In this document: positions 1 to 64,000 of the stretch, piece by piece
Position numbering within the stretch: position 1 is the stretch's first letter
How the letters are laid out: each line of letters opens with the position of its first letter
Source of the DNA: a virus
Strand: one strand, 5' to 3'
DNA: 64,000 bases
Virus record (IMG/VR): IMGVR_UViG_3300020187_000012
Span: 1 to 64,000 of that record
The notes under the pieces: model-generated
Database searches by the model: none
The model's input: the letters and a program-made list of their open reading frames with translations, nothing else
Told to the model about the DNA's origin: nothing
Position numbers and translations under genes: made by a program

Positions 1-125
1 CGAGGGCCAACTAACACACACGCCGCGGTTGCGATTACCCCCGGTCGGCTAGGCCCCTTAAAGCAAAGAAGGGACCCCCATTGCTGAGAGTCCCTGAAGG
101 GTAATCAATCCTTATGTTTGGTAGT
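1..125. other. gene-free GC-rich left edge
   Basis: No open frame of useful length is seen here. The stretch is clearly GC-richer than the neighbouring genes and contains a GGGAC/GTCCC hairpin (71-94). Its base composition and its GGGACCCC motif resemble the non-coding block at 5.5-6.1 kb, so it may be the edge of a similar structured element that continues left of the window. Confidence 0.5.
71..94 (-). terminator. candidate terminator of the leftward early operon
   Basis: On the minus strand a GGGAC stem (90-94) pairs with GTCCC (71-75) across a 14-nt loop and is followed by a T-rich run (TTCTTTGCTTT). It lies about 30 nt beyond the stop codon of the RadA-like gene, the last gene of the leftward block. 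The stem is short, so this is tentative. Confidence 0.35.
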
Positions 126-1157
126 TTAGAGTTCTACGCTATCTTTAGTGTCTTCTGTGACTTTGTCAAATCCGAATAGTCTGTCGAAAGCGGCGCCTTC
201 GGTTTCCAGTTGTTTACGTTCTTCTTTGAGTAGTTCGTCGTTGGCTATATCTGTTTCGAATCGGGCTTCGTTAAATTGTATGCCTTCATCGAATGAGAAG
301 TAGAGTTTTTTGTTTACGTCGCCTACACGGTTTTTTGAGAACTCTAGGAACCTACGGCCGTTCTCACCACCTTCCCAGTCTAGCTTCATCATTGAGGTGG
401 TCATGTGTTTGAGTTTGTTGCTTCCTACGAACTGTCCTCCTTTAGAGAGTTGGAGTATTGTAACAAAGGCGGTGTGTGCTTGGGACTTGTTGTGTTGTGT
501 CATTAGGTCTAGGAACCATTTTTCTGCTTTGCCTCGTGTCCAGCCTGTGTGTTCTTTAACGGTGTCGTTGACTTCGGTGTAGGAGTCGGTGAGTACTACG
601 TCGTATCCTTCTTCTAGAACTTTTTCTATTACTAGGTTGGCGTGGGATTCGTAGTTGTTCATAAAGAGGATGGGGAGGCTGGCCCAATTAGGGAATCGCT
701 TAAGGTAGCGTGCCATGTCCATCTCATTCATCTCTGCTGAAATAAAGAGTACTTTGTTACCGTTGGCTTGTAGGTGCGCAAGGTGGTCAAGTAGGATTGT
801 GGTCTTACCAACCCCTGGGGCGCCGGCAGCCATGATGTTAGTTGCTGGAAGGATGCCACCGTCGTTTGATATAAGTTTATCAAAGATGGTATTGGCCTTC
901 ATAGGTATGAATAGGTCGGGGTTAATGTTAAGGTCCTCTAGTTTAGTGAGGCTTACATTAATTTGGGGTGGCAGTGTGTCTGATGTAGTAGACTTGATCT
1001 TATGGTCAGACATACGGAAACCACGTGGAGGGCCTAGCCTTTCCTTTGGTGTTCCTTTACCGTCCCAATGCACAAAAGGCTTTGTGAACGTACCGATTAA
1101 TTCAGGGCCATTGTTTACTGGGGTGGCCTTCCCGTTTTCTACTTGATATACAAACAT
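126..1157 (-). CDS. RadA/RecA-like P-loop ATPase
   Basis: A 343-residue ATPase of the RecA/RadA/DnaB superfamily. Walker A is GAPGVGKT at residues 112-119, Walker B is in the hydrophobic run ending LTDS near 185-192, and the segment after Walker A (VLFISAEMNE, about 136-145) matches the strand carrying the catalytic Glu in RadA-like proteins. There is no N-terminal zinc ribbon and no Lon-like C-domain as in full bacterial RadA, and no DnaB N-domain. A role in recombination or branch migration is inferred; it may supply the strand-exchange activity that T4 gets from UvsX, since a UvsY-like and a UvsW-like gene occur at 61.9-63.9 kb but no UvsX is seen. It is leftward, last in its block, behind its own early promoter. 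The final residues are acidic. Confidence 0.8.
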   Translation of the reverse strand: MFVYQVENGKATPVNNGPELIGTFTKPFVHWDGKGTPKERLGPPRGFRMSDHKIKSTTSDTLPPQINVSLTKLEDLNINPDLFIPMKANTIFDKLISNDGGILPATNIMAAGAPGVGKTTILLDHLAHLQANGNKVLFISAEMNEMDMARYLKRFPNWASLPILFMNNYESHANLVIEKVLEEGYDVVLTDSYTEVNDTVKEHTGWTRGKAEKWFLDLMTQHNKSQAHTAFVTILQLSKGGQFVGSNKLKHMTTSMMKLDWEGGENGRRFLEFSKNRVGDVNKKLYFSFDEGIQFNEARFETDIANDELLKEERKQLETEGAAFDRLFGFDKVTEDTKDSVEL

Positions 1158-1162
1158 AATTA

Positions 1163-1221
1163 TTCCGATTGATTACATAGTAAATATAGGCAAAATAATC
1201 GACATAAAAAAGTATTTAGTC
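1163..1221 (-). promoter_or_regulatory. early promoter P1 (leftward)
   Basis: Minus-strand copy of the repeated early element: T-run with ATGTC-like block, then TTTTGCCTATATTTA, ACTATGTAATC and a short leader. This copy lacks the GGGGAAACCC leader hairpin. It ends 6 nt before the ATG of the RadA-like gene. Confidence 0.75.
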
Positions 1222-1239
1222 AATTATTTTAAAACTATT

Positions 1240-1626
1240 TTACAGGGCAACGGCGTCTAGAGCTTGTTGGTAGATGTACTTGTCTTGGATGAATTCAAAC
1301 TTGCTGAGGTCACCGTTACCATGACTAGGTGTAAATCCGTAAAGGGCTTCACCGAACATGCCAACCTCATCGAATCCCATTAGCTCATACATCTCACCAC
1401 TAGGGGTTACGGCCACAAGTTCACAACCCGCGGGAATACCACCTCTGTATCCTTGCATATAGATAGGAAGGAATTCAAAGCCGATAAGCTTAGCAGGGCC
1501 CCAGGCCTCTGCACTATGTTGAGGTAGTTCACCAGGCATTCCTTTAAATGGGAATACTTGACCGTTACTTTCTTTGGCAAGGAAGATGGCCTTGTTCATT
1601 AACTGAGTTGGGATTTGTACTTTCAT
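1240..1626 (-). CDS. hypothetical early protein
   Basis: A 128-residue soluble protein that I do not recognise. It is Gly/Phe rich, with no membrane segment or cysteine cluster. It begins MKVQIPTQLMNKA and has a central segment rich in GFEF and YRGG motifs, suggesting a small beta-rich fold. It has its own early promoter just upstream and an A/T-rich start region without a Shine-Dalgarno site. Position in the early block suggests a host-takeover or regulatory role, which is inference only. Confidence 0.75.
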   Translation of the reverse strand: MKVQIPTQLMNKAIFLAKESNGQVFPFKGMPGELPQHSAEAWGPAKLIGFEFLPIYMQGYRGGIPAGCELVAVTPSGEMYELMGFDEVGMFGEALYGFTPSHGNGDLSKFEFIQDKYIYQQALDAVAL

Positions 1627-1634
1627 GATTTATT

Positions 1635-1706
1635 CTTTAGTGGGTTTCCCCGATTGATTACATAGTAAATATAGGCAAAATAAACGACATAAAAAAACTT
1701 TAGGTC
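1635..1706 (-). promoter_or_regulatory. early promoter P2 (leftward) with leader hairpin
   Basis: Minus-strand early element containing TTTTGCCTATATTTA and the leader CGGGGAAACCC, which can fold as a GGG/CCC stem with a GAAA tetraloop. Drives the gene at 1240-1626. Confidence 0.8.
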
Positions 1707-1744
1707 AATTACTTTCAAACTATTTTACTCAGTCTCCGTAACCT

Positions 1745-2347
1745 TTATTTTTTATTATCTTCAATCATCATATCAACAACCTTAGCAATGTGCTTATCAG
1801 AAGCACCGAATGACTTAGCATGTTTAACAGCACCCTCAAAGTCTTGTTGACCGAAAACATAAGGACAATCATCTGACATCATTTCCGTTATCATTTTATA
1901 AACTGAAGGAAGACTAGCATGCTTAGGTGTGTCAGTAACGTGGAAGTACTTAAGACTTGCATCTATTTCGTATCCCTCTGGAGTCATAATGTCATCAGCT
2001 TCGTTATGCTCATACATGTCTATCATACCATTAAAGCGTCCGTAAACAAATTGGTCACCGAAAGATTGAATATCTTTAACAACCTCGTCTGATGCATGGC
2101 GTCCACGTTCATCTGTTAGATAGACACTACAAGAGTTACCCATAGAGAATGAATTACTCGAAGTCATACAGGTTACTCCTGGATGTTGTTGCTTTGCGTA
2201 TTGTTTAACAACACTAGATACAGCCGCATGATCCATATATAATTTAGGATTCTTTAGTGGTTTGCCGTAAAAGTCTGTGGTACGTACGAAGCGGTTAGCA
2301 ACGTTGAACTTGATGCCGTTGATTGTGAATTGTGTTTTATTTTTCAT
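1745..2347 (-). CDS. LPD29-like domain protein
   Basis: A 200-residue soluble protein. Residues about 43-115 carry the pattern of the large-polyvalent-protein-associated domain 29: a helix (AAVSSVVKQYAKQQHPGV), a strand with small polar residues, a SVYLTDERG strand, a second helix, and a GMIDMYEHNEAD segment. This domain occurs in large multi-domain proteins of plasmids and phages and in small stand-alone phage proteins; its biochemical role is unknown to me. The remainder has a helical C-terminus. It has its own early promoter and leader hairpin and lies in the leftward early block. The family call is by pattern recognition only. Confidence 0.65.
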   Translation of the reverse strand: MKNKTQFTINGIKFNVANRFVRTTDFYGKPLKNPKLYMDHAAVSSVVKQYAKQQHPGVTCMTSSNSFSMGNSCSVYLTDERGRHASDEVVKDIQSFGDQFVYGRFNGMIDMYEHNEADDIMTPEGYEIDASLKYFHVTDTPKHASLPSVYKMITEMMSDDCPYVFGQQDFEGAVKHAKSFGASDKHIAKVVDMMIEDNKK

Positions 2348-2356
2348 TTCTTTTTT

Positions 2357-2432
2357 CTTAAGTGGGTTTCCCCGATTGATTACATAGTAAATATAGGCAA
2401 AATAGTTGACATAAAAAAGTTTTTAGCCAACT
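2357..2432 (-). promoter_or_regulatory. early promoter P3 (leftward) with leader hairpin
   Basis: Minus-strand copy of the early element with TTTTGCCTATATTTA, GTAATCAATC and the GGGGAAACCC hairpin leader, ending about 10 nt before the ATG of the gene at 1745-2347. Confidence 0.8.
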
Positions 2433-2441
2433 ATTTTCAAA

Positions 2442-2828
2442 TTATTTTACTGCAACTGAATGTGCACCTAAACTACCTTTCCAAATTGGAGCGCCTTCAT
2501 ATACACGTGAGGTCAACTTAAATTCAAAACGACGTGAGTGGCCAACTTCAGGATTCTCTTCAGCAATATCAATGATCTCGTATGCTTCAGCAATATATGT
2601 CGCGACCTTCTCACCATGTAAGATACCCGATACTGTTACGGGTAAACCTTTTTCAAAGGCTTCTATTAATGTCTGCTCTTCTTCTTTATAGAAGTACCAT
2701 GCCCGGGCAATACACCCTTTAAGGCTACGACCGGTGAATTCACCTTTAGTATTATAGCTACGATTGACACTAACGAAAATGTTAACACCTTCGTTAAACT
2801 TGTTTGGATTGTAAATAACTTTACTCAT
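2442..2828 (-). CDS. hypothetical early protein
   Basis: A 128-residue protein of unknown function. A longer frame runs upstream to 2987, but it would cross the promoter/leader; the ATG at 2828 (MSKVIYNPNKF) sits the expected distance behind the leader hairpin and is the better start. The protein is mixed charge with aromatic residues around AWYFYKEEE and a C-terminal FEFKLTSRVYEG strand; no membrane segment or known motif. It is divergent from the rightward early genes, with back-to-back promoters between. Confidence 0.75.
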   Translation of the reverse strand: MSKVIYNPNKFNEGVNIFVSVNRSYNTKGEFTGRSLKGCIARAWYFYKEEEQTLIEAFEKGLPVTVSGILHGEKVATYIAEAYEIIDIAEENPEVGHSRRFEFKLTSRVYEGAPIWKGSLGAHSVAVK

Positions 2829-2836
2829 GATTATTT

Positions 2837-2912
2837 CTTTAGTGGGTTTCCCCGATTGATTACATAGTAAATATAGGCAATTCCGGCGACATAAAAAAAC
2901 TTTTGGACAATT
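2837..2912 (-). promoter_or_regulatory. early promoter P4 (leftward) with leader hairpin
   Basis: Minus-strand early element. Here the block before the TATATTTA box is GGAATTGCC rather than TTTTGCC, one of the few deviations in the family. Forms a divergent pair with P5. Confidence 0.75.
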
Positions 2913-2983
2913 ATTTTCAAAATAAATTGCAAGTAAGTACCTTATATTATATTGAAGAACAGAAAAAAGTTTCAAAAAAAAGA

Positions 2984-3054
2984 GCAAAAAGTTTTTTTAT
3001 GTCAATTATTTTGCCTATATTTACTATGTAATCAATCGGGGAAACCCACTAAAG
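2984..3054 (+). promoter_or_regulatory. early promoter P5 (rightward) with leader hairpin
   Basis: GTTTTTTTATGTC, TTTTGCCTATATTTA, GTAATC and the GGGGAAACCC leader hairpin are all present. It is divergent from P4, with about 70 nt between the two elements. Confidence 0.8.
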
Positions 3055-3064
3055 AACTAATCAA

Positions 3065-3379
3065 ATGACAACAGAACAGCTTAAAGAGATCATCATGACA
3101 GGAACGCCAGCGCAAGTAGCCGCCGCCGTTAGTAATCGTAAGGAAGTAACTGAAAAGCAAGTTAGAGAATTGATAAAACCATTACGTGAACACGATGTCT
3201 ATATTGACATGGATAATATGGGTCAATCAACTTGGTATTACATATGGAAGAAGATTAATGTCAAAGGGCCCCATGATTGGACTAGAGTTAACTTAGCAGA
3301 CTGCTTCTATTGGAATAAAGGTAGTTATAACGCTGAGGGTGTACATAGCCTATATGACGAATACGGATACGCAATTTAA
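3065..3379 (+). CDS. hypothetical early protein
   Basis: A 104-residue protein of unknown function. The N-terminal 45 residues look helical (MTTEQLKEIIMTG, then EKQVRELIKPLREH); the rest is aromatic-rich (STWYYIWKKINV, CFYWNKGSYN). First gene of the rightward early block, 10 nt after the leader of its promoter. No Shine-Dalgarno; the ATG is preceded by AACTAATCAA. Confidence 0.75.
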   Translation: MTTEQLKEIIMTGTPAQVAAAVSNRKEVTEKQVRELIKPLREHDVYIDMDNMGQSTWYYIWKKINVKGPHDWTRVNLADCFYWNKGSYNAEGVHSLYDEYGYAI

Positions 3380-3396
3380 AATACTTTGAAAATAAA

Positions 3397-3464
3397 TGGC
3401 TAAAAACTTTTTTATGTCGTTTATTTTGCCTATATTTACTATGTAATCAATCGGGGGAACCCAA
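3397..3464 (+). promoter_or_regulatory. early promoter P6 (rightward)
   Basis: Full early element starting GGCTAAAAAC, with TTTTGCCTATATTTA and a variant leader CGGGGGAACCC. Drives the pair 3478-3717 and 3721-4038. Confidence 0.8.
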
Positions 3465-3477
3465 TGAGACAATCCTA

Positions 3478-3717
3478 ATGAATAAAGAACTAAACGCAAT
3501 CGAAGAGGAGCTTAACCAAATCTTGGTTAACCTAAGGCTAGAGAGTCTATACGACGAACCTGTTAGTGGATACCTACTTAATGCAGGTAGCCCAGCAGCG
3601 GACTTCCTCCTGGAGTCTACTCCAAGTGAACGTGAATTCATCCTTCATAAATTGGCACCTGAGCTAATAGTAGAAGATGTATATGAAGGTAATCATATAA
3701 TTCTAAACCTTAAATAA
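3478..3717 (+). CDS. hypothetical early protein
   Basis: A 79-residue acidic protein, helical at the N-terminus (MNKELNAIEEELNQIL) with a Leu-rich middle. No recognised family. It is separated by only 3 nt from the next gene, so the two are probably co-transcribed and translationally coupled. Located behind an early promoter. Confidence 0.7.
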   Translation: MNKELNAIEEELNQILVNLRLESLYDEPVSGYLLNAGSPAADFLLESTPSEREFILHKLAPELIVEDVYEGNHIILNLK

Positions 3718-3720
3718 ATT

Positions 3721-4038
3721 ATGGCATTATTAAAAAATAACAAAGGAGAGTACAACTACCAGTTTAACTGGGTTGATGAAAACAACAACGTATGTGGGTT
3801 TAATGACGTGTGGGCTTTTAATAAGCGTGAGGCTATTAAAAAGGCTAAAGCTATGGAGACCGAAGCACATTGGGCATTGTACGTTGGTAATAAGTATGTC
3901 ACGGTACCTGAAGAGGTTATAGGCGAGGGACATTGCTTCCGTATGAAAGGTATGTATGTTAAGTTAGACTCTATGTACAAGGCCACTGCAGAGGAGCGTG
4001 ACGCCATGGCCCGTATAGGTTATATGATGACTAACTAA
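3721..4038 (+). CDS. hypothetical early protein
   Basis: A 105-residue protein of unknown function. The region FNDVWAFNKREAIKKAKAMETEAHWALYVG (split here by eye into a strand, a Lys/Ala helix and a second strand) resembles the small alpha/beta proteins common in phage early regions. C-terminus is helical and Met-rich. Second gene of a two-gene unit behind P6. Confidence 0.7.
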   Translation: MALLKNNKGEYNYQFNWVDENNNVCGFNDVWAFNKREAIKKAKAMETEAHWALYVGNKYVTVPEEVIGEGHCFRMKGMYVKLDSMYKATAEERDAMARIGYMMTN

Positions 4039-4055
4039 AATTGTTAGTAACTATT

Positions 4056-4106
4056 AGGCTAAAAGCTTTTTTATATCAACTTAATTGCCTATATTTATAG
4101 TATAAT
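4056..4106 (+). promoter_or_regulatory. early promoter P7 (rightward)
   Basis: Variant early element: AGGCTAAAAGC, T-run, ATATC, then AATTGCCTATATTTA and TAGTATAAT. It lacks the GTAATC and hairpin leader. Upstream of 4122-4430. Confidence 0.7.
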
Positions 4107-4121
4107 AAAAGAGAAACTAAT

Positions 4122-4430
4122 ATGAACATTAAAGAGCAAATCGAAAACTGGATTCCAGTAGCCCAAGCTAAATGTAACAGCTATTACCCAGAACAGTGGC
4201 AATCACAAGCTCCTGTACTCACCGTATCATATGGACGTAAGTACGCCAAGATTATGGATGAGTACTCAACATGGGGCTTCATAGCCTTAAAAGATGATCC
4301 TAGTAAAGGGCAAGTTACAGGAGACCTTTTAAAGCCGGCTTCGTGGGCAACACCTACAAGACACTCGAGAGGTAACATATTAAACGGTACAGCAGTGTAC
4401 AATCAGTTCGGACCAGCTTACTTAAAATAA
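4122..4430 (+). CDS. hypothetical early protein
   Basis: A 102-residue soluble protein. N-terminal helix (MNIKEQIENWIPVAQAK) followed by strands including LTVSYGRKYAKI and a Ser/Thr/Arg-rich stretch (ATPTRHSRGNI). No family recognised. Own promoter upstream and another immediately downstream, so it is a single-gene unit. Confidence 0.72.
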   Translation: MNIKEQIENWIPVAQAKCNSYYPEQWQSQAPVLTVSYGRKYAKIMDEYSTWGFIALKDDPSKGQVTGDLLKPASWATPTRHSRGNILNGTAVYNQFGPAYLK

Positions 4431-4442
4431 TTTGAAAATAGT

Positions 4443-4500
4443 TGGCTAAAAGTTTTTTTATGTCAACTATTTTGCCTATATTTACTATGTAATCAATCGT
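4443..4500 (+). promoter_or_regulatory. early promoter P8 (rightward)
   Basis: GGCTAAAAGTTTTTTTATGTC, then TTTTGCCTATATTTA and TATGTAATCAATCG, without the hairpin leader. Upstream of the membrane protein at 4508. Confidence 0.8.
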
Positions 4501-4507
4501 AATAAAT

Positions 4508-4744
4508 ATGAACTATATCAAATCATTCATCAATCGTAACCAGGGTCTCACAACCTTAATGGCTACCTTAATCATTTTAGCAACTGGGTGTATCCTATTA
4601 CCTATCGCGGTAACCCTAGCATGTAGGGGTCTATTATACATGATTAACCAACCAGTTAACTCATTATTCATTATAGGTGCCTACCTATTTGGTATATTAA
4701 GTAATGAGCTCGCAGGAACGCTTGATAAAAAAGTTTCAAAATAA
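4508..4744 (+). CDS. small two-helix membrane protein
   Basis: A 78-residue protein with two predicted transmembrane segments (about residues 16-41 and 48-66) and a basic C-terminal tail ending KKVSK. Product of the early block; a role in membrane modification or superinfection exclusion is conceivable but not shown. No cysteine motif or known family. Single-gene unit between two early promoters. Confidence 0.75.
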   Translation: MNYIKSFINRNQGLTTLMATLIILATGCILLPIAVTLACRGLLYMINQPVNSLFIIGAYLFGILSNELAGTLDKKVSK

Positions 4745-4745
4745 T

Positions 4746-4816
4746 TGACTAAAAGTTTTTTTATGTCAACTATTTTGCCTATATTTACTATGTAATCAAT
4801 CGGGGAAACCCACTAA
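4746..4816 (+). promoter_or_regulatory. early promoter P9 (rightward) with leader hairpin
   Basis: The closest copy to consensus: GACTAAAAGTTTTTTTATG, TTTTGCCTATATTTA, GTAATC and CGGGGAAACCC. It begins 2 nt after the previous stop codon. Confidence 0.82.
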
Positions 4817-4833
4817 ACAAATAAAAATCGCTT

Positions 4834-5250
4834 ATGGCAACTATCAAAGAATTCAACAAACAAAACCTAAAGAGCCTTCGTCAAGACATGAACGCTGCAC
4901 TTGCTAAACTAGAAAAGCAGTACGGTATTCAAATCAATGTAGGTAACGCTAGCTATAGTGACAATGAGGTAACCTTTAAAACTAAGTGTAATACAGTTAG
5001 TAAAGAGGGAACTGCTATCACTAAAGAAGCCCAAAACTGGCCCCTCTATGCAGAGCTTAATGGTGTAAGCCAATTCTCTATCGGCGACCGTATCGCCCTC
5101 CAAGGTAAAATCTTCTCTATCGAAGGCTGGAACACACGTGCTAAGAAAGCCCCAGTAATGATTAAAGAAGTTGGCTCAAACAAAACCTTTAAATGTAGCG
5201 CCCAAACTCTAGCAGGTAAACTCCCTATGGTCAAAGAAACCATTAAATAA
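4834..5250 (+). CDS. hypothetical early protein
   Basis: A 138-residue protein. An N-terminal helix (KEFNKQNLKSLRQDMNAAL) is followed by a beta-rich body with ISIGDRIALQG-like and KIFSIEGWN strands, and a basic C-terminus. Similar small proteins are widespread in large phages but I know no function. Last gene before a strong hairpin terminator. Confidence 0.75.
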   Translation: MATIKEFNKQNLKSLRQDMNAALAKLEKQYGIQINVGNASYSDNEVTFKTKCNTVSKEGTAITKEAQNWPLYAELNGVSQFSIGDRIALQGKIFSIEGWNTRAKKAPVMIKEVGSNKTFKCSAQTLAGKLPMVKETIK

Positions 5251-5262
5251 ACAACCCCCACA

Positions 5263-5293
5263 GAAGCCCTATATAAAGCCTATATAGGGCTTC
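5263..5293. terminator. 13-bp perfect hairpin
   Basis: GAAGCCCTATATA pairs perfectly with TATATAGGGCTTC across a 5-nt loop. There is no long T-run after it, but it lies 12 nt past the stop of the preceding gene. It may act as a terminator or as a 3-prime stabiliser or processing site. Confidence 0.6.
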
Positions 5294-5329
5294 CCATAAA
5301 CAACCAATAATTAAAGCAATATATAAACC

Positions 5330-5485
5330 ATGAGTAAAACATTTGTATTCACACTAGAAAGAGACAACGGGTATACTTATACGTATGAAGGGACATTCGA
5401 ATCCCTAGCCCGACATATCGCAGCGCAAGATAGCCCAATTAAGGTTAACGGCGATAAGACAGCTTTCAACACTAAAGAGGCTTAA
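5330..5485 (+). CDS. small hypothetical protein
   Basis: A 51-residue frame starting MSKTFVFTLERDNGYTY and ending FNTKEA. It has a plausible beta-hairpin then helix (FESLARHIAAQ) organisation and is preceded by an A-rich start region like other genes here. No known family. It is the last coding frame before the structured non-coding block. Confidence 0.6.
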   Translation: MSKTFVFTLERDNGYTYTYEGTFESLARHIAAQDSPIKVNGDKTAFNTKEA

Positions 5486-6070
5486 AGGCCCAATCCCCCA
5501 ATTAAGGGAATGTCAACCCCCCACCCACATGTGCCAATGCGCATACTCAAGGGCTCCGGGGGCAAGTCCCCAATTTATAAATTTTTGTGTGCAAGGGTTA
5601 GGGTACCACATGACAACTAATAATAAGCAATAGGTGATAAAGAATGTGCAATATGCCAATTAACTATCACACCCCATGAAAGCTTAAAATTACCCTTGTA
5701 GGTAAATAAACCCAAGCAACGCTAATAGGAGACCCCGATACTTAGAGTCTAGGGTTTCCCTGGAAAAAACCCAGAAAAAAAGAAGTCGCCCCTACAAAAA
5801 AAATTGGGCGCCCCGTAGAAGGGGTAAAATACCCCCGAAGCGACCGTGAACTAACGGTCGATACCCATACGATACTGGAAGCTACTCAGAGTACCCATAA
5901 ACTACTGGAACCCAGAGTGTTAGACAAATACCCTCCGGTAAGTCCTCTAACCATCTGAACGGCCAGGGACCCCTTAAAACAGGCGAAGCCAATTGAGTCC
6001 CAGGCCGATACTAAAAGAATTAAAAGAACCCAGAGCACTTAGAGTACCCAGAGTAACTGCCAGACCCACA
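5486..6070 (+). ncRNA. candidate large structured RNA, gene-free
   Basis: About 585 nt with no convincing frame and a clearly higher GC than the flanking genes. Hairpins seen by eye: GGGG/CCCC at 5559-5571; GGGGT/ACCCC at 5821-5835; CGACCGT/ACGGTCG at 5841-5860; and a nested element at 5961-6006 in which GGCC-A-GGGAC pairs with GTCCC-A-GGCC around an inner GGC-GAA-GCC hairpin. The motif CCCAGAG or CTCAGAG recurs about four times between 5885 and 6060. The GGGG at 5821 could alternatively pair with CCCC near 5790. Orientation is assumed rightward. It could instead be a replication origin or a decayed gene. Confidence 0.35.
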
Positions 6071-6191
6071 ATACGGCGTGAGCCAAGTCAGTGCGCTTGG
6101 AAGGGTCGGGTGCCCGTTGCCCTTGAAACAAAAAATAATTAACCCGTATAATAAGGGTGCCGGGAAGGTCCGGCCGAAACCTAAAGATAAT

Positions 6192-6587
6192 ATGACAATA
6201 ACACACGATGACGAGCCGATACTAACAGGCCCTATGAGTAACTCAGAGTTTTTAAAATACTTAAAGACTAGGATAGGACCGGTGAAGTTTATTGAGAGAG
6301 CAAAGAGTAAGAACCCGGTACACCCTTATTCGAACAGGGGAGAAGGTTACATCATTATGCAACTTGGCGAATTAGGCCCAGTACTATACGATAGTGTAAG
6401 AAATCCCGCGGCTTATATGTCAGCTACCGGGGCTTGGGGCCTCTTAGTAGGGCGCCACAATGATAGGGGTGAGTACTTCACTCTCGATGTTAACTGGGAG
6501 GGGGCTCTCGCCGTTATTGAAAGTAACTACAGGCCTTTCAGTCCGGAGACAGCTCTCGGTCCGGATCCCGATCCTTTACCATTTTAA
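6192..6587 (+). CDS. hypothetical protein
   Basis: A 131-residue protein. The frame opens with GTG at 6078, but the first 38 codons are unlike protein and overlap the GC-rich structured block; the ATG at 6192 (MTITHDDEPILTG) is preceded by an A-rich sequence and is preferred. Contains YSNRGEGYIIMQL and SATGAWGLLVGRHNDRGE segments, predicted strands, and a Pro/Asp-rich tail. No known family. Confidence 0.6.
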   Translation: MTITHDDEPILTGPMSNSEFLKYLKTRIGPVKFIERAKSKNPVHPYSNRGEGYIIMQLGELGPVLYDSVRNPAAYMSATGAWGLLVGRHNDRGEYFTLDVNWEGALAVIESNYRPFSPETALGPDPDPLPF

Positions 6588-6599
6588 TTTAAGCTAATT

Positions 6600-6752
6600 A
6601 TGGAATGGATTGAATCACTCGGTACTGCAAGTAAATTATTAGTTATTTTAATACTAGCGGGTTTTGCTAGCACAGTAGTTAGAATAGGCGACACGTTAAT
6701 AGATAGTATTAAGGAGTGGTATTACAATTTAAAGAATAAATTGAAAAAATAA
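6600..6752 (+). CDS. small single-pass membrane protein
   Basis: A 50-residue frame beginning MEWIESLGTASKLL with one hydrophobic segment (about residues 10-29) and a basic tail ending in KNKLKK. It starts 12 nt after the preceding gene. Function unknown; a holin-like or membrane-perturbing peptide is possible but there is nothing specific. Confidence 0.55.
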   Translation: MEWIESLGTASKLLVILILAGFASTVVRIGDTLIDSIKEWYYNLKNKLKK

Positions 6753-6930
6753 AAAATCAAAAAAATCAATTATTTATTTAGGGTACAAAAATTTCCCTAT
6801 GCAGAAAATCTTAAGGTTTATTTAAATATCGGCACATTGTGTGTAAATGTGGCGGAGTTAATTGAAAAATTAAAAAATTAAAAAAATCAATTATTTATTT
6901 GGTGGTCTAAAATTTCCCTTCGCTGAAATA
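6741..6930. repeat. two direct repeats of about 69 bp
   Basis: Copies at 6741-6809 and 6862-6930, 121 bp apart start to start. Both contain TTGAAAAA, then AAAAAATCAATTATTTATTT, then a diverged 10-nt block, then AAAATTTCCCT and GCTGAAAT-like or GCAGAAAAT. The first copy overlaps the 3-prime end of the small membrane protein gene; the rest is non-coding up to 7030. Could be duplicated regulatory or 3-prime-end elements. Confidence 0.7.
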
Positions 6931-7030
6931 ATTTTTTTTAATTTTAAAAACTTAAAGAATTGGTAGACTAAGATGAAACATTCTTTGTTTAATTAACTAT
7001 AATTATAATAGTAATAACAATAAATATAAT

Positions 7031-7258
7031 ATGGAAGATAACATTAACGAAGTAAAAATTGTTCAAGGTGACGTTTTAGCAATGACCTTTTTAACAAAAG
7101 TTTTTAACGAGGATGCGGAAACTGTTGCGACAGTTTTAGCAGCAATGTCCACTAGTGACCGTGACGAAATAATTAATCTAACGGTTGAAAAAAACCTAAC
7201 AAATGACCTAATTGAAAACGCAATTATGCAGTTTCATGCGACTAAAAAGAATTTGTAA
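7031..7258 (+). CDS. hypothetical protein
   Basis: A 75-residue acidic, all-helical protein (MTFLTKVFNEDAETVATVLAAM then a second and third helix). Unknown function. It follows about 280 nt of AT-rich non-coding DNA with the direct repeats and is 22 nt ahead of the nuclease gene, so probably co-transcribed with it. Confidence 0.7.
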   Translation: MEDNINEVKIVQGDVLAMTFLTKVFNEDAETVATVLAAMSTSDRDEIINLTVEKNLTNDLIENAIMQFHATKKNL

Positions 7259-7280
7259 TGGTTAATATACCCTTAAAAGA

Positions 7281-7685
7281 ATGGTAGAAGTTAACTATAC
7301 ATATCATGCAGAAGTTGTACGAGTTGTAGATGGTGATACTATCATTGCTAACGTCGATGTTGGCTTTGATATGTGGAAGCGTTGTAATATTAGATTACAT
7401 GGAATTAATACACCTGAAACTAGAACACGTGATCTTGAAGAAAAAGAAGCTGGGTTAAAAGCTAAAGACCGTCTTATTGAATTATTACAGGCTAATGATA
7501 ATAAATTTATATTAAAATCAATGGGGCTAGATAAGTATGGTAGATCTTTGGGTGTTATTTACGCAGGGTATCAAGATATCAAACCGTGGGATGACTCTTC
7601 AGAATCGCGACCAGTATTCCTTAGTTTAAATGAACTATTAATAACAGAAGGATTGGCTGTAGCATACTTCGGTGGAAAAAGATAA
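7281..7685 (+). CDS. SNase-like (micrococcal-type) nuclease
   Basis: A 134-residue thermonuclease-family protein. The family motifs are all present: VDGDT (16-20) with the calcium-binding Asp residues, RLHGINTPE (38-46) giving the catalytic Arg38 and Glu46, and DKYGRSL (84-90) giving the second catalytic Arg88. The family hydrolyses DNA and RNA with calcium. There is no signal peptide, so it should act inside the cell, for example in host DNA breakdown or recycling; that role is inferred. Slightly shorter than the mature staphylococcal enzyme but the core is complete. Confidence 0.88.
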   Translation: MVEVNYTYHAEVVRVVDGDTIIANVDVGFDMWKRCNIRLHGINTPETRTRDLEEKEAGLKAKDRLIELLQANDNKFILKSMGLDKYGRSLGVIYAGYQDIKPWDDSSESRPVFLSLNELLITEGLAVAYFGGKR

Positions 7686-7705
7686 AAAAGATAAAAAATA
7701 AAATT

Positions 7706-8107
7706 ATGGAATTTTTAAAAAAACTATTTAACTTCTCAGGTACTATTAGCGGTATTGATTTTCTCATCAGATGGGTTTCTTCAATAATCCTACAATGGCC
7801 GGGTGGATTTTTAATCGGATATGGTGTTGTCTCTGGAATTATGGGACTTACAATGTTGGGCGTGCTTATAGCATGTGTTGGTATTGTATTACAATTTTCA
7901 ACATTAAGAAAAAGAGCTAGGGCATTATTCACTGATAATAACGACCTACATTTTTATATTGTATATTTGATACTTAGTATTATACAAGGTTTTACAAACG
8001 ACATGGAACTTATAATTTCAATACCTATTAATATTTTAGTGTTGATTGTATTTAGTATAGCTTTGTTTAAAAACTCTGGTATTTCACCTGATTCACATTT
8101 AGGTTAA
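7706..8107 (+). CDS. DUF805-like membrane protein
   Basis: A 133-residue integral membrane protein with about four hydrophobic helices (roughly residues 25-40, 45-68, 88-101 and 103-125). The N-terminus FNFSGTISGIDFLIRW and the loop STLRKRARALF resemble the F-x-GR-x-xR-x-xFW and R-x-xD loops of DUF805 inner-membrane proteins, in divergent form. Function of the family is unknown. Follows the nuclease by 20 nt. Confidence 0.6.
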   Translation: MEFLKKLFNFSGTISGIDFLIRWVSSIILQWPGGFLIGYGVVSGIMGLTMLGVLIACVGIVLQFSTLRKRARALFTDNNDLHFYIVYLILSIIQGFTNDMELIISIPINILVLIVFSIALFKNSGISPDSHLG

Positions 8108-8166
8108 TTAAATGAGTACCAATAGAGGCATAATGCAATATTATAATAAACTTTAAAATATTACAA

Positions 8167-8175
8167 GATATATAA
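8167..8175 (+). promoter_or_regulatory. GATATATAA motif upstream of a terminator
   Basis: Exact copy of the motif that recurs at late-gene boundaries. Between it and the hairpin at 8233 there is no frame, so if it is a promoter the product would be a short RNA or a leader to the LOG gene. Confidence 0.4.
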
Positions 8176-8232
8176 CATAACGAATTTGTTTCCACTTCGG
8201 TAAGAAATATATGTTCAAATATTTGTTCAAGT

Positions 8233-8270
8233 AAAAACCCTAACGCCAAACCCGTTGGGGTTTTCTTTTT
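8233..8270 (+). terminator. rho-independent terminator
   Basis: AAAACCCTAACG pairs imperfectly with CGTTGGGGTTTT, followed by CTTTTTT. It separates the membrane-protein gene from the LOG-family gene. The stem would also work on the minus strand. Confidence 0.7.
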
Positions 8271-8325
8271 TATAAACAAAAATAACATTTCACCGTATAA
8301 CATTAGTAATTAAAAATATTATACT

Positions 8326-8994
8326 ATGAAATTCAATAAGCCCGATAAAGCAACGGATGCATGGCAAATCATGCGTATCCAAGCTGAATTTACAAAAGGC
8401 TTTGATACCTTTAATAAATTAGGACCATGCGTATCTGTATTCGGTTCAGCAAGAACTTCAAAAAAAGATAAATGGTACAAAGAGGCACGTAAATTTGGTG
8501 GCCTAATGGCAGAATCAAATATTGGTGTTATCTCAGGTGGTGGTCCAGGAATTATGGAGGCTGTTAATCAAGGCTGCCAAGAAGCTGGTGGTGTTTCGGT
8601 TGGCGTGGGTATTGAACTACCATTTGAGGCTGAGATGAATCCTTATATTAATGTAGGTGTGGAGAATAGATACTTCTTTACACGTAAAGTCATGTTCATG
8701 AAATATTCTCAAGGATATGTAGTTTTTCCAGGCGGGCTCGGTACACTCGATGAACTATTTGAAGCACTTACATTAATTCAATGCAGTCATATACAAACGC
8801 AACCAATTGTACTTGTAGGTAAGAAATATTGGGAAGGTCTTATGGATTGGTTAATGAATATGGTTAATGCATCTGGTAGAATGAGCCTGAAAGACTTTGA
8901 TTTATTCAGAATCGTGGATTCTGCTGAAGAAGCTGCTGAAAAGATTAATGAATATCATGATAAATTCAATCCGGAAAGTAGCGTAAACTTTTAA
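8326..8994 (+). CDS. LOG-family nucleotide phosphoribohydrolase-like protein
   Basis: A 222-residue Rossmann-like protein of the LOG (lysine-decarboxylase-like, TIGR00730) family. Diagnostic motifs are GGGPGIMEA (71-79) and PGGLGTLDE (135-143), with Arg120-Lys121 ahead of the second. Studied family members remove the ribose-5-phosphate from nucleoside monophosphates (cytokinin activation in plants and bacteria; AMP, CMP and others in bacterial paralogues such as PpnN). In a phage the likely role is nucleotide turnover or interference with nucleotide signalling; the substrate cannot be read from sequence. Followed after 3 nt by the YkuK-like gene. Confidence 0.88.
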   Translation: MKFNKPDKATDAWQIMRIQAEFTKGFDTFNKLGPCVSVFGSARTSKKDKWYKEARKFGGLMAESNIGVISGGGPGIMEAVNQGCQEAGGVSVGVGIELPFEAEMNPYINVGVENRYFFTRKVMFMKYSQGYVVFPGGLGTLDELFEALTLIQCSHIQTQPIVLVGKKYWEGLMDWLMNMVNASGRMSLKDFDLFRIVDSAEEAAEKINEYHDKFNPESSVNF

Positions 8995-8997
8995 TCT

Positions 8998-9456
8998 ATG
9001 AAATTTAGGAGGCTTACAGATTCAGTGCAAATAAATCTCGGCGAATATTTAAAAAAATATATAGACGAAGTGGGTGCTGAAAATGTTAGACTTTATATTG
9101 GTTGTGATAGCCAAAATAAAAAGTCATGGACAAGTTACGCAACTACGGTAGTTATACATATTGGCAACACGGGTTGTCATGTACTCTATCAACGTGAACG
9201 TATATCACCTAGAATAAATGACTTCTGGACCAGGCTATGGAGAGAAGTTGAACGTTCAGTTGAAGTCGCACTATACCTACAAGAATACAATATAATTGTA
9301 GACAATATAGATTTAGACCTTAACTCAGACCCTAATATGAAATCACATAAGTTGGTTTCAGCAGCTCGTGGTTATGTTGAGTCATTAGGTATCAAGGCTA
9401 ATATCAAACCTGAATTATTACCAGCTATTTGCGCTGCTGATAATATAGTTAAATAA
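8998..9456 (+). CDS. YkuK/DUF458-like, RNase-H-fold protein
   Basis: A 152-residue protein matching the DUF458 (YkuK) family: IGCDSQ at 34-39 with Asp37, the strand TTVVIHIG, a helix around RLWREVERSVEVALYLQ, the DLDLN strand near 105, and a C-terminal SAARGYVESLG helix followed by KPE and CAADN. Structural work places such proteins in the RNase H-like superfamily, but no activity is established. Paired with the LOG gene. Confidence 0.8.
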   Translation: MKFRRLTDSVQINLGEYLKKYIDEVGAENVRLYIGCDSQNKKSWTSYATTVVIHIGNTGCHVLYQRERISPRINDFWTRLWREVERSVEVALYLQEYNIIVDNIDLDLNSDPNMKSHKLVSAARGYVESLGIKANIKPELLPAICAADNIVK

Positions 9457-9508
9457 ATAAACATAATCGGCTTTTGCCATATAATAATAAAATAAATTAA
9501 GCACATAT

Positions 9509-11518
9509 ATGAATCCAGATCCTTACGATAATAATAGTGGTAAAAAACCAATTAAAAAATTAGGTAAGACTCCATTTATTGATCAGTTTGGTGAAGACTT
9601 AACGGAACTTGCAAAGAACGGTAAATTAGACCGCATCATTGGACGTGACGCTGAAATTCTTCGCATTTGTCAAATTCTTGCACGTCGCAAAAAAAACAAC
9701 CCAATCATCTTAGGTGAACCTGGTGTTGGTAAAACCGCTATTGTAGAAGCTATAGCTCAACGTATTATTGAAGGTAAAGTTGCACGCACCCTTATTGGTA
9801 AGCGCCTTGTATCTCTTAATATGGCAATCATTGTTGCGGGTACTAAATACCGTGGTGAGTTTGAAGAGCGCATGAAAAACATTGTTGATGAACTTAAGGC
9901 TAATCCTAACATTATTTGTTTCATCGATGAAATTCACACAATCGTTGGTGCGGGCGGTGTTTCAGGTTCACTAGATGCTTCAAACATTCTCAAGCCGGCT
10001 TTAGCACGTGGTCAAGTACAATGTATCGGCGCAACTACTCTTGATGAGTACCGTGAGAATATTGAAGATGATGGTGCACTTACACGCCGCTTCCAAGAAG
10101 TATTCATTGAATCACCTTCTGTTGAAGACACTATTGAAATTCTAAAACGCATTAAAGACAAGTATGAAGACCACCATGCGGTTGAGTACACTGAGGATGC
10201 CATTGAAGCATGCGCTAAGCTAACTGACCGTTATATTACTTCACGTGAATTACCGGACAAGGCCATTGACCTAATGGATGAAGCTGGCGCTAAATTACAC
10301 TTAGAAGAAGTTAAGGTCCCTAATTCTATTAAGAAGATTGAAATTGCTGCAGAAGAACTAAAAGAAAAGAAACTTAACAGTGTTAAAGAACAGGACTACG
10401 AAAAAGCAGCAACATTTCGTGACAAAGAAATGACAAAGCGTAAAGAACTTGATAGTGCTATTCTAGCTTGGGAAAAGTCGCTTAATGAGAATCGCAAAAA
10501 AGTTACATTTGATATTATTGCAGAAACACTATCACAACAAACTGGAATTCCACTTTCACGCCTTTCAGGCGATGAGCATAAAATGATTAAGCAATTAGGT
10601 ATTGAACTTAAAAAGCAAATCATTGGACAAGACCAAGCTGTTGAAGTATTATCAAATGTTATTAAGCGCTCACGTGCTGGTGTATCATCTTATAAGAAAC
10701 CAATTGGTTCGTTTATGTTCTTAGGTCCAACCGGTGTTGGTAAAACTGAAACGGTTAAAGCACTTACACGCTATATGTTTGGTACTGAAGATAGCATGAT
10801 TAGAATTGATATGTCTGAATACCAAGAAAAACACAATGTCGCACGCTTAACCGGTGCGCCTCCGGGATATGTTGGGTTTGAAGATGGTGGCCAATTAACT
10901 GAGGCTGTGAGACGCAAGCCTTATTCTGTAGTCCTGTTTGATGAAATTGAGAAAGCTCACCCAGACACGTTTAATATACTTCTACAGGTACTTGATGATG
11001 GTCGCTTAACGGATTCTTTAGGTAGAGTTGTAGATTTCACAAATACTATTATTGTAATGACATCAAACGTAGGTGCTAAGAAAGCTGCTGAGTTTGGTTC
11101 AGGTATTGGATTCTCAAGTAAATCATCTATTGCATCTGATACCGCAAAAATTGAATCAATCATTGATAAAGAACTTAAGAATAAGTTTACACCTGAGTTT
11201 TTAAATAGACTTGACGAAACTGTTTTGTTTAATCAACTTTCAAGTGAAGATATGATTAAGATTGTAGATATCGAATTAGACCAAGTTAACGAAAGAATGC
11301 TTGAGCAAGATATTGAACTTAAATTCACTAAGGTTGCCAAGGAGTTTCTAATGACTGAGGGATATGACCCAGCATACGGTGCACGTCCTCTTAAAAGGGC
11401 AGTACAGAAGTACGTTGAAGATATTGTAGCAGATGGTATTTTAGATGGTAAAATTCTTAGTGGAAACACATATACTATCACATATAAGAAAGGTTCTGAT
11501 AAACTTTTTGTAAAATAA
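9509..11518 (+). CDS. clpC-like: ClpA/ClpC-type AAA+ unfoldase lacking the N-domain
   Basis: A 669-residue class-I Clp ATPase with two AAA+ modules. Walker A sites are GEPGVGKT (69-76) and GPTGVGKT (406-413); Walker B CFIDEIH lies in the first module and VLFDEIEKAHP in the second. Between the modules a short M-like insert carries a UVR motif (KEQDYEKAATFRDKEM, about 293-308), typical of ClpC. The ClpP-docking tripeptide IGF is at 533-535, so it should couple to a ClpP, and a clpP gene follows at 12749. The N-terminal Clp_N repeat domain, normally about 145 residues and used for adaptors, is absent: only about 30 residues precede the first module. Its likely role is unfolding selected host or phage proteins for degradation. 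Confidence 0.93.
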   Translation: MNPDPYDNNSGKKPIKKLGKTPFIDQFGEDLTELAKNGKLDRIIGRDAEILRICQILARRKKNNPIILGEPGVGKTAIVEAIAQRIIEGKVARTLIGKRLVSLNMAIIVAGTKYRGEFEERMKNIVDELKANPNIICFIDEIHTIVGAGGVSGSLDASNILKPALARGQVQCIGATTLDEYRENIEDDGALTRRFQEVFIESPSVEDTIEILKRIKDKYEDHHAVEYTEDAIEACAKLTDRYITSRELPDKAIDLMDEAGAKLHLEEVKVPNSIKKIEIAAEELKEKKLNSVKEQDYEKAATFRDKEMTKRKELDSAILAWEKSLNENRKKVTFDIIAETLSQQTGIPLSRLSGDEHKMIKQLGIELKKQIIGQDQAVEVLSNVIKRSRAGVSSYKKPIGSFMFLGPTGVGKTETVKALTRYMFGTEDSMIRIDMSEYQEKHNVARLTGAPPGYVGFEDGGQLTEAVRRKPYSVVLFDEIEKAHPDTFNILLQVLDDGRLTDSLGRVVDFTNTIIVMTSNVGAKKAAEFGSGIGFSSKSSIASDTAKIESIIDKELKNKFTPEFLNRLDETVLFNQLSSEDMIKIVDIELDQVNERMLEQDIELKFTKVAKEFLMTEGYDPAYGARPLKRAVQKYVEDIVADGILDGKILSGNTYTITYKKGSDKLFVK

Positions 11519-11551
11519 TCATATAATAAGTGATTATAATAACAACACAAT

Positions 11552-12394
11552 ATGTTTAACGATACATTCAAAAAAATTATTAAAGATATCAAACAAGATG
11601 GTCAACTCTCTCAACCTCGCGATATGCAGGTTAGAGAGTTAACTATTGACCAGCGAGAGTTTGACCCTAAATTCACAATTGCAGATTTCAAATCACGTGC
11701 ATTTAATTACAAGTACTTTGCAGGTGAACTTGCGTGGTACCTAATGAAAGACCGTGACATTGATTACATCTCAAAGTTTTCAGGCTTCTGGAAACACATC
11801 ACAAACCCAGGTACTAACGAAATTAATTCAAACTATGGTTCACTAATTTTCAATGACCAACTGCAATGGGTTATTGATTCACTTAAAGCTGATAAGAATA
11901 CACGTCAAGCAATTGCATTCTTAAATCAACCTAAGTACCAGTTTGAAGGTAATAAAGATTTTGTATGTACAATGTACCTTAATTTCTTTATCCGTGATAA
12001 TAAGCTGAATATGAAAGTACAAATGCGCTCAAATGATATCTTTTATGGATTGACCTTTGATGCACCTTTCTTTTCATTCGTATATCAACATGTTCTAATG
12101 GAATTGCAAAAAGATTACGTAGACTTAGACTTCGGTACTTATCATCATTGTGCTGATAACATCCACTTCTACGAACGTCACTTTGAATTAGCTGATAAGA
12201 TTTTAGATGAAGGTAGATATGAAGTTGAACCTACAGAGGTTAGAGTTAAGTTACCGTTATTCAAAATAGAAAACAGTAAATGTATTATAACACATGTTGG
12301 TGATGAATACATTAAAGAAGTAAACGCTTTAGTTAAAGCTGAAGCGACACAGGAACAATATAAAGAATTATTATACAAATACGTACTAGCGTAA
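11552..12394 (+). CDS. thymidylate-synthase-fold enzyme, predicted dCMP (hydroxy)methylase
   Basis: A 280-residue member of the thymidylate synthase family. The catalytic Cys is Cys139 (FVCTMYL), the phosphate-binding RS is Arg159-Ser160, and the family segment RS-x-D-x-x-x-G-x-x-F-N aligns without gaps to 159-170, ending in Asp170 where dUMP-using synthases have Asn (Asn177 in E. coli). The D-x-HFY segment at 202-207 fits the sugar-binding His/Tyr. In T4 dCMP hydroxymethylase this position is Asp, and an Asn-to-Asp change in L. casei synthase is known to favour dCMP. I therefore infer a dCMP-specific methylase or hydroxymethylase; plain thymidylate synthesis is the alternative. Overlaps the next gene by one base. 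Confidence 0.82.
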   Translation: MFNDTFKKIIKDIKQDGQLSQPRDMQVRELTIDQREFDPKFTIADFKSRAFNYKYFAGELAWYLMKDRDIDYISKFSGFWKHITNPGTNEINSNYGSLIFNDQLQWVIDSLKADKNTRQAIAFLNQPKYQFEGNKDFVCTMYLNFFIRDNKLNMKVQMRSNDIFYGLTFDAPFFSFVYQHVLMELQKDYVDLDFGTYHHCADNIHFYERHFELADKILDEGRYEVEPTEVRVKLPLFKIENSKCIITHVGDEYIKEVNALVKAEATQEQYKELLYKYVLA

Positions 12395-12747
12395 TGGAAC
12401 CAGAATTTTATACAGACAATTGGGAAGATGATAGTCATATTCCACGAATTGAAATAGAAGATTTTCAAACTATCAAGGATGTTGAATTAGAATTAGTAAC
12501 TCACCATGACGTATTTTATCGCAGAATTATAACATATGTAATTGACGTAATTGAGAATAAATTACCAGCCGACGAACCTCTTGCTATTTTAATAGATGAA
12601 AACGGCATGGAGTATGATATGGACCTACCGGTTGATGGCTTTATTAAATCACTTACAAAATGCATGGAATATTTTACTACAATAGAAGAATATGAAACAT
12701 GTACCCTAATTAAAGACTTAATTAAAATAACCGAACAAGGATTATAA
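12394..12747 (+). CDS. small acidic protein with a UVR-like motif
   Basis: A 117-residue acidic protein, starting on the last base of the preceding stop codon (TAATG overlap). Residues about 87-112 (LTKCMEYFTTIEEYETC, then TLIKDLIKI) fit the UVR helical hairpin, in which E-x-YE-x-A-x-x-x-[RK]D-x-I is typical. UVR motifs occur in UvrB/UvrC, in McsA and in the ClpC M-domain, where they mediate protein contacts. Its place directly ahead of clpP and one gene after the Clp ATPase raises the possibility of an adaptor; that is inference. The N-terminal half is unrecognised. Confidence 0.7.
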   Translation: MEPEFYTDNWEDDSHIPRIEIEDFQTIKDVELELVTHHDVFYRRIITYVIDVIENKLPADEPLAILIDENGMEYDMDLPVDGFIKSLTKCMEYFTTIEEYETCTLIKDLIKITEQGL

Positions 12748-12748
12748 T

Positions 12749-13414
12749 ATGAACTACGGAAACGAATTTAAAAAATACGCGATGAGCGACTTCAACCTCA
12801 GCTCATCAAACATGGACTACTACCAAAAGCAAATCGAAGGTTCTATGACGCCTTACATTCTTGAAGAGCGTGAAATGAGAATGACACAGATGGATATCTT
12901 CTCTAGATTGATGCGTGATCGCATTCTTTGGGTTGCGGGTCCTGTAAATGATAACATGTCAACTGTTGTACAAGCTCAACTTATGTTCTTAGACAACGCC
13001 AGTAAAGATGACATTACGATGCACATTGATTCACCGGGTGGTTCTGTTAAATCAGGTCTATCAATGGTTGACGTTATGGAATACATTACAACTGATATTC
13101 GCACGGTGAATACTGGAATGGCGGCTTCTATGGGCTCTGTACTTTTAGGTGCGGGTACCAAAGGAAAGCGTGCATCACTAAGACACTCTCGCACTATGTT
13201 ACACCAATCTTCTGGTGGGTTCTCTGGAAACATTCAAGATGCTGAAGTGGATTGGAAAGAATGGCAAAAGATTAACAAAGAATTGTTTATCTTATTAGGT
13301 GAGTATTGTGGTAAGACTGCTGCAAAAGTTGCAAAGGATGCTACTCGTGATTTCTGGTTAACTGCTGATGAAGCACTAGACTACGGAATTATTGATGAAG
13401 TAATTAGACGATAA
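12749..13414 (+). CDS. clpP: ClpP-like serine protease
   Basis: A 221-residue ClpP-family peptidase. The catalytic triad is readable: Ser127 in GMAASMGS, His152 in TMLHQ, and Asp201 in TRDFWLTADEAL. The IDSPGGSV loop (93-100) forms the oxyanion side. It has about 25 extra N-terminal residues relative to mature ClpP, which could be a removable propeptide. It would form a barrel in the cytoplasm, fed by the Clp ATPase two genes upstream or by the host unfoldases. A role in prohead maturation is less likely than cytoplasmic proteolysis but cannot be excluded. A terminator follows. Confidence 0.93.
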   Translation: MNYGNEFKKYAMSDFNLSSSNMDYYQKQIEGSMTPYILEEREMRMTQMDIFSRLMRDRILWVAGPVNDNMSTVVQAQLMFLDNASKDDITMHIDSPGGSVKSGLSMVDVMEYITTDIRTVNTGMAASMGSVLLGAGTKGKRASLRHSRTMLHQSSGGFSGNIQDAEVDWKEWQKINKELFILLGEYCGKTAAKVAKDATRDFWLTADEALDYGIIDEVIRR

Positions 13415-13440
13415 AAATACTAAACTCTAAATTTTAAAGG

Positions 13441-13468
13441 ACCCGAGGCATTTGTCTTGGGTTTTTTA
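13441..13468 (+). terminator. rho-independent terminator after clpP
   Basis: ACCCGAG pairs with CTTGGGT (one mismatch) across an 8-nt loop and is followed by TTTTT. It closes the Clp/synthase transcription unit. Confidence 0.75.
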
Positions 13469-13470
13469 TT

Positions 13471-13501
13471 TTGAAACAATAATATATTATAAGCGTATAA
13501 T
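13471..13501 (+). promoter_or_regulatory. candidate TTGAAAC / TATAAT promoter
   Basis: TTGAAAC at 13471-13477 and TATAAT at 13496-13501 are separated by 18 nt. The same pair and spacing recur at 24365 and (17 nt) at 59613. It lies between a terminator and the MazG-like gene, which supports a promoter. Confidence 0.45.
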
Positions 13502-13517
13502 AATAAAATATTAACAC

Positions 13518-13826
13518 ATGAATATATTAGAAGAAGCTAACAAAATTATCAATCAACGTTCTGAAGAGAAAGAACGTATGTATGGACCCTTTGAAGAAGG
13601 CATGGACCGGGCTGCAATGATTGCATCTGGAATGACAGGTAAAGATTTTACAGGTGCTGATATGTATGCTGCGCTAATTGCTCTTAAGTTTAGTAGACAT
13701 TCTTACAACTATAGAGAAGACAACTTATTAGACGCTGCGGCTTATATCGGTGGACTAGATAATTATATCAAGCAAAACGGTTATAACAATCATGGTGCCG
13801 ACAATGTTAACCCCGGTGAATTGTGA
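13518..13826 (+). CDS. MazG-like (DUF6378-type) nucleotide pyrophosphohydrolase-like protein
   Basis: A 102-residue all-helical protein. The pattern EEANKIINQRSEEKE-x-YGPFEEGMDRAA, then ALIALKFSRHSYNYREDNLLDAAAYIGGL (as two adjacent helices) fits the DUF6378 group of the all-alpha NTP pyrophosphatase superfamily, where Glu residues in helix 2 and the E-D-x-x-x-D pattern in helix 4 bind magnesium. Related phage enzymes hydrolyse dCTP or other NTPs. With a dCMP-type synthase nearby, a dCTPase-like role is a natural guess, not shown. It overlaps the methylase gene by 4 bases. Confidence 0.72.
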   Translation: MNILEEANKIINQRSEEKERMYGPFEEGMDRAAMIASGMTGKDFTGADMYAALIALKFSRHSYNYREDNLLDAAAYIGGLDNYIKQNGYNNHGADNVNPGEL

Positions 13827-14713
13827 TTAAAGGACCGTTTTCATATAGCGGAAATAAAACAAGAATCTACAACGCGTATCTTAAACCGGTTTTACGAAAG
13901 TATAATAAGGTTCATGAACCGTTTGTAGGTTCTGGTGTTTGTATGTATAATTCTAATGGCGGTGGAATGTCTACTGACGTTGACCCTGCTGTGGTTGCAA
14001 TGCACCAAGCCTTACAAGATACAGAGCTTCCAAATAAAATGCAAGCTTGCTACGATACTTACTTCAAGTCAGGTCACAACAAAGAATCTTACAATACACT
14101 CAGAGAAGCTTTCAATAAAGACTGGTTATTAAACGGAGTAACTTCTGAAAACGTACACCAGCTTTATGTGCTTTCTCAAATAGCTTTCAATTCACTTATA
14201 CGATTTAGTAAGAACGGTTTTAATGCATCTTTTGGTGAAAAGCCATTAGACGTTGATAGACTCAAACTACATGTTGAATTGTATAAAGAAAAAGATATTC
14301 AAGTTACACTATCACAGTATAACACTATCGACAAATCTAAAGTTGACAAGGATAACGATATTATTTATTTAGACCCACCATATATTGCGAGTAAATTTCA
14401 ATACGGCGGTTGGGTAAAGAACGATGAACTTGAACTTTTAAAATTTATTACAAATTTAGACAAAGAAGGTTACAAATTTATATTGTCAAATACGTTTTCA
14501 CATAAGGGTGTTATTAATAATGATCTAATTGAGTGGTCAAAAAACTTTAACGCATATCTTATTGACATGTCTTACAACGCATGGAGCTCACGGGTAACCG
14601 GTGTAGAACGTGAAGATGCAACAGTTGAAGTTCTTATTACAAACATAGGCGATGCCTTTAAAGACCTTCCAGACGCAAATGCGGGTAAGTTATCAACAAC
14701 TGAACTTTTTTAA
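13823..14713 (+). CDS. dam: Dam-type (D12) DNA adenine N6-methyltransferase
   Basis: A 296-residue alpha-type N6-adenine methylase. Motif X is FSYSGNK (6-12), the AdoMet-binding motif I is EPFVGSG (32-38), and the catalytic motif IV is DPPY (184-187). It opens with GTG inside the previous stop codon (GTGA), a translationally coupled arrangement. The family methylates short palindromes such as GATC; the exact site cannot be read. A stand-alone phage methylase of this type usually protects phage DNA from host restriction. Confidence 0.92.
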   Translation: MIKGPFSYSGNKTRIYNAYLKPVLRKYNKVHEPFVGSGVCMYNSNGGGMSTDVDPAVVAMHQALQDTELPNKMQACYDTYFKSGHNKESYNTLREAFNKDWLLNGVTSENVHQLYVLSQIAFNSLIRFSKNGFNASFGEKPLDVDRLKLHVELYKEKDIQVTLSQYNTIDKSKVDKDNDIIYLDPPYIASKFQYGGWVKNDELELLKFITNLDKEGYKFILSNTFSHKGVINNDLIEWSKNFNAYLIDMSYNAWSSRVTGVEREDATVEVLITNIGDAFKDLPDANAGKLSTTELF

Positions 14714-14722
14714 AAAAACAAT

Positions 14723-14866
14723 ATGTCAGAGGAATTAACGGTTATGCAATTTCATTACGAAGAAGCAGTCCGAACCGGAGATACTAAAGAAGCATCTGAG
14801 CTTCTTAAGATTATTAGTAACATGCGTGCACATCACGATGCGGGTAAATACAAGTACAATGATTAA
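14723..14866 (+). CDS. small hypothetical protein
   Basis: A 47-residue frame beginning MSEELTVMQFHYEEA and ending KYKYND, helical and acidic. It lies 9 nt after the methylase stop and overlaps the following gene by 8 bases (ATGATTAA), so it belongs to the same operon. Function unknown. Confidence 0.65.
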   Translation: MSEELTVMQFHYEEAVRTGDTKEASELLKIISNMRAHHDAGKYKYND

Positions 14867-15269
14867 AGTTACAGGTAAACGTAGAAACAAATCCGATATC
14901 AACAAGAAGGCAGCTGCTGTTGCGTTTGCGCTTGGTATTGAGTGTGATGTTAACGTGTATTTTATGGAACATACATCACCTGATAAATATGGATTCAACG
15001 CTGAAATTATGGGGAGTCAATACATTTGTATTTTCAAAGACTGTCCTGAAGATAAGTTAGGTGAGGTTATTTCACACGAGATGGTTCATGTGTTACAAAC
15101 TTTAAAAGGAGACCTTAGACATGACTATATGAATCAAACGTTTTATTGGAAGGGTGAGGTATATAATCCAGAACGATTAGCTACTTTAGATTATTATGAT
15201 AGGCCATGGGAGGCTGAGGCAAAAAAACTTGAAAAGAATTTAGCCGAAAACTTTTTTATGTCAAATTAA
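14859..15269 (+). CDS. small zinc metalloprotease (zincin)
   Basis: A 136-residue protein with the zincin motif HEMVH at 73-77 (His73, Glu74, His77) and a downstream RPWEAEA (115-121) in which Glu118 or Glu120 is the likely third zinc ligand, as in many minimal phage zincins. The N-terminal half gives the beta-sheet. The open frame extends to a GTG at 14826, but ATG 14859 (MIKVTGKRR) overlapping the previous stop is preferred. No signal peptide, so cytoplasmic or packaged. Substrate unknown. Its last codons coincide with early promoter P10. Confidence 0.75.
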   Translation: MIKVTGKRRNKSDINKKAAAVAFALGIECDVNVYFMEHTSPDKYGFNAEIMGSQYICIFKDCPEDKLGEVISHEMVHVLQTLKGDLRHDYMNQTFYWKGEVYNPERLATLDYYDRPWEAEAKKLEKNLAENFFMSN

Positions 15270-15294
15270 TTGCCTATATTTACATAGTAATTAG
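15242..15294 (+). promoter_or_regulatory. early promoter P10 embedded in a gene end
   Basis: GCCGAAAACTTTTTTATGTC, then AATTGCCTATATTTA and CATAGTAATT. The upstream half is translated as the C-terminus of the zincin. Upstream of 15329-15568. Confidence 0.75.
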
Positions 15295-15328
15295 TTGAGA
15301 ATATATAATTAAAATAAATCAAAAGACA

Positions 15329-15568
15329 ATGGCAAAGAAAAAGATTTCAGACGCAGACTTAATCGACGCACTAGAAGGACTAGATACGACGTATGACCGT
15401 TTAAGTACAGATGGTCAAAATACAATGGATGCATTTTTTACAAAAGCAGAAAAGTCGATTAATCAAAGAGACTTAGATAAGTTTATTAAAGACTTAGAGC
15501 ATGATGTACAACGCATGAATTCAGACGGTGTATATTACTATGAAATTCTTAAAAACGCAAAGTTATAA
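15329..15568 (+). CDS. hypothetical protein
   Basis: A 79-residue acidic helical protein (SDADLIDALEGLDTTYD, then AEKSINQRDLDKFIKDLEHDV). No recognised family. Single-gene unit between promoter P10 and a terminator, which suggests early, independent expression. Confidence 0.72.
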   Translation: MAKKKISDADLIDALEGLDTTYDRLSTDGQNTMDAFFTKAEKSINQRDLDKFIKDLEHDVQRMNSDGVYYYEILKNAKL

Positions 15569-15572
15569 TATT

Positions 15573-15592
15573 AGGACCTTAGGGTCCTTTTA
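15573..15592 (+). terminator. rho-independent terminator
   Basis: AGGACC pairs with GGTCCT across a TTAG loop, followed by TTTTATTATTTT, 5 nt after the preceding stop codon. Confidence 0.75.
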
Positions 15593-15619
15593 TTATTTTG
15601 AAAATAATTTGAAAATAAT

Positions 15620-15672
15620 TGGCTAAAAGTTTTTTTATGTCGTAAACTTTGCCTATATTTATAGTATAACAA
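15620..15672 (+). promoter_or_regulatory. early promoter P11
   Basis: GGCTAAAAGTTTTTTTATGTC, then CTTTGCCTATATTTA and TAGTATAAC. Lies between a terminator and the DUF932-like gene. Confidence 0.8.
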
Positions 15673-15709
15673 TGAGACAATGCTGTCTCTCTTAATTTAA
15701 TTAATAAAC

Positions 15710-16843
15710 ATGGTAACATTATCAAACAACGCAATCCAATCGCGCAAGTTGGAAACATTAAACGCACAAGCACTACGCAGAACAGTAGCGGCTCGTGAAA
15801 TTGAAGTTATTGACGAGAAGACAATCTTCTACAATGGCTCTCAAATCAAAATTACTAGTGAGGCTTTTAAATCACTAATGAAAATGACGGGTATGAGTCA
15901 AACATTCATTAAGAAGTTTGAAAAACTCTTCAACCCTAAAGCTAAGGCGCAATTCATTAATACAATGAAAAACGCAATGGCTTCTAACGCGGGTAGCATG
16001 CCAAACATTACAATGGTACTTAATCCTGTTAACAAAGTAATTGTTGCATTCACAAAAGATGCTTCAGAACTTATTTCTAACTCAAACTTTGTTGAGAATG
16101 CAGAACGTATTCTTAATGGCGGTAACTTTGGTGTTACAAACTGGACGACAGACCCAACTACGGGTATTGTAACTCTTAATGCTATTAAAGAAGGTGCAAC
16201 ATTCTCAGTTGCGGGTGATGAAAAAGATGTATTTACCGCGGGTATTACAATGAAGAACTCACCTATTACTGGATTTCAAGTTTCACCTTATGTAAATCGT
16301 CTTTGGTGTACTAACGGACTTACTACTTCACTTGCTGAAGATAAGTACAACATGACAAACCTAAGTGAAAAATCGCTTACTCAATTCAACGAGTACATTC
16401 AAGGACTCACACGTCGCAACTTTGTACCTGCTGAATTTAATGAATTAGTAAACAAAGCACGTAAAACACCAGCTTCTTTAAATGAGCTTAATCGTGCAAC
16501 TTCCGCAATTAAAAGTGCAGGTGCTGGTGATAGAGCTGGTCAGTGGATACCTCTTCACGAAAACCTACTTGAATACTCACGTGCAGGTATTGATACTAAA
16601 GATTTCAATAACGCAGAACTTAAGAATGCAGAATCTGACCAATCGGTTTGGAGTGTTGTAAATTCAATGACTCACTTTGCGTCACATGGTGAAGACTTAG
16701 TTGATGGCTTTGAAAGTCACAAAGGTACTGACCTTATGGTTAGAGCTGGAAACTTATTAGGTCGTGCATGGGACTTAGGTAATCGTGTTGCGTCACCTTT
16801 CAAAGGTTTGAATTCATACCAACATGGTGAAGTACTTAATTAA
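15710..16843 (+). CDS. DUF932-like protein
   Basis: A 377-residue soluble protein. The middle shows FQVSPYVNRLWCTNGL and later SVWSVVNSMTHFASH, a pattern seen in DUF932 proteins of phages and plasmids, where a conserved R-x-x-C-x-NG core is followed by a T-H segment near the C-terminus. The family is often highly expressed early and has been linked to plasmid or phage maintenance, without a defined activity. It is framed by a strong promoter and a strong terminator as a monocistronic unit, which also suggests abundant expression. Confidence 0.7.
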   Translation: MVTLSNNAIQSRKLETLNAQALRRTVAAREIEVIDEKTIFYNGSQIKITSEAFKSLMKMTGMSQTFIKKFEKLFNPKAKAQFINTMKNAMASNAGSMPNITMVLNPVNKVIVAFTKDASELISNSNFVENAERILNGGNFGVTNWTTDPTTGIVTLNAIKEGATFSVAGDEKDVFTAGITMKNSPITGFQVSPYVNRLWCTNGLTTSLAEDKYNMTNLSEKSLTQFNEYIQGLTRRNFVPAEFNELVNKARKTPASLNELNRATSAIKSAGAGDRAGQWIPLHENLLEYSRAGIDTKDFNNAELKNAESDQSVWSVVNSMTHFASHGEDLVDGFESHKGTDLMVRAGNLLGRAWDLGNRVASPFKGLNSYQHGEVLN

Positions 16844-16867
16844 TATAGTGCTATCATAATATAATAT

Positions 16868-16897
16868 AAGGGGTGTGCGTAAGTATACCCCTTTTTA
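16868..16897 (+). terminator. rho-independent terminator
   Basis: AAGGGGT pairs perfectly with ACCCCTT across a 12-nt loop, followed by TTTATTTT. It ends the DUF932-like unit and directly precedes promoter P12. Confidence 0.8.
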
Positions 16898-16910
16898 TTT
16901 TAAAATAATT

Positions 16911-16962
16911 GGCTAAAAGTTTTTTTATGTCGTTTATTTTGCCTATATTTACATAGTAATCA
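16911..16962 (+). promoter_or_regulatory. early promoter P12
   Basis: GGCTAAAAGTTTTTTTATGTC, then TTTTGCCTATATTTA and CATAGTAATC. Upstream of the run of small genes beginning at 16996. Confidence 0.8.
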
Positions 16963-16995
16963 AATGAAAGTATTAACCTTTAAAAAACAAATATT

Positions 16996-17226
16996 ATGCC
17001 TATTACTTATGTAAACAAACAGATTTTCCTTAATGGATTAGAAGTTGCTGACCTCGAAGTTGATGGAATCGACACTCGTGATTATCCTGATTTTTGTGAT
17101 GCATATATTGCAGACGCAAGTATTCTTGAAAACGGAAAATGGCGTGAAGCCACTGAACGAGAACTTGATGAACTTAATAATGATAGCGACTTGGTTTACG
17201 AACAAGTTGAAAACTTCTTATACTAA
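16996..17226 (+). CDS. hypothetical protein
   Basis: A 76-residue acidic protein (MPITYVNKQIFLNGLEVADLEVDGIDTRDYPDF in its first third, a beta-hairpin followed by a short helix; then a Glu/Asp-rich helical tail). Resembles the small DUF-type acidic proteins found in many large phages. Its stop overlaps the next start (TAATG). Confidence 0.7.
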   Translation: MPITYVNKQIFLNGLEVADLEVDGIDTRDYPDFCDAYIADASILENGKWREATERELDELNNDSDLVYEQVENFLY

Positions 17227-17378
17227 TGGCTAAAAAGAAACCAAATAAAGTTGACGGTTATAGTGAACGTCATTTAAGTCAACTTATTCGTCGTCGTATG
17301 ATTCAAAAAGATCATGGGGATGACAATAAGTATTCGCGTAAAGATAAACATAAAAAAGATTATGGCAAAGAAGAGTAA
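17226..17378 (+). CDS. small basic protein
   Basis: A 50-residue Lys/Arg/His-rich frame (MAKKKPNKVDGYSERHLSQL start, KDYGKEE end). It begins within the preceding stop codon and overlaps the next gene by 17 bases, a tightly packed coupled arrangement. The charge suggests nucleic-acid contact, which is inference. Confidence 0.65.
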   Translation: MAKKKPNKVDGYSERHLSQLIRRRMIQKDHGDDNKYSRKDKHKKDYGKEE

Positions 17379-17556
17379 AAGTGTAAAGGATGCTGTTTGT
17401 GCACGTTGTATAGGTAGCTTCAAGTTTAAAGAGCTTAATCGCGTTTATATACAGATGCATAGACATGACCCTAATAGCGGTTATTATGGTGTTTATGTGT
17501 GTGATAAATGTGAACCTAAGTTTGAATTAGATAGACGCGAACCAACGCAAGAATAA
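17362..17556 (+). CDS. small zinc-ribbon protein
   Basis: A 64-residue protein with two C-x-x-C knuckles (Cys13/Cys16 and Cys47/Cys50), a classic zinc-ribbon spacing, and a basic N-terminus. The frame opens further upstream, but ATG 17362 (MAKKSKSVKD) is the plausible start. Possibly nucleic-acid binding or an RNA-polymerase-directed regulator; no family identified. Confidence 0.7.
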   Translation: MAKKSKSVKDAVCARCIGSFKFKELNRVYIQMHRHDPNSGYYGVYVCDKCEPKFELDRREPTQE

Positions 17557-17557
17557 T

Positions 17558-17761
17558 ATGCCACATAAGAAAAAGCGTACAACCAGTGTTGAAGTATTCA
17601 TACACGAGGGTCAATCTTATACAACAATACACAAAGACGATAATTCAGCTTGGATTATAGAATACGATATTAAAAAAAGATTTGTAGGCGGTGGTGTAAA
17701 AAAAGTAGACAAAAGTTTTTTATTGTCAAAAAAAATAACTATATTAGCTAGTAATACTTAA
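17558..17761 (+). CDS. hypothetical protein
   Basis: A 67-residue basic protein (MPHKKKRTTSVEVFIHEG start), mostly beta-strand by eye. It follows the zinc-ribbon gene by one base. Its last 19 codons coincide with a degenerate copy of the early promoter, so the C-terminal sequence may be dictated by the promoter. Confidence 0.6.
   Translation: MPHKKKRTTSVEVFIHEGQSYTTIHKDDNSAWIIEYDIKKRFVGGGVKKVDKSFLLSKKITILASNT
17705..17758 (+). promoter_or_regulatory. degenerate early promoter P13
   Basis: GTAGACAAAAGTTTTTTATTG, then AACTATATTAGCTAGTAATAC. The T-run, the TATATTA box and the GTAAT block are kept but TTTTGCC is lost. Upstream of the nucleotidase gene. Confidence 0.5.
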
Positions 17762-17769
17762 TAACAGAT

Positions 17770-18231
17770 ATGAAACAAACTATTTATATTGACCTTGACG
17801 GGGTCGTTGTTGATATTGAAAGATATATTAATGAAACATTTAGTCCAGATTATATTAAAAAATATGGCATTGGTACTATAATCGATATGCATCCTCAAAT
17901 ATTCTATGATGCAAAACCTATACCAGGTGCAATCGCTGCATTTCGTGAACTTGCTGACAAGCATAATGTTTATATTCTATCAACTGCACCTTGGGATAAT
18001 CCAGAATCTTGGAAAGCAAAGCGTATTTGGGTTGAAAAGCATTTGGGCGATTCAGCATACAAAAGATTAATACTATCACATAATAAAGGTTTGCTTAAAG
18101 GTGACTTCTTAGTTGATGACCGTATTAAAAATGGCGTCGCAGAATTTGAAGGAACTCATATCCACTTTGGTACACATGATATTCCAAACTGGGATAGCGT
18201 TTTAGAACTATTTAAAATGATTCAAGAGTAA
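17770..18231 (+). CDS. HAD-family 5'(3')-deoxyribonucleotidase
   Basis: A 153-residue HAD phosphatase of the NT5C type. Motif I is DLDGV with nucleophile Asp8 and Asp10, motif II is STAPW (71-75), the Lys of motif III lies in the KAKRIWVEKH helix, and motif IV is DDR (116-118). The family dephosphorylates deoxyribonucleoside monophosphates, and similar genes are common in large phages. It would work with the dCMP deaminase and the synthase in shaping the nucleotide pool. Overlaps the next gene by one base. Confidence 0.88.
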   Translation: MKQTIYIDLDGVVVDIERYINETFSPDYIKKYGIGTIIDMHPQIFYDAKPIPGAIAAFRELADKHNVYILSTAPWDNPESWKAKRIWVEKHLGDSAYKRLILSHNKGLLKGDFLVDDRIKNGVAEFEGTHIHFGTHDIPNWDSVLELFKMIQE

Positions 18232-18455
18232 TGACAATTGTAGTATTCAGAAAAACCAAAAGATCCCAACCTCAAATGGCAGTGTTTACCAAAAGTAGTA
18301 TTACCGTTGATGTTGTATTAGATAGTGCTAAACGTAAACCACCAATTCCACATAGATGGATTATTGAAGATGTTGGTGTAGGTGGTGAAGGTTTAATAGA
18401 GTATTACAAAAAAAAGTACAAAAATATTAAAGTTTTTATTGATAAAACTTTTTAA
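18231..18455 (+). CDS. hypothetical protein
   Basis: A 74-residue basic protein (MTIVVFRKTKRSQPQMAVF start), beta-rich, with a GVGGEG turn and a Lys-rich end. Unknown function. The final codons lie inside early promoter P14. Confidence 0.65.
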   Translation: MTIVVFRKTKRSQPQMAVFTKSSITVDVVLDSAKRKPPIPHRWIIEDVGVGGEGLIEYYKKKYKNIKVFIDKTF

Positions 18456-18489
18456 TGTCGATTATTTTGCCTATATTAGTATAGTAATT
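18440..18489 (+). promoter_or_regulatory. early promoter P14 overlapping a gene end
   Basis: GATAAAACTTTTTAATGTC, then TTTTGCCTATATTAG and TATAGTAATT. Overlaps the last five codons of the preceding gene. Upstream of 18502. Confidence 0.7.
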
Positions 18490-18501
18490 AAAAACAAGCA
18501 C

Positions 18502-18684
18502 ATGAAAAAGAAACTTAAATCAAAACTATTAACTTATTTGTTTACCGACTGGGTTGCAACTGAGTCAGATGTTGAAACTCTTAATATGACAAAACAAATG
18601 ATTGAAAATCGTAAAAACCAAGTGATTGGTTATGTACCAACAATCGGCTTCAAAACAAATAACTCAACCCTTAACATAAAGTAA
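18502..18684 (+). CDS. hypothetical protein
   Basis: A 60-residue protein starting MKKKLKSKLLTYLF. The open frame extends upstream through promoter P14, so the ATG at 18502 is the credible start. Basic N-terminal helix, polar C-terminus, no recognised motif. Confidence 0.65.
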   Translation: MKKKLKSKLLTYLFTDWVATESDVETLNMTKQMIENRKNQVIGYVPTIGFKTNNSTLNIK

Positions 18685-18685
18685 A

Positions 18686-19123
18686 ATGACAAATTTAAAA
18701 TTTAACGCAAGCGAGGTAACTTGTAACGGTAACATTGGTGGTAGCGCTTTGATTCTTAATGATGATAATAAAGCTAAAATTAAAGCATTTATGATGACTC
18801 ATTTCATGATGACTGACCGTCGAACTATTTTACAAGAAATGCAAGACTCGGGCATGCTTGAAGATAGATGGACGGTCGGTTCACGTGTTAATAGTATTGA
18901 TACGGTGTATTGTCGTTTTACTAGTGGTCTTTTATCATACGCTCTTAAAAAGTTTGGTGTAAATGGCGGGACATATAAAGCTCAACGTGAGCTTTCTGAA
19001 ATGTGGATAAACGCTCAAATTAAAATGATGAGTGCTAAGGATATCATTATTGTATTAGAAAAAGCATTGGCCGATTGTGCACGTGCTGATTACTATTACA
19101 CTTATGAAAAAGACTGGTCATAA
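18686..19123 (+). CDS. hypothetical protein
   Basis: A 145-residue Met-rich, mainly helical protein. A helix with MMTHFMMTDRRTILQEM is followed by RFTSGLLSYALKKFG and a C-terminal segment ending DYYYTYEKDWS. No known family. It is spaced 1 nt from the preceding gene and overlaps the following start by one base. Confidence 0.72.
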   Translation: MTNLKFNASEVTCNGNIGGSALILNDDNKAKIKAFMMTHFMMTDRRTILQEMQDSGMLEDRWTVGSRVNSIDTVYCRFTSGLLSYALKKFGVNGGTYKAQRELSEMWINAQIKMMSAKDIIIVLEKALADCARADYYYTYEKDWS

Positions 19124-19350
19124 TGCAACTCGATAGACATCGACTTGAAAGATTACAGGACGAGCGGCATTGCGTAGATATTGACACGTCTGATGTTTAC
19201 TTTATTGTAGACTTACAAATTGTCAATGAAGAGATTTGGGTGGTAACTAATACTAAGGTATTTAAAGACACTCAAGTACTTACACTACAAGAAGCATCAG
19301 ATGCCGAACGTGAATTTATACGAATGCGAAAAGAAAATAACATTGGATAA
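19123..19350 (+). CDS. hypothetical protein
   Basis: A 75-residue charged protein (MQLDRHRLERLQDERH start), with a central beta-hairpin and a C-terminal helix. Unknown function. It is separated by one base from the UV endonuclease gene, so co-expression is likely. Confidence 0.68.
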   Translation: MQLDRHRLERLQDERHCVDIDTSDVYFIVDLQIVNEEIWVVTNTKVFKDTQVLTLQEASDAEREFIRMRKENNIG

Positions 19351-19351
19351 T

Positions 19352-20266
19352 ATGCAAACAAATTACGGATACTGCTGTATCAACATGACACTTAAAGAAG
19401 AGAGCAATACTTATATAGGTCGCTCTATGATTAAACGTACATTTACCGAAAAGGGTATTAAATATGCTAGTGAGCTTGCACTTGCTAATGTACGTGACCT
19501 TGTTGAAATTATTAAGTGGAATGAAAAGAAAGGTATTAAACTGTACCGTATGTCTAGTGATATGTTTCCTTGGATGTCTGAATACGAACTCAAAGACTTA
19601 CCTGACTATAAAAAGATTTCAACTATACTTAAGGGTGTTGGTAATCTAGCTAAAAAGTATGGTCAACGTCTTACATTCCACCCTGGTCCATTTGACGTGT
19701 TAGCTTCTATAAATCCAAATGTAGTTACAAAAACAATACGAGACCTTAATCAACATGGTGAAATCATGGACCTTATTGGTTTGCCTCGTACACCATATGC
19801 TGCGATTAATATTCACGTCAACACAACGCAAGGTGGTAAGGAAGAAGCTTGTAAGCGATTCTGCACTAACTTTGAATTACTAGATGATTCTGTTAAGACC
19901 CGTCTTGTTGTTGAAAATGATGATAAAGAAAAGCAATATGCGGTCGAAGACTTGTATGAAGAAATTCATATGGCTATTGGTATTCCAATTACATTTGACT
20001 ATCACCACCATTGGTGTCACCCTGGTATTCTAACACAAAAAGAAGCACTACGTCTTGCATCTTATACTTGGGGCAATACTAAACAACTTGTACACTTCTC
20101 ATCTTGTAAAACAATACACGAAGACGTTACACAAACAAACAAGCGTGCTCATGCAGATTACATTTATGATTTTATTGAAACACATGGCCTTTCACTTGAT
20201 GTTGAAATTGAAGCTAAAGCTAAAGAGTTAGCAGTACAGAAATATATGAAAGAATTCTTAAGTTAA
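19352..20266 (+). CDS. uvdE: UvdE-type UV-damage endonuclease
   Basis: A 304-residue TIM-barrel endonuclease of the UVDE family. Family landmarks: N-terminal YGYCCINMTL, YRMSSDMFPW, LTFHPGPF, a long INIHVN strand, LVVENDD, TFDYHHHWCHPG and LVHFSS, which together supply the His, Glu and Asp ligands for three metal ions. The enzyme nicks 5-prime of UV photoproducts, starting excision repair independently of UvrABC. The frame extends upstream to 19301, but ATG 19352 gives the conserved N-terminus. Distinct from the T4 glycosylase DenV, though the role is analogous. Confidence 0.92.
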   Translation: MQTNYGYCCINMTLKEESNTYIGRSMIKRTFTEKGIKYASELALANVRDLVEIIKWNEKKGIKLYRMSSDMFPWMSEYELKDLPDYKKISTILKGVGNLAKKYGQRLTFHPGPFDVLASINPNVVTKTIRDLNQHGEIMDLIGLPRTPYAAINIHVNTTQGGKEEACKRFCTNFELLDDSVKTRLVVENDDKEKQYAVEDLYEEIHMAIGIPITFDYHHHWCHPGILTQKEALRLASYTWGNTKQLVHFSSCKTIHEDVTQTNKRAHADYIYDFIETHGLSLDVEIEAKAKELAVQKYMKEFLS

Positions 20267-20276
20267 TATATATTAT

Positions 20277-20456
20277 ATGAAAAATAACAATACAGGTACT
20301 AAACAATTGAAGTGTATGAACTCACACGTTGAATCTAGTAAATGGTGGAAATATGCACCTATAGGTGGGTGTGATGAAATTGTACAAGTTGATATAAAAA
20401 CTGAAAAAGTTTTATGTTGGAGATGTACATTACGTTCAACTAGTGGTGTAAAATAA
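20277..20456 (+). CDS. small cysteine-rich protein
   Basis: A 59-residue frame starting MKNNNTGTKQLKC with cysteines at 13, 32, 47 and 50, the last two as C-W-R-C, suggesting a small zinc-binding fold. It is basic and is placed between the UV endonuclease gene and a terminator. Unknown function. Confidence 0.65.
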   Translation: MKNNNTGTKQLKCMNSHVESSKWWKYAPIGGCDEIVQVDIKTEKVLCWRCTLRSTSGVK

Positions 20457-20457
20457 T

Positions 20458-20480
20458 AAGAGGCTTCGGCCTCTTTTTTA
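20458..20480 (+). terminator. UUCG-loop terminator
   Basis: AAGAGGC pairs perfectly with GCCTCTT around a TTCG tetraloop, followed by TTTTTA. Clear rho-independent terminator separating the early/middle genes from the tagged-protein cluster. Confidence 0.88.
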
Positions 20481-20483
20481 TTG

Positions 20484-20492
20484 AATATATAA
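20484..20492 (+). promoter_or_regulatory. GATATATAA-like motif
   Basis: AATATATAA, one base from the late-boundary motif, directly after a strong terminator and 3 nt before the first tagged gene. The distance to the ATG is too short for a normal leader. Confidence 0.35.
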
Positions 20493-20495
20493 CTA

Positions 20496-20846
20496 ATGAA
20501 ACACGTCAAAGCCTTTGAATCATTTATTTCTGTAAATGAAAAGTACATTATGTCCGACTTGGAAAATGAGTTAGGTATCGTACTAGACCTATGGGATAAT
20601 GGTGACCACTTAGAATTAGGTAAAATTGAAGTTCCTAAAAGGTTAAGGGGTTCTGGTGTAGGGACTGAAGCGATGGAACGTATTATTGCGTTTGCAGACA
20701 AAGAGGGTAAAGACATTAGACTCACACCATCAAAAGATTTTGGTGCATCTTCTGTAGCTAGACTTGAAAAGTTCTATAAAGGTTTTGACTTTGTTAAGAA
20801 TAAAGATTTAAAGTATAAGGACACTATGGTCCGCTATGCTAAATAA
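20496..20846 (+). CDS. GNAT acetyltransferase with capsid-targeting-like N-terminus
   Basis: A 116-residue protein. Residues 1-15 (MKHVKAFESFISVNE) form the shared tag seen in this cluster, with a possible VNE cleavage site; the remainder is a compact GNAT fold with the acetyl-CoA loop RGSGVGTEA at 51-59 and a C-terminal LEKFYKGFDFV. T4 internal proteins carry a similar N-terminal peptide that is removed by the prohead protease. If this one is packaged, it could acetylate a host target after injection; that is inference. First gene after a strong terminator. Confidence 0.8.
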   Translation: MKHVKAFESFISVNEKYIMSDLENELGIVLDLWDNGDHLELGKIEVPKRLRGSGVGTEAMERIIAFADKEGKDIRLTPSKDFGASSVARLEKFYKGFDFVKNKDLKYKDTMVRYAK

Positions 20847-20847
20847 C

Positions 20848-21546
20848 ATGAATAACATATTTAATTTTACAGATTTTGTTAATGAGGGTAGAAGCTCTTA
20901 TGATAGTATTGCATCTAAACTAGTTAAGCACACTTTTAAGAAGTGGGTGAACGGTTATAAAGGTGGTGAAGCTACACTTAACTTTACAGAAAGCTTAGTT
21001 TTAAACAGACTAGAATTTGATGTTGATTTCAACCTACATGTTACCAAGCGTGTTAAAGGTTTTGAAATACTTAATAGCACAGGTGCCGATTCAAGAACAA
21101 CTGATGATGAAGGTGACGAGCAAGACCCGTATATTATTATAGACTTCGCTGTTAATCCTGATTGGATTCCCGGTGAATGGTCTACTATTTATTTTTATTT
21201 AGCAGATGTTGTAAGACATGAGATTGAACATATCACACAAGGCGGTGAGGCTATTGGTAATTACAGAATGGGTAAACCAAATGAAGATGATGGTATGTTA
21301 AGACAAATGATTAAGATTGGTCTATTACCAAAAGCACAATATTTCATGCTACCTAAAGAGGTTGATGCAAACATACAGGGTCTTAGATATGAGGCTAAAA
21401 AAAGAAAAGAGTCGATGGCCGATGCTGTTAATAGATATCTAGACACGCAAGAACAATCTGGTGAAATAAATGGAAAAGAGCGTGAAGAAATTCTTACACT
21501 TTGGAAAAGACGTGCAAAACAAATAGGAGGTATACCTACATTTTAA
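20848..21546 (+). CDS. zincin metalloprotease with capsid-targeting-like N-terminus
   Basis: A 232-residue protein. The tag is MNNIFNFTDFVNEG, with VNE as the possible cleavage site. The zinc-binding motif HEIEH is at 124-128, followed about 40 residues later by LPKEVDA, where Glu171 is the likely third ligand. A 12-nt longer start exists at 20836, but the start at 20848 directly after the previous stop gives the tag at the N-terminus. Acting as a packaged, injected protease, or in prohead maturation, are both possible. It is not the T4 gp21 (serine) type. Confidence 0.78.
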   Translation: MNNIFNFTDFVNEGRSSYDSIASKLVKHTFKKWVNGYKGGEATLNFTESLVLNRLEFDVDFNLHVTKRVKGFEILNSTGADSRTTDDEGDEQDPYIIIDFAVNPDWIPGEWSTIYFYLADVVRHEIEHITQGGEAIGNYRMGKPNEDDGMLRQMIKIGLLPKAQYFMLPKEVDANIQGLRYEAKKRKESMADAVNRYLDTQEQSGEINGKEREEILTLWKRRAKQIGGIPTF

Positions 21547-21550
21547 AATT

Positions 21551-22570
21551 ATGAAACATTTAAAACTATACGAAGATTTTATTAATGAAGCAAGGCCTGA
21601 GTTCCATGATTCAGATGCACCAGATGCATATGGTAGATTCAGGGACTTAAGCGTTAAGGATTTAGCTAAGTGGTTAATTGATACACGTAACGGTGACGTT
21701 AAAAAGATTTCATCTTCACTTACACAACAAATTGTATTCAATAGAAATGATGACCCTGAATATGCTACTAAGATGGAAAAAACACGTAAAGAGGTTTATA
21801 AGCAACTTGATAGAGAAGACTTATTAGAAGGTGATGCTAAACCAGGTCCGGACAAATATATGACTGGGCTTGATAAAGAAGACGAAACCGATAAAGAAGA
21901 TCAAATCAAAAAGCAGCGTGAAATGGATGATGATGATTCATCAGCTTATAAAGAAATGCCAGGTGACGAAGAGGCTAGAGAGAAGGGTCAAGTTAAAACA
22001 TCTAAGCATGTTAAGAAATACCATGAGCTTTATGGTGACGAAAAGAACGAATCAATTATAATTGAAGCATCTAAAATTGCATGTCTAGAATGTGATGAGG
22101 TTAATACTGCTAAAGCTTGGGCTAAAAACAATGACGTATGTCCTTCATGTAATGATTCAACAAATGGTGTTTCTGAAGCTGAACTTGTAGGTGAATGTTG
22201 GGACGGTTACAGACAAGACGGTATGAAAACTAAAGGTGGTAAGCAGGTACCTAACTGTGTGCCAGTATCTGAAGTTAACGAAGAAAAAGCCGAAGGTGAT
22301 AGAAGTAAATTAGATAATGCTGATATCGAAACGGCACTTGCAAAAAAGTCTAAAGAAACTGGTGTACCTATTGGTATTATTAGAGTTGTAATGAGACGTG
22401 GAATGGCCGCGTGGAAAACAGGTCATAGGCCGGGTGCGGGTCAAGAGCAATGGGGATACGCTAGAGTTAATGCATTTCTTACTAAAGGCGCTGGTACTTG
22501 GGGTGATGCTGATAAAGACCTTGCTAAAGAAGTTAGAGACGGTGGACATGATAAAAAACTTAAATCTTAA
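21551..22570 (+). CDS. tagged virion-associated protein with DUF5824-like domain
   Basis: A 339-residue modular protein. Residues 1-13 (MKHLKLYEDFINE) are the best match to the T4 capsid-targeting peptide. A long acidic linker (about 88-145) follows, then an IIIEA site (169-173) resembling a second prohead-protease site, then two C-x-x-C knuckles (178/181 and 197/200), a repeat-like GGKQVPNCVPVSE, and a C-terminal domain (about 262-320) with RRGMAAWKTGHRPGA, the DUF5824 signature known from T4-like marine phages. Likely processed during capsid maturation. Overlaps the next gene by one base. Confidence 0.78.
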   Translation: MKHLKLYEDFINEARPEFHDSDAPDAYGRFRDLSVKDLAKWLIDTRNGDVKKISSSLTQQIVFNRNDDPEYATKMEKTRKEVYKQLDREDLLEGDAKPGPDKYMTGLDKEDETDKEDQIKKQREMDDDDSSAYKEMPGDEEAREKGQVKTSKHVKKYHELYGDEKNESIIIEASKIACLECDEVNTAKAWAKNNDVCPSCNDSTNGVSEAELVGECWDGYRQDGMKTKGGKQVPNCVPVSEVNEEKAEGDRSKLDNADIETALAKKSKETGVPIGIIRVVMRRGMAAWKTGHRPGAGQEQWGYARVNAFLTKGAGTWGDADKDLAKEVRDGGHDKKLKS

Positions 22571-23160
22571 TGAAGCATATAAAATTATTTGAGCAGTTTG
22601 AGCTTAATCCTTTATACGAGGAGATTGATGCGATTATGGGTGGTGGTCTCACAGACATTGAAATACAAGGTATGCTTGATGAGGGTTTATTCTCATGGTT
22701 AGGTTCTTTATTTTCAAACCCAAAAAAGAAACGTGAGTTAGATAAACTTGCACAACAGCTTACTGAGGTTAGAATTAATATTGCTAAGGTTAATATTGAA
22801 GCTGAAAACATTGAAGCGTTTGAAGAAGAGTTAGAAAGTAAAGTTGATATGTATGCTGATACAGTATCTGCTAAAGATATAAAGTCAAACACAAAGAAAA
22901 CTTCAATGACTGACCTTAAAGGTAAGCAACTACAAGAACTTGAAGCTGATATTGTAACTAGAATGGACATCATTGGTGAAGAGAATGACAAGCTTAAAAC
23001 TTATGTTAATAAAGTAAAGCTTAATTCTAGAATACAATCAACTGAAAAAATTATGCGTATGGCAGACGGTCAAATTAAAAAAGTACTTTCTAAAATGGCG
23101 ATGCAAGATAAAAAGAAAGATAGAGAACTAACAAAAGAACTTAAGGTTCAAATGAATTAA
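22570..23160 (+). CDS. tagged coiled-coil protein
   Basis: A 196-residue protein. It begins MKHIKLFEQFELN, matching the cluster tag, with candidate cleavage sites LYE (16-18) and LDE near 36-38. A hydrophobic GLFSWLGSLFSN segment follows, and the remainder is a long basic/acidic coiled coil (about 55-196). Could be a prohead core or internal protein. No enzymatic motif. Confidence 0.75.
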   Translation: MKHIKLFEQFELNPLYEEIDAIMGGGLTDIEIQGMLDEGLFSWLGSLFSNPKKKRELDKLAQQLTEVRINIAKVNIEAENIEAFEEELESKVDMYADTVSAKDIKSNTKKTSMTDLKGKQLQELEADIVTRMDIIGEENDKLKTYVNKVKLNSRIQSTEKIMRMADGQIKKVLSKMAMQDKKKDRELTKELKVQMN

Positions 23161-23163
23161 ATT

Positions 23164-23394
23164 ATGAAAAGAGTAAGATTATTCGAAGCTTTTACGAAAA
23201 GCCAAGGTGAAGAGATTAGCAAAGATCAATTTAAGAATATTGCTAAGGGTTCAAACGTTACATATATGGGTGATGATTTTGAAGTTGCAGAGTCAGACGA
23301 TACACTTCTAATATTAAAGCATATAAAGTCTGGTAAAAAGATTCATGTTAATTACAATATGTTCAATAAAAAAGGTGTTATTTCATCTAAATAA
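23164..23394 (+). CDS. small tagged protein
   Basis: A 76-residue basic protein starting MKRVRLFEAFTKS, the cluster tag, followed by a small beta-rich domain (GSNVTYMGDDFEV, then LLILKHIKSGKKIHV) that looks SH3-like. Likely another internal virion protein. The gene is 3 nt after its neighbour. Confidence 0.7.
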   Translation: MKRVRLFEAFTKSQGEEISKDQFKNIAKGSNVTYMGDDFEVAESDDTLLILKHIKSGKKIHVNYNMFNKKGVISSK

Positions 23395-23423
23395 AATTAA
23401 AAAACAAATAAATATCTTTACAA

Positions 23424-23432
23424 GATATATAA
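23424..23432 (+). promoter_or_regulatory. GATATATAA late-boundary motif
   Basis: Exact GATATATAA, 14 nt before the ATG of the small membrane protein. Confidence 0.45.
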
Positions 23433-23446
23433 ATAAATAAAATATT

Positions 23447-23638
23447 ATGTATTTTTTAATTATTACATTAACGATTGCCTCAGTTTTATTCATTGATTAT
23501 AAATTTATTAAATCAAAAAAAACTAAAACAGTTGGTACGTCTAAAGACAAGGTTATCGTTGTGGATAGAAGGCCTACTAATATTTCGGTTAACAGAATTA
23601 CTGATAATATAATTCCCACTAAGGAAGAAATGGACTAA
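23447..23638 (+). CDS. small single-pass membrane protein
   Basis: A 63-residue protein with one N-terminal hydrophobic helix (MYFLIITLTIASVLFIDY, about 1-18) and a basic then polar tail, so probably N-out or signal-anchored with a cytoplasmic or periplasmic tail. It lies within the tagged cluster but lacks the tag. Function unknown. Confidence 0.7.
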   Translation: MYFLIITLTIASVLFIDYKFIKSKKTKTVGTSKDKVIVVDRRPTNISVNRITDNIIPTKEEMD

Positions 23639-23648
23639 AATATTATTA

Positions 23649-23657
23649 GATATATAA
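23649..23657 (+). promoter_or_regulatory. GATATATAA late-boundary motif
   Basis: Exact GATATATAA, 20 nt before the ATG of the acidic scaffold-like gene. Confidence 0.5.
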
Positions 23658-23677
23658 TAAAATAATAACATATTAAA

Positions 23678-24349
23678 ATGGCTAAATTAAAATCATTCGA
23701 AGAGTACGTTGCTGACATTGACACGGCTGAAGAAATCGAAAACACAGAAGTTGAAATGGGTGAACCTATGGAAGCGGAAGGTGAAGAAGAAGTTGTTACA
23801 GACGAACAAGGTGAAGATAACGTTGAAGTAAAAGACAATGTTGAAGGTGAAGAAGCTGGTGAAGAAGCTGAAGAACTTGAAGCAGACACTAAAGAAGTTT
23901 CATCTGAAGAAGACAAAGGTATTGTAGATTCAGCTGATGATGAAGTACCATCTGAAGAAGAAGCTATGACTGAATCTGAGGATTCTGACGACGAAGATGA
24001 AGACGATTCTGACGACGAAGATGAAGACGATTCTGACGATGGAGATTCTGTAGAAGTTGTAGCAGTTGCTGAAATGCTTAAAGAGGCATACAAGGCTTGT
24101 AAAAACGAAGCTAAAGTTTGGGAAGAAGATATGCACGATGAGCATACTATTGAATCTTACCTAAAAGAAAATGCGGCATTAGTTGCTATGATGGCAGTTA
24201 ATACATTGAAAGAAATGAAAGAAGACATGACCCTTGAAATGTACGAGGCTACATGTAATGAATTAAAAGAATCTTACGCTAAGAAGATTGACGAGATGAA
24301 AGAAGCTTGGTCTGCTGAAGGTGAAGAGGTTGAAAGCGACGAAGAGTAA
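23678..24349 (+). CDS. highly acidic prohead-core-like protein
   Basis: A 223-residue protein, extremely rich in Glu and Asp, beginning with the tag-like MAKLKSFEEYVAD. Residues about 16-128 are a low-complexity acidic segment containing repeated DSDDEDED units; residues 128-218 form an alpha-helical domain. T4 core proteins gp67/gp68 and internal proteins are small, charged and cleaved by the prohead protease; this is the likely class, but no sequence family is clear. Flanked by a late-type motif and a terminator, so probably strongly expressed alone. Confidence 0.72.
   Translation: MAKLKSFEEYVADIDTAEEIENTEVEMGEPMEAEGEEEVVTDEQGEDNVEVKDNVEGEEAGEEAEELEADTKEVSSEEDKGIVDSADDEVPSEEEAMTESEDSDDEDEDDSDDEDEDDSDDGDSVEVVAVAEMLKEAYKACKNEAKVWEEDMHDEHTIESYLKENAALVAMMAVNTLKEMKEDMTLEMYEATCNELKESYAKKIDEMKEAWSAEGEEVESDEE
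23981..24040. repeat. 24-bp tandem repeat in coding sequence
   Basis: Two perfect 24-bp units (23981-24004 and 24005-24028) plus a partial third (24029-24040) encoding Asp/Glu/Ser repeats in the acidic protein. Likely length-variable by slippage. Confidence 0.85.
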
Positions 24350-24364
24350 GCGATTCATAATTTC

Positions 24365-24395
24365 TTGAAACATTTATTAAAGGTCCGTGTATAAT
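24365..24395 (+). promoter_or_regulatory. candidate TTGAAA / TATAAT promoter overlapping the terminator
   Basis: TTGAAAC at 24365 and TATAAT at 24390, 18 nt apart, with the -10 box inside the loop of the terminator hairpin. Same layout as at 13471 and 59613. Upstream of the dCMP deaminase. Confidence 0.4.
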
Positions 24396-24410
24396 ATGCA
24401 CGGACTTTTA
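24383..24410 (+). terminator. rho-independent terminator
   Basis: GTCCGTG pairs perfectly with CACGGAC across a 9-nt AT-rich loop, followed by TTTTATATTTT. Ends the tagged-protein cluster. Confidence 0.85.
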
Positions 24411-24418
24411 TATTTTAT

Positions 24419-24919
24419 ATGCCTAGATTAAAGATTGAATCAGTGTACATGGAGATTGCGTACTCAATTGCAAAACTGAGTTATGCTGAGCGACGTAAAG
24501 TTGGATGTGTCATTGTAAAAGACGAACAGATTGTTTCGTTTGGTTACAATGGAACACCCCATGGTTTTGACAACACATGTGAAGAAGAACAGGTTAGATA
24601 TGTAGATAACCCAGACCACTTACAAATCCTAATAGATAAGGGATATGATTGTGAGGAAGATTGCTGTAGTAAAACGGTAACCAAGGTTGAGGTGTTACAT
24701 GCTGAATCGAATGCGTTGAGTAAATTAGCTAAATCAACTTTGTCATCGGATGGTGCTACATTATACACAACTACATCACCATGTTTTGAATGTGCAAAAT
24801 TAATCATTCAATCAGGTATTACTAAAGTATATTACAACGAAAGCTACCGAGATATGGGTGGTCTTGAATTATTAAATAAAGCTAACATTGAAGTAATACA
24901 AACAAATGTCATTCATTAA
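24419..24919 (+). CDS. dcd: dCMP deaminase
   Basis: A 166-residue zinc-dependent deoxycytidylate deaminase. Zinc and catalytic motifs are HAE (94-96) and SPCFEC (120-125); the YNGTPHGF segment (43-50) and the inserted cysteines around 78-83 match the T4-type enzymes, which bind an extra zinc. It converts dCMP to dUMP, feeding thymidylate synthesis. In T4-like phages it balances dCMP use. Overlaps the next gene by 14 bases. Confidence 0.93.
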   Translation: MPRLKIESVYMEIAYSIAKLSYAERRKVGCVIVKDEQIVSFGYNGTPHGFDNTCEEEQVRYVDNPDHLQILIDKGYDCEEDCCSKTVTKVEVLHAESNALSKLAKSTLSSDGATLYTTTSPCFECAKLIIQSGITKVYYNESYRDMGGLELLNKANIEVIQTNVIH

Positions 24920-25115
24920 AAAATATTTGCAACCTGTAGAAGATATTATTGAATCTATAGAATCAAATCCTAAATTATTTTATCTTAACAATATTAAAGT
25001 TGATGCCTATATTGGACCTTCAAAATCAATGCAATTATTAGATGAATTTATTACAGCGTATCAAGAAGACGATAGTCAAGACTTCTCGAAAATTACCTCA
25101 AAATACAAAAACTAA
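24906..25115 (+). CDS. hypothetical protein
   Basis: A 69-residue acidic helical protein (MSFIKKYLQPVEDIIESIE start). Overlaps the end of the deaminase gene. No recognised family; possibly a small structural or regulatory protein. Confidence 0.65.
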   Translation: MSFIKKYLQPVEDIIESIESNPKLFYLNNIKVDAYIGPSKSMQLLDEFITAYQEDDSQDFSKITSKYKN

Positions 25116-25116
25116 A

Positions 25117-25671
25117 ATGGAAGAAACAATCATGGCTAAAGACAAAGAGCTACAAAAGTATCAATGGGTTAAATCAGAAAGAACCACCGAAGTTGTTCAA
25201 GTTGCTAAAGAGCAACCGGATACTAATTGGTTATACTTTACAGACGGTACACGTATTAATCCATCTTTAATTAGTGAATTTTTAATGGAGGTTCCGGCTT
25301 CAACTAAAATAGGTGGCTTTATTGATGTTGAGACAAAGCCGATTCAAACTGGTCCTATTCAAAATGAAGGAAATGTAGTCGCTACAAATTCATCAGACAC
25401 CATAGTTACACAACAAGAACCGGTAAAAGAACCGACGGTTATGGGTAAAATGATTATGAAAATGAGCAAAAAGAATGTTGTTAATGTTCCTGTTCAAATT
25501 AATATCAATATACCAACGCCACAATTACATGCAATGTTGTCTGAAGGCATGGAGGATGCGGACTTAAATGAAGAAATCATGGAAGTGGCCCTTCAACAAA
25601 TTGAGATAAATAAACTAAAGGAATACATTACAGCTAATGTATCCGAATTTCTATCAGAATATTATTCATAA
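25117..25671 (+). CDS. hypothetical protein
   Basis: A 184-residue protein. The frame is open from 25042, but the ATG at 25117 (MEETIMAKDKELQK), one base past the previous stop, is the natural start. An N-terminal globular part with YFTDGTRINPSLISEFL is followed by a Gln/Pro/Thr linker and a C-terminal acidic helical region. No known family; its place ahead of the tail block is uninformative. Confidence 0.7.
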   Translation: MEETIMAKDKELQKYQWVKSERTTEVVQVAKEQPDTNWLYFTDGTRINPSLISEFLMEVPASTKIGGFIDVETKPIQTGPIQNEGNVVATNSSDTIVTQQEPVKEPTVMGKMIMKMSKKNVVNVPVQININIPTPQLHAMLSEGMEDADLNEEIMEVALQQIEINKLKEYITANVSEFLSEYYS

Positions 25672-25683
25672 ATTAAATACAAA

Positions 25684-26034
25684 ATGAACAGAAGTCAAAG
25701 AAGATGGCAGTTAAAATCTGCTGGAATGTTACGTGTAAAAAACATGTATGGTCCGTTCACTGAAGTTGGTAAACTTTGGTATGCTAAGACCGCAAAAGAA
25801 GGTGCTAAATTACATTTACAGAATGTAGAGGCTAATGAAAAAAGACAATCTGAATACTTTGCTCAAAAAGAAGCAAGCATTAAAGCATCACATGAAGCTA
25901 ATGGCTACAGTGCTGAAAAAGTAGAAGTATTATTAGAAGCTTGGAGATGTACGATTGTTAAAGACAAAGAAACTTATCGTGCCGACCGTAAAGAGTCCAT
26001 CGCCTTATACCAAAAGGCGGCTCAAATGAAATAA
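25684..26034 (+). CDS. hypothetical basic helical protein
   Basis: A 116-residue, highly charged, mostly helical protein beginning MNRSQRRWQLKSAGML. Lys/Arg-rich at the N-terminus, Glu/Lys coiled-coil-like in the middle. No family recognised. Confidence 0.7.
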   Translation: MNRSQRRWQLKSAGMLRVKNMYGPFTEVGKLWYAKTAKEGAKLHLQNVEANEKRQSEYFAQKEASIKASHEANGYSAEKVEVLLEAWRCTIVKDKETYRADRKESIALYQKAAQMK

Positions 26035-26046
26035 GGTATATACACT

Positions 26047-26373
26047 ATGCAAGTAATTACTATTGAAATTGCCGATAATGGTATTATCAAAACTATTGTT
26101 GACGATAATATTAACGGGGCCGGTGAAAAGTTTGAATCTAAAACAGTTTATGATTTAGAAAGACATGATTCAATAGACAGTAAAATTGAATTATTGTGGA
26201 CACTTGCTGAAGACATGGGTGTAGATTTAGGTAATTCCAAACAAGCTGAACAAATTAAAATTATCAGTGAATGGGGTGAAAATTATACACCTTCTAAAAA
26301 AGAGGCAACTGAAGCTATTAAAGAATTACAAAATAATATTGATAGCCTTCAAAAGATTGTTGACGCTAAGTAA
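26047..26373 (+). CDS. hypothetical protein
   Basis: A 108-residue acidic protein: beta-hairpin N-terminus (QVITIEIADNGIIKTIVDD), then helices and a C-terminal coiled-coil segment (EATEAIKELQNNIDSLQ). No known family. Stop and next start overlap by one base. Confidence 0.7.
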   Translation: MQVITIEIADNGIIKTIVDDNINGAGEKFESKTVYDLERHDSIDSKIELLWTLAEDMGVDLGNSKQAEQIKIISEWGENYTPSKKEATEAIKELQNNIDSLQKIVDAK

Positions 26374-26783
26374 TGAATATTAAAATAGAATGTATTTGGT
26401 GTAATAGTAAAATGGAATTTAACCGCTATGTGAGAAACTACGGTGCACCCAGCTATACAATAAATTACATCGATATTTCTAATAAATTAATGAAGGCTGA
26501 TAAGTCTATCAGAAAACCGTCTGACAGATTGATCGGTCTTCATATTCATAGTCAATTAAAAATGTATAATTCTAAATTAGATAAATTTGAAAATCACCCC
26601 AAGGTTATTGTGTATCTAATTAAAAACCTTAATAAACAAACAATTTCAGGATTGAGAAGTACACTTGGTAATGTATTGGAAAGCCATGAGATTGATATTG
26701 ATCTAACGGTTATCAATAGAACTGACTTTCCAACAAAAGGTGTACTTAGCCAATTCGGTTCGGTTAAGTTCATCGACACATGA
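26373..26783 (+). CDS. hypothetical protein
   Basis: A 136-residue basic protein. The N-terminus has C-I-W-C-N (Cys7 and Cys10), possibly half of a metal site. The middle and end alternate strands and helices (VIVYLIKNLNKQTI, DIDLTVINRTDF). Overlaps the following gene by 4 bases. Unknown function. Confidence 0.7.
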   Translation: MNIKIECIWCNSKMEFNRYVRNYGAPSYTINYIDISNKLMKADKSIRKPSDRLIGLHIHSQLKMYNSKLDKFENHPKVIVYLIKNLNKQTISGLRSTLGNVLESHEIDIDLTVINRTDFPTKGVLSQFGSVKFIDT

Positions 26784-27364
26784 TACATCACAGATTATTC
26801 CCTAAGGGCGAATACTGTCATGCATTAATCGCTTCAAAATCCAACCCCAATATTTTATTTCAAGTTCGAGGTCTTATCTATGACGTTAAGATGGACGAAC
26901 ATAACCCACAATACCTTATAAAGATTATAAAGTTTTATGATGACTTAAACTTTATTAAACGTCACTTTATTGGGGAGCGCTTCCAGAAAGATTTTTCAGG
27001 ACATGACTTTCATTTTAAAATGAAGCGTAGTCAATTTCAAACCCGTGAAGAGTTTGAAAAATATATGAGCAAAGATAAGTATATGCTTGTTGCTGATTCA
27101 GTTATGTGTACAAAGACACTTGGTGACTCCACTAGGTTGTACAACACTATCCAATCATTTATAATAGAGAAGTCCATACGTGACATCTATGACGCATCTA
27201 CTAGAGCACAATACAGAACAGGTAAATATCACTTTAATAATCAAGACGAATTTAAAACATCACTTAAAAAATTCTTAAAGGGCAAAGTTGATGTTACTGA
27301 AGAATACCTAGATGATTTATTAAGTAGACCTTCTTTTAATGATTTAGATGATATTAAAGCCTGA
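26780..27364 (+). CDS. hypothetical protein
   Basis: A 194-residue basic protein, mixed alpha/beta, with aromatic strands (LFQVRGLIYDV) and a helical C-terminus. ATGA-type overlap with the preceding gene indicates coupled translation. No family recognised; it precedes the tail genes and could be a tail assembly chaperone or head-tail factor, but nothing specific supports this. Confidence 0.7.
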   Translation: MIHHRLFPKGEYCHALIASKSNPNILFQVRGLIYDVKMDEHNPQYLIKIIKFYDDLNFIKRHFIGERFQKDFSGHDFHFKMKRSQFQTREEFEKYMSKDKYMLVADSVMCTKTLGDSTRLYNTIQSFIIEKSIRDIYDASTRAQYRTGKYHFNNQDEFKTSLKKFLKGKVDVTEEYLDDLLSRPSFNDLDDIKA

Positions 27365-27371
27365 TATATAG
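27363..27371 (+). promoter_or_regulatory. GATATATAG late-boundary motif
   Basis: One base from GATATATAA; overlaps the preceding stop codon (TGA) and lies 21 nt before the first tail gene. Confidence 0.45.
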
Positions 27372-27392
27372 TATAAATAATTATATCAATAG

Positions 27393-29225
27393 ATGAGTTC
27401 AGAAAAGAGCTGGTGGGATAATGCTGGAGATTCAATAAGTCAATTGACTGAAGATTCTAAGGAATTTGTTAAGGATTCTCAAGATGCGGTTAAAAATTCA
27501 AAAGATGCTAAAAATATTACTAGTCAATTTGATAACCTTATTGATCAATCATCTGGTGGTGTTACTAGATTTTATGATGCTTTAACCGGTCAAGTTGTTG
27601 AAGGTCAAGCTGCCGAAAAAATTAAAGCTATTAAAGCCTCTATTAAGGGGCCTACATCTGTAAGTACAAATACAATAAACCCAACATCTGTTGAACCTAT
27701 TGTTGGTTCTATTAACCCAATATATACTGGTTTAGGTGATGCTGAAAGTTATACAATAGAAACTATAGGTAAAGCTAATAGTGGTAATAGTACTGATAGT
27801 GCTGGTACTTTAGTACCGGGTCCCAAGCAGATTCCATTTTCTTTATTCAACCACTGGTCACTTATGAACTACAAGGGTGGACCGCTTGATAATTTAGATA
27901 AGGATGCTTACAACGGCCCACTATTTGCCGGCGCAGATAAAATTGAATATAGAAACCCGACAGCTACAAAAATTATACAAACATTAAATGAAAAAGACCA
28001 CCCTGGTTACAAATATTCATTTTCTGATTTTGCATTAGCTAAATATTACGGTAAAATATCAAACAACTTCATGGTGACTCTTAGGAGATTTCCTATGCCG
28101 GTTGAAGATGATATTATTAACCCTAAAGTTTTAGGACCTGATGGTAAATCTATTGTTGATAATGCAATGCCTGATTTAGCAAGAGCTGTAACGTGGATGT
28201 CTGAAGCTACTGGTAATAAACTAAATGATTTATTAAAGTTTGATGTAAGTACTAGTTGGAAAGAAGTTGAATCTGCAATTCAAGAAAGAAGCGGTAGTGG
28301 TGAAGGTGGTGCTTTAGGTAGCGCAATTGGCGGTAACTTTTTTGCATCAGCAGCTATTGGTGCTGCAAACGGTATGGATGCACAGGGTGTTGCTAATGCT
28401 AAAAATGGATATGATGCAACTAAAGGTACTTATCCAAATCACATTTTTGGGCCTATTAATGTTATTAAAAAGGTATCTATCCGTGACGCTGGTTTAAACT
28501 TCACAGGGGATATGGAACTTACATTTCATTATAGCCTAAGACAGCTTGAGGGTGTTTCACCTAAAATCGCGTTCTTAGATATGTTATCAAATATGTTAGT
28601 TCTTACATATAATAATGGTAATTTCTGGGGCGGTTCATCAAGGTATGTTGGCGGTTCTGGTAAAATGTCTAGGCCGTTTGGTGACTTTAGTAAATTAAAG
28701 TCTGGTAATTTTGGTGAATTCTTAGGTTCAATTGTTGGTGACATTGCTGGTGCTGCCGGGGATATGTTGAATGATATAAAAGAAAACGGTCTTACTGGTT
28801 CTAAGCTTGGTAAAAACCTTATTGGTGGTGGTCTTATGAAATTATTCGGAACACCACAGGGTTCTGAAGCACTTAATGCTTTTTTAACAGGTGACCCAAC
28901 CGGTCAATACCATGTTACTATTGGTAATCCATTAAACCCTATTGCAGTTATTGGTAACCTATATTGTGATAAGGCTGATTTCCAATTTGGTGGTGAACTA
29001 TCTTATGAAGGTTTCCCAACAGAACTTACGGTTAAAGTTTCACTTAAACCGGCTAGACCAAGGGATAAAGCTGATATCGAAAGAATGTTTAATGGTGGAA
29101 AACAAAGAATGTATCTAACACCTGAAAATGGTGTTAACACTAATAACAGTACAAATACATCAGCATACGGTAATGCTGATAGCCCAGAACAGGCTGACAT
29201 ATATAGAAAAATGACTGGAGGATAA
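27393..29225 (+). CDS. baseplate/tail-tube-initiator-like protein
   Basis: A 610-residue structural protein. A Ser/Asp/Lys-rich N-terminus precedes a beta-rich body with FMVTLRRFPMP and, at the C-terminus, GNLYCDKADFQFGGELSYEGFPTEL followed by KVSLKPARPRDKADIERMF, a pattern like the tube-fold proteins that start the tail tube (T4 gp48/gp54 role). A Gly/Ala-rich insert is near 300-330. The order tube-like protein, LysM protein, hub, spike mirrors contractile injection systems, which supports the assignment. Overlaps the gp53-like gene by one base. Confidence 0.6.
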   Translation: MSSEKSWWDNAGDSISQLTEDSKEFVKDSQDAVKNSKDAKNITSQFDNLIDQSSGGVTRFYDALTGQVVEGQAAEKIKAIKASIKGPTSVSTNTINPTSVEPIVGSINPIYTGLGDAESYTIETIGKANSGNSTDSAGTLVPGPKQIPFSLFNHWSLMNYKGGPLDNLDKDAYNGPLFAGADKIEYRNPTATKIIQTLNEKDHPGYKYSFSDFALAKYYGKISNNFMVTLRRFPMPVEDDIINPKVLGPDGKSIVDNAMPDLARAVTWMSEATGNKLNDLLKFDVSTSWKEVESAIQERSGSGEGGALGSAIGGNFFASAAIGAANGMDAQGVANAKNGYDATKGTYPNHIFGPINVIKKVSIRDAGLNFTGDMELTFHYSLRQLEGVSPKIAFLDMLSNMLVLTYNNGNFWGGSSRYVGGSGKMSRPFGDFSKLKSGNFGEFLGSIVGDIAGAAGDMLNDIKENGLTGSKLGKNLIGGGLMKLFGTPQGSEALNAFLTGDPTGQYHVTIGNPLNPIAVIGNLYCDKADFQFGGELSYEGFPTELTVKVSLKPARPRDKADIERMFNGGKQRMYLTPENGVNTNNSTNTSAYGNADSPEQADIYRKMTGG

Positions 29226-29710
29226 TGGATTTTAAATCATTACATAATAAAAATATAGTTGACGGTAAAGTTATAATGACCGAACCTACAATGCTATTTA
29301 TTGACCTTCAAGATGTTGATACAATAGTTGAACATGTTATTGATAGCGACCAAGTCGGTAGACCCGACTTAATAGCTCTTAAGTACTATAGCGACCAATC
29401 ATTAACCGATATGCTTTTAAAATTTAATGGTGTGTCTAATCCATTTTCTTTAAACAAAGGTGACATTATTGATGTTCCAGTTAATCAGGAAAGATTTAAA
29501 AAGTTTATTAAACCTAAAAGGAATAATGATGAAACTCAAAAAGAAAAGTTCTTAAAGCAACGTAGAATGACTGAAAAAGATAAGAAGCGTTTTGAGTTCC
29601 TACAGTCACTCGCACAAGTTGAAGCACTTCCACCAAATAGACTTAAGACTGGTCAAACTAATAAAGATATATCTGGTGTTATTACTGATTTAAATCCTAG
29701 TCAATCTTAA
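29225..29710 (+). CDS. gp53-like baseplate wedge protein with LysM domain
   Basis: A 161-residue protein. Residues about 47-92 form a LysM-like fold (LIALKYYSDQSLTDMLLKFNG, then NPFSLNKGDIIDVP) of the type found in T4 gp53 and in eCIS LysM baseplate proteins, where it clamps the baseplate inner ring. The C-terminal third is charged and helical. Located between a tube-like and a hub-like gene, as expected. Confidence 0.75.
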   Translation: MDFKSLHNKNIVDGKVIMTEPTMLFIDLQDVDTIVEHVIDSDQVGRPDLIALKYYSDQSLTDMLLKFNGVSNPFSLNKGDIIDVPVNQERFKKFIKPKRNNDETQKEKFLKQRRMTEKDKKRFEFLQSLAQVEALPPNRLKTGQTNKDISGVITDLNPSQS

Positions 29711-29712
29711 TT

Positions 29713-31200
29713 ATGGCATTAAATAGTCATGTATATACAATACTCGAACCTAGCATTAAACTAGACGAGATGAAATTACCAGGTGCTGGTGAAAGACATA
29801 CAGGTGATGGCTTTTCTGACATGAGTGGTGGTCCCGAACCATACATAAAAGTTAATGATTATCCATTTGCGCCAAAAGACATATTAAAATTTACATTAGA
29901 CTTAAATAGTAAATATCCAGAAGTAAGTGCAATGCTTTCTGATAGCCAGAACTTTTTTACAGTTGATAGGTTTCCAAGAGATGGCGATTTATTAAATATT
30001 AGAATACAACTGGACGAAGCTGGTACATATAAAGATATCAGAATGGACTTTACTATTTTAGAATTCAGGGGGCTACCAACATCATCAACTGAAAAAGTAG
30101 AAGGTGGTCAAATTTATAATGTTAGGGGTATTGCTAAAATACCTGGTATGTATACCGATGAATGTAAATCATATGGTGAGGGTTCTTCAATTGATCATAT
30201 AAAAGCGGTTGCAACTGATTTAAAATTAGGACTTGCAACAAATATAAGCGAAACTAAAGATACAATGCGTAGATTTTGTGCTTACCAAACTAAACTTGAA
30301 ATGCTTTCGAATACTGTATTACATTCGTATTTAGATGATAACTCATTTCAAACATATTCGATTGACCCGTATTATTACATTAATTTTGTTGACATTCAAA
30401 AAATAATGAATGCACCTGAAGATATTGAAATACACCAATACATTACTAATAAAATGTTTCACGAAAGAGGGACAGACCCTACAACTGGTGCAGGTGAAGT
30501 TGAATCACAATTAATACTTACGAATCATCATTTGGCTAGTGGCGGTAACACTAGTATTGAAAGATATAATCTTATTAATAATTCTACTAAAATAGCTTTA
30601 GAGAATGGTTATAAAAGAAAGATGCAATATTTTGATTATGACGGGAGTGTTGGCAAAGACCTTATTGAATTTGATGTTGAATCATTAGTTGGTGATAATA
30701 TTAAAGATCATGAAGAAGCTTTGAAGGGTCGTAGAAATTCTGAAGTTGACGAATACAATACTCATATAAAACAAAAATATGTTGGTATTCAAAGCGATAG
30801 TGTTCATGATAATTATAAATTTGCTGCAATTAATAACATTCAAAATTTAATAGAGTTAGACAAGATGTATTTAGAAGTTCATCTTGAGGGTATGAATCCG
30901 GCTTTATATCGCTATATGAAAGTTCCTGTAAATATTTTTAATTATGGCGAAGTGAACGGTGATGTTACTGAAAGTATTAACAAAGAAAAGCGAGAAGGTG
31001 ATTTTGATGTTAAAGCCGATGATACTAAAAATGAAAATGACGTTAATGAAAATGATATATCATCATTTACACTAGATGAATTCTTATCAGCACATTATAT
31101 TATACTTGGTATAAAATATTTGTATGACGCTGAATTAGGTTATTCACAGACTCTTAAATTAGGGCGTAGGGAATGGCCGGCGAGATTAAACAATATTTGA
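29713..31200 (+). CDS. baseplate hub protein (gp27/gpD-like)
   Basis: A 495-residue protein. The first 160 residues fit a hub beta-barrel domain (ILKFTLDLNSKYPEVSAMLSD, FFTVDRFPRDGDLLNIRIQLDE, then a strand-rich segment). The body is longer than T4 gp27 (391) and contains an acidic Asn/Asp/Lys-rich linker near 430-455. It is followed two genes later by the OB-fold spike, consistent with a hub. No enzymatic motif. Confidence 0.6.
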   Translation: MALNSHVYTILEPSIKLDEMKLPGAGERHTGDGFSDMSGGPEPYIKVNDYPFAPKDILKFTLDLNSKYPEVSAMLSDSQNFFTVDRFPRDGDLLNIRIQLDEAGTYKDIRMDFTILEFRGLPTSSTEKVEGGQIYNVRGIAKIPGMYTDECKSYGEGSSIDHIKAVATDLKLGLATNISETKDTMRRFCAYQTKLEMLSNTVLHSYLDDNSFQTYSIDPYYYINFVDIQKIMNAPEDIEIHQYITNKMFHERGTDPTTGAGEVESQLILTNHHLASGGNTSIERYNLINNSTKIALENGYKRKMQYFDYDGSVGKDLIEFDVESLVGDNIKDHEEALKGRRNSEVDEYNTHIKQKYVGIQSDSVHDNYKFAAINNIQNLIELDKMYLEVHLEGMNPALYRYMKVPVNIFNYGEVNGDVTESINKEKREGDFDVKADDTKNENDVNENDISSFTLDEFLSAHYIILGIKYLYDAELGYSQTLKLGRREWPARLNNI

Positions 31201-31207
31201 TATATAA
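31199..31207 (+). promoter_or_regulatory. GATATATAA late-boundary motif
   Basis: Exact motif overlapping the TGA stop of the hub gene, only 3 nt before the next ATG, too close to be a conventional promoter for that gene. Confidence 0.4.
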
Positions 31208-31210
31208 ATA

Positions 31211-32368
31211 ATGGCAGATAATACTAGATATAATTTTACTAAAGGGATGTTGAGAACATCCGCTAAAAACCCATATCAAGACCCTACGTTTTTAACGTTT
31301 ACTTTAAAGTTTGATATGCTAAGCCCTTTATTTAATAAAGACGTTGCAGTTAAATCCCTACGTGAACAATATAAGGAAGAAACTAAAGCTACTCAACTAG
31401 AAAAGTTTATTAGTACACTAACATTAATTAATAAAGAAATGCCATGGTATTTTAAATCAATTAGTGGCATAGATACTGCTTTTGATATTGATATGTTAGA
31501 ACCATATTGGGGTGGTGACGATAAAAAACTAGAAATAGAATGTAATGAATCTATTAATCTTGCAATTACAGGTTTGATGGATTTGTATAGAGAAGCTGTT
31601 TATAACCTAGACGGTTGGACACAAGTTCTTCCAGAAAATTATAAAAGATTCAATATGTATGTTATTGTTTCTGAAGTTAGAAATATACAAACAGTTAAAA
31701 ATAATAAGAGTGGTAAAGAAGTTAATATAAACGATGAAATCACAGCTGATTCAAAACCAATGTTTATGTTTAAATATAAATCTTGTAAATTTGATATTAC
31801 GTCTGGTAAAGAAACTTTCTCATCATTAAGTTCAGCAGAGCCATCAAGCCCACAACCTAAAATCAGAATAAAATACGAAGATATTATAAAGTTTAATGCT
31901 ACTTATTTAAATGGTATATCTGACATAACACTAGATGGTAGTCCAGGTGTTGGTACTGAAGATAAAAAGCCAACATTTAGCGAAAGGGGTTTAAGTGCAC
32001 TTGATGATGCTTTACAAACTGTAAGCGATGGTATTACAAATTTTAATCCTATTAATGAACTGACAAGGCCAAATAATGTATATGGTTCAATATTTGATCA
32101 AGCTTTTCAAAGGGCCGTTGGTGAATTAGATGATATTGCAGGTGGTATTAGCAGAATACCTAATAATTTATTTAAGGACGGTTTAAATGCTGCAGAAAAT
32201 GAAGTACAAAGTTTAATTAAAAGTGCTAAAGCAAATATATTTGGTATTGAACCAGGTTCAACTTTAGGTGCCGCTTTGAAACAGGGTTCGATCAATTCTA
32301 TATTTCCAGATATTCAACAAATTAGTTTATTTAAAAATAAAAATAATTTAGGCAACATTAATAAATAA
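31211..32368 (+). CDS. tail/baseplate structural protein
   Basis: A 385-residue protein. Residues about 20-230 include FLTFTLKFDMLSPLF and FMFKYKSCKFDITSGK, reminiscent of tube-fold baseplate proteins; the second half is Ser/Gly/Pro rich, then helical. Its place between hub and spike suggests a hub-associated protein; a precise T4 equivalent is not evident. Overlaps the spike gene by one base. Confidence 0.55.
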   Translation: MADNTRYNFTKGMLRTSAKNPYQDPTFLTFTLKFDMLSPLFNKDVAVKSLREQYKEETKATQLEKFISTLTLINKEMPWYFKSISGIDTAFDIDMLEPYWGGDDKKLEIECNESINLAITGLMDLYREAVYNLDGWTQVLPENYKRFNMYVIVSEVRNIQTVKNNKSGKEVNINDEITADSKPMFMFKYKSCKFDITSGKETFSSLSSAEPSSPQPKIRIKYEDIIKFNATYLNGISDITLDGSPGVGTEDKKPTFSERGLSALDDALQTVSDGITNFNPINELTRPNNVYGSIFDQAFQRAVGELDDIAGGISRIPNNLFKDGLNAAENEVQSLIKSAKANIFGIEPGSTLGAALKQGSINSIFPDIQQISLFKNKNNLGNINK

Positions 32369-33036
32369 TGGAACATAAGGAACTTTTTAAAGATAATTTA
32401 AGGGATTCCCATTGGTTAGGTGAAGTTGTAGATGTACAAGACCCAAATGGTAAAGGTAGATGTAGAATTAAAGTTTATGGCAAATTTGATTTACTTGAAA
32501 CTGAAGATATACCGTGGGCTACCCCTGCCAATAATCAAATCACTGGTTCAATGTCAGTACCAAATGTTGGTGACGTTGTAGCAATCTATTTTGATAATGG
32601 CGACGTATATACTCCTGTTTATAAAAACTCACCAAGAATTGATAGTGCCTTTAAAGCTGACGTGCTAGATGTTACGGGTACACCAGAGTTAACGACTTCA
32701 TTAGTTTATGATACTACTAAAGGTGTTAAGATTTACCATACACAAGAAGATGGTTTAATTATATCAACGGGTAATGGTGTTGAAGCTGACCCTGCAATTA
32801 GGGTTAGTAATGATGGTAAAATTTATTTATATGCTAATGATATTTTTATTGCTAGTTCATTTGGAGATGAATCAGAACCTGCGGTAAAGGGCCAAACACT
32901 TACAGACTTGTTACGTGATATGCTTAATGTTATTAAAGAACATACACACGTCAATGCAGGGCCCGTAAATGCATTAAATGTAATTGACCTGTCGCTTATG
33001 CAACAAACAATTGATTCAATTAAACAAGAGTCTTAA
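32368..33036 (+). CDS. gp5-like spike protein without lysozyme domain
   Basis: A 222-residue protein. Residues about 15-92 are an OB fold as in T4 gp5 and gpV (WLGEVVDVQDPNGKGRCRIKV, EDIPWATPANN, VPNVGDVVAIYFDNGD, TPVYKN). Residues about 110-180 are short strands for a triple-stranded helix, and a helical end with VIKEHTH follows. The T4 lysozyme insertion is absent. It forms the membrane-piercing spike under the hub. Confidence 0.82.
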   Translation: MEHKELFKDNLRDSHWLGEVVDVQDPNGKGRCRIKVYGKFDLLETEDIPWATPANNQITGSMSVPNVGDVVAIYFDNGDVYTPVYKNSPRIDSAFKADVLDVTGTPELTTSLVYDTTKGVKIYHTQEDGLIISTGNGVEADPAIRVSNDGKIYLYANDIFIASSFGDESEPAVKGQTLTDLLRDMLNVIKEHTHVNAGPVNALNVIDLSLMQQTIDSIKQES

Positions 33037-33045
33037 TAATTTATT

Positions 33046-34254
33046 ATGGAAAAGTTGGAAAAGTTTGGAATAGAAAAAGAGTTAGATGGTATCAAGGAAA
33101 GCCTTGAGTCATTTGTTAATTTAGGGATATTAATACCTTCAATACCAGATTATGAAACTATTGTTGAGATTTATACTAATGAAGTTGTTGGTTTTAAATC
33201 AATAATGGTTGAATTAACTGATAAGTATAAGGAGAAGTATGGTGACGCATGGTCAGAAAAAGAGGCTGAAATTAAAGAGTTAATTGCCGCTGAAAAGAAA
33301 AAGACTATTGATTACTATATGAATGAAGGTCGTCAATTTTTAGAAGGTCTACATAAAACATTAATTGAAGCTTTTAAAAAATTATTAAAAACAATTAAAG
33401 AAGTTGCAACTGATGTTATTAAAAAAGTAACTGAAGCACTAATGCCAACTACAATTGGACTTGGTGCACCTAACCCATTAAGTATAATATTAAAATTATT
33501 TATAGCTATTACTGAAATTAAAAGACAATTAGATGTTGTAGCATTATTAGGTATTAAGCTTATTGATGTATTTAAGCAAATTGGTATTTTAGATTTAGTA
33601 GAAACTATGACTGGTAGTGTTGTGGATTTCAAAAAAAGTATTGATGCTAAGAAGGCAGCAGCTAAAGCTACCGGATCAAAAATAAAAGAAATAGGTGCCG
33701 GGTTAAACCCAGCTGAGCTTAAAAATAAACTTGATTGGACTAAAAACATAGACATGTCAACAGAGCTTGGTAAACAAATTACTGCGGTGAAGTCATTAGT
33801 AAACACAGTTAAAGGTTCTTCAGCTGTTGTTGAAAGTAACAACAAGGCTATTGCAAAATCTGAAGCTAAACTTAAAAAGAAACAACAAGCTGTATTTAGT
33901 GCAAAATACTATGCGGACCAAAAAATGTTTATAATACCATGGCCGGCTGGTGGTACTGAAAAGCCTGGTAGTGCTGTAATGGAAATTGCATCTAAACGAT
34001 ATGATATTGCATTTACAGATTTCCCATTAAATGTGGTGCAGCAGTTACAATTAAAGAGAAAATCAGAAGATATTGAATCTATTAATGGTCAAAATAGTGA
34101 TATTGCATGGCATGACTTAATTATTAGTTTTAGTAATTATATGAATGGTTATAAAGAATGGGCTCAAACAGCCCGTGAATTTGAAGAGGGCGAAAACGGT
34201 ACAATAATTTTAGTGTCGGATAGTAATGATAGTGAAAATACTGGGGGCGGTTAA
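33046..34254 (+). CDS. structural protein with in-frame extension past the stop
   Basis: A 402-residue protein. N-terminal and middle regions are long amphipathic helices (LEKFGIEKELDGIKESLESF, KEVATDVIKKVTEALM); the end contains a conserved-looking FIIPWPAGGTEKPGS and a Gly-rich terminus. The TAA at 34252 is followed by CTA and a further 37 sense codons in the same frame, Gly/Asn/Lys rich, up to a second TAA at 34366-34368. Either the true end varies by readthrough or the stop is a recent mutation. Possibly a tape-measure-linked or hub assembly protein. Confidence 0.65.
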   Translation: MEKLEKFGIEKELDGIKESLESFVNLGILIPSIPDYETIVEIYTNEVVGFKSIMVELTDKYKEKYGDAWSEKEAEIKELIAAEKKKTIDYYMNEGRQFLEGLHKTLIEAFKKLLKTIKEVATDVIKKVTEALMPTTIGLGAPNPLSIILKLFIAITEIKRQLDVVALLGIKLIDVFKQIGILDLVETMTGSVVDFKKSIDAKKAAAKATGSKIKEIGAGLNPAELKNKLDWTKNIDMSTELGKQITAVKSLVNTVKGSSAVVESNNKAIAKSEAKLKKKQQAVFSAKYYADQKMFIIPWPAGGTEKPGSAVMEIASKRYDIAFTDFPLNVVQQLQLKRKSEDIESINGQNSDIAWHDLIISFSNYMNGYKEWAQTAREFEEGENGTIILVSDSNDSENTGGG

Positions 34255-34368
34255 CTAGGTAATACTGGTAAAGGCCGTGCTCATAGTAGTAATAACAAGG
34301 GTGGTGTTGGCGCTGCTAATGATGGGAGTGCTGTTAAAACGCCTAAGGAAGGTGATAATCCTAAATAA
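34255..34368 (+). other. in-frame extension after the TAA stop
   Basis: Thirty-seven sense codons starting LGNTGKGRAHSSNNKGG continue the frame and composition of the upstream gene and end at a second TAA. No good start codon with its own leader is seen. Candidate readthrough tail. Confidence 0.45.
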
Positions 34369-34439
34369 ATTTAGTTAAAAAAAGGCCCAAAAAAAATGGG
34401 TTATATAATGTATATTATTCACTTTCTAACTAAATAAAA

Positions 34440-35768
34440 ATGGAAAACAAAAAAAGAGAACGAATTGGTGCTAAAAAGGTAACCATCGCTCAAACAGAAG
34501 ACGTACAATCTGTAGAAAATGTACAAGAAGAAGTAACAGTTAACGAAGATGTACATGGTGGTTTTATGCATGACGACTATGTTCTACCAAACGGAGAATT
34601 CGATTGGGACGGTTACGAGCATGCATTCAGTCACAAGTTAAGACCTAATTACAAGGTTAAAACTGCAAGTCACAAACATATTGTTTATTCACAAGATGTT
34701 GAAGCGCAAAATTATTACAACATGATCGAATCAACTTCATTTGAAATTGATATGATTACATCACTGGTAGTAGACTCTTATCTTGAGGGTACGTTACATT
34801 CAATGTCTACTAAATGGGCGACTGTTAATGTTAACTACCGTGAGATGCTTTACATTGACCTTGATAAAGAGGATGCTGATATCATTAAAGATTACAGACC
34901 TGGTGATTCAGTCACTGTAAAAGTACTTAGTGATAAAACAGCGGCGCGTGAATATGCAACGGCTTCTATAACTGAAGGTGCTAGACAAGCAATCTTTAAT
35001 GAGCTTAGACAGGCTGCTGAAGATGGTGATACTGCATTTATGGGTACTGTTAAATCTATGATTCCAGGTGGTGGTTATATCGTTAAGGTTCAAGGTATTG
35101 AATGCTTTATGCCGGGTTCACTTGCTGGTATTAATAAACTAGCTGATTTTGAATCAATTATTGGTAATGATATGTATGTTGTACCAGATTCATTCTCTGC
35201 AAATCGTGGAACTATTGTGGTGTCTCACAGGGCTTATTTACAAGCTATGATTCCAACGAGTATTGCAAAAATAGAAGAAGACTTTGATGTGGTACATAAT
35301 GGGTTTGTAACAGGTTCTGCTAAGTTCGGTGTATTCTGTGAATTTGAAGGTTGTCTAACAGGTATGATTCACGTTAATGACCTAAGTCCAGAATGGACTG
35401 CTAAGCATAAAGGTGGGGATATTAACCCAGGTGATGCAATTGACTTTAAAGTTAAAGAGGTTGTTTCTAATAAAAAGATTATATTAACTCAAGTTGAAAA
35501 ACAAGAAGTTAAAGAAGATTTATCATGGGAAGAGTTTACTAAAGACTTACAAATTCCTAGTCTGGTCGAGGGTAAAATCCGTTCTGTAAAAGATTATGGT
35601 GTGTTTGTTGGACTACATGGTAGTGTGACTGGTATGGCACATGTGTCTGGATTTGAAAAAGGTATTTCATTAACTGAACGTTTTTCAAAGGGTGATGATG
35701 TTGCTGTTGAGATTACAAAAATCGATAACGACACTAAGAAAGTATTTTTAAAGGTGGTTGGAGCTTAG
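34440..35768 (+). CDS. ribosomal protein S1-like, multiple S1 repeats
   Basis: A 442-residue protein. At least two clear S1 (OB-fold RNA-binding) repeats occur at about 283-360 (NGFVTGSAKFGVFCEFEG, then CLTGMIHVNDL) and 372-442 (GKIRSVKDYGVFVGLHGS, then GMAHVSGF); two more divergent repeats are likely at about 110-180 and 205-275. Bacterial S1 has six and is central to initiation on mRNAs lacking Shine-Dalgarno sites, as in this phage. The acidic N-terminal 60 residues are unlike host S1. A role in steering ribosomes to phage mRNA, or in RNA stability, is inferred. Confidence 0.85.
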   Translation: MENKKRERIGAKKVTIAQTEDVQSVENVQEEVTVNEDVHGGFMHDDYVLPNGEFDWDGYEHAFSHKLRPNYKVKTASHKHIVYSQDVEAQNYYNMIESTSFEIDMITSLVVDSYLEGTLHSMSTKWATVNVNYREMLYIDLDKEDADIIKDYRPGDSVTVKVLSDKTAAREYATASITEGARQAIFNELRQAAEDGDTAFMGTVKSMIPGGGYIVKVQGIECFMPGSLAGINKLADFESIIGNDMYVVPDSFSANRGTIVVSHRAYLQAMIPTSIAKIEEDFDVVHNGFVTGSAKFGVFCEFEGCLTGMIHVNDLSPEWTAKHKGGDINPGDAIDFKVKEVVSNKKIILTQVEKQEVKEDLSWEEFTKDLQIPSLVEGKIRSVKDYGVFVGLHGSVTGMAHVSGFEKGISLTERFSKGDDVAVEITKIDNDTKKVFLKVVGA

Positions 35769-35784
35769 GTTCCAACCAACCTAA
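35765..35784 (+). terminator. hairpin at the S1-like gene end
   Basis: TTAGGTT pairs perfectly with AACCTAA across CCAACC; the stem includes the stop codon. No T-run follows, so it may be an RNA-stability or processing hairpin rather than a terminator. Confidence 0.45.
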
Positions 35785-35826
35785 AATATATGGTGGATAT
35801 ATATTGAAACAAGATATAATCCTCCG

Positions 35827-37131
35827 ATGTTAAATCAACAAAATAAAGATGTATTATTAAACTCACAGATTGGGTTTGAATTTGAATTCTATTCTAATAC
35901 ATCTGTAGAAGAGACTGCTAAATCGGTTGAGCAACTATTAAATCGTAAGATCCAAATAGAAGAAAAAGCTCATTCCGATTTTCAGCCTTCTGATAAAGTC
36001 TTTAAAATGGAACCTGATATGTCAGGTGGTGCTGGTCTAATTGAATTAGTCACAGGCCCTTTACCATATACGGATGCCAGGCTTATTGCTATTAAAATGC
36101 TTAAGTGGATTGATGATAATGGTTCAACAAACGATCGTTGTGGATTACACTTAAACATATCATTCCAAAACGGAACATACGGTAAATACTTTATTACTCA
36201 TATGAATACACTTAAGTTTGTATTAGAGTTTAAAGAAGATCAAGTATATAAATATTTTCCACAGAGAGAGGATTTAGTTTACGCTAAATCAATCAAGTAT
36301 ATCTTACCTAAAAACGGAATGTTCCACTTTGATGAACGTACTGTTAATAAATCTCAATTTAATTATCCCAATACCAAATACTATGGTGTTAACTTCTTAA
36401 AGCAGGAGATGGGTTATTTAGAATTTAGATACCTTGGCGGTAAAGATTACCAAAAGCGTACTAATGATATTTTGCATTTAATGGATGGTTGGATTACACA
36501 ATTACATAAAATTTGTAGTGAACCCGGACTTAATGAGCTGAATAGATTAGAGTTAAGAAGAATTATGCGTGAGATAGGTCCTGTAATAAGCCTGTATCGC
36601 GACCACAGGAACTTTAAAAAGTTTAAAGATATAACCTTTACATTTGACCTAAGCGAGGATGGTGGCAATCGAGGTGAGACTATTGACATGTATTGGGATC
36701 AAATAAAAGATAGAGTTATTAAACTCATTTCTGAAGGTGGTTTAGTTAAGGGTCATATCAACTACGATACTGATAGGTCTAAGGTTCAAATTAAAGATGG
36801 TGTATTTAAAGGTGCACATGATTTAGAACATTACGAAATGGTTAACTGTGAAATTGCAGGTGAAATTAGGTACAGTGATTTTTATAACTGCAAAATTAAA
36901 GGGTCTGACCTTGACGGTTGTAACTTATATCAAGGTACTAAATTAACTGATTCAAAAATTAAATCATCATACGTACACCAAAGCTGTGAAGCAAAAGATT
37001 CATATGTATTTGGTAGAGATAGTGTATTTAAGGGTAAAATGATAGGTGGTATTTTTAGGGAAGGTAACTATTCTGAAAGCACTGCTGAATTTGATGGTAC
37101 TGAAATTGTACAGTCAACAAAAATAAAATAA
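35827..37131 (+). CDS. amidoligase-like enzyme with beta-helix tail
   Basis: A 434-residue protein. Residues about 15-300 match the putative amidoligase (COOH-NH2 ligase) family: GFEFEF (16-21) with the paired Glu residues, CGLHLNIS (105-112), and EFRYLGGKDYQKR later. Such enzymes have a glutamine-synthetase-like active site and are predicted to form amide bonds between small molecules or proteins. The C-terminal 110 residues consist of short repeats (NCEIAGEIRYSDFYNCKI, then GSDLDGCNLYQG) typical of a right-handed beta-helix or pentapeptide-like stack. It sits inside the structural block, so modification of a virion protein is conceivable. Confidence 0.78.
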   Translation: MLNQQNKDVLLNSQIGFEFEFYSNTSVEETAKSVEQLLNRKIQIEEKAHSDFQPSDKVFKMEPDMSGGAGLIELVTGPLPYTDARLIAIKMLKWIDDNGSTNDRCGLHLNISFQNGTYGKYFITHMNTLKFVLEFKEDQVYKYFPQREDLVYAKSIKYILPKNGMFHFDERTVNKSQFNYPNTKYYGVNFLKQEMGYLEFRYLGGKDYQKRTNDILHLMDGWITQLHKICSEPGLNELNRLELRRIMREIGPVISLYRDHRNFKKFKDITFTFDLSEDGGNRGETIDMYWDQIKDRVIKLISEGGLVKGHINYDTDRSKVQIKDGVFKGAHDLEHYEMVNCEIAGEIRYSDFYNCKIKGSDLDGCNLYQGTKLTDSKIKSSYVHQSCEAKDSYVFGRDSVFKGKMIGGIFREGNYSESTAEFDGTEIVQSTKIK

Positions 37132-37135
37132 TAAA

Positions 37136-37993
37136 ATGAGTGATATTTTTACAGGTAATCTTGATGATCTAACAACACCGCCGGAATATGACGTAAATTG
37201 TTGGAACGACTTCATAAACGAAATCGGATCACATGTTACAGGTGCTTGTATGATTCCAATGAATCTACCGCAGTCGGAGGTTATCAATATTATTAAAAGA
37301 GCAAAAAAATGGTTTTATAAAAACTATGAATACTCTGTAGTTGAAAACTTCTTATACATTCCAAATGAAGTATTTAGTACTGAACAATTTAAAAAAAGGA
37401 GAGCTTTAACTTTACCCGATGGTAAAATTACTTTACCAGGTGGTGCCGTGGTGTCAACTGAGGGCGGTGAAGTATTCTCAGTATACGGTGTATTTGAAGC
37501 TGGTGCTGGTGGATTTGGTACTTCAATTACTTTTCAAGAGGGTGATTTTGATATGGAAAGAATGTTGTACGGTCAAATGTCCACGGGTGGCTCACAGGTT
37601 GCTAAGGGTATGGAAAACCTACAGTATTACGTTGTTAATCAAAGTGCTTTAGAATTAACTAAACAAATTTTAGATAATCCTATTTCATTCCACTACTCTC
37701 AATTAACACATGAAATTAAATTTACTGGACAAACACCTAAAAAAGATGTGTTCTTAGAAATATATGAAACTATTCCGGACTGTGCTTTATTTAATGATGA
37801 GATATTCTTTAGATATGTTGCAGCGAAGGTAATGATTTCACTAGGACAAAAATTAGCAATATTTGGTTACAACTTACCAGGTGACGTTACGATTAATGCT
37901 GACATTATTCAAGGTATGGGTACTGATGAATTAGATAAAGTTATTGAAGAAATTAAATCAGACGAAGGTACTGATTGGATGATGCATTCATAA
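37136..37993 (+). CDS. virion structural protein, unassigned
   Basis: A 285-residue protein with no recognised domain. The N-terminus has a PQSEVINIIKRAKKWFYKNY helix; the middle is Gly-rich (GGAVVSTEGGEVFSVYGVFEAGAGG); the C-terminus is helical. Located just ahead of the gp25-like wedge gene, so probably a baseplate, neck or head-completion protein. Confidence 0.55.
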   Translation: MSDIFTGNLDDLTTPPEYDVNCWNDFINEIGSHVTGACMIPMNLPQSEVINIIKRAKKWFYKNYEYSVVENFLYIPNEVFSTEQFKKRRALTLPDGKITLPGGAVVSTEGGEVFSVYGVFEAGAGGFGTSITFQEGDFDMERMLYGQMSTGGSQVAKGMENLQYYVVNQSALELTKQILDNPISFHYSQLTHEIKFTGQTPKKDVFLEIYETIPDCALFNDEIFFRYVAAKVMISLGQKLAIFGYNLPGDVTINADIIQGMGTDELDKVIEEIKSDEGTDWMMHS

Positions 37994-37997
37994 GTTA

Positions 37998-38006
37998 GAT
38001 ATATAA
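37998..38006 (+). promoter_or_regulatory. GATATATAA late-boundary motif
   Basis: Exact motif 4 nt after the previous stop and 7 nt before the gp25-like ATG. Confidence 0.42.
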
Positions 38007-38013
38007 TATTACT

Positions 38014-38370
38014 ATGGATTTTTACGTTAAAGCACCGGGTGACCCAAATTATGACCCATATCAGATACATTCTGAGAGTGAAGTTGCTCAGTTGATAGGT
38101 CAAATTGAAACAACATTATTCACAAATAGAGGTGATGTGTTAGGTGACCCTAATTTTGGTGTTAGTTTAGAAGACTTGGTGTATTCACTAGGTTATACTG
38201 AAGAGCAAATCCAAAAGATTATATACGACCAGTTTGATGCATACATCCCATTGGCACAAAAATATGATGTTAAAATTACAGTAGCCTTTTATAAAGGAGA
38301 AGTTAGAGACATCGCACAAATTGACATTACAATTGATTCTAAATATCAAGTTGGTGTTTACATAAATTAA
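38014..38370 (+). CDS. gp25-like baseplate wedge protein
   Basis: A 118-residue member of the GPW/gp25 family. The diagnostic stretch IETTLFTNRGDVLGDPNFG (with R-G-E/D-x-x-x-x-P-x-F/Y-G) is followed by the family helix EEQIQKIIYDQFDAY and two strands. This protein joins the wedge to the hub and initiates sheath assembly. It precedes the gp6-like gene, the universal order in contractile tails. Confidence 0.9.
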   Translation: MDFYVKAPGDPNYDPYQIHSESEVAQLIGQIETTLFTNRGDVLGDPNFGVSLEDLVYSLGYTEEQIQKIIYDQFDAYIPLAQKYDVKITVAFYKGEVRDIAQIDITIDSKYQVGVYIN

Positions 38371-38381
38371 GGAACCTAATA

Positions 38382-40211
38382 ATGGCTGAATTTAAATTTT
38401 TACAAGCTGCTAGAGTTAAAGCGTCGCAAATCAAAATTGATGCGCAGAAATATATTAGTAGAGTTTATGGTAGGGCTGGTAATTTATTTACAGCTGCTTC
38501 GCCATTTGCACAAATCATTCAAGTAATGTCGGAACTTACTGAAATGATTTTCTATTATGTTGAAGATGCTACAGTTGAGCAAAACATAATGACCGCACAA
38601 CAGCCTGAATCAATTTATGGTTTAGCAAGACTTACAGGTCACGATCCTTCAAGGGGTCTTTCGGCTATTGGTGAAATTGAAGTAAGATGGAAAGCAGGTG
38701 CTCAAAATGATATTGCGGGTAGTGCACTTTATATAAATGCAAATAGTCAAATCCGTTCAGACTTGAATGGACTTCCTTATTTATTACGTACATCTAATGA
38801 CATTATAACATTAAGCTCTTCTGATTTTAACTATATTAAAATTCCAATTATACAAGGTACTTTAGAGTCACAAACGCTTACTGGAACTGGAGAAGCTTTT
38901 CAGACTTTTAATATTCAAACTGGTGGTACAACAGCACATGATGAAATTACAGTAGCCGTAAATGGTGAAGCTTGGACTAAACACGATTCATTATATGATA
39001 TGAGTGGTGACACTAAAGGGGTGGTTGTTAAAACTGGTATTCTTGGTGGTATTGATTTATTCTTTGGTAATGGTAACTTTGGTGTGATTCCAGGGAATGG
39101 TGCTATTATCACAGTTGATTATATTAAGAATAAAGGTGCAGCGGGTAACTTAGGTGAATCTAAGGATGTTACGTTTAGCTTTGTAGACAAAGGGTTTGAT
39201 GGTCAATCAAACGAATATGATCTTAATGAATTTGTTGAAATTAAAGTTACGTCTTCCCCTAAATTAGGTGCAAATCAAGAAAGTATTGAGTTTACTAGAA
39301 TGATTGCACCGTTACAATCTAAATCATTTGTGTTAGCAACTCCTGATAATTACTTACACTTTATGTCTAAGTTTAACATGTTCTCACACATTGAAGCTTA
39401 CAATACAGCTGAGGACCAATACTTAGATGACGATAACGTTATTTATATGTTCTTATTACCAGATGTTTCTAAAAAATTATCGTCAGCTGAAGATTACTTT
39501 TCAGTTTCACCTGAAGAGTTTGTATTCTCTCAAGATGAATTAAATGCATTTAGAACAGCTATTGAAAACTCAGGCCAGCAAATGGTTACTTCTGAAGTTT
39601 CTTTTGTTGAGCCAAAGCAAAGACTTTATTCAATGAATATTTCGGTTAGACATTTTGAAGGTTTTGACGAAGTACAATTGATGAATAATATTAGAGCAAA
39701 GATATCTGAATATCTTCTTAAGATTACAAGAAGAGATAGATTACCTAAGTCTGATATTGTTGCAATTATAGAAAACATTGATGGTATTGATTCCGTGAAC
39801 GTGCAGTTCCTATCAAAGTCTCAAGAGGATGCTCTTAGAGATGGGTCATACACAGTTACACAGACTACCATCACCCCACAAACTCCAGTGCTTGAAGATA
39901 TTGGTAACGGTAAAAACCGTATGATGTTCTTTAAGAAAACGGTCACGTCTAAAACAGTTACATTTGATAAAGCTGATGGAATACCTGTCGATGTTAGAGA
40001 ACAAGTTACAGGCCTTGATGCATATGGTGATATTATTTTAGGAAAAGAAGAAATGGCTTTATTTAGAGGTGGTTGGTCTGACAGAACAGGTGGTATCGTT
40101 GCAGATGAACCAAAGATTGGTCAAATGGCGTCTTTATCGGTTGCATTCTCACAACCTGTACCTAGAACTGTTTATACTAAACTACAAGCGGCAAACAGAA
40201 AAGCAATATAA
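38382..40211 (+). CDS. gp6-like baseplate wedge protein
   Basis: A 609-residue protein. Its position after gp25, its length (T4 gp6 is 660) and a baseplate-J-like core (residues about 330-480, with NMFSHIEAYNTAEDQYLDDDN and a MTVSEVSF-like strand, then ISEYLLKITRRDRLPKSDI) support the gp6 assignment. It forms the (gp6)2-gp7-type core of the wedge. Overlaps the next gene by one base. Confidence 0.78.
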   Translation: MAEFKFLQAARVKASQIKIDAQKYISRVYGRAGNLFTAASPFAQIIQVMSELTEMIFYYVEDATVEQNIMTAQQPESIYGLARLTGHDPSRGLSAIGEIEVRWKAGAQNDIAGSALYINANSQIRSDLNGLPYLLRTSNDIITLSSSDFNYIKIPIIQGTLESQTLTGTGEAFQTFNIQTGGTTAHDEITVAVNGEAWTKHDSLYDMSGDTKGVVVKTGILGGIDLFFGNGNFGVIPGNGAIITVDYIKNKGAAGNLGESKDVTFSFVDKGFDGQSNEYDLNEFVEIKVTSSPKLGANQESIEFTRMIAPLQSKSFVLATPDNYLHFMSKFNMFSHIEAYNTAEDQYLDDDNVIYMFLLPDVSKKLSSAEDYFSVSPEEFVFSQDELNAFRTAIENSGQQMVTSEVSFVEPKQRLYSMNISVRHFEGFDEVQLMNNIRAKISEYLLKITRRDRLPKSDIVAIIENIDGIDSVNVQFLSKSQEDALRDGSYTVTQTTITPQTPVLEDIGNGKNRMMFFKKTVTSKTVTFDKADGIPVDVREQVTGLDAYGDIILGKEEMALFRGGWSDRTGGIVADEPKIGQMASLSVAFSQPVPRTVYTKLQAANRKAI

Positions 40212-40480
40212 TGGGTTTATTTGACGGTTTATATAAGTATAAAATACAAAAGAAATATGATTTAGTAAAGTCGATGAACGACAAAAAACTAAATCAAGGG
40301 CGTGATTATTCAACTGATTTGTTGAAGAATTCATTATCTAAACATATTCAAAGAAACTCAACACTGAATACGTTTATTGAATTTATACAAGATACGTTTG
40401 TTGAAAATGTAAAAACGGTTTCTAAACTTAAAGTATGGAAAGCGTTTAGTGTTGATAAGGATAACTGGAGAATTAAATAA
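40211..40480 (+). CDS. small baseplate-associated protein
   Basis: An 89-residue basic helical protein (MGLFDGLYKYKIQKKYDLVK start). One-base overlaps on both sides place it in the wedge operon between the gp6-like and the large wedge proteins. No homology recognised. Confidence 0.6.
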   Translation: MGLFDGLYKYKIQKKYDLVKSMNDKKLNQGRDYSTDLLKNSLSKHIQRNSTLNTFIEFIQDTFVENVKTVSKLKVWKAFSVDKDNWRIK

Positions 40481-43152
40481 TGAAATACGCAGGTCTTAGA
40501 TTTTTTAATGGTAACAAGTCGGAGATTCAATTAGATTACGATGTAACTAATGAAATCTACACAGGGTCACTTCACTTAGATGAGGTGTCTACTGGTTTAT
40601 ATGAGACTGCTACAATCTTTTTATTAGAAGAAGCTATTAATCAATATGGTGCACCTATAATGGTTAAGCCTATTGCTAATACTGTAGGTTCTATGTTTAA
40701 GGTTGAATTTGTTAAAGACGATATGTCTTCAAATGATATCAATTTACTTAGTGCTTCAATGGAAGCTGACGGTGAAATTTATGTTAGTAAAGAAGATAAT
40801 CTTTTATTGGACCTTGAATCTAATGCTGTAATTACATCAACGTCTGACGGTATTCACACGGTTACAGGTGTTGCTTCTAAAGAGGCTGTTCAGTTTACTA
40901 TAGCATTACACTCTGATGTAGATGCAGGTCATTACAGGTACCTTAAAATATACGATGTAGCTAATAATCATGTAGTTGCAAATATTTATGTATACGGTGA
41001 GGCAGTTGGTGAAGATGAAAGGCTTGGTATCTTACTTTCTAACTTAGGTGCAACGCTTTCTACTAAAGACCAAAGCATTTTTAAAGAGCATGATATCAAT
41101 GAGGCCGGTACTGATTGGAAACTTATGAACAGAAAGCGTAAAGAGCTTTTACTTGAGTTGTCTAATATCAAACCATTCATTGGAACTTATAAAGCAATTA
41201 TTAATGCAATTAAATTCTTTGGTTATAACAACATTACTATTAAAGAATATTGGTTAATGATTGATGATCGTTCACCCATGTTTGGTAAAATGAAAGCTAT
41301 TGAGGTACCAAGTTCTAAAAAAGGATTTGTAAGTAAAAGGGCTAATGTTGCATTACCTTCATCTTCATATAAGAAAACATCTAGGTTTGGTTTATACTAT
41401 AAGTTAAATACACCAACTGGTACATTTGATGAATGGGACGAACCCGAGACTGAAGAAGTATTTGATTTTACACCTGAGGATGTCTTAATTAAATTATATG
41501 GCCTTAAGAATAAATTACAAAAAGAGTACTTACCACTACACGCTAGAATTGTTGATATTATTGGAGAGGGTGATTTCTTCTCTTCTTACAATACAAACTT
41601 TTGGAACAATCAAAATCCAATTACGGAAATTGTAGCAGGTATAGATGCTTCTATTAAAATTGAACAGGATAATCTTTTTATCGAAGACTTAACTAAAGTT
41701 TCAGATTTATTTACGGGACCATCACAAGACTTTTCTACTTTATCAATTGCTGATAAAGAAACATTATATAACGAGGTAACTGGGTTCTATGAAGATTATT
41801 ATAATTCCGATAGAAGTACGTTTTCATCTGACAATACTGATGTTGTTATTGGTGCACCCGTTCAATTAGAATGTACATCATTCCTTGAAACTTGGGACGA
41901 TGCTACATTTACTTGGGACGACGCCGGTACATCTATTAATTGGTTAAACTGGTGGAAGCAAAACATTTATGAACTTAAATGGTACATTACAGGTCCACGT
42001 AACTATTCACAAACTATTATTGGTGATGTTGATAATTACAGAAAGATTGTTTTAGCATTACCATACAGTGGAACATACAGCGTCGTCTTCGAACAGGTTG
42101 ATCTGTTTAATAACGTAATGACGGTTCGTGAACTTGATTCAATTGAAGTTAAAATGAAATCAGTTGAAGTATATGGAGTATACAGATGGAAAGATCAAAA
42201 CACATATAGTTGGGGTAAGTCAAACTTTAAATGGAGTAATGCCGGTGGTGATTGGGATTTCCCACAACAAAATAAAGATACTGTTGATGAAGAGATTGCA
42301 TCACTTTACTTATCACTTGATAGAGCTAATTATTTACATGACGAATCTAATGGTATTAACTTCTCTATGGTTAGAAGATATGCTGATAGTTCAACAACAA
42401 CAGGATATGCTGAAACTACAGGTCCTTACTTCTGGAGAAACTTAAAGCCACATACATGGAACGATGGTAAACACACATGGTGGGATTCAACGATTGTTGG
42501 CATGGACCAAACAGCTTCATTTAAGATTATAAAGGCAAAGGGTGGTGTAACAATGATTATAACTCATTTAGATGTCGCTACGAATGTTACATCTACTGGT
42601 GAATATACATTTACAAATACATTGTCTGATCCATTAGACTTGGCTGCATGGCAAACTGAGGTAGATGGCCTAAATAACTCAACTGATCCAATTATCAGTA
42701 AGTTTAACTATAACGGTATCTTTGAAGATATAGATAACGATGGCGCAGTTGATGAATGTAGAGGTATTCTAGCAGTAGGTAAAGCATACTCAAATAGATA
42801 TGACTTTGAAAGTGTTGAGTTTGATGTTTCAGTTGATGGTATTATTGAAGGTGAAACACACTATAAATCTAATAACCCAACATATAATGATCTTAGAATA
42901 GCTCAAGATCACGTAAATATTGAACTGTTAACACATATGACATTCTCGGCTGATAAGTCTAGGATGCCGGGTAAGTTATCTTATAATTGGAAACTTACAA
43001 ACAACAGCCAAAATGGCGACGATATATACTACAATAGTAAGTGGTTAACATACCTCTTTAATATAAAGGGTGATTACACTCTTGAGCTTGAGGTTCAGGA
43101 TGTTAACGGTAATACTAATAAGATAACTAAAAACGCTTTAACAATTAAATAA
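40480..43152 (+). CDS. large baseplate wedge protein (gp7-like position)
   Basis: An 890-residue protein in the position of T4 gp7. Features: a helical region (200-250, KRKELLLELSNIKPF), three tryptophan-rich repeats of the type W-x-x-x-x-F/Y-x-W (about 470-500, 560-590 and 645-670), and a C-terminal Ig/PKD-like domain ending YTLELEVQDVNGNTN. The repeated tryptophan motif is unusual. Function inferred from position only. Confidence 0.58.
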   Translation: MKYAGLRFFNGNKSEIQLDYDVTNEIYTGSLHLDEVSTGLYETATIFLLEEAINQYGAPIMVKPIANTVGSMFKVEFVKDDMSSNDINLLSASMEADGEIYVSKEDNLLLDLESNAVITSTSDGIHTVTGVASKEAVQFTIALHSDVDAGHYRYLKIYDVANNHVVANIYVYGEAVGEDERLGILLSNLGATLSTKDQSIFKEHDINEAGTDWKLMNRKRKELLLELSNIKPFIGTYKAIINAIKFFGYNNITIKEYWLMIDDRSPMFGKMKAIEVPSSKKGFVSKRANVALPSSSYKKTSRFGLYYKLNTPTGTFDEWDEPETEEVFDFTPEDVLIKLYGLKNKLQKEYLPLHARIVDIIGEGDFFSSYNTNFWNNQNPITEIVAGIDASIKIEQDNLFIEDLTKVSDLFTGPSQDFSTLSIADKETLYNEVTGFYEDYYNSDRSTFSSDNTDVVIGAPVQLECTSFLETWDDATFTWDDAGTSINWLNWWKQNIYELKWYITGPRNYSQTIIGDVDNYRKIVLALPYSGTYSVVFEQVDLFNNVMTVRELDSIEVKMKSVEVYGVYRWKDQNTYSWGKSNFKWSNAGGDWDFPQQNKDTVDEEIASLYLSLDRANYLHDESNGINFSMVRRYADSSTTTGYAETTGPYFWRNLKPHTWNDGKHTWWDSTIVGMDQTASFKIIKAKGGVTMIITHLDVATNVTSTGEYTFTNTLSDPLDLAAWQTEVDGLNNSTDPIISKFNYNGIFEDIDNDGAVDECRGILAVGKAYSNRYDFESVEFDVSVDGIIEGETHYKSNNPTYNDLRIAQDHVNIELLTHMTFSADKSRMPGKLSYNWKLTNNSQNGDDIYYNSKWLTYLFNIKGDYTLELEVQDVNGNTNKITKNALTIK

Positions 43153-43163
43153 AAACATAAAAA

Positions 43164-43721
43164 ATGGCAACCATTACAACAATTCAAGGTACGGACAGCC
43201 TTTCTGCTTCTAGACAAACACTTAATGACAACTTTTCAGCTATTGCAACTGATCTGAATGACATTGATGCTTTATTAAGTATTAACAATAGTACACTAGA
43301 TGTAACGTCTGCGACTATTGCTTCTGCAGCTATTGGTGGTAGTACTATTGCAACAACCGGTAATACTTTTGTAGCTAATTCTCAATTTGATGGCAAAGTA
43401 ACGCTTAACGGCGGTATTGTGTATGATACTGAAACAATAGGTGTGACAGGAATGCCAGACGCACTTGCATTTCAAAGTTCAACTTACATAATTGATTCAT
43501 CAGCGACACCTACAATTAATTTAAAAGCTGCAACAGACGGTCAAGAAATTACACTAATAGCATTTGGTGGCGCTGTTACTATTTCTAATGCAACTGACGT
43601 TGCAGGTGTGACAGCATCAATAAATATCTTACAAAACGGTACATTAACACTTAGATACATTAATACAGGTTCAACATCTAGCTGGTATATTATCAGCTCA
43701 TTCAACACATCAATTGTATAA
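43164..43721 (+). CDS. tail fibre/baseplate-associated protein
   Basis: A 185-residue beta-rich, Thr/Ser/Ala-rich protein. The N-terminus (GTDSLSASRQTLNDNFSAI) carries the D-S-x-x-x-S-R-x-x-x-N-x-NF motif often found at the head of fibre or decoration proteins in these phages; the rest looks like a trimeric fibre repeat. No chaperone domain. Confidence 0.55.
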   Translation: MATITTIQGTDSLSASRQTLNDNFSAIATDLNDIDALLSINNSTLDVTSATIASAAIGGSTIATTGNTFVANSQFDGKVTLNGGIVYDTETIGVTGMPDALAFQSSTYIIDSSATPTINLKAATDGQEITLIAFGGAVTISNATDVAGVTASINILQNGTLTLRYINTGSTSSWYIISSFNTSIV

Positions 43722-43741
43722 TAAAAAGATTTAAAAATTAA

Positions 43742-45625
43742 ATGGCTACACCATTAGTAAGAACTGTTCAAGATCAGGGTGGTACAATGTACACCTTTGC
43801 ATCAGCTGCTAGAGATTTAACTAGAGCACAGGGAGACCCAGACTTAAAGTTTGAGTTTTCTCATTATGCACTATTAGACCTACCAGAAGTAAATTCAAGT
43901 GCAACACGTAATTCTTTCAAATGGGATAGACTATATGAGGGTGCCGCATCATGGACTCCAAGTATTGATGATAATCAAAACTGGGCAACCGCGTTTCAAA
44001 ATTATGCACTTAACCTAGAAGAAATCATTAGAAATGATGATGACTTTGATCCTGTAATTTATCAAAGTGATGCCGAAAGACTTTTCTTTAAATTTCTATC
44101 AACAGTTGATGTTTTAAGAACTAGAACAGCAACATCTACTGAAGCTGTTTCATCTATCGGTAGATATACTGAACTAGATGACACAGCGGGTACCGGTGCT
44201 GATTATGAAAAAGTAATTAAATATGTTGGTACTGTTGATGTTATCAATGATAAAAATTACTCGGCAAACACATATCAAGAGGTATTTGTAAATGTACCTT
44301 CATCTGTTGGTTATACGCCAACCGTATTATTAAAAGAAGATACTTACAATACAACTAGTTTAACATTAACACCGGGTGGTACGATTGAAGGTAGATCAAC
44401 ACACCCTACTGGTTTAAGTATTGCATCACTACATGATATTGATGGTGTTAATCCAGTATATGATATTAATACAAATACAGCACCTGCGGTTGGTATTGAT
44501 TTTGATGAAGCAAACTACTATGCTGTAAATATTGACTCATCAATTAATACATTACATGACCTTTCACAAAAAGGTGGTAACTTTAAGTTTAACGCGGTAC
44601 TTGTTTACTATGATTTATATTCACAGTCAAATCCAGGTAACAGAGCTACAAACTTATATGGTGTTCTTTTATTAGACAACTTTACTGATGGTAATATTAG
44701 AGAGCTTATTAAGTATAAGCCAAACGCAATTACTGGTTTAAATGGTAATGCGTTCTCTTTAAAGCTAAACCTTAAATACAATACGTCTCTTGACAATGTT
44801 GGTGTTGAAAATACAATCAATGACTTTACAACATTCTCAATGGATCTTTTCTTTGATACAACTACTGTATTAGAGAATGCTACAAAACTATTACTACAAG
44901 CAAATTCAAGATATGACGGTATTGCTGATAGGTTAGATATCATGGAGAACATGATTCTATCTTCTGAGGATGCTCAAGAAATGTCTAATACAATAGCGGA
45001 CCTTGAAACACAAATACAAAATGCATCTTTAAATTACGCTGATGAAGCTTCACTGCTTGATATGATTACTGATATCAATAGAAGACTTAACAGTATTATT
45101 AATGGTACTATACCAACAGAAGTTCAATACAATACAAACGTTATCTTTGATGGCTTGGGTACTAAAGTTGATAAATCAACGCCTAATAAAATCAAAATCA
45201 ATAATGACGTTCAGGGTTACAGATTATTAAACATGCTTGAATGGAATAATGTTAATTTAGAATCAGGTAATAAACTAGTTGAATATGACGCATCTAATGC
45301 TTCAGCAACTGGCATTTACGTTAGACTTAAAGCATTTGAAAATATGGTAAGAGTGCCATTATCAAACGGAGTAGCTAATAATAATATAAATATATACATA
45401 GATGATAGTACGACATCATGGAAAGACGGTCAATCACTTAAGTTGGTTTTTGATAATACTCTAGACATGAACGACTATAACATCGTTTTTTATACAAACA
45501 AAAACAATGGTTGGAAACAGATTAAGCAAATTGCTAATACTGAACTAAGAGGTGGTAAACCTTACATTGAGCTTGTGTGTACAAACCAAGTAACATTAAC
45601 GTTCGTAGCAGACGTATTAAGATAA
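43742..45625 (+). CDS. tail/baseplate structural protein
   Basis: A 627-residue protein. N-terminal half beta-rich; residues about 400-450 form a coiled coil (DRLDIMENMILSSEDAQEM, then ADLETQIQNASLN); the C-terminus is a beta domain. Likely part of the baseplate periphery or a fibre base. One nucleotide separates it from the next gene. Confidence 0.55.
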   Translation: MATPLVRTVQDQGGTMYTFASAARDLTRAQGDPDLKFEFSHYALLDLPEVNSSATRNSFKWDRLYEGAASWTPSIDDNQNWATAFQNYALNLEEIIRNDDDFDPVIYQSDAERLFFKFLSTVDVLRTRTATSTEAVSSIGRYTELDDTAGTGADYEKVIKYVGTVDVINDKNYSANTYQEVFVNVPSSVGYTPTVLLKEDTYNTTSLTLTPGGTIEGRSTHPTGLSIASLHDIDGVNPVYDINTNTAPAVGIDFDEANYYAVNIDSSINTLHDLSQKGGNFKFNAVLVYYDLYSQSNPGNRATNLYGVLLLDNFTDGNIRELIKYKPNAITGLNGNAFSLKLNLKYNTSLDNVGVENTINDFTTFSMDLFFDTTTVLENATKLLLQANSRYDGIADRLDIMENMILSSEDAQEMSNTIADLETQIQNASLNYADEASLLDMITDINRRLNSIINGTIPTEVQYNTNVIFDGLGTKVDKSTPNKIKINNDVQGYRLLNMLEWNNVNLESGNKLVEYDASNASATGIYVRLKAFENMVRVPLSNGVANNNINIYIDDSTTSWKDGQSLKLVFDNTLDMNDYNIVFYTNKNNGWKQIKQIANTELRGGKPYIELVCTNQVTLTFVADVLR

Positions 45626-45626
45626 G

Positions 45627-48600
45627 ATGGCAAATAATAGTATATCACAAATTATCAGACAGTTTCTGGAAATGAACCAGAACTCTATAGAAAACTTTGA
45701 AAAGATTTCTGAGGCAATAACAACTGATAAAAAGACGGTTTCATTAGACCTATTTGACGAGCAAGGTAACCTTAAGACGGTTCAAGTGCCTGCGTTTGGT
45801 TATTTGAAAAGAGAGATTGAAAGACTAGATACAAACTTTAAGTCTTTATCTGGACTTTCGTCAGGTGATGCTACTGTTAAAATGCCAGATGGCACATTTA
45901 GACAAATTACTAAATCTAAATTAAAGACACCTGCAAAGTCTGTAACTTCAATTTCAGCGCCGACTACTTTTGTTACTAAAACAAATAACTTTTTTGAATC
46001 ATTCCTAAACCCACTACTTCAAGTTCAACTTGATGTAAACGGTCAAGTGCCAACTAACACTGAAAAGATTAAATTAGCAAGGTACATCATTGATTCTAAT
46101 GACGCTAACTCTGTAGACTGGTTCGATACTAACATTAAAGGTACGGACACGTTAGATGTTAATCAAATGCTTTCTGACTTTGCCACAAACAACATTAGAT
46201 ATGTTGTTGATGAAGAAGTTATTGACGCTCCGGTTAGGTCGTCACAATACAATGGCGGGTTTGACGTTTCTAAAATTAGAACAACTCAAAGAAATATTAC
46301 AGTTGATGGTGTTACTCAAACTAAAACAATAAAACTTTATACGGTTAATACTTTTAGTTATAACGATGCTGAAAAAACAATGACTGAAACAGAGTCATTA
46401 AAAGTAGGTGACGAAGTATTAGTTAACTCTGGTAACAACTCAACTAAATATAGAGTCGTTTCTTTAAATGCAGATACACTTGAGGTTGAGCTACTTCTAT
46501 TAGAGGGTTATGAATCTGTAAAGGTTGGCCTTAATCAATTAAAGATATACAAGGGTAAAGAAGCATATGATGCGATTGATATTGCTGTAGGCTTTGACGA
46601 AAGAATGGTTGCATTCATTAAGCCGGTTGATGCTGAATCAAACCTAGAAGCTGAACAATGGTCACCGGGTACTGCTTTTTATACAAATGATTTAATCATT
46701 ACTAGAGAAGATGGTGAAGTTCAAACTTTAGCTAATTTCTATAAAGATGAGGTTGCTGATTTTGGTCAAATGATTAAAGCACTTAAAGAAGATTCAATAC
46801 CACCTTCAACATTAGGTGTTACGCCAGATGCACCAACTCTAGAGCCAAGTAATTTCAAGGTAACACAGGTTAATACACACCTTACTGAAAGTGAAACATT
46901 CAATAGAATCAAATCACTTAATGCTAATAAGGTTTCAGCAGAAAGTTCAATTAAAAGATTTGATGAAGATATTACATCTAAAAAAGCGGCGATTGCTACT
47001 AAAAAATATTCGTCGACTGTAGAAAAAGATAGAGATAGTAATGAGCTTATAAACTTAATTAATCAAAGAACTACAGACTCAAATCTGTATACTTCATTGG
47101 TTAGTGAGATTAAAACTATTGCTGAAACAACAAATATAAGTAATATTGCACCTAAATATAGGGTAAGAGGTTTCTGGAATATTCCTGATGCTAAATTAGC
47201 TGCAGATACTTTACCACAAAAAATTGTTCAATTTAAAGTTCAATACAGGTACTTATCAACTGATGGTACACCTGCTAAATCTGAACAAATAGAATTAGGT
47301 ACTGATGGTGTTACAGGTTCATTCTCAAATTGGACTGAAGTTGCCGGTAAGGTAAGAAAAAGATCAAAAGACCCAGTAACTGGTAAATACTTTTGGGAAG
47401 CTGAAAATGTTGAAAACAGCCAAGAGATTAATATTAATCAACTTAACATACCTATTCAATCTGGTGAAACTGTTGAGTTTAGAGTTAAATCTATTTCTGA
47501 GGCTGGTTGGCCATCAAATCCATTAGAATCAGAATGGTCTAAAATTGTAAGGGTACCATTCCCTAATGGTTTAGTGTCAACTAATTCAGTCGTTAACTTA
47601 GTTGATTCAAATACATCTGAGGTTGCTAAGGTTAAACTTATAGAGGAATTACAAAGTGTTGGTATATACAAACACGTAAATGATTCTTTTTCGGTTGGCG
47701 ACAAATATTTTGCACACACAGCCACTACTATAACATCTGGTTTTGTAACTGATGAACAAGTGCCTATTTCTATTTATGATAAGCTTCTTGCCATGCAATT
47801 AGAGATTGATACGTTAAAAGCTAAAATTGAGACAATACTGGGTGAACTAGTTGTAAAACTTCAAAAAGAAGATGGCACAACTGAAACACTTCAAAATAAT
47901 ACGGTTAAGTCAATCTTTGCAGGATACTATACTGATGAAGTTTCAAACCTAGATGTTAAGAAAGGTCATATTGTAACTAAAACTTTCAAACTAATACTTG
48001 AAAATTCTCAAGCAACACCACTGGAGCTTGTGTCTAGAATTAGCGGTGATAGAAATAAAGTAGCATACAACTCATCAGATAGTACAAATAACGGTTTTGG
48101 TGTTGCACCAAATGCTGTGGCAGATGCTTTTATCGCTAGTGATACATATTATAAAATTAATGGTAAATATGATTTAGTACCTACATTATATCAAAATACA
48201 ACATCTGCAGATTTAACACAAACGTATTTTAATGAAGCGCCATACCAATCCGGCCAACTAAGAGGTCAGTATGCGTATTCTAGATTTAAAAACATTGCTA
48301 ATGATACTGAATTATATGTAACTAATGATATTAATACGAGTAATGATTCTGGTGAATTAATTTATGAGTATTCAATTCCGGAATTAGACGATTACGGTAT
48401 TATGGGTCCTGATCCAGTTGGTTACATATTTAAAGGTACTTGGAGTAATCCGTCAGCTAATGTGTATATACCTGAAGCTGGTTATACTAATGGTTTTGAT
48501 GCCTCCATTATTGATTATAACAATAGTGTGCTTTTACATATTGATCATCCTGAATTAAATAAACACAATGGCGCTTATTCAGATGTTAAATCAACAATAG

Positions 48601-49028
48601 CGCATGCTAAAACATTAAATGTTAACGGTCAACAAACTGCATATTATTATGATGCGGGATTACAAAGAACTGTTAAAATGGCCTTTGAACCAAATGACCA
48701 GTATTTATTAGGTGGTAATTCATGTGGTGCTTACTTATTTATGTCACCGTTATCGATTGACCAATTAAGGGTTGATGCTGATAATACATCCGGTAAATAT
48801 ATTATTGGCATGGGTAGTGGTAATGGTGTTTCTATTGATATTAGTTTCCAGTATAGAATGACGGATTATTCTGGTAGCTCCGTTTCAGGTGTTGGTTATA
48901 TAGGTGGAAATAAAGATGGTTTATACAGTAACTTAACTTATTCCAAAAGAATTGGTATTGATATACTTGACAGTTATGATAATCAATTTTCAATTGACTT
49001 AGAAGTCTTTGCAAAGTATAAGCCTTAA
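45627..49028 (+). CDS. large tail protein with fibronectin-III-like domain
   Basis: A 1133-residue protein. An N-terminal helical segment and a Ser/Thr-rich region are followed by a coiled-coil (about 430-510), a fibronectin-III-like domain (about 530-660, with VQFKVQYRYLSTDG and VEFRVKSISEAGWPSN), a second helix pair and a large beta-rich C-terminus. Long fibre or baseplate-periphery protein by size and position. No enzymatic motif seen. Confidence 0.6.
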   Translation: MANNSISQIIRQFLEMNQNSIENFEKISEAITTDKKTVSLDLFDEQGNLKTVQVPAFGYLKREIERLDTNFKSLSGLSSGDATVKMPDGTFRQITKSKLKTPAKSVTSISAPTTFVTKTNNFFESFLNPLLQVQLDVNGQVPTNTEKIKLARYIIDSNDANSVDWFDTNIKGTDTLDVNQMLSDFATNNIRYVVDEEVIDAPVRSSQYNGGFDVSKIRTTQRNITVDGVTQTKTIKLYTVNTFSYNDAEKTMTETESLKVGDEVLVNSGNNSTKYRVVSLNADTLEVELLLLEGYESVKVGLNQLKIYKGKEAYDAIDIAVGFDERMVAFIKPVDAESNLEAEQWSPGTAFYTNDLIITREDGEVQTLANFYKDEVADFGQMIKALKEDSIPPSTLGVTPDAPTLEPSNFKVTQVNTHLTESETFNRIKSLNANKVSAESSIKRFDEDITSKKAAIATKKYSSTVEKDRDSNELINLINQRTTDSNLYTSLVSEIKTIAETTNISNIAPKYRVRGFWNIPDAKLAADTLPQKIVQFKVQYRYLSTDGTPAKSEQIELGTDGVTGSFSNWTEVAGKVRKRSKDPVTGKYFWEAENVENSQEININQLNIPIQSGETVEFRVKSISEAGWPSNPLESEWSKIVRVPFPNGLVSTNSVVNLVDSNTSEVAKVKLIEELQSVGIYKHVNDSFSVGDKYFAHTATTITSGFVTDEQVPISIYDKLLAMQLEIDTLKAKIETILGELVVKLQKEDGTTETLQNNTVKSIFAGYYTDEVSNLDVKKGHIVTKTFKLILENSQATPLELVSRISGDRNKVAYNSSDSTNNGFGVAPNAVADAFIASDTYYKINGKYDLVPTLYQNTTSADLTQTYFNEAPYQSGQLRGQYAYSRFKNIANDTELYVTNDINTSNDSGELIYEYSIPELDDYGIMGPDPVGYIFKGTWSNPSANVYIPEAGYTNGFDASIIDYNNSVLLHIDHPELNKHNGAYSDVKSTIAHAKTLNVNGQQTAYYYDAGLQRTVKMAFEPNDQYLLGGNSCGAYLFMSPLSIDQLRVDADNTSGKYIIGMGSGNGVSIDISFQYRMTDYSGSSVSGVGYIGGNKDGLYSNLTYSKRIGIDILDSYDNQFSIDLEVFAKYKP

Positions 49029-49037
49029 ATTATTCTA

Positions 49038-49046
49038 GATATATAA
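49038..49046 (+). promoter_or_regulatory. GATATATAA late-boundary motif
   Basis: Exact motif 9 nt after the preceding stop and 30 nt before the 1485-residue gene, the best spacing for a late promoter. Confidence 0.5.
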
Positions 49047-49076
49047 GTCAAGTACTTATAAATATATCATAGATTA

Positions 49077-52000
49077 ATGGCTACAATCAACTTTGATGCT
49101 AATAAAAATTCTATTGAGGGTAAGAGTCAGGTAATATTAAGAACCAATCCAGCTCTTTCTTCAAATGTTAAACTCGTCGTTGACTCGTCGGGTGACATTT
49201 TTTTAGATAGCTTTAGCGCTAATAAAACTCTTAGTAATCAAAAGTACAAGAGATATTCTATTGACCCAAGTGGGCATTATGCATATGACCTTGCGGCGTA
49301 TTATAAAAACACACCGTTAGAACTTGTGTATGAACCTCTTAGGAGAGATTCAGACACTTCAGTATATAAACTATACAATAAGCAATACGAAGAACAATAT
49401 AACTATGGTGCTCGCCTAAATAGCTATAATATCTATAGTGAAAACATTAGATTTATGGCACCGCTTAAAATCGATAAAGTACTTCCAGAATATTTTGTAA
49501 TCTATAGAATTGAAGAACCTGTTTCTGATAGTGTATTAACTGATGAATTAAGTAATATAAATACTAGATTAGTTGATATGTTGTCTAATGCTACTATTGT
49601 CAAAACATTTGACCTTAGACCTAAAAGCAAAGTAGGACAGTATTTAAATACATTCGCGAACAACACTGAAAAACCAATAGCACCATTAACATTTTCTTTT
49701 GAAAAAAATGAAAAGACGTTATGGAATGGTATTGATTTAGTTAAAGGTGGTTTCGCATCTAAGGGTGAATATGTTTCAGATAATTTTATTAAAACAGATA
49801 ACCTTGAAATATTAAACAATCAATTTATAACAGAGGGTTTTAAAAGAAATTCACTTGTTAGTGCAGATGTTATTAATCTGGAATTTTTATTTGAAGATTT
49901 TGATAACGCATATGATGTAAACAGATATATTGGAATTTATGTTAATGAACATGAAGAGGGTTCGTTTAAGCATACTGATTATAGAAAAGATGTACTCTAC
50001 TTTGATAATTCAACTGTAGAAACTAATTTTGATTTAACTGGAACGTCACCGCAACTAACCGCTATTAATATGTTGCCATATGATGAATTAGATTTACCTA
50101 TTTTACAATGGGTTAAATTTAATAATGGGTTTGGTCACGTTAAGAATCTTAAATCAAATGACGGTATTGTAATTGGTCAATTTAATGTTGCTGCATTTAA
50201 TGTAAATTCAACCGACAAGTTTATTAAGAAAAATGATACTTTAAATATATCGGGTATCATTGATGATAATCGAGACTTTATAAAATTATCAGTTGTTGAA
50301 AGACCAGATTCTTCAGAACATATTATATTAGCGGCTACTAACGAAGTTAAAGCTAGTGGTAATATTGAGTTATTTAAAATATATGCGGATTCAGCGTTGG
50401 CCGCTGGTACACATGATGGTTTAAAATATTCAAACAACGGTTCACTTGAACAAATTACATTTGCACTTAGAAATGCAATGAATAGTATTTTAGATTCTGA
50501 ATTTAAAATAAGTTTAGATAAAACTAACATTATTATAAGTAATTATATTTCTGGCAATCGTGTTGGGAATGCATTTTTAGCTATTAAAAATGATGGCGTT
50601 ACAGTACCCACATATTTAAATATTGAAACTAGCTTATTAAACCCAGATATTGATTTAACATTTATAAGCCCAAGTTTTGATACTGATTATACAATACACG
50701 GTATGGTTGGTGGCTCTGCAATTGGAAATTCTTTATTAATAGAGTTTGAAGAGATTGGTGATTTAAGTGGTGATACTTATATTAAATCAGGTAATACTTT
50801 TGCAAAGGTTATTGAAGTGGTTGCGGACCCTGTATTTGATAATAAATATAGAGTTTGTGTTGATAAATCAATTGACTCAATAAATGTACAAGATTCTAGT
50901 TTAAGTTTATGGATAGAGAACAAGGTTACGTTTGGTAAGTTCGAAGCTTTTGATTTTGTTGATTTTGATTTTGATTTCTTTTCAACAATGCATTCAAAAC
51001 CTAAAGAACTGCAATATGAAGATGTAGACTCGGGTGTAGATACCAATTATATTGATAATCTTAATGACTTCAATACCCCATCGTTTAATTTCTTTAAAGG
51101 TCTTGAAAATATCAAACAGGAAGTTACAATAACATCTTCTGGTGTATCTAAAATTTATTCTGAATATGATAGACTACAAGAAAACTATATAAAAGAATTA
51201 GCACTAACTTCTAGAATTATACCTACTATAAATAAGTGGAGATATTTAGATGGTGTAAACGTTAGAGAAAATCCATATATGCTTTCAATGAGTGAAGCTT
51301 TTGGTAAAACTAATTTTGCACCTAATATAAAGATTGATGGCACTAATGCAGATGCTATGACACATGAGTGGTACTATATTTATGGCCACCCTAATTATTA
51401 TGATGCAACCGATCCTTTACAAAAATCAAACGCTTTAGATTTTATAAAAAGTAATTATTCGTATTTACAACCAGAGTTAAGCATTGAATTAGATGCTTCA
51501 AAATTAATGGATATTAATAATGATTGGTTTAATAGTTTATTTGTATATGATGGTTTTGATATTACGGGTGTTGGGTTTGCGCCAGCTGTAATAACAAAAA
51601 AATATACTACCTTTGTAAAGGGTTCTGTTAATGCGCCTGCTGAAACTATGTTTAGAGGTCTTAAGGTTAAAGCCTTTGCAAGAAAAGAGTTTACAGAACT
51701 TAATCCTAAAAACTTAATTAACACGGCTGAGTTTAACGACTATAAGTTTAGTGCTGTCTTAAATTATAAAGCTAATCAAAGTGTAGATGACTCAACTATT
51801 AAAGTTATTCAAAATAAAGAATTTAAAACTATTACAATTTATATTGAAGTTTTAACAACCGAACAAAATGCACTTTTTGTTAATAGAAAATTATTATATC
51901 ATTTAAAAAGTTTTTCTGATAGTTTTGGTAATTTATCAGATACTAAAATAAATGGTTATTTAGATTTTAGTGTTCAATTAGATAATGATCCAAAAACCAT

Positions 52001-53534
52001 AAACGTAACGGGTGTTGGTGTTGATTTTATAAAAGACATTCAAATAAACGAAGACGGCGGTTATAATGTTATTAAATTTGATTACGCTAATGATACTTGG
52101 GTGTTACCAGTTATAAGTGTTGAAAATTCATCTAGATTAACTGTAATTGCGGTTGATGGACAACCTGGTAAAATACAAAATGAAAGCAAAACAAATTTCC
52201 TTGCAATTACACAAGAGCCATCAACTTTTGGTATAGGTAAAGATTTTACATATATCGGTGGTGGTTATAATCTTGCTAAGGCAACATTTGAATCTATATC
52301 GACTAAATCTATAGTTGATTTATTAAATTTAAATGATACTGAAAAAGTTGAATATATTACAGTAGAAACTGATGGTACTATTAATAATAATAGATTTATA
52401 TTAAATATTGAAGATGGTCATTATGTTAAAAAGCAATCTAAATTAACTACATCATCTGACCCTAATAAGCCTGAAACATTTAAGGTTAGTGCTGGAAAAG
52501 TTGGATATGTTGTTAATGAACGTGATACACCATATACCACTGAACTTATTAGAATGTCTGGTGATTATACACCATTAACAAGGACTGTAGTTTCATTTAC
52601 AGATATGTACAGACCTTATAAAACTTCACAGATATTTGATGACGGTGACGTGTTGACTGTAGAAGATCCAAGAGAGAAGATACTTTATAATAGATATAAT
52701 AGAATGGGTATTGTATTTGGATCGGCACAATATGAAGGTCATGATAAATGGGGTGTAATTGAAAACTTAAATTACCATAAAATTAATCCTGAAAAGGCAG
52801 ACGGTATTCTTAAACTATCAAATAGTACAACGCCACCAGTATACAGACTTATTAGTGAAATAGCTATTGATAAAAGAGACGTTAATGTATTTAGGTCTTC
52901 ATGGGAGGATGAATACTATATTAAGAATGGTATTCAAAATCAAAACATTAATGTATATGGCACACTTTCAGCGTATGAAGAAAGCGCATTTCTTGCGTCA
53001 ACATTAAATCTACCTAAAAACCAATATGAAATTACTTCATATCCTAATACTAAATTAGCTACAGGTTTATCAGATATGAAAGCTATTAAAAGCACGGGTA
53101 CTTATAATGGTGATGTTGTTTTATTTGAAGACAATGATAACGTGTATATAGATTTATACTTAGGTAACAGACTTACAAATGTTTTAATCGATGACAACGC
53201 AGGTGCATATATTAAAAAATATGTATTAGCATCAAATTCATATGGTGACAAAACGACGCTTGATGATGATATTAAAAAGTATATTGAAGTTAATATGCTC
53301 AAGTTGTTAAATATAAATGAGGTTAGATTATTTAATACACCGTCTAAGCAAATATTAAGTAGTGAGGTTGCTTCAATTAATAGTTTAAATGATATTTTAG
53401 ATTCTAGATTTGTAGAAGACACTTCATTTAGATTAGAGTATGACGTGAAAAATCCATTGAATATAAAAGTAATATATAATAAGAGGCCTGGTTTCAAACA
53501 TCAGTTCTATATCTATACAAAAATAAACAGCTAA
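49077..53534 (+). CDS. very large tail/baseplate protein
   Basis: A 1485-residue protein, the largest in the window. It is Asn/Asp/Lys rich and mainly beta by eye, with an acidic stretch VDFDFDFFSTMHS near 630. No domain recognised. It follows the other fibre-associated genes and precedes the collar-type fibre, so probably a structural component of the baseplate or long fibre. Confidence 0.58.
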   Translation: MATINFDANKNSIEGKSQVILRTNPALSSNVKLVVDSSGDIFLDSFSANKTLSNQKYKRYSIDPSGHYAYDLAAYYKNTPLELVYEPLRRDSDTSVYKLYNKQYEEQYNYGARLNSYNIYSENIRFMAPLKIDKVLPEYFVIYRIEEPVSDSVLTDELSNINTRLVDMLSNATIVKTFDLRPKSKVGQYLNTFANNTEKPIAPLTFSFEKNEKTLWNGIDLVKGGFASKGEYVSDNFIKTDNLEILNNQFITEGFKRNSLVSADVINLEFLFEDFDNAYDVNRYIGIYVNEHEEGSFKHTDYRKDVLYFDNSTVETNFDLTGTSPQLTAINMLPYDELDLPILQWVKFNNGFGHVKNLKSNDGIVIGQFNVAAFNVNSTDKFIKKNDTLNISGIIDDNRDFIKLSVVERPDSSEHIILAATNEVKASGNIELFKIYADSALAAGTHDGLKYSNNGSLEQITFALRNAMNSILDSEFKISLDKTNIIISNYISGNRVGNAFLAIKNDGVTVPTYLNIETSLLNPDIDLTFISPSFDTDYTIHGMVGGSAIGNSLLIEFEEIGDLSGDTYIKSGNTFAKVIEVVADPVFDNKYRVCVDKSIDSINVQDSSLSLWIENKVTFGKFEAFDFVDFDFDFFSTMHSKPKELQYEDVDSGVDTNYIDNLNDFNTPSFNFFKGLENIKQEVTITSSGVSKIYSEYDRLQENYIKELALTSRIIPTINKWRYLDGVNVRENPYMLSMSEAFGKTNFAPNIKIDGTNADAMTHEWYYIYGHPNYYDATDPLQKSNALDFIKSNYSYLQPELSIELDASKLMDINNDWFNSLFVYDGFDITGVGFAPAVITKKYTTFVKGSVNAPAETMFRGLKVKAFARKEFTELNPKNLINTAEFNDYKFSAVLNYKANQSVDDSTIKVIQNKEFKTITIYIEVLTTEQNALFVNRKLLYHLKSFSDSFGNLSDTKINGYLDFSVQLDNDPKTINVTGVGVDFIKDIQINEDGGYNVIKFDYANDTWVLPVISVENSSRLTVIAVDGQPGKIQNESKTNFLAITQEPSTFGIGKDFTYIGGGYNLAKATFESISTKSIVDLLNLNDTEKVEYITVETDGTINNNRFILNIEDGHYVKKQSKLTTSSDPNKPETFKVSAGKVGYVVNERDTPYTTELIRMSGDYTPLTRTVVSFTDMYRPYKTSQIFDDGDVLTVEDPREKILYNRYNRMGIVFGSAQYEGHDKWGVIENLNYHKINPEKADGILKLSNSTTPPVYRLISEIAIDKRDVNVFRSSWEDEYYIKNGIQNQNINVYGTLSAYEESAFLASTLNLPKNQYEITSYPNTKLATGLSDMKAIKSTGTYNGDVVLFEDNDNVYIDLYLGNRLTNVLIDDNAGAYIKKYVLASNSYGDKTTLDDDIKKYIEVNMLKLLNINEVRLFNTPSKQILSSEVASINSLNDILDSRFVEDTSFRLEYDVKNPLNIKVIYNKRPGFKHQFYIYTKINS

Positions 53535-53540
53535 CATAAG

Positions 53541-54770
53541 ATGGCTATTAACATTAAAGAAATACTTTCAACTGATTCATCTAGCCAGGTGAATGAAAAG
53601 ATTAATTACAATTTTGATCAAGTTGTTGCAAATGGTGGAGGTCCTGTAGGATCTATAGGGTCACAAGGTGCTTCAGGTGCTATTGGTTCAACTGGAGCAC
53701 AAGGTGCACAGGGTCAAACTGGACCGCAGGGTCCGACTGGACTTTCAACAGATTATTTTGACAAGGTTGGTGTTTTACCTAATAATTTTACACTCACGCC
53801 TAGTGTTTCAACACAGGGTACTGCTACTACTTTAGTTTTAGGAGAAACTAATCCAGCATCACTAACTGGATATTCAGATTCTGTTTTAAATATTAAATCA
53901 ACACCTGCGATAGCTAGACAACTTAGACTAAGTACACAAACGTCATCTGAATATATCGATATAACTTATTCTGAAACTTCAGGTACTAGAGAACTTCAAT
54001 TTGTTACAAATACGCTTGGTTCACCATCATCTATTGATTATAAATTTAATGGTAATAGAATTATATTAAATAATTCAAACAACGAAGTTATTTTATCTAG
54101 TGGTACTTCTCAATTTAATTCAAACCTTGAAATTAATGATGGTTTGAAAATTACATCGGGTACACCCGGTGCTGGTAAGGTGTTAACATCATCAGATGCA
54201 TCTGGTACAGCTGCATGGGCACCTGCTTTTGAAACACCGATTGGTACTATTGTAATGATACCTTCATTTATTTACAACGCATATACAGGTACACCACCCT
54301 TTAATCTAACATACACATATGTTGAGTGGGAACCATCTGCCAGCCTGCCAGGCTCACCTACGTATTATGGTAGGGGTAAAGGCGCATGGGCCGGTTGGTA
54401 TTATTGTAATGGTAGAACTTGGAGTGGCGGTGGTGTTTCTTACACAGTACCTGACATGGCAGATAGATTCCCATTAGGTTTTTCAAAGAGCGGTTTGGCT
54501 TCACCGGCATCTAAGGATTTAAATAGTGGTAAATATGGTGCTAATAGTGTTGCCGATTTAACATCCGTACAAACAGCAGACAATCATACACATACTGTAC
54601 CAGCTACTAATTATGGTGTTGGTGGTGGTTCTGGTGCTAACAACGTTACATACTTAAGTAATAATACAACTAGTTCCGAGGGTGCTAAAACTGTAGATCT
54701 TTCACCACAAACATCAACTGTTGGTTATATGATTTATTTAGGAGCTAATAATTTAACATATCAACCATAG
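53541..54770 (+). CDS. collagen-like tail fibre with tail-collar domain
   Basis: A 409-residue fibre protein. Residues 1-30 carry the N-x-NFD motif; residues 37-67 are ten Gly-x-x triplets, a collagen-like stalk; residues about 235-312 fit the phage tail-collar domain (PIGTIVMIPSF, GWYYCNGRTWSGG, YTVPDMADRFPLG); the C-terminus has HTHTVPAT and a YMIYLGANN end. It is likely a short trimeric receptor-binding fibre. The gene ends with TAG overlapping the next GTG start. Confidence 0.82.
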   Translation: MAINIKEILSTDSSSQVNEKINYNFDQVVANGGGPVGSIGSQGASGAIGSTGAQGAQGQTGPQGPTGLSTDYFDKVGVLPNNFTLTPSVSTQGTATTLVLGETNPASLTGYSDSVLNIKSTPAIARQLRLSTQTSSEYIDITYSETSGTRELQFVTNTLGSPSSIDYKFNGNRIILNNSNNEVILSSGTSQFNSNLEINDGLKITSGTPGAGKVLTSSDASGTAAWAPAFETPIGTIVMIPSFIYNAYTGTPPFNLTYTYVEWEPSASLPGSPTYYGRGKGAWAGWYYCNGRTWSGGGVSYTVPDMADRFPLGFSKSGLASPASKDLNSGKYGANSVADLTSVQTADNHTHTVPATNYGVGGGSGANNVTYLSNNTTSSEGAKTVDLSPQTSTVGYMIYLGANNLTYQP

Positions 54771-55531
54771 TGATTAATATTAATATAAATAAAGACTGGA
54801 TACCTTTTATAGTGATAGCTGTTTTAGCTTTTGTATTATTAGGTCAGTGTTCTAGAGTGTCTTCTCTTAAAGAAGACGTGAAGGTACTTGAGATGGATGT
54901 TCAGAATGCTAACGCAAACTATGCAGCTTCCCAGGATACTGTAGAACTGTATGTTAATAACAATGGCTATTTAGAAGCTGAGATTAAAACTTACGCTGCA
55001 AGTAATGAAGAATTATCAGGTGATTATTCAAAACTAATAAGCAAATATAAAAAGTCTTTAGATTTAAATAAAGATCTTAAAGGTATTAATGCTTTATTAT
55101 CTGCACAGTTAGCTAATAAAGATAGTTTACTTATTTACAGTGACATTAAGGCTGATTCAACTTTTACATTTATAGATTCAGCAAATTATGGTGATGACAA
55201 CACTAGAATTGTAAAAATTGACGGTAAAATTAATGACGGTCAGGTTCAAGGTAACCTTACAATAAAACAAACAATAACTCTAATGGCAGTACTTGAAAAT
55301 AATGATGGTGTTAATAGCATGAGACTTAGTACAAAGTACCCTTTTGATAATATGAATATTCAAGGAATAAACCTTATCAATAATGAGTTGAATATATACA
55401 AAAAGAAAAGTAGATGGAATGTTAACGTTGGTGTTGGCTACGGTCTATACCCCACAGCTGGTGGTACGCTTAACGCAAATCCATTTATTGGAGTAGTATT
55501 GGGTTATTCACCAAAGTGGTTACAATTTTAA
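54770..55531 (+). CDS. membrane-anchored coiled-coil protein, predicted spanin
   Basis: A 253-residue protein starting with GTG inside the preceding stop. One N-terminal hydrophobic helix (about 9-25), a long periplasmic coiled-coil (about 27-115), and a C-terminal part ending in amphipathic strands (RWNVNVGVGYGLYP, then FIGVVLGYSPKW) like an outer-membrane insertion. This TM-coil-beta architecture is found in Bacteroidota phages near lysis genes and is predicted to act as a unimolecular spanin. No endolysin was recognised nearby. Confidence 0.6.
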   Translation: MINININKDWIPFIVIAVLAFVLLGQCSRVSSLKEDVKVLEMDVQNANANYAASQDTVELYVNNNGYLEAEIKTYAASNEELSGDYSKLISKYKKSLDLNKDLKGINALLSAQLANKDSLLIYSDIKADSTFTFIDSANYGDDNTRIVKIDGKINDGQVQGNLTIKQTITLMAVLENNDGVNSMRLSTKYPFDNMNIQGINLINNELNIYKKKSRWNVNVGVGYGLYPTAGGTLNANPFIGVVLGYSPKWLQF

Positions 55532-55547
55532 TAAAGGAAACTAATAG

Positions 55548-57716
55548 ATGGCACAATCGTCAAAATATGCAAGATTAGACCAAGACGTTTTACTAGAGTT
55601 TATCTATCATGATCAAACTGTAGCAACGCTACCTAATTATCAAATTGAAATTGATGATAATGGGTCACATCCACTTGCTTTAAATACAACTGCGAGTGCG
55701 TCTGACAGTAGACATCTTATTCATGAATTAGGTGCAGCTGTAGTTAATTTTGATGTAACTGAAAGTGGCGCTTATGTTTTAATTGAAAACTTTGCCGCAA
55801 GAACTTTAACACTTGCAAACGGTAAGACTTATAAATTTAATGTTTCAGCACTTACAACGCCGGGTGACTTTATTATTAAAGATGTTACAGGAAATCAATT
55901 AGGTACATTAGTTTCTACAACATATACAATAACACCAACTACAAACGGTCAATATACTTATGAGTATTCTGATTTAATCGGTGGTAAAATAACTGTTCAA
56001 AATACAGCTAATCCTTTATATGCTACAGCAGATGAAGAAACGGGTAATGATATTAAGACGGGTGCCGGGTCACCTGGTAGATATCAAGCTGTTTTAATTG
56101 ACGCTGAACAGGGTTCAAAATATGCGCTTTTAGATTCAACTAATAATTACATTGATAATAAAGTAGATTGGACAGGTTCAACTTCAACAACAATTGATAA
56201 AGCAGATGCTGTTGATATTTCATTAGGTACTATAACTTACGATACTGTTAGATTACATTTAAAATCTGGTTACGATTTTTCATCTAGGGGTTATGACGGC
56301 TTCTTATTTCAAGTTGCAGCTTCTAGAGTTTCTGGAGTTAAAAACTATTTAACATCAATAGTATACTTAAATACTTCATCATTTGAAATACAAAACTCAA
56401 AGCCTTTTATTTTAGGTGAGACGATGTATTCTAAATTTATTGAGATTAAAGTTCCAGCACTTGCTAATATGGATCCAGACTTTGACAACTGGTTCTTTGG
56501 TACTGGTTCAGATGCTGTAAATCCTTTGTCAAATTATGAAGTTTCATTTAAACTAATTAGTGATACGCAAGTTGATTCAGGGTTTGAATATATTAATACA
56601 GCAGAAGAAGTTCAGATTACGGTTCCACGTGAGGATGAATATCAAGATATCGCAGCTGTTATTGAAGAGGCGCCTGATGGTGACTTCTTTAATCTATTTG
56701 CAACTAAAGATGGTTCAATAGTTTCCTTCGATACTTACATAACAAATAGACTACAAACATCAAGTGATGATATTACAGTATTTTATGACATTGTTGTTTA
56801 TGAACAAATTCAAACGTTCTTTAATAAGTCTTATGAAATGTCAATGTCAAAAAATAGTAATTTTGACCAAGCAATTCCATTTAGACCAGTCATTACAAAT
56901 TCAGCAACAGCAACCGCATACAATATTGACTTATCTATTAGAATATACAACGAGACCAATAATACTCAAATTGTTAAAAAGGCATCATATACATCATACA
57001 ATGTTGGAAAGTATGGTAAGCGTTTAAGAAATATTAATCTACCTGCAAGTAATCAAATACTTAAGGTTTATAATACGTTGCCTAATGTACTAGAGAATAA
57101 TCAGATTATTCAAAACATGTCAACACTTCCAAATAACCAAACTAGATTTGTACCTTCATTTATTGAAAGAACAAATATTGTTACAGGTTCAACTAGTGTA
57201 AATATTGTTGATAATGAAGCTGTTGATAATTCTGAAATAACGTTCTTTGCGGACGGCGAAAGCAGTTTAACACTATCACCATTTGATAATTATCTTAAAT
57301 TTAAGATTGCCAAAAAAGATGGTGATGATTATTTAAACATTGGTCTAGAATCAGTTCAACGTGTATTATTAAATTTTGGTAATATTCAAATTGAAAACTC
57401 ACTTAACTATGCTAACGTTGAATTAGCTGAAGGTGAAATTATGTTTAGAATTGATGAAAGTGCAATGAATTCAATTGCAAAAGAAGATGACAGGGTTTAT
57501 ATGTTGTCTATTTATAATGGCACTGATAAAACGCTTATACACCATGGTACATATGATATCATAGGTAATAATACTATTAAGGTAATAAAAAGAATAGTAA
57601 CTGAAGTTGCAGATAATAGTATAACTACAGTGGTCAAAAATAAGCAAGCACCTGGAAGTTCTAGAACTAATTTAAAAAGTGGTTTAGGTAGAATAAATAC
57701 GGTTGGACCTAGATAA
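55548..57716 (+). CDS. tail structural protein, unassigned
   Basis: A 722-residue beta-rich protein. N-terminal YARLDQDVLLEFIYHDQ; middle and C-terminal regions are Asn/Thr rich strands, with a basic end. It lies between the spanin-like and the gp19-like genes, likely a tail or baseplate component. No family identified. Confidence 0.55.
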   Translation: MAQSSKYARLDQDVLLEFIYHDQTVATLPNYQIEIDDNGSHPLALNTTASASDSRHLIHELGAAVVNFDVTESGAYVLIENFAARTLTLANGKTYKFNVSALTTPGDFIIKDVTGNQLGTLVSTTYTITPTTNGQYTYEYSDLIGGKITVQNTANPLYATADEETGNDIKTGAGSPGRYQAVLIDAEQGSKYALLDSTNNYIDNKVDWTGSTSTTIDKADAVDISLGTITYDTVRLHLKSGYDFSSRGYDGFLFQVAASRVSGVKNYLTSIVYLNTSSFEIQNSKPFILGETMYSKFIEIKVPALANMDPDFDNWFFGTGSDAVNPLSNYEVSFKLISDTQVDSGFEYINTAEEVQITVPREDEYQDIAAVIEEAPDGDFFNLFATKDGSIVSFDTYITNRLQTSSDDITVFYDIVVYEQIQTFFNKSYEMSMSKNSNFDQAIPFRPVITNSATATAYNIDLSIRIYNETNNTQIVKKASYTSYNVGKYGKRLRNINLPASNQILKVYNTLPNVLENNQIIQNMSTLPNNQTRFVPSFIERTNIVTGSTSVNIVDNEAVDNSEITFFADGESSLTLSPFDNYLKFKIAKKDGDDYLNIGLESVQRVLLNFGNIQIENSLNYANVELAEGEIMFRIDESAMNSIAKEDDRVYMLSIYNGTDKTLIHHGTYDIIGNNTIKVIKRIVTEVADNSITTVVKNKQAPGSSRTNLKSGLGRINTVGPR

Positions 57717-57726
57717 TTAAATTGAT

Positions 57727-58278
57727 ATGATACTAAACAGTAGAAGTAATTTATTTAATTTTAAGTTTCCTAAGAATTTTATACCTAAAGAGGTTGCTGA
57801 CAAATATAAGCCATACCTTAATAGAATGCCGGGTAACATTATTGAAGAACCTATAGATTTTATTAACTATACGATTCAAGGCATTAATATACCAGGTGTT
57901 TCTTTTACACCATCTGAACAAAATTTTAATGATGGTACAACTAAATTTACTAGAGGTTATATACCAATACAAAATTTAGTTAATAGAGAATTAACAATTA
58001 AAATGCAGTTACTCGATGGCTTTATAAATTATTGGATTTTAACAGACACTTTACTATATCATTATAATAAAGATAATACTAAACCTTTTGTTGATGATTT
58101 AAAATTACAATTGTTAGATGCTGAGGGTATTCACGTAATGTCCGTTGTTTTTGAAAAACCAATTATGAATTCTATTTCAGAACTTGATTTAAACATGGCT
58201 GAAAACGTAGCAGACTTTTCAACAATTGATATTTCTTTCTTTTATAATAAGTTTAATCTGATAAATGAAATAGACTGA
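57727..58278 (+). CDS. tail-tube-like protein (gp19-type)
   Basis: A 183-residue protein of the T4 gp19 tail-tube fold by pattern: IQGINIPGVSFTPSEQ near the N-terminus, RELTIKMQLLDGFINYW in the centre, LQLLDAEGIHVMSVVFEKP, and a final SELDLNMAENVADFSTID. It could be the tube protein, a tube terminator or a baseplate tube adaptor. Confidence 0.65.
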   Translation: MILNSRSNLFNFKFPKNFIPKEVADKYKPYLNRMPGNIIEEPIDFINYTIQGINIPGVSFTPSEQNFNDGTTKFTRGYIPIQNLVNRELTIKMQLLDGFINYWILTDTLLYHYNKDNTKPFVDDLKLQLLDAEGIHVMSVVFEKPIMNSISELDLNMAENVADFSTIDISFFYNKFNLINEID

Positions 58279-58285
58279 TATATAC
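58277..58285 (+). promoter_or_regulatory. GATATATAC late-boundary motif
   Basis: One base from GATATATAA; overlaps the TGA stop and lies 3 nt ahead of the tagged gene. Confidence 0.35.
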
Positions 58286-58288
58286 AAT

Positions 58289-58657
58289 ATGAAAACATTT
58301 TTAACATACTTAGAAGAGCAAAATGTCACAGAGGCTGATATCAATGCTATTAACGAATCTTTAAATCAAGAGTGGACACCAGAGCTTGAAGAAAGAATTG
58401 ATGAAGCTGTTGATGCTTTTTTAATAGAGTATACAAATGAAGATGGTACTTACAATATTGATAAACTTAACAATGAAATTACTAATGAAGGTTTATTAGG
58501 TTCTATTATAGGTGGTCTTACAGGGTTTGCTTTAGGTAAATCAGTTGGTAAGATTGTCGCTAAAGTACTGGGTATTGAAAAAGGCGTGTTCTATGATTTA
58601 TTAACTTCTAGATTAGTAGGTGCTGCGTTAGGTGCTTCACTGGGTAAAAAACTTTAA
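58289..58657 (+). CDS. tagged small protein with glycine-zipper segment
   Basis: A 122-residue protein beginning MKTFLTYLEEQNVTEA, resembling the capsid-targeting tag with VTE as cleavage site. Acidic helical middle, then a glycine-zipper membrane-active segment (GLLGSIIGGLTGFALGKSVG) and a second Gly/Ala-rich helix at the end. A packaged, membrane-interacting protein is plausible. The stop lies just before the RuvC-like gene. Confidence 0.65.
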   Translation: MKTFLTYLEEQNVTEADINAINESLNQEWTPELEERIDEAVDAFLIEYTNEDGTYNIDKLNNEITNEGLLGSIIGGLTGFALGKSVGKIVAKVLGIEKGVFYDLLTSRLVGAALGASLGKKL

Positions 58658-58658
58658 T

Positions 58659-59276
58659 TTGAATTTAATAGCAATCGATTATTCGATCAACTCACCGGGT
58701 ATCTGTATTTTAAAAGAGGGACAGCCTTATTATATTTCTTATATTAAACCCAAATCCGGAACAAAGAAACAACAAGCTCTACAAGAGGAGATGAATCTTC
58801 TTAATGATGTTACTTTAGTAAATCAACCTGAGCCTAATGTTGATAAGCAAGAAATGACTCGAGTCCTTAGACATCGTGCAATTGCTGAAGGTATATGCAA
58901 TTTAATTGCAGAACATACGAATACAGATGAAGAATATAAAATCTATTTTGAAGGTTCTTCTTACGGGACCTCAAGATTTGGTACAAACTCACTTATTGAT
59001 TTAGCTTCAGCATCTTCAATCTTGAAATCTTATTTGATTGATCGTTTTAATGTTACTGTACTTGAAGTTTACGCCCCTACAACAATAAAGAAACATGCTG
59101 GTAAAGGTAATATGAGTAAGATGCAAATGTGGGATGTTTACATAAATGATGAGTCTAATCGTGAGTCAGGTCTTTGGAACTTTTGTCAAGAATTCAAAGA
59201 AGATAAAAAGATTATGAAACCCTTAGATGACCTTGTTGATGCTTATTTTATCATGTCTTATGTAAGGTCACTTTAA
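58659..59276 (+). CDS. RuvC-like Holliday junction resolvase
   Basis: A 205-residue RNase-H-fold nuclease. Catalytic acids are Asp7 (LIAIDYS), Glu98 (IYFEGSSYG), Asp190/191 and Asp194 (LDDLVDAYF), in RuvC order, with a basic KHAGKGNMSK segment. The frame could start at a GTG 27 nt upstream, inside the previous gene; the TTG at 58659 places the first catalytic strand at the N-terminus and is preferred. It replaces T4 endonuclease VII as the branch-resolving nuclease. Confidence 0.82.
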   Translation: MNLIAIDYSINSPGICILKEGQPYYISYIKPKSGTKKQQALQEEMNLLNDVTLVNQPEPNVDKQEMTRVLRHRAIAEGICNLIAEHTNTDEEYKIYFEGSSYGTSRFGTNSLIDLASASSILKSYLIDRFNVTVLEVYAPTTIKKHAGKGNMSKMQMWDVYINDESNRESGLWNFCQEFKEDKKIMKPLDDLVDAYFIMSYVRSL

Positions 59277-59417
59277 ATTGTATTTTACCCTCAGGCATAA
59301 AACCATAACTTATATGAAGGTATTGGGGGTTTTGTTTCATTTATGGTTAAAAATATTTAAAAATAATAAAGTAGTATGTTATTATGAAACAAAAACAAAT
59401 AGTTTTATATAATATGT

Positions 59418-59600
59418 ATGAAAAGAGAAGGACTAACACCAAGTCAATTAATGGAGCTAAGTAGAATTGTTGAATCAATGGTTAATCTTAATAAGATAAC
59501 TAAAGAGGAGGGAAATCTATTTCTAGAAAAGGCAGGACTAACCGTACAATCAGATAATGAATGGATTGATACAGTTGGAACAGTTTATACTTTTCTATAA
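59418..59600 (+). CDS. small hypothetical protein
   Basis: A 60-residue helical protein (MKREGLTPSQLMELSRIVES start). Sits between the resolvase and the gp32 genes after 140 nt of AT-rich DNA that shows no other frame. Unknown function. Confidence 0.6.
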   Translation: MKREGLTPSQLMELSRIVESMVNLNKITKEEGNLFLEKAGLTVQSDNEWIDTVGTVYTFL

Positions 59601-59612
59601 GACAAACTATTT

Positions 59613-59642
59613 TTGAAACCTTTTTAAAAATAGGTATATAAT
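59613..59642 (+). promoter_or_regulatory. candidate promoter of the gp32-like gene
   Basis: TTGAAAC and TATAAT separated by 17 nt, 65 nt before the ATG. The adjoining GGTATATAATAG also resembles the late motif. gp32 is usually a strongly expressed middle/late gene. Confidence 0.5.
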
Positions 59643-59706
59643 AGAAGTTAATTAGGTAATTAACAGTATTTAAAGTTTAACAAATTAAAGAATTATTAAA
59701 GAAAAC

Positions 59707-60624
59707 ATGGCAGATTTTGACATTTTCAATTTGAGCGTCAACGACGTTGAAACTCACAAAGCAGCAGCATCAAACACAAATGATGTAATCTACAAACCAT
59801 CAGCTGACGATGGTAAAGACGGTACTTACAAAGCACTTATTCGCTTCGTACCAAATCCAGAAAACCCACGCAAATCATTAGTACGTAAGTATGTACACTG
59901 GTTGACTGACCCTTCAGGTTCAGGTAGACTAATTGATTCTCCAACTTCGGTAGGTGAAGCGTGTCCTATTCAAGACGCATTCTTCCGTCTACGTAAGTCT
60001 GATTCAGCAGTTGACCGTAAGATGAGTGATAAGCTTAAGCGTCGTGAACAGTACTACTCTTTGATTAAAATTATCAAAGACCCTCAAAATCCTTCAATGG
60101 AAGGCCAGTACATGATTTTCAAATTTGGTTATAAAATCAAAGAGAAAATCGACGAAGAACTTTCACCAGCATTTGGTGACCCAACACAAGTGTTTGACTT
60201 GTTTGAGGGTAAAAACTTCGAGTTGATTATCACACGTCAAGGTGAGTACAACAACTACGATAAATCAAAGTTCTCAGCTTCAACTTCAGCGGTTATGATT
60301 GGTGATTCACCAGCAGAGCGTACGCCTGATTCAATGCAAGCTATCAAAACTGAACTAGATACTGCACCTTCATTGTCAGTATATGAGTACAAACCATGGG
60401 ACGACGCGCAACGCGATTTTGTAAACCAGGTTTTAGGTCAGTACATCTCAAATCCAGGTCGCCCAATGGCTAAGGTTTCAACACCTGCACCAAAAGCGGC
60501 AGCTCCAGCAGCAACAACTGAATCATTTGATTTAGATAATGTTAACGCAACACCTAGTGGGAGTACGGAAACTGTAAGTAGTGATGATGACCTTGACTCA
60601 TTTCTAGATGGCCTCGATATCTAA
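59707..60624 (+). CDS. gp32-like single-stranded DNA-binding protein
   Basis: A 305-residue protein. An N-terminal basic segment, a core with ALIRFVPNPENPRKSLVRKY and a WLTDPSGSGR loop, and a C-terminal flexible Pro/Ala/Thr linker ending in the acidic DDDLDSFLDGLDI tail are all typical of T4 gp32. The zinc cluster of T4 gp32 is not evident (one Cys only). It coats ssDNA and recruits replication and recombination proteins through the acidic tail. The last 17 bases overlap the primase gene. Confidence 0.88.
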   Translation: MADFDIFNLSVNDVETHKAAASNTNDVIYKPSADDGKDGTYKALIRFVPNPENPRKSLVRKYVHWLTDPSGSGRLIDSPTSVGEACPIQDAFFRLRKSDSAVDRKMSDKLKRREQYYSLIKIIKDPQNPSMEGQYMIFKFGYKIKEKIDEELSPAFGDPTQVFDLFEGKNFELIITRQGEYNNYDKSKFSASTSAVMIGDSPAERTPDSMQAIKTELDTAPSLSVYEYKPWDDAQRDFVNQVLGQYISNPGRPMAKVSTPAPKAAAPAATTESFDLDNVNATPSGSTETVSSDDDLDSFLDGLDI

Positions 60625-61684
60625 TCTTACCGAGGAACTTAAAAGTAAAATTAAAAGCTTAGTAAAAGAGGTGGCTGTGCGTGAGCACGGTCACCCTTCT
60701 AAGCAAATGATAAAAGATATGCCTGGTAGAATTACTTTGGCATGTCCTTATTGTGGTGATTCTACTAAAGATGTTTTAGCCAAAAGATGTAACCTTTATT
60801 GGGATACTCTTCAATTTCATTGTTATAATTGTAGTGAGCATGGTGACCTTAATAAATTATTAAGAGACCACGATTTACGTTTACGTCACGGAGATGATTC
60901 AATTACTGTTATTGAATACATTAAAAACCGTAAGACTGAAGTAAAAGAGATTGAAACAATGAAGCACGGTATTTATGTGAAAGCACATGAAGCCGCGATT
61001 TCAGTTGCAGATTTTAAAAAACATTTTGGTGCACAATCAATTGAAGTTGGTGATTTTGCCTGGTTCTATTTGAAGGGTAGGGCGCTTCACAATAAATCTG
61101 ATGAATTTCTTTATTCGCCGTTTGGTCAGAATCTTTGGATTCTAAATAAAACACCCGATGGTAAAATAATGGGTTGTCAAAGTAGAAAGCTTGGTAAGTA
61201 TAAATCAAGATACTTAACTTACGACATGGGTAAACTCTATGGTGAAATGAACCGCGAGTTCCCATTTGAAGGCGATGAATTAATATCGGTTAATAAGATG
61301 TCAACACTCTTTAATATTATGAGAGTTGATATGACACGACCGGTAACTTTATTTGAAGGGCCACTTGATGCAATGTTTATGTCAAATTCAATGGCATTGG
61401 CAACAGCGGGCCGTTCAACTACAGAGCTTGATGAGATTCCGACCACCAGATACATGTTTGATAATGATGAGACTGGTAAAAAGAAGATGATTGAGAAATT
61501 AAAGAGGGGTAAATCTGTATTTATGTGGTCTAAATTTATGAAGGAAAATGGACTGAATATATATGTAGAGGACATAAAAGACTTGAATGATTTAGTTATG
61601 AAATGCTATGAACTTAAGTCACCAGCCCTAAAAAATATAGGCAATTATTTTACAAACTCTAAATTAGATGCTTTGTACATATGA
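60608..61684 (+). CDS. gp61-like DNA primase
   Basis: A 358-residue primase. The zinc finger is formed by Cys46/Cys49 (CPYCGD) and Cys72/Cys75 (CYNCSEHGD); the Toprim-like core has VTLFEGPLDAMF (EGP..D) and a YMFDNDETGKKK acidic pair. It starts inside the gp32 gene, suggesting coupled translation. It makes RNA primers with the replicative helicase, which is not in the window. Confidence 0.88.
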   Translation: MASISNLTEELKSKIKSLVKEVAVREHGHPSKQMIKDMPGRITLACPYCGDSTKDVLAKRCNLYWDTLQFHCYNCSEHGDLNKLLRDHDLRLRHGDDSITVIEYIKNRKTEVKEIETMKHGIYVKAHEAAISVADFKKHFGAQSIEVGDFAWFYLKGRALHNKSDEFLYSPFGQNLWILNKTPDGKIMGCQSRKLGKYKSRYLTYDMGKLYGEMNREFPFEGDELISVNKMSTLFNIMRVDMTRPVTLFEGPLDAMFMSNSMALATAGRSTTELDEIPTTRYMFDNDETGKKKMIEKLKRGKSVFMWSKFMKENGLNIYVEDIKDLNDLVMKCYELKSPALKNIGNYFTNSKLDALYI

Positions 61685-61893
61685 TTGATTTTGAACTAAT
61701 GATTGAAGAAGAATTTGATGAATTTTACCAAGAAAGTAAAAGACATAAAAATTTAAAGATGCTTATAGAATTTGAAGGACTTGATACACAATACAATAGC
61801 AAGGAGTTTAAACTTGATAAGCCAAAAATGAAAAAGAAATTAACAGCTAATAAGTGGATTCCAAAATCCAACAATAAATCCCAATTGTTTTAA
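61681..61893 (+). CDS. hypothetical protein
   Basis: A 70-residue charged protein (MIDFELMIEEEFDEFYQES start, KSNNKSQLF end), acidic first half and basic second half. Overlaps both neighbours by a few bases in the replication operon. Function unknown; it may regulate the primase or recombination mediator. Confidence 0.68.
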   Translation: MIDFELMIEEEFDEFYQESKRHKNLKMLIEFEGLDTQYNSKEFKLDKPKMKKKLTANKWIPKSNNKSQLF

Positions 61894-62318
61894 TGTCAAC
61901 TGAAAATAAAGTTATAAAGATAGATACTTATTTAAACGAGCAACGTCAAGAGTGGACCCAAAAGATTCGTGAACTGGCTAAATGTTTTAAAGAGGTTGAT
62001 ATGTTGAATCAGGCAATGGTAGAGATTCCGTCTTATAGGCAGATTATTATTGAGCAGATTGCACAACTTAACATTAAGATTAAACAACAGGAGGGTAAGC
62101 TGTCAAAAACCTACAAAAACTCGTACATCAAGTATTTTGAGTACGATTATAAATTAACAGACAAACAAAAGGAATCATTTTTAAAAGCTGATATGTCAGA
62201 CGATAATATGATTTTAGGTTTGTTGACTACGCAGATGGATTTTTTGCGTGAATCGGTAAAGACTCTGGATAATATGAGCTGGGCCGTTCGTAATAAGCTG
62301 CAATTACAGGGGCTGTAA
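61893..62318 (+). CDS. UvsY-like recombination mediator
   Basis: A 141-residue helical protein. Length, charge and the C-terminal pattern (LTDKQKESFLKADMSDDN, then LLTTQMDFLRESVKTLDNM and AVRNKLQL) resemble T4 UvsY (137 residues), and it is adjacent to the uvsW gene as in T4. UvsY loads the recombinase on gp32-coated ssDNA. The match is by pattern and synteny. Confidence 0.7.
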   Translation: MSTENKVIKIDTYLNEQRQEWTQKIRELAKCFKEVDMLNQAMVEIPSYRQIIIEQIAQLNIKIKQQEGKLSKTYKNSYIKYFEYDYKLTDKQKESFLKADMSDDNMILGLLTTQMDFLRESVKTLDNMSWAVRNKLQLQGL

Positions 62319-62344
62319 CGAAAATAAAAAAGTTTCATTTATGA

Positions 62345-63859
62345 ATGGAGCTAACGTTAACTGAAGATAATCAGTTTTTAAGAATCGATGTTGCCACTGA
62401 ACTAGAATTAGAACAGTTAAACATTTCGCTTACAAGAAGAATAGACGCATGGCGGTTCAATCCTTTGGTTAAAAAAGGGATATGGGACGGCTATGTTTCT
62501 TATGTAAAAGATGATAAATGGATCCCTGCTGGTTTATGGCAAGAGGTCACGAAAGTCTGTAAACAATATAAATTCGATATAAAAATTCACGGTGTTACTA
62601 GGCTTTTTGATAAGAATATTTCAGCGGAGGGTTTTGAAGAATGGGCTAATGAGTTTTTTGAGGGGCATCCTGATGGTATTAAACCAAGGGACTATCAAAT
62701 TGAAGCGGCTTATAATATTTTAAAGTTTAGGAGGTCGCTTTCTGAATTAGCAACATCTGCTGGTAAAACACTTATTTCATTTTTAACAGTTGCTTACATG
62801 CTTGAAAAAGAGAAGGCTAAGAAGATTCTATTTATTGTACCTAACGTATCACTTGTTGTTCAGGCGTCTGAGGACTTTAGTGAATACAATCATGAAAATA
62901 GAGTTAAGATTCTTATTCAACAAATATATTCTGGTCAAAAGATTAAAGAAAACCGTAATATTGTTATTGGTACATATCAATCACTTGTTAAAAAACCTAA
63001 AGAATTCTTTGATGATTTTGAAGCTGTAATTGTTGATGAGACACATAAAGCTAAATCAAATTCAATTAAAACAATCTTACAGAAGTGTAGACATGCTACA
63101 TATAAATATGGGTTATCGGGTACAATACCTAAAGAAAATTCATTAGATAAGTTAACACTAATGTCACAGACTGGTCCTCTGATTACTGAGGTTAAAGCCG
63201 CATTCCTTCAAAAGGAGGGTCACATTGCTGGTTGTAATGTTAATATTATTGAAATGGATTACGCACCTGAATCAGCTAAAGAAGCCTTTATGGAATTAGC
63301 GACAAATAGGTATGAGTCAAAAGATGTTTTTCCATTAGAACAAAATTATGTTATTAACTCGCCGGGTAGATTAAACTTTGTTACTAAAGTTATTTCAAGA
63401 ATACCAAATAATTCATTGGTTCTATTTCACAGGATTGAACATGGTAAAAGACTTTATGAAGAATTAAGGCAGCGTTCAAATAAGCGTGTGTATTATGTTG
63501 ACGGTGGTACAAATACAGATATCCGTGAAGAGTATAAAGCAAAAATGGAAGCCGGTGATGAGGTTGTTATCGTTGCATCATATGGTACTTTTTCAACCGG
63601 TATTTCTATTAAAAAAATACATAACATTTTCTTTACAGAATCCTTCAAGTCTGAAGTGATAATTAGACAGTCAATTGGTAGGGGTTTAAGGCAACATGAA
63701 TCTAAAGATTCTGTTAATATAATAGACTTTGTTGATGACCTTCGATTTGATGAATGGCATAACTATTTATATAGACATGGTGTTGCTAGAAAGAAGATAT
63801 ACAAGCAAGAAAAGTTCAGTTATAAAGTCAAAAAAGTTAAATTTGAAGGAGATATATAA
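62345..63859 (+). CDS. uvsW: UvsW-like DNA/RNA helicase
   Basis: A 504-residue superfamily-2 helicase, the same length as T4 UvsW (about 503). Walker A is TSAGKT (137-142), motif II is DETH (231-234), and motif VI is in RQSIGRGLRQHES near 435-448; the N-terminal 100 residues form the small UvsW-type DNA-binding domain. It unwinds branched DNA and R-loops and helps shift from origin to recombination-dependent replication. The stop codon overlaps a late-type motif. Confidence 0.92.
   Translation: MELTLTEDNQFLRIDVATELELEQLNISLTRRIDAWRFNPLVKKGIWDGYVSYVKDDKWIPAGLWQEVTKVCKQYKFDIKIHGVTRLFDKNISAEGFEEWANEFFEGHPDGIKPRDYQIEAAYNILKFRRSLSELATSAGKTLISFLTVAYMLEKEKAKKILFIVPNVSLVVQASEDFSEYNHENRVKILIQQIYSGQKIKENRNIVIGTYQSLVKKPKEFFDDFEAVIVDETHKAKSNSIKTILQKCRHATYKYGLSGTIPKENSLDKLTLMSQTGPLITEVKAAFLQKEGHIAGCNVNIIEMDYAPESAKEAFMELATNRYESKDVFPLEQNYVINSPGRLNFVTKVISRIPNNSLVLFHRIEHGKRLYEELRQRSNKRVYYVDGGTNTDIREEYKAKMEAGDEVVIVASYGTFSTGISIKKIHNIFFTESFKSEVIIRQSIGRGLRQHESKDSVNIIDFVDDLRFDEWHNYLYRHGVARKKIYKQEKFSYKVKKVKFEGDI
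63851..63859 (+). promoter_or_regulatory. GATATATAA late-boundary motif
   Basis: Exact motif whose final TAA is the uvsW stop codon; 41 nt before the next tagged gene. Confidence 0.48.
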
Positions 63860-63900
63860 CAATAAGATATAATACTATCAAAATAAAACATTATAATATA

Positions 63901-64000
63901 ATGAAAAAGATTGAATCATTTAAAAGTTTTTCTCAATTACAAAATGAAATCAGAGAAGAGGCTAGATTAAAAGAAGTTGCATCTAAAAGAGACGCTACAG
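63901..64000 (+). CDS. tagged protein, truncated by the window end
   Basis: The first 33 codons begin MKKIESFKSFSQLQNE and continue into a charged helix. The start matches the tag of the 20.5-24.4 kb cluster (K-x-[FY]-x-x-F, then a possible LQNE cleavage site). It is preceded by a GATATATAA motif. The rest is outside the window. Confidence 0.65.
   Translation, partial: MKKIESFKSFSQLQNEIREEARLKEVASKRDAT

Follow-up and report, generated by a model that had tools for sequence, protein, structure and literature searches.

Six neighbouring genes in the record of a marine T4-type phage open with a common short peptide and continue into unrelated bodies. The question raised by this locus is whether the peptide serves as an address and, if so, for which destination. 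On the evidence presented below, we consider it to be a capsid-targeting sequence of the T4 type with a probability of roughly 0.8; packaging into the head, cleavage and injection are predicted for the tagged proteins.

Results

Origin of the record and of the related sequences

The window, i.e. the whole stretch of DNA analysed, comprises 64,000 nucleotides and corresponds to bases 1-64000 of an IMG/VR virus record of 125,503 bases; the remainder of the record was also examined. The record has a G+C content of 34% and carries nearly all genes on the + strand. The nearest phages of its capsid protein are a 462-kb uncultured phage, the Prevotella Lak phages and Tenacibaculum phage PTm1, and one module described below (HExxH) is also present in a cultured Flavobacterium phage. 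These nearest named phages point to Bacteroidota as the likely host. A capsid-protein search of genome contigs for the host found no relative, and a DNA comparison with phages gave no near match. Open reading frames were called by a simple procedure, the related records are fragments, and the related loci were retrieved with two tagged queries.

A common opening peptide on unrelated genes

The genes, named here by their start positions, are listed in Table 1. As the initial annotation had stated, all six genes of the first cluster share the opening peptide: each contains [FY]xx[FY] near its N-terminus. The further claim that VNE or INE often follows the tags holds for part of them. The site stands immediately behind the tag and in the T4 register in 20848 (FVNE↓G) and 21551 (FINE↓A). 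It is shifted by two residues past the T4 register in 20496 (FIS-VNE↓K), and 22570 has a possible site, LYE↓E at residue 17, four residues past that register. In contrast, [LIV]xE is absent near the tag of 23164 (sequence there FTKSQGEE), and 23678 has VAD, i.e. an Asp instead of a Glu at the cleavage position. The start of 20848 is the ATG of MNNIFNFTDF, which is nested in a longer reading frame beginning at 20836. Two additional tagged genes had been proposed at 58289 and 63901, and both were borne out: orthologs of 58289 keep the tag (MKTYNDFIKE, MKTYNEFIVE, MKTFNDYLVE), and MKKIESFKSF of 63901 has the aromatic half, the 609-aa protein containing many internal [LIV]xE sites.

Table 1. Tagged genes and head genes of the record. 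Arrows mark cleavage-type sites.
Feature	Position	Strand	Tag (position)	Match
Tagged GNAT-like protein, 116 aa	20496-20846	+	MKHVKAFESFISVNE (20496-20540)	PF00583, 5.2e-05
Tagged HExxH protein, 232 aa	20848-21546	+	MNNIFNFTDFVNE↓GR (20848-20886)	
Tagged DUF5824 protein, 339 aa	21551-22570	+	MKHLKLYEDFINE↓A (21551-21589)	PF19141, 1.6e-17
Tagged predicted coiled-coil protein, 196 aa	22570-23160	+	MKHIKLFEQF (22570-22599)	
Tagged protein, 76 aa	23164-23394	+	MKRVRLFEAF (23164-23193)	
Tagged acidic protein, 223 aa	23678-24349	+	MAKLKSFEEYVAD (23678-23716)	
Tagged protein, 122 aa	58289-58657	+	MKTFLTYLEE (58289-58318)	tag profile, 18.9 bits
Start of 609-aa protein (gene end at record position 65730)	63901-64000	+	MKKIESFKSF	
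Tagged gene	65794		MKHIKLFEAFLSE↓G	
Tagged gene	66109		MKKVRLFESFIGE↓A	
Tagged gene	66965		MKLLHTYKEFLFE↓K	
Tagged gene	68254		MKHIKLYEQFLNE↓S	
Tagged gene, 1075-aa protein	70382			
T4-type portal gp20	94046-95647			7.8e-67
Small tagged gene at gp67 position, between gp20 and protease	95664-95996			
S77 (gp21-type) protease fused to long scaffold	96060-98207			PF03420, E 9.1e-13
gp23 capsid protein	98351-99835			1.2e-43
Tagged gene	99962		SFDMFINE↓R	

Of the domains assigned initially to the bodies, GNAT and DUF5824 were recovered by Pfam, whereas the "SH3-like" assignment was not, and "zincin" reduces to an HExxH motif, a PDB search with this protein being without a fold match. A search of solved structures with the GNAT protein and a 428-aa protein also gave no match. 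The best viral match of the HExxH protein is the uncharacterised A0A6J5SV68 (E 9.5e-11). In its model the body is folded and residues 1-15 have a pLDDT below 50; F10, E13, G14 and R15 are invariant in 12 homologs. Orthologs of 20496 vary at the boundary: some have FINE↓G, in some a zinc ribbon separates the tag from GNAT, and some lack the tag. In a related locus, the 23164 module opens a tagged protein of 561 aa.

The tag recurs throughout the genome and in relatives

A search of the whole record for more tagged genes, as suggested initially, added seven past the window (65794, 66109, 66965, 68254, 70382, 95664 and 99962). Together with 63901, the first five of these form a second, larger cluster directly past the window, and the genome contains about 12-15 tagged genes.

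For a quantitative treatment, a tag profile of 11 columns was derived from 197 distinct tags of relatives, leaving out the present phage. The profile was seeded by a regular expression and its F/F/[LIV]/E columns are therefore enriched by construction; the tests on T4 and S-CREM2 given below are independent of this seeding. With a threshold of at least 10 bits, nine N-terminal matches were found in the phage's own genome versus 0.13 expected from internal sequence, which excludes a chance origin of the tags. The 160 related loci contain 3071 genes, of which 377 have a match close to the start, compared to 5-18 at offsets of 20-100 residues. Because these loci were fetched with tagged queries, whole-genome counts are fairer: at 8 bits or more, five related genomes have 7-13 tags each versus 0.5-0.75 expected, and a sixth, more distant record has two profile matches. 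Applied to lambda and 50 kb of N4, the profile gave no score above -0.3.

Among 103 distinct N-termini of relatives that contain the aromatic half, [LIV]xE follows at once in 71 and after 1-7 residues in 11; 21 have none within 12 residues. The consensus of 76 representatives is MKxxKLFExFxNE, with a mean column identity of 6%. Recent duplication of gene starts was considered as a source of the tags and rejected, as identical residues share codons in 97 of 175 cases versus 98.4 expected from codon usage.

This one tag precedes 88 body clusters in relatives, 56 of them singletons. The GNAT body occurs tagged, tagged with intervening sequence, or untagged, and the tagged representatives of relatives include DUF6267, DUF5824, AAA/zeta-type, glycosyltransferase, 2OG oxygenase and GNAT proteins. 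One relative has a tagged 2H phosphoesterase with a match to Acb1, an anti-CBASS family, at 1.5e-06, just over the cut-off. PADLOC returned single, mostly weak matches for tagged proteins.

The profile retrieves T4 internal proteins

Searching 150 kb of T4 at 8 bits or more retrieved exactly IPII, IPIII and gp61.1, each with 24 bits. IPII and IPIII start with MKTYQEFIAE, the uncharacterised gp61.1 with MKTFKEFIKE. According to the genetics of T4 IPIII, targeting depends mainly on residues 4 and 7 and processing on residues 8 and 10 (PMC9026906). These residues are Y, F, I and E, and the tag of 21551 is equal in residues and spacing (Y7, F10, I11, E13). Replacing the Glu at the cleavage position of IPIII by Asp blocks processing and keeps targeting (PMC9026906). 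Given the Asp at this position, the 23678 protein may be carried in the head uncut. T4 gp23 itself contains FGSFLTE↓A. The Glu of this sequence is residue 65 of gp23, in agreement with the propeptide length of 65 residues (PMC5694885).

A matching protease and a scaffold tiled by the tag motif

A gp21-type protease, for which the initial annotation had proposed a search of the full genome, was found as an S77 protease within a T4 head module of gp20, gp67 position, gp21, scaffold and gp23 (Table 1). Twelve of the 19 related records, which include fragments, have an S77 protease. The protease-scaffold protein contains eight YxxY/H[LIV]xE units, mostly spaced by 14 residues; five relatives have 6-10 such copies, and shuffled sequences 0.08. 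These 14-residue repeats (YxxY[LIV]AE) bear the motif of the tag; no such array was seen when T4 gp22 was inspected by eye. The likeness of the motifs suggests that the tag may dock as a single scaffold repeat. It also suggests a route by which cargo could be recruited and a reason why one protease would treat both. An earlier account of this likeness, or of the tag-like junctions described below, was not found in the accessible part of the open-access literature.

Published virion proteomes

In cyanophage S-CREM2, 52 of 219 ORFs were assigned to the virion by mass spectrometry (PMC10665884). The five best N-terminal profile scores belong to ORF154 (cytidylyltransferase), ORF14 (APH/ChoK-like kinase), ORF6 (SAM hydrolase) and the hypotheticals ORF13 and ORF136. 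All five are virion proteins and the next-best ORF is not (Fisher p = 6e-4, with the threshold set afterwards); a looser regular expression gave p = 0.057. ORF12, a Cas9-like protein of the virion, carries FASFMAEA at about residue 19. The S-CREM2 authors state that more work is needed to confirm true packaging of such enzymes (PMC10665884). Cyanophage S-SZBM1 did not serve as a replicate: its strong tags 191 and 192 are undetected in a shallow proteome of 30 proteins, and its sole detected enzyme begins with MRFRQFIIEA, which the profile missed because the motif begins too early. Of the two clearly tagged proteins of Morganella phage MP1, gp136 was detected and gp135 was not. Pooling the three phages at 10 bits or more, 5 of 10 tagged proteins were detected versus 2.07 expected (p = 0.037; p = 0.003 against the rate of non-structural proteins), again with thresholds chosen afterwards. 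The agreement between tag and virion is support rather than proof, the S-SZBM1 and MP1 results being weaker and mixed.

Tag-like junctions inside long proteins

In relatives, segments of the 1075-aa, 609-aa and 284-aa proteins recur as separate tagged genes or within other long proteins. The phage's own tagged proteins contain 17 internal [LIV][NTSV]E[AGS] sites versus 2.8 in shuffles, i.e. sixfold more. The 21551 protein has an internal site NESIIIE↓A at residue 172. Outside the profile set, internal sites are densest in proteins such as the protease-scaffold protein and members of the 63901 family. [LIV]xE by itself is a weak motif, which in untagged long proteins occurs 697 times versus 307 in shuffles (about twofold). 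A tag-like aromatic motif lies ahead of 42 of 197 internal [LIV]xE sites, compared to 17 of 297 controls (p = 3e-7). Such junctions are VFEAFDSIDEELNE↓R and VYESFAAFESTNLNE↓A in the 1075-aa protein and LLESFNSTDDSEVNE↓S in the 284-aa protein; in relatives, the complete tag MKNLKSLTDFSVNE↓A stands at some internal junctions. In its own gene the HExxH module begins with GR behind FVNE, and within a 907-aa Flavobacterium phage protein the same GR start follows VMAE; in both contexts the site travels with the module.

Judged by these sequences, there is an exchange of modules between tagged genes and long multi-domain proteins. Given the tag-like junctions, we interpret the long proteins as polyproteins of cargo on which the head protease would act, i.e. 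as fused tagged genes in which the tag has turned into a processing site, and cutting at these sites is predicted. The model of the 1075-aa protein is poor (mean pLDDT 53), so that the location of junctions in low-confidence stretches means little; a fold search with it gave no convincing match. No peptidase domain was found by Pfam in the 1075-aa or 609-aa protein, nor by fold match, for which the model is poor.

Discussion

A possible route from core to host

In the mechanism that we propose, the [FY]xx[FY] half of the tag would bind the protease-fused scaffold while the prohead core assembles, the tag acting as one free scaffold repeat. After closure of the shell, the S77 protease would, as in T4, cut after [LIV]-x-E and thereby both shred the scaffold and free the cargo from its tag. 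The 1075-aa, 609-aa and 284-aa cargo would also be cut at internal tag-like junctions, and the smaller modules could pass the portal more easily. We infer these three steps, the second of them from T4; the underlying sequence patterns are those presented above. By analogy only, the modules may then accompany the DNA into the host and act ahead of any newly made phage protein, e.g. against early defence. The full combination, in which the tag equals one scaffold-repeat unit and the long cargo is a polyprotein of fused tagged genes, is put forward tentatively, at slightly less than even odds; one motif would then build the core, load the cargo and mark the protease cuts that yield injectable modules.

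Alternative interpretations

The initial proposal of a T4-like head-cargo tag is well supported by the protease and head module, the retrieval of IPII and IPIII, the S-CREM2 virion proteins and the existence of bodies with and without tag, whereas the cleavage site is in the T4 register in only two of the six genes. The tagged proteins might instead be parts of the prohead core or associated with the scaffold, like T4 gp67 and gp68, and be degraded after head building. A tagged gene does occupy the gp67 position (95664), the scaffold bears the tag motif, the acidic 23678 and coiled-coil 22570 proteins look core-like, and internal sites could merely help to clear the pieces. However, a number of the bodies are, or look like, enzymes (GNAT, AAA/zeta-type, glycosyltransferase, 2H phosphoesterase), the bodies vary from phage to phage as expressed by the 88 clusters, and the tagged enzymes of S-CREM2 persist in purified virions, which makes a role confined to the core improbable. 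Still less probable is an address outside the head, e.g. a peptide by which the proteins dock in the cytoplasm to an enzyme of host or phage, with convergence accounting for the likeness to T4. The motif is short, with seven residues in loose positions, several tags have no cleavage residue, and two proteomes gave no clear virion confirmation; yet in T4 the profile of the relatives retrieves the known internal proteins and gp61.1 and no others, the phage's own scaffold is tiled by the same motif next to a matching protease, and the S-CREM2 matches are all virion proteins.

The polyprotein reading of the long proteins has its own competitor, namely that they are ordinary multi-domain head proteins whose internal [LIV]xE sequences are uncut linkers. 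The poor structure model leaves room for this, as does the weakness of [LIV]xE, which is enriched in untagged long proteins too. We regard it as rather unlikely, since the sites are enriched sixfold in the phage's own tagged proteins, tag-like motifs precede them, and module starts in relatives coincide with them.

Should a capsid-targeting tag be confirmed, sequence alone would list the head cargo of many uncultured T4-type phages. Proteins of unknown function could be assigned to the head as their location and to entry as their moment of action, the stray enzymes seen in virions of cyanophages would be explained, and candidate early effectors and counter-defence proteins would be obtained (cf. 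the Acb1 match in a relative). The recognition of T4-type tags, which the accessible literature leaves open, has a testable candidate explanation in the likeness between tag and scaffold repeat.

Comparison with known systems

The closest counterpart is the tag of T4 IPI-III and Alt, which is cut by gp21 (PMC9026906, PMC3012670, PMC12373910). In both systems, unrelated proteins open with a short peptide in which two aromatics stand at a distance of three residues, [LIV]-x-E following in part of the tags here, and a gp21-type protease is present in the same genome; in T-even phages the tag is already known on at least ten unrelated internal proteins (PMC9026906, PMC3012670, PMC12373910). In contrast to T4, where the profile picks three genes, there are about 12-15 here. 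The tagged proteins comprise enzymes and multi-module proteins, long ones among them having tag-like junctions; protease and scaffold are fused, with scaffold repeats that carry the tag motif; and there are spacing variants as well as tags without a cleavage site. The new points are the tag-like junctions with module exchange in long proteins and the scaffold repeats with the tag motif.

In phiKZ and SPN3US, a relative of gp21 likewise processes many head and ejection proteins, cutting behind a short x-x-E motif, and the propeptides are thought to target cargo (PMC5694885). Those propeptides mostly exceed 100 residues and are cut after S/A-x-E, whereas the tag here has 10-15 residues and [LIV]-x-E. 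DarB of phage P1 shares an N-terminal packaging signal, a stretch of which suffices to bring a reporter into the head; one such protein and no separate scaffolding system have been reported for P1 (PMC9024508). Polyvalent proteins, too, are multi-domain, thought to be packaged and injected, and have been likened to polyproteins (PMC5512222). Their domains are proposed to be freed by an embedded peptidase, whereas the head protease is the proposed cutter here. Finally, the tag motif is present on virion enzymes of cyanophages (PMC10665884, PMC9602691, PMC9146016), namely the cytidylyltransferase, kinase and SAM hydrolase of S-CREM2 and the cytidylyltransferase of S-SZBM1, which the accessible parts of these papers do not tie to a targeting sequence.

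Tag-like termini in the viral record, its relatives and T4

The following two proteins are encoded in the same record, beyond the window. The tagged 428-aa protein contains the stretches KTDG, EGLVFK and KLTG, which, judged by eye, resemble the motifs of ligase-type nucleotidyltransferases; a comparison with Pfam and the PDB yielded a clear match in neither. The cytidylyltransferase-type protein has no tag at its N-terminus. Its C-terminus reads ILTFEQFISNI and resembles the tag. A tagged protein of a relative matches anti-CBASS Acb1 (PF23474) and 2H phosphoesterases, barely above the cut-off.

In the cultured relative Flavobacterium phage immuto, different genes share two further N-termini, MKKS[QE]L..II[KR]E.L and (F)[DN]L[KR][KS]FL[VT]ENKLT.N..[IL]L. 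As one of them is carried by a gene located between portal and protease, these sequences may possibly represent a diverged form of the tag.

Coordinates of the features (the bar marks the predicted cleavage point)
Feature	Position	Position in locus	Tag
Tagged 428-aa protein	record 66965-68251	L005:3465-4751	
Cytidylyltransferase-type protein, 612 aa	record 68523-70361	L005:5023-6861	
DUF3008 protein	record 73625-74308	L005:10125-10808	
Tagged 181-aa protein of a relative		L099:9168-9713	MKAVKLFEEFILE|K
Immuto genes with common N-termini (examples)		L251: 13061, 13647, 23955, 34122; 14573, 28398, 29399	
T4 gp61.1, small protein	T4 record 18966-19130		MKTFKEFIKE

In T4 gp61.1, MKTFKEFIKE constitutes a complete capsid-targeting motif; two papers on T4 that were consulted on this point contain no mention of this protein. 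The DUF3008 protein contains MLGGMGDVSLPNG, which closely resembles MMLKGMGNVSLPNG near the start of the phage's own capsid protein. A parallel exists in T4, where gp61.1 resembles the region of gp23 that directly follows FLTE|A.
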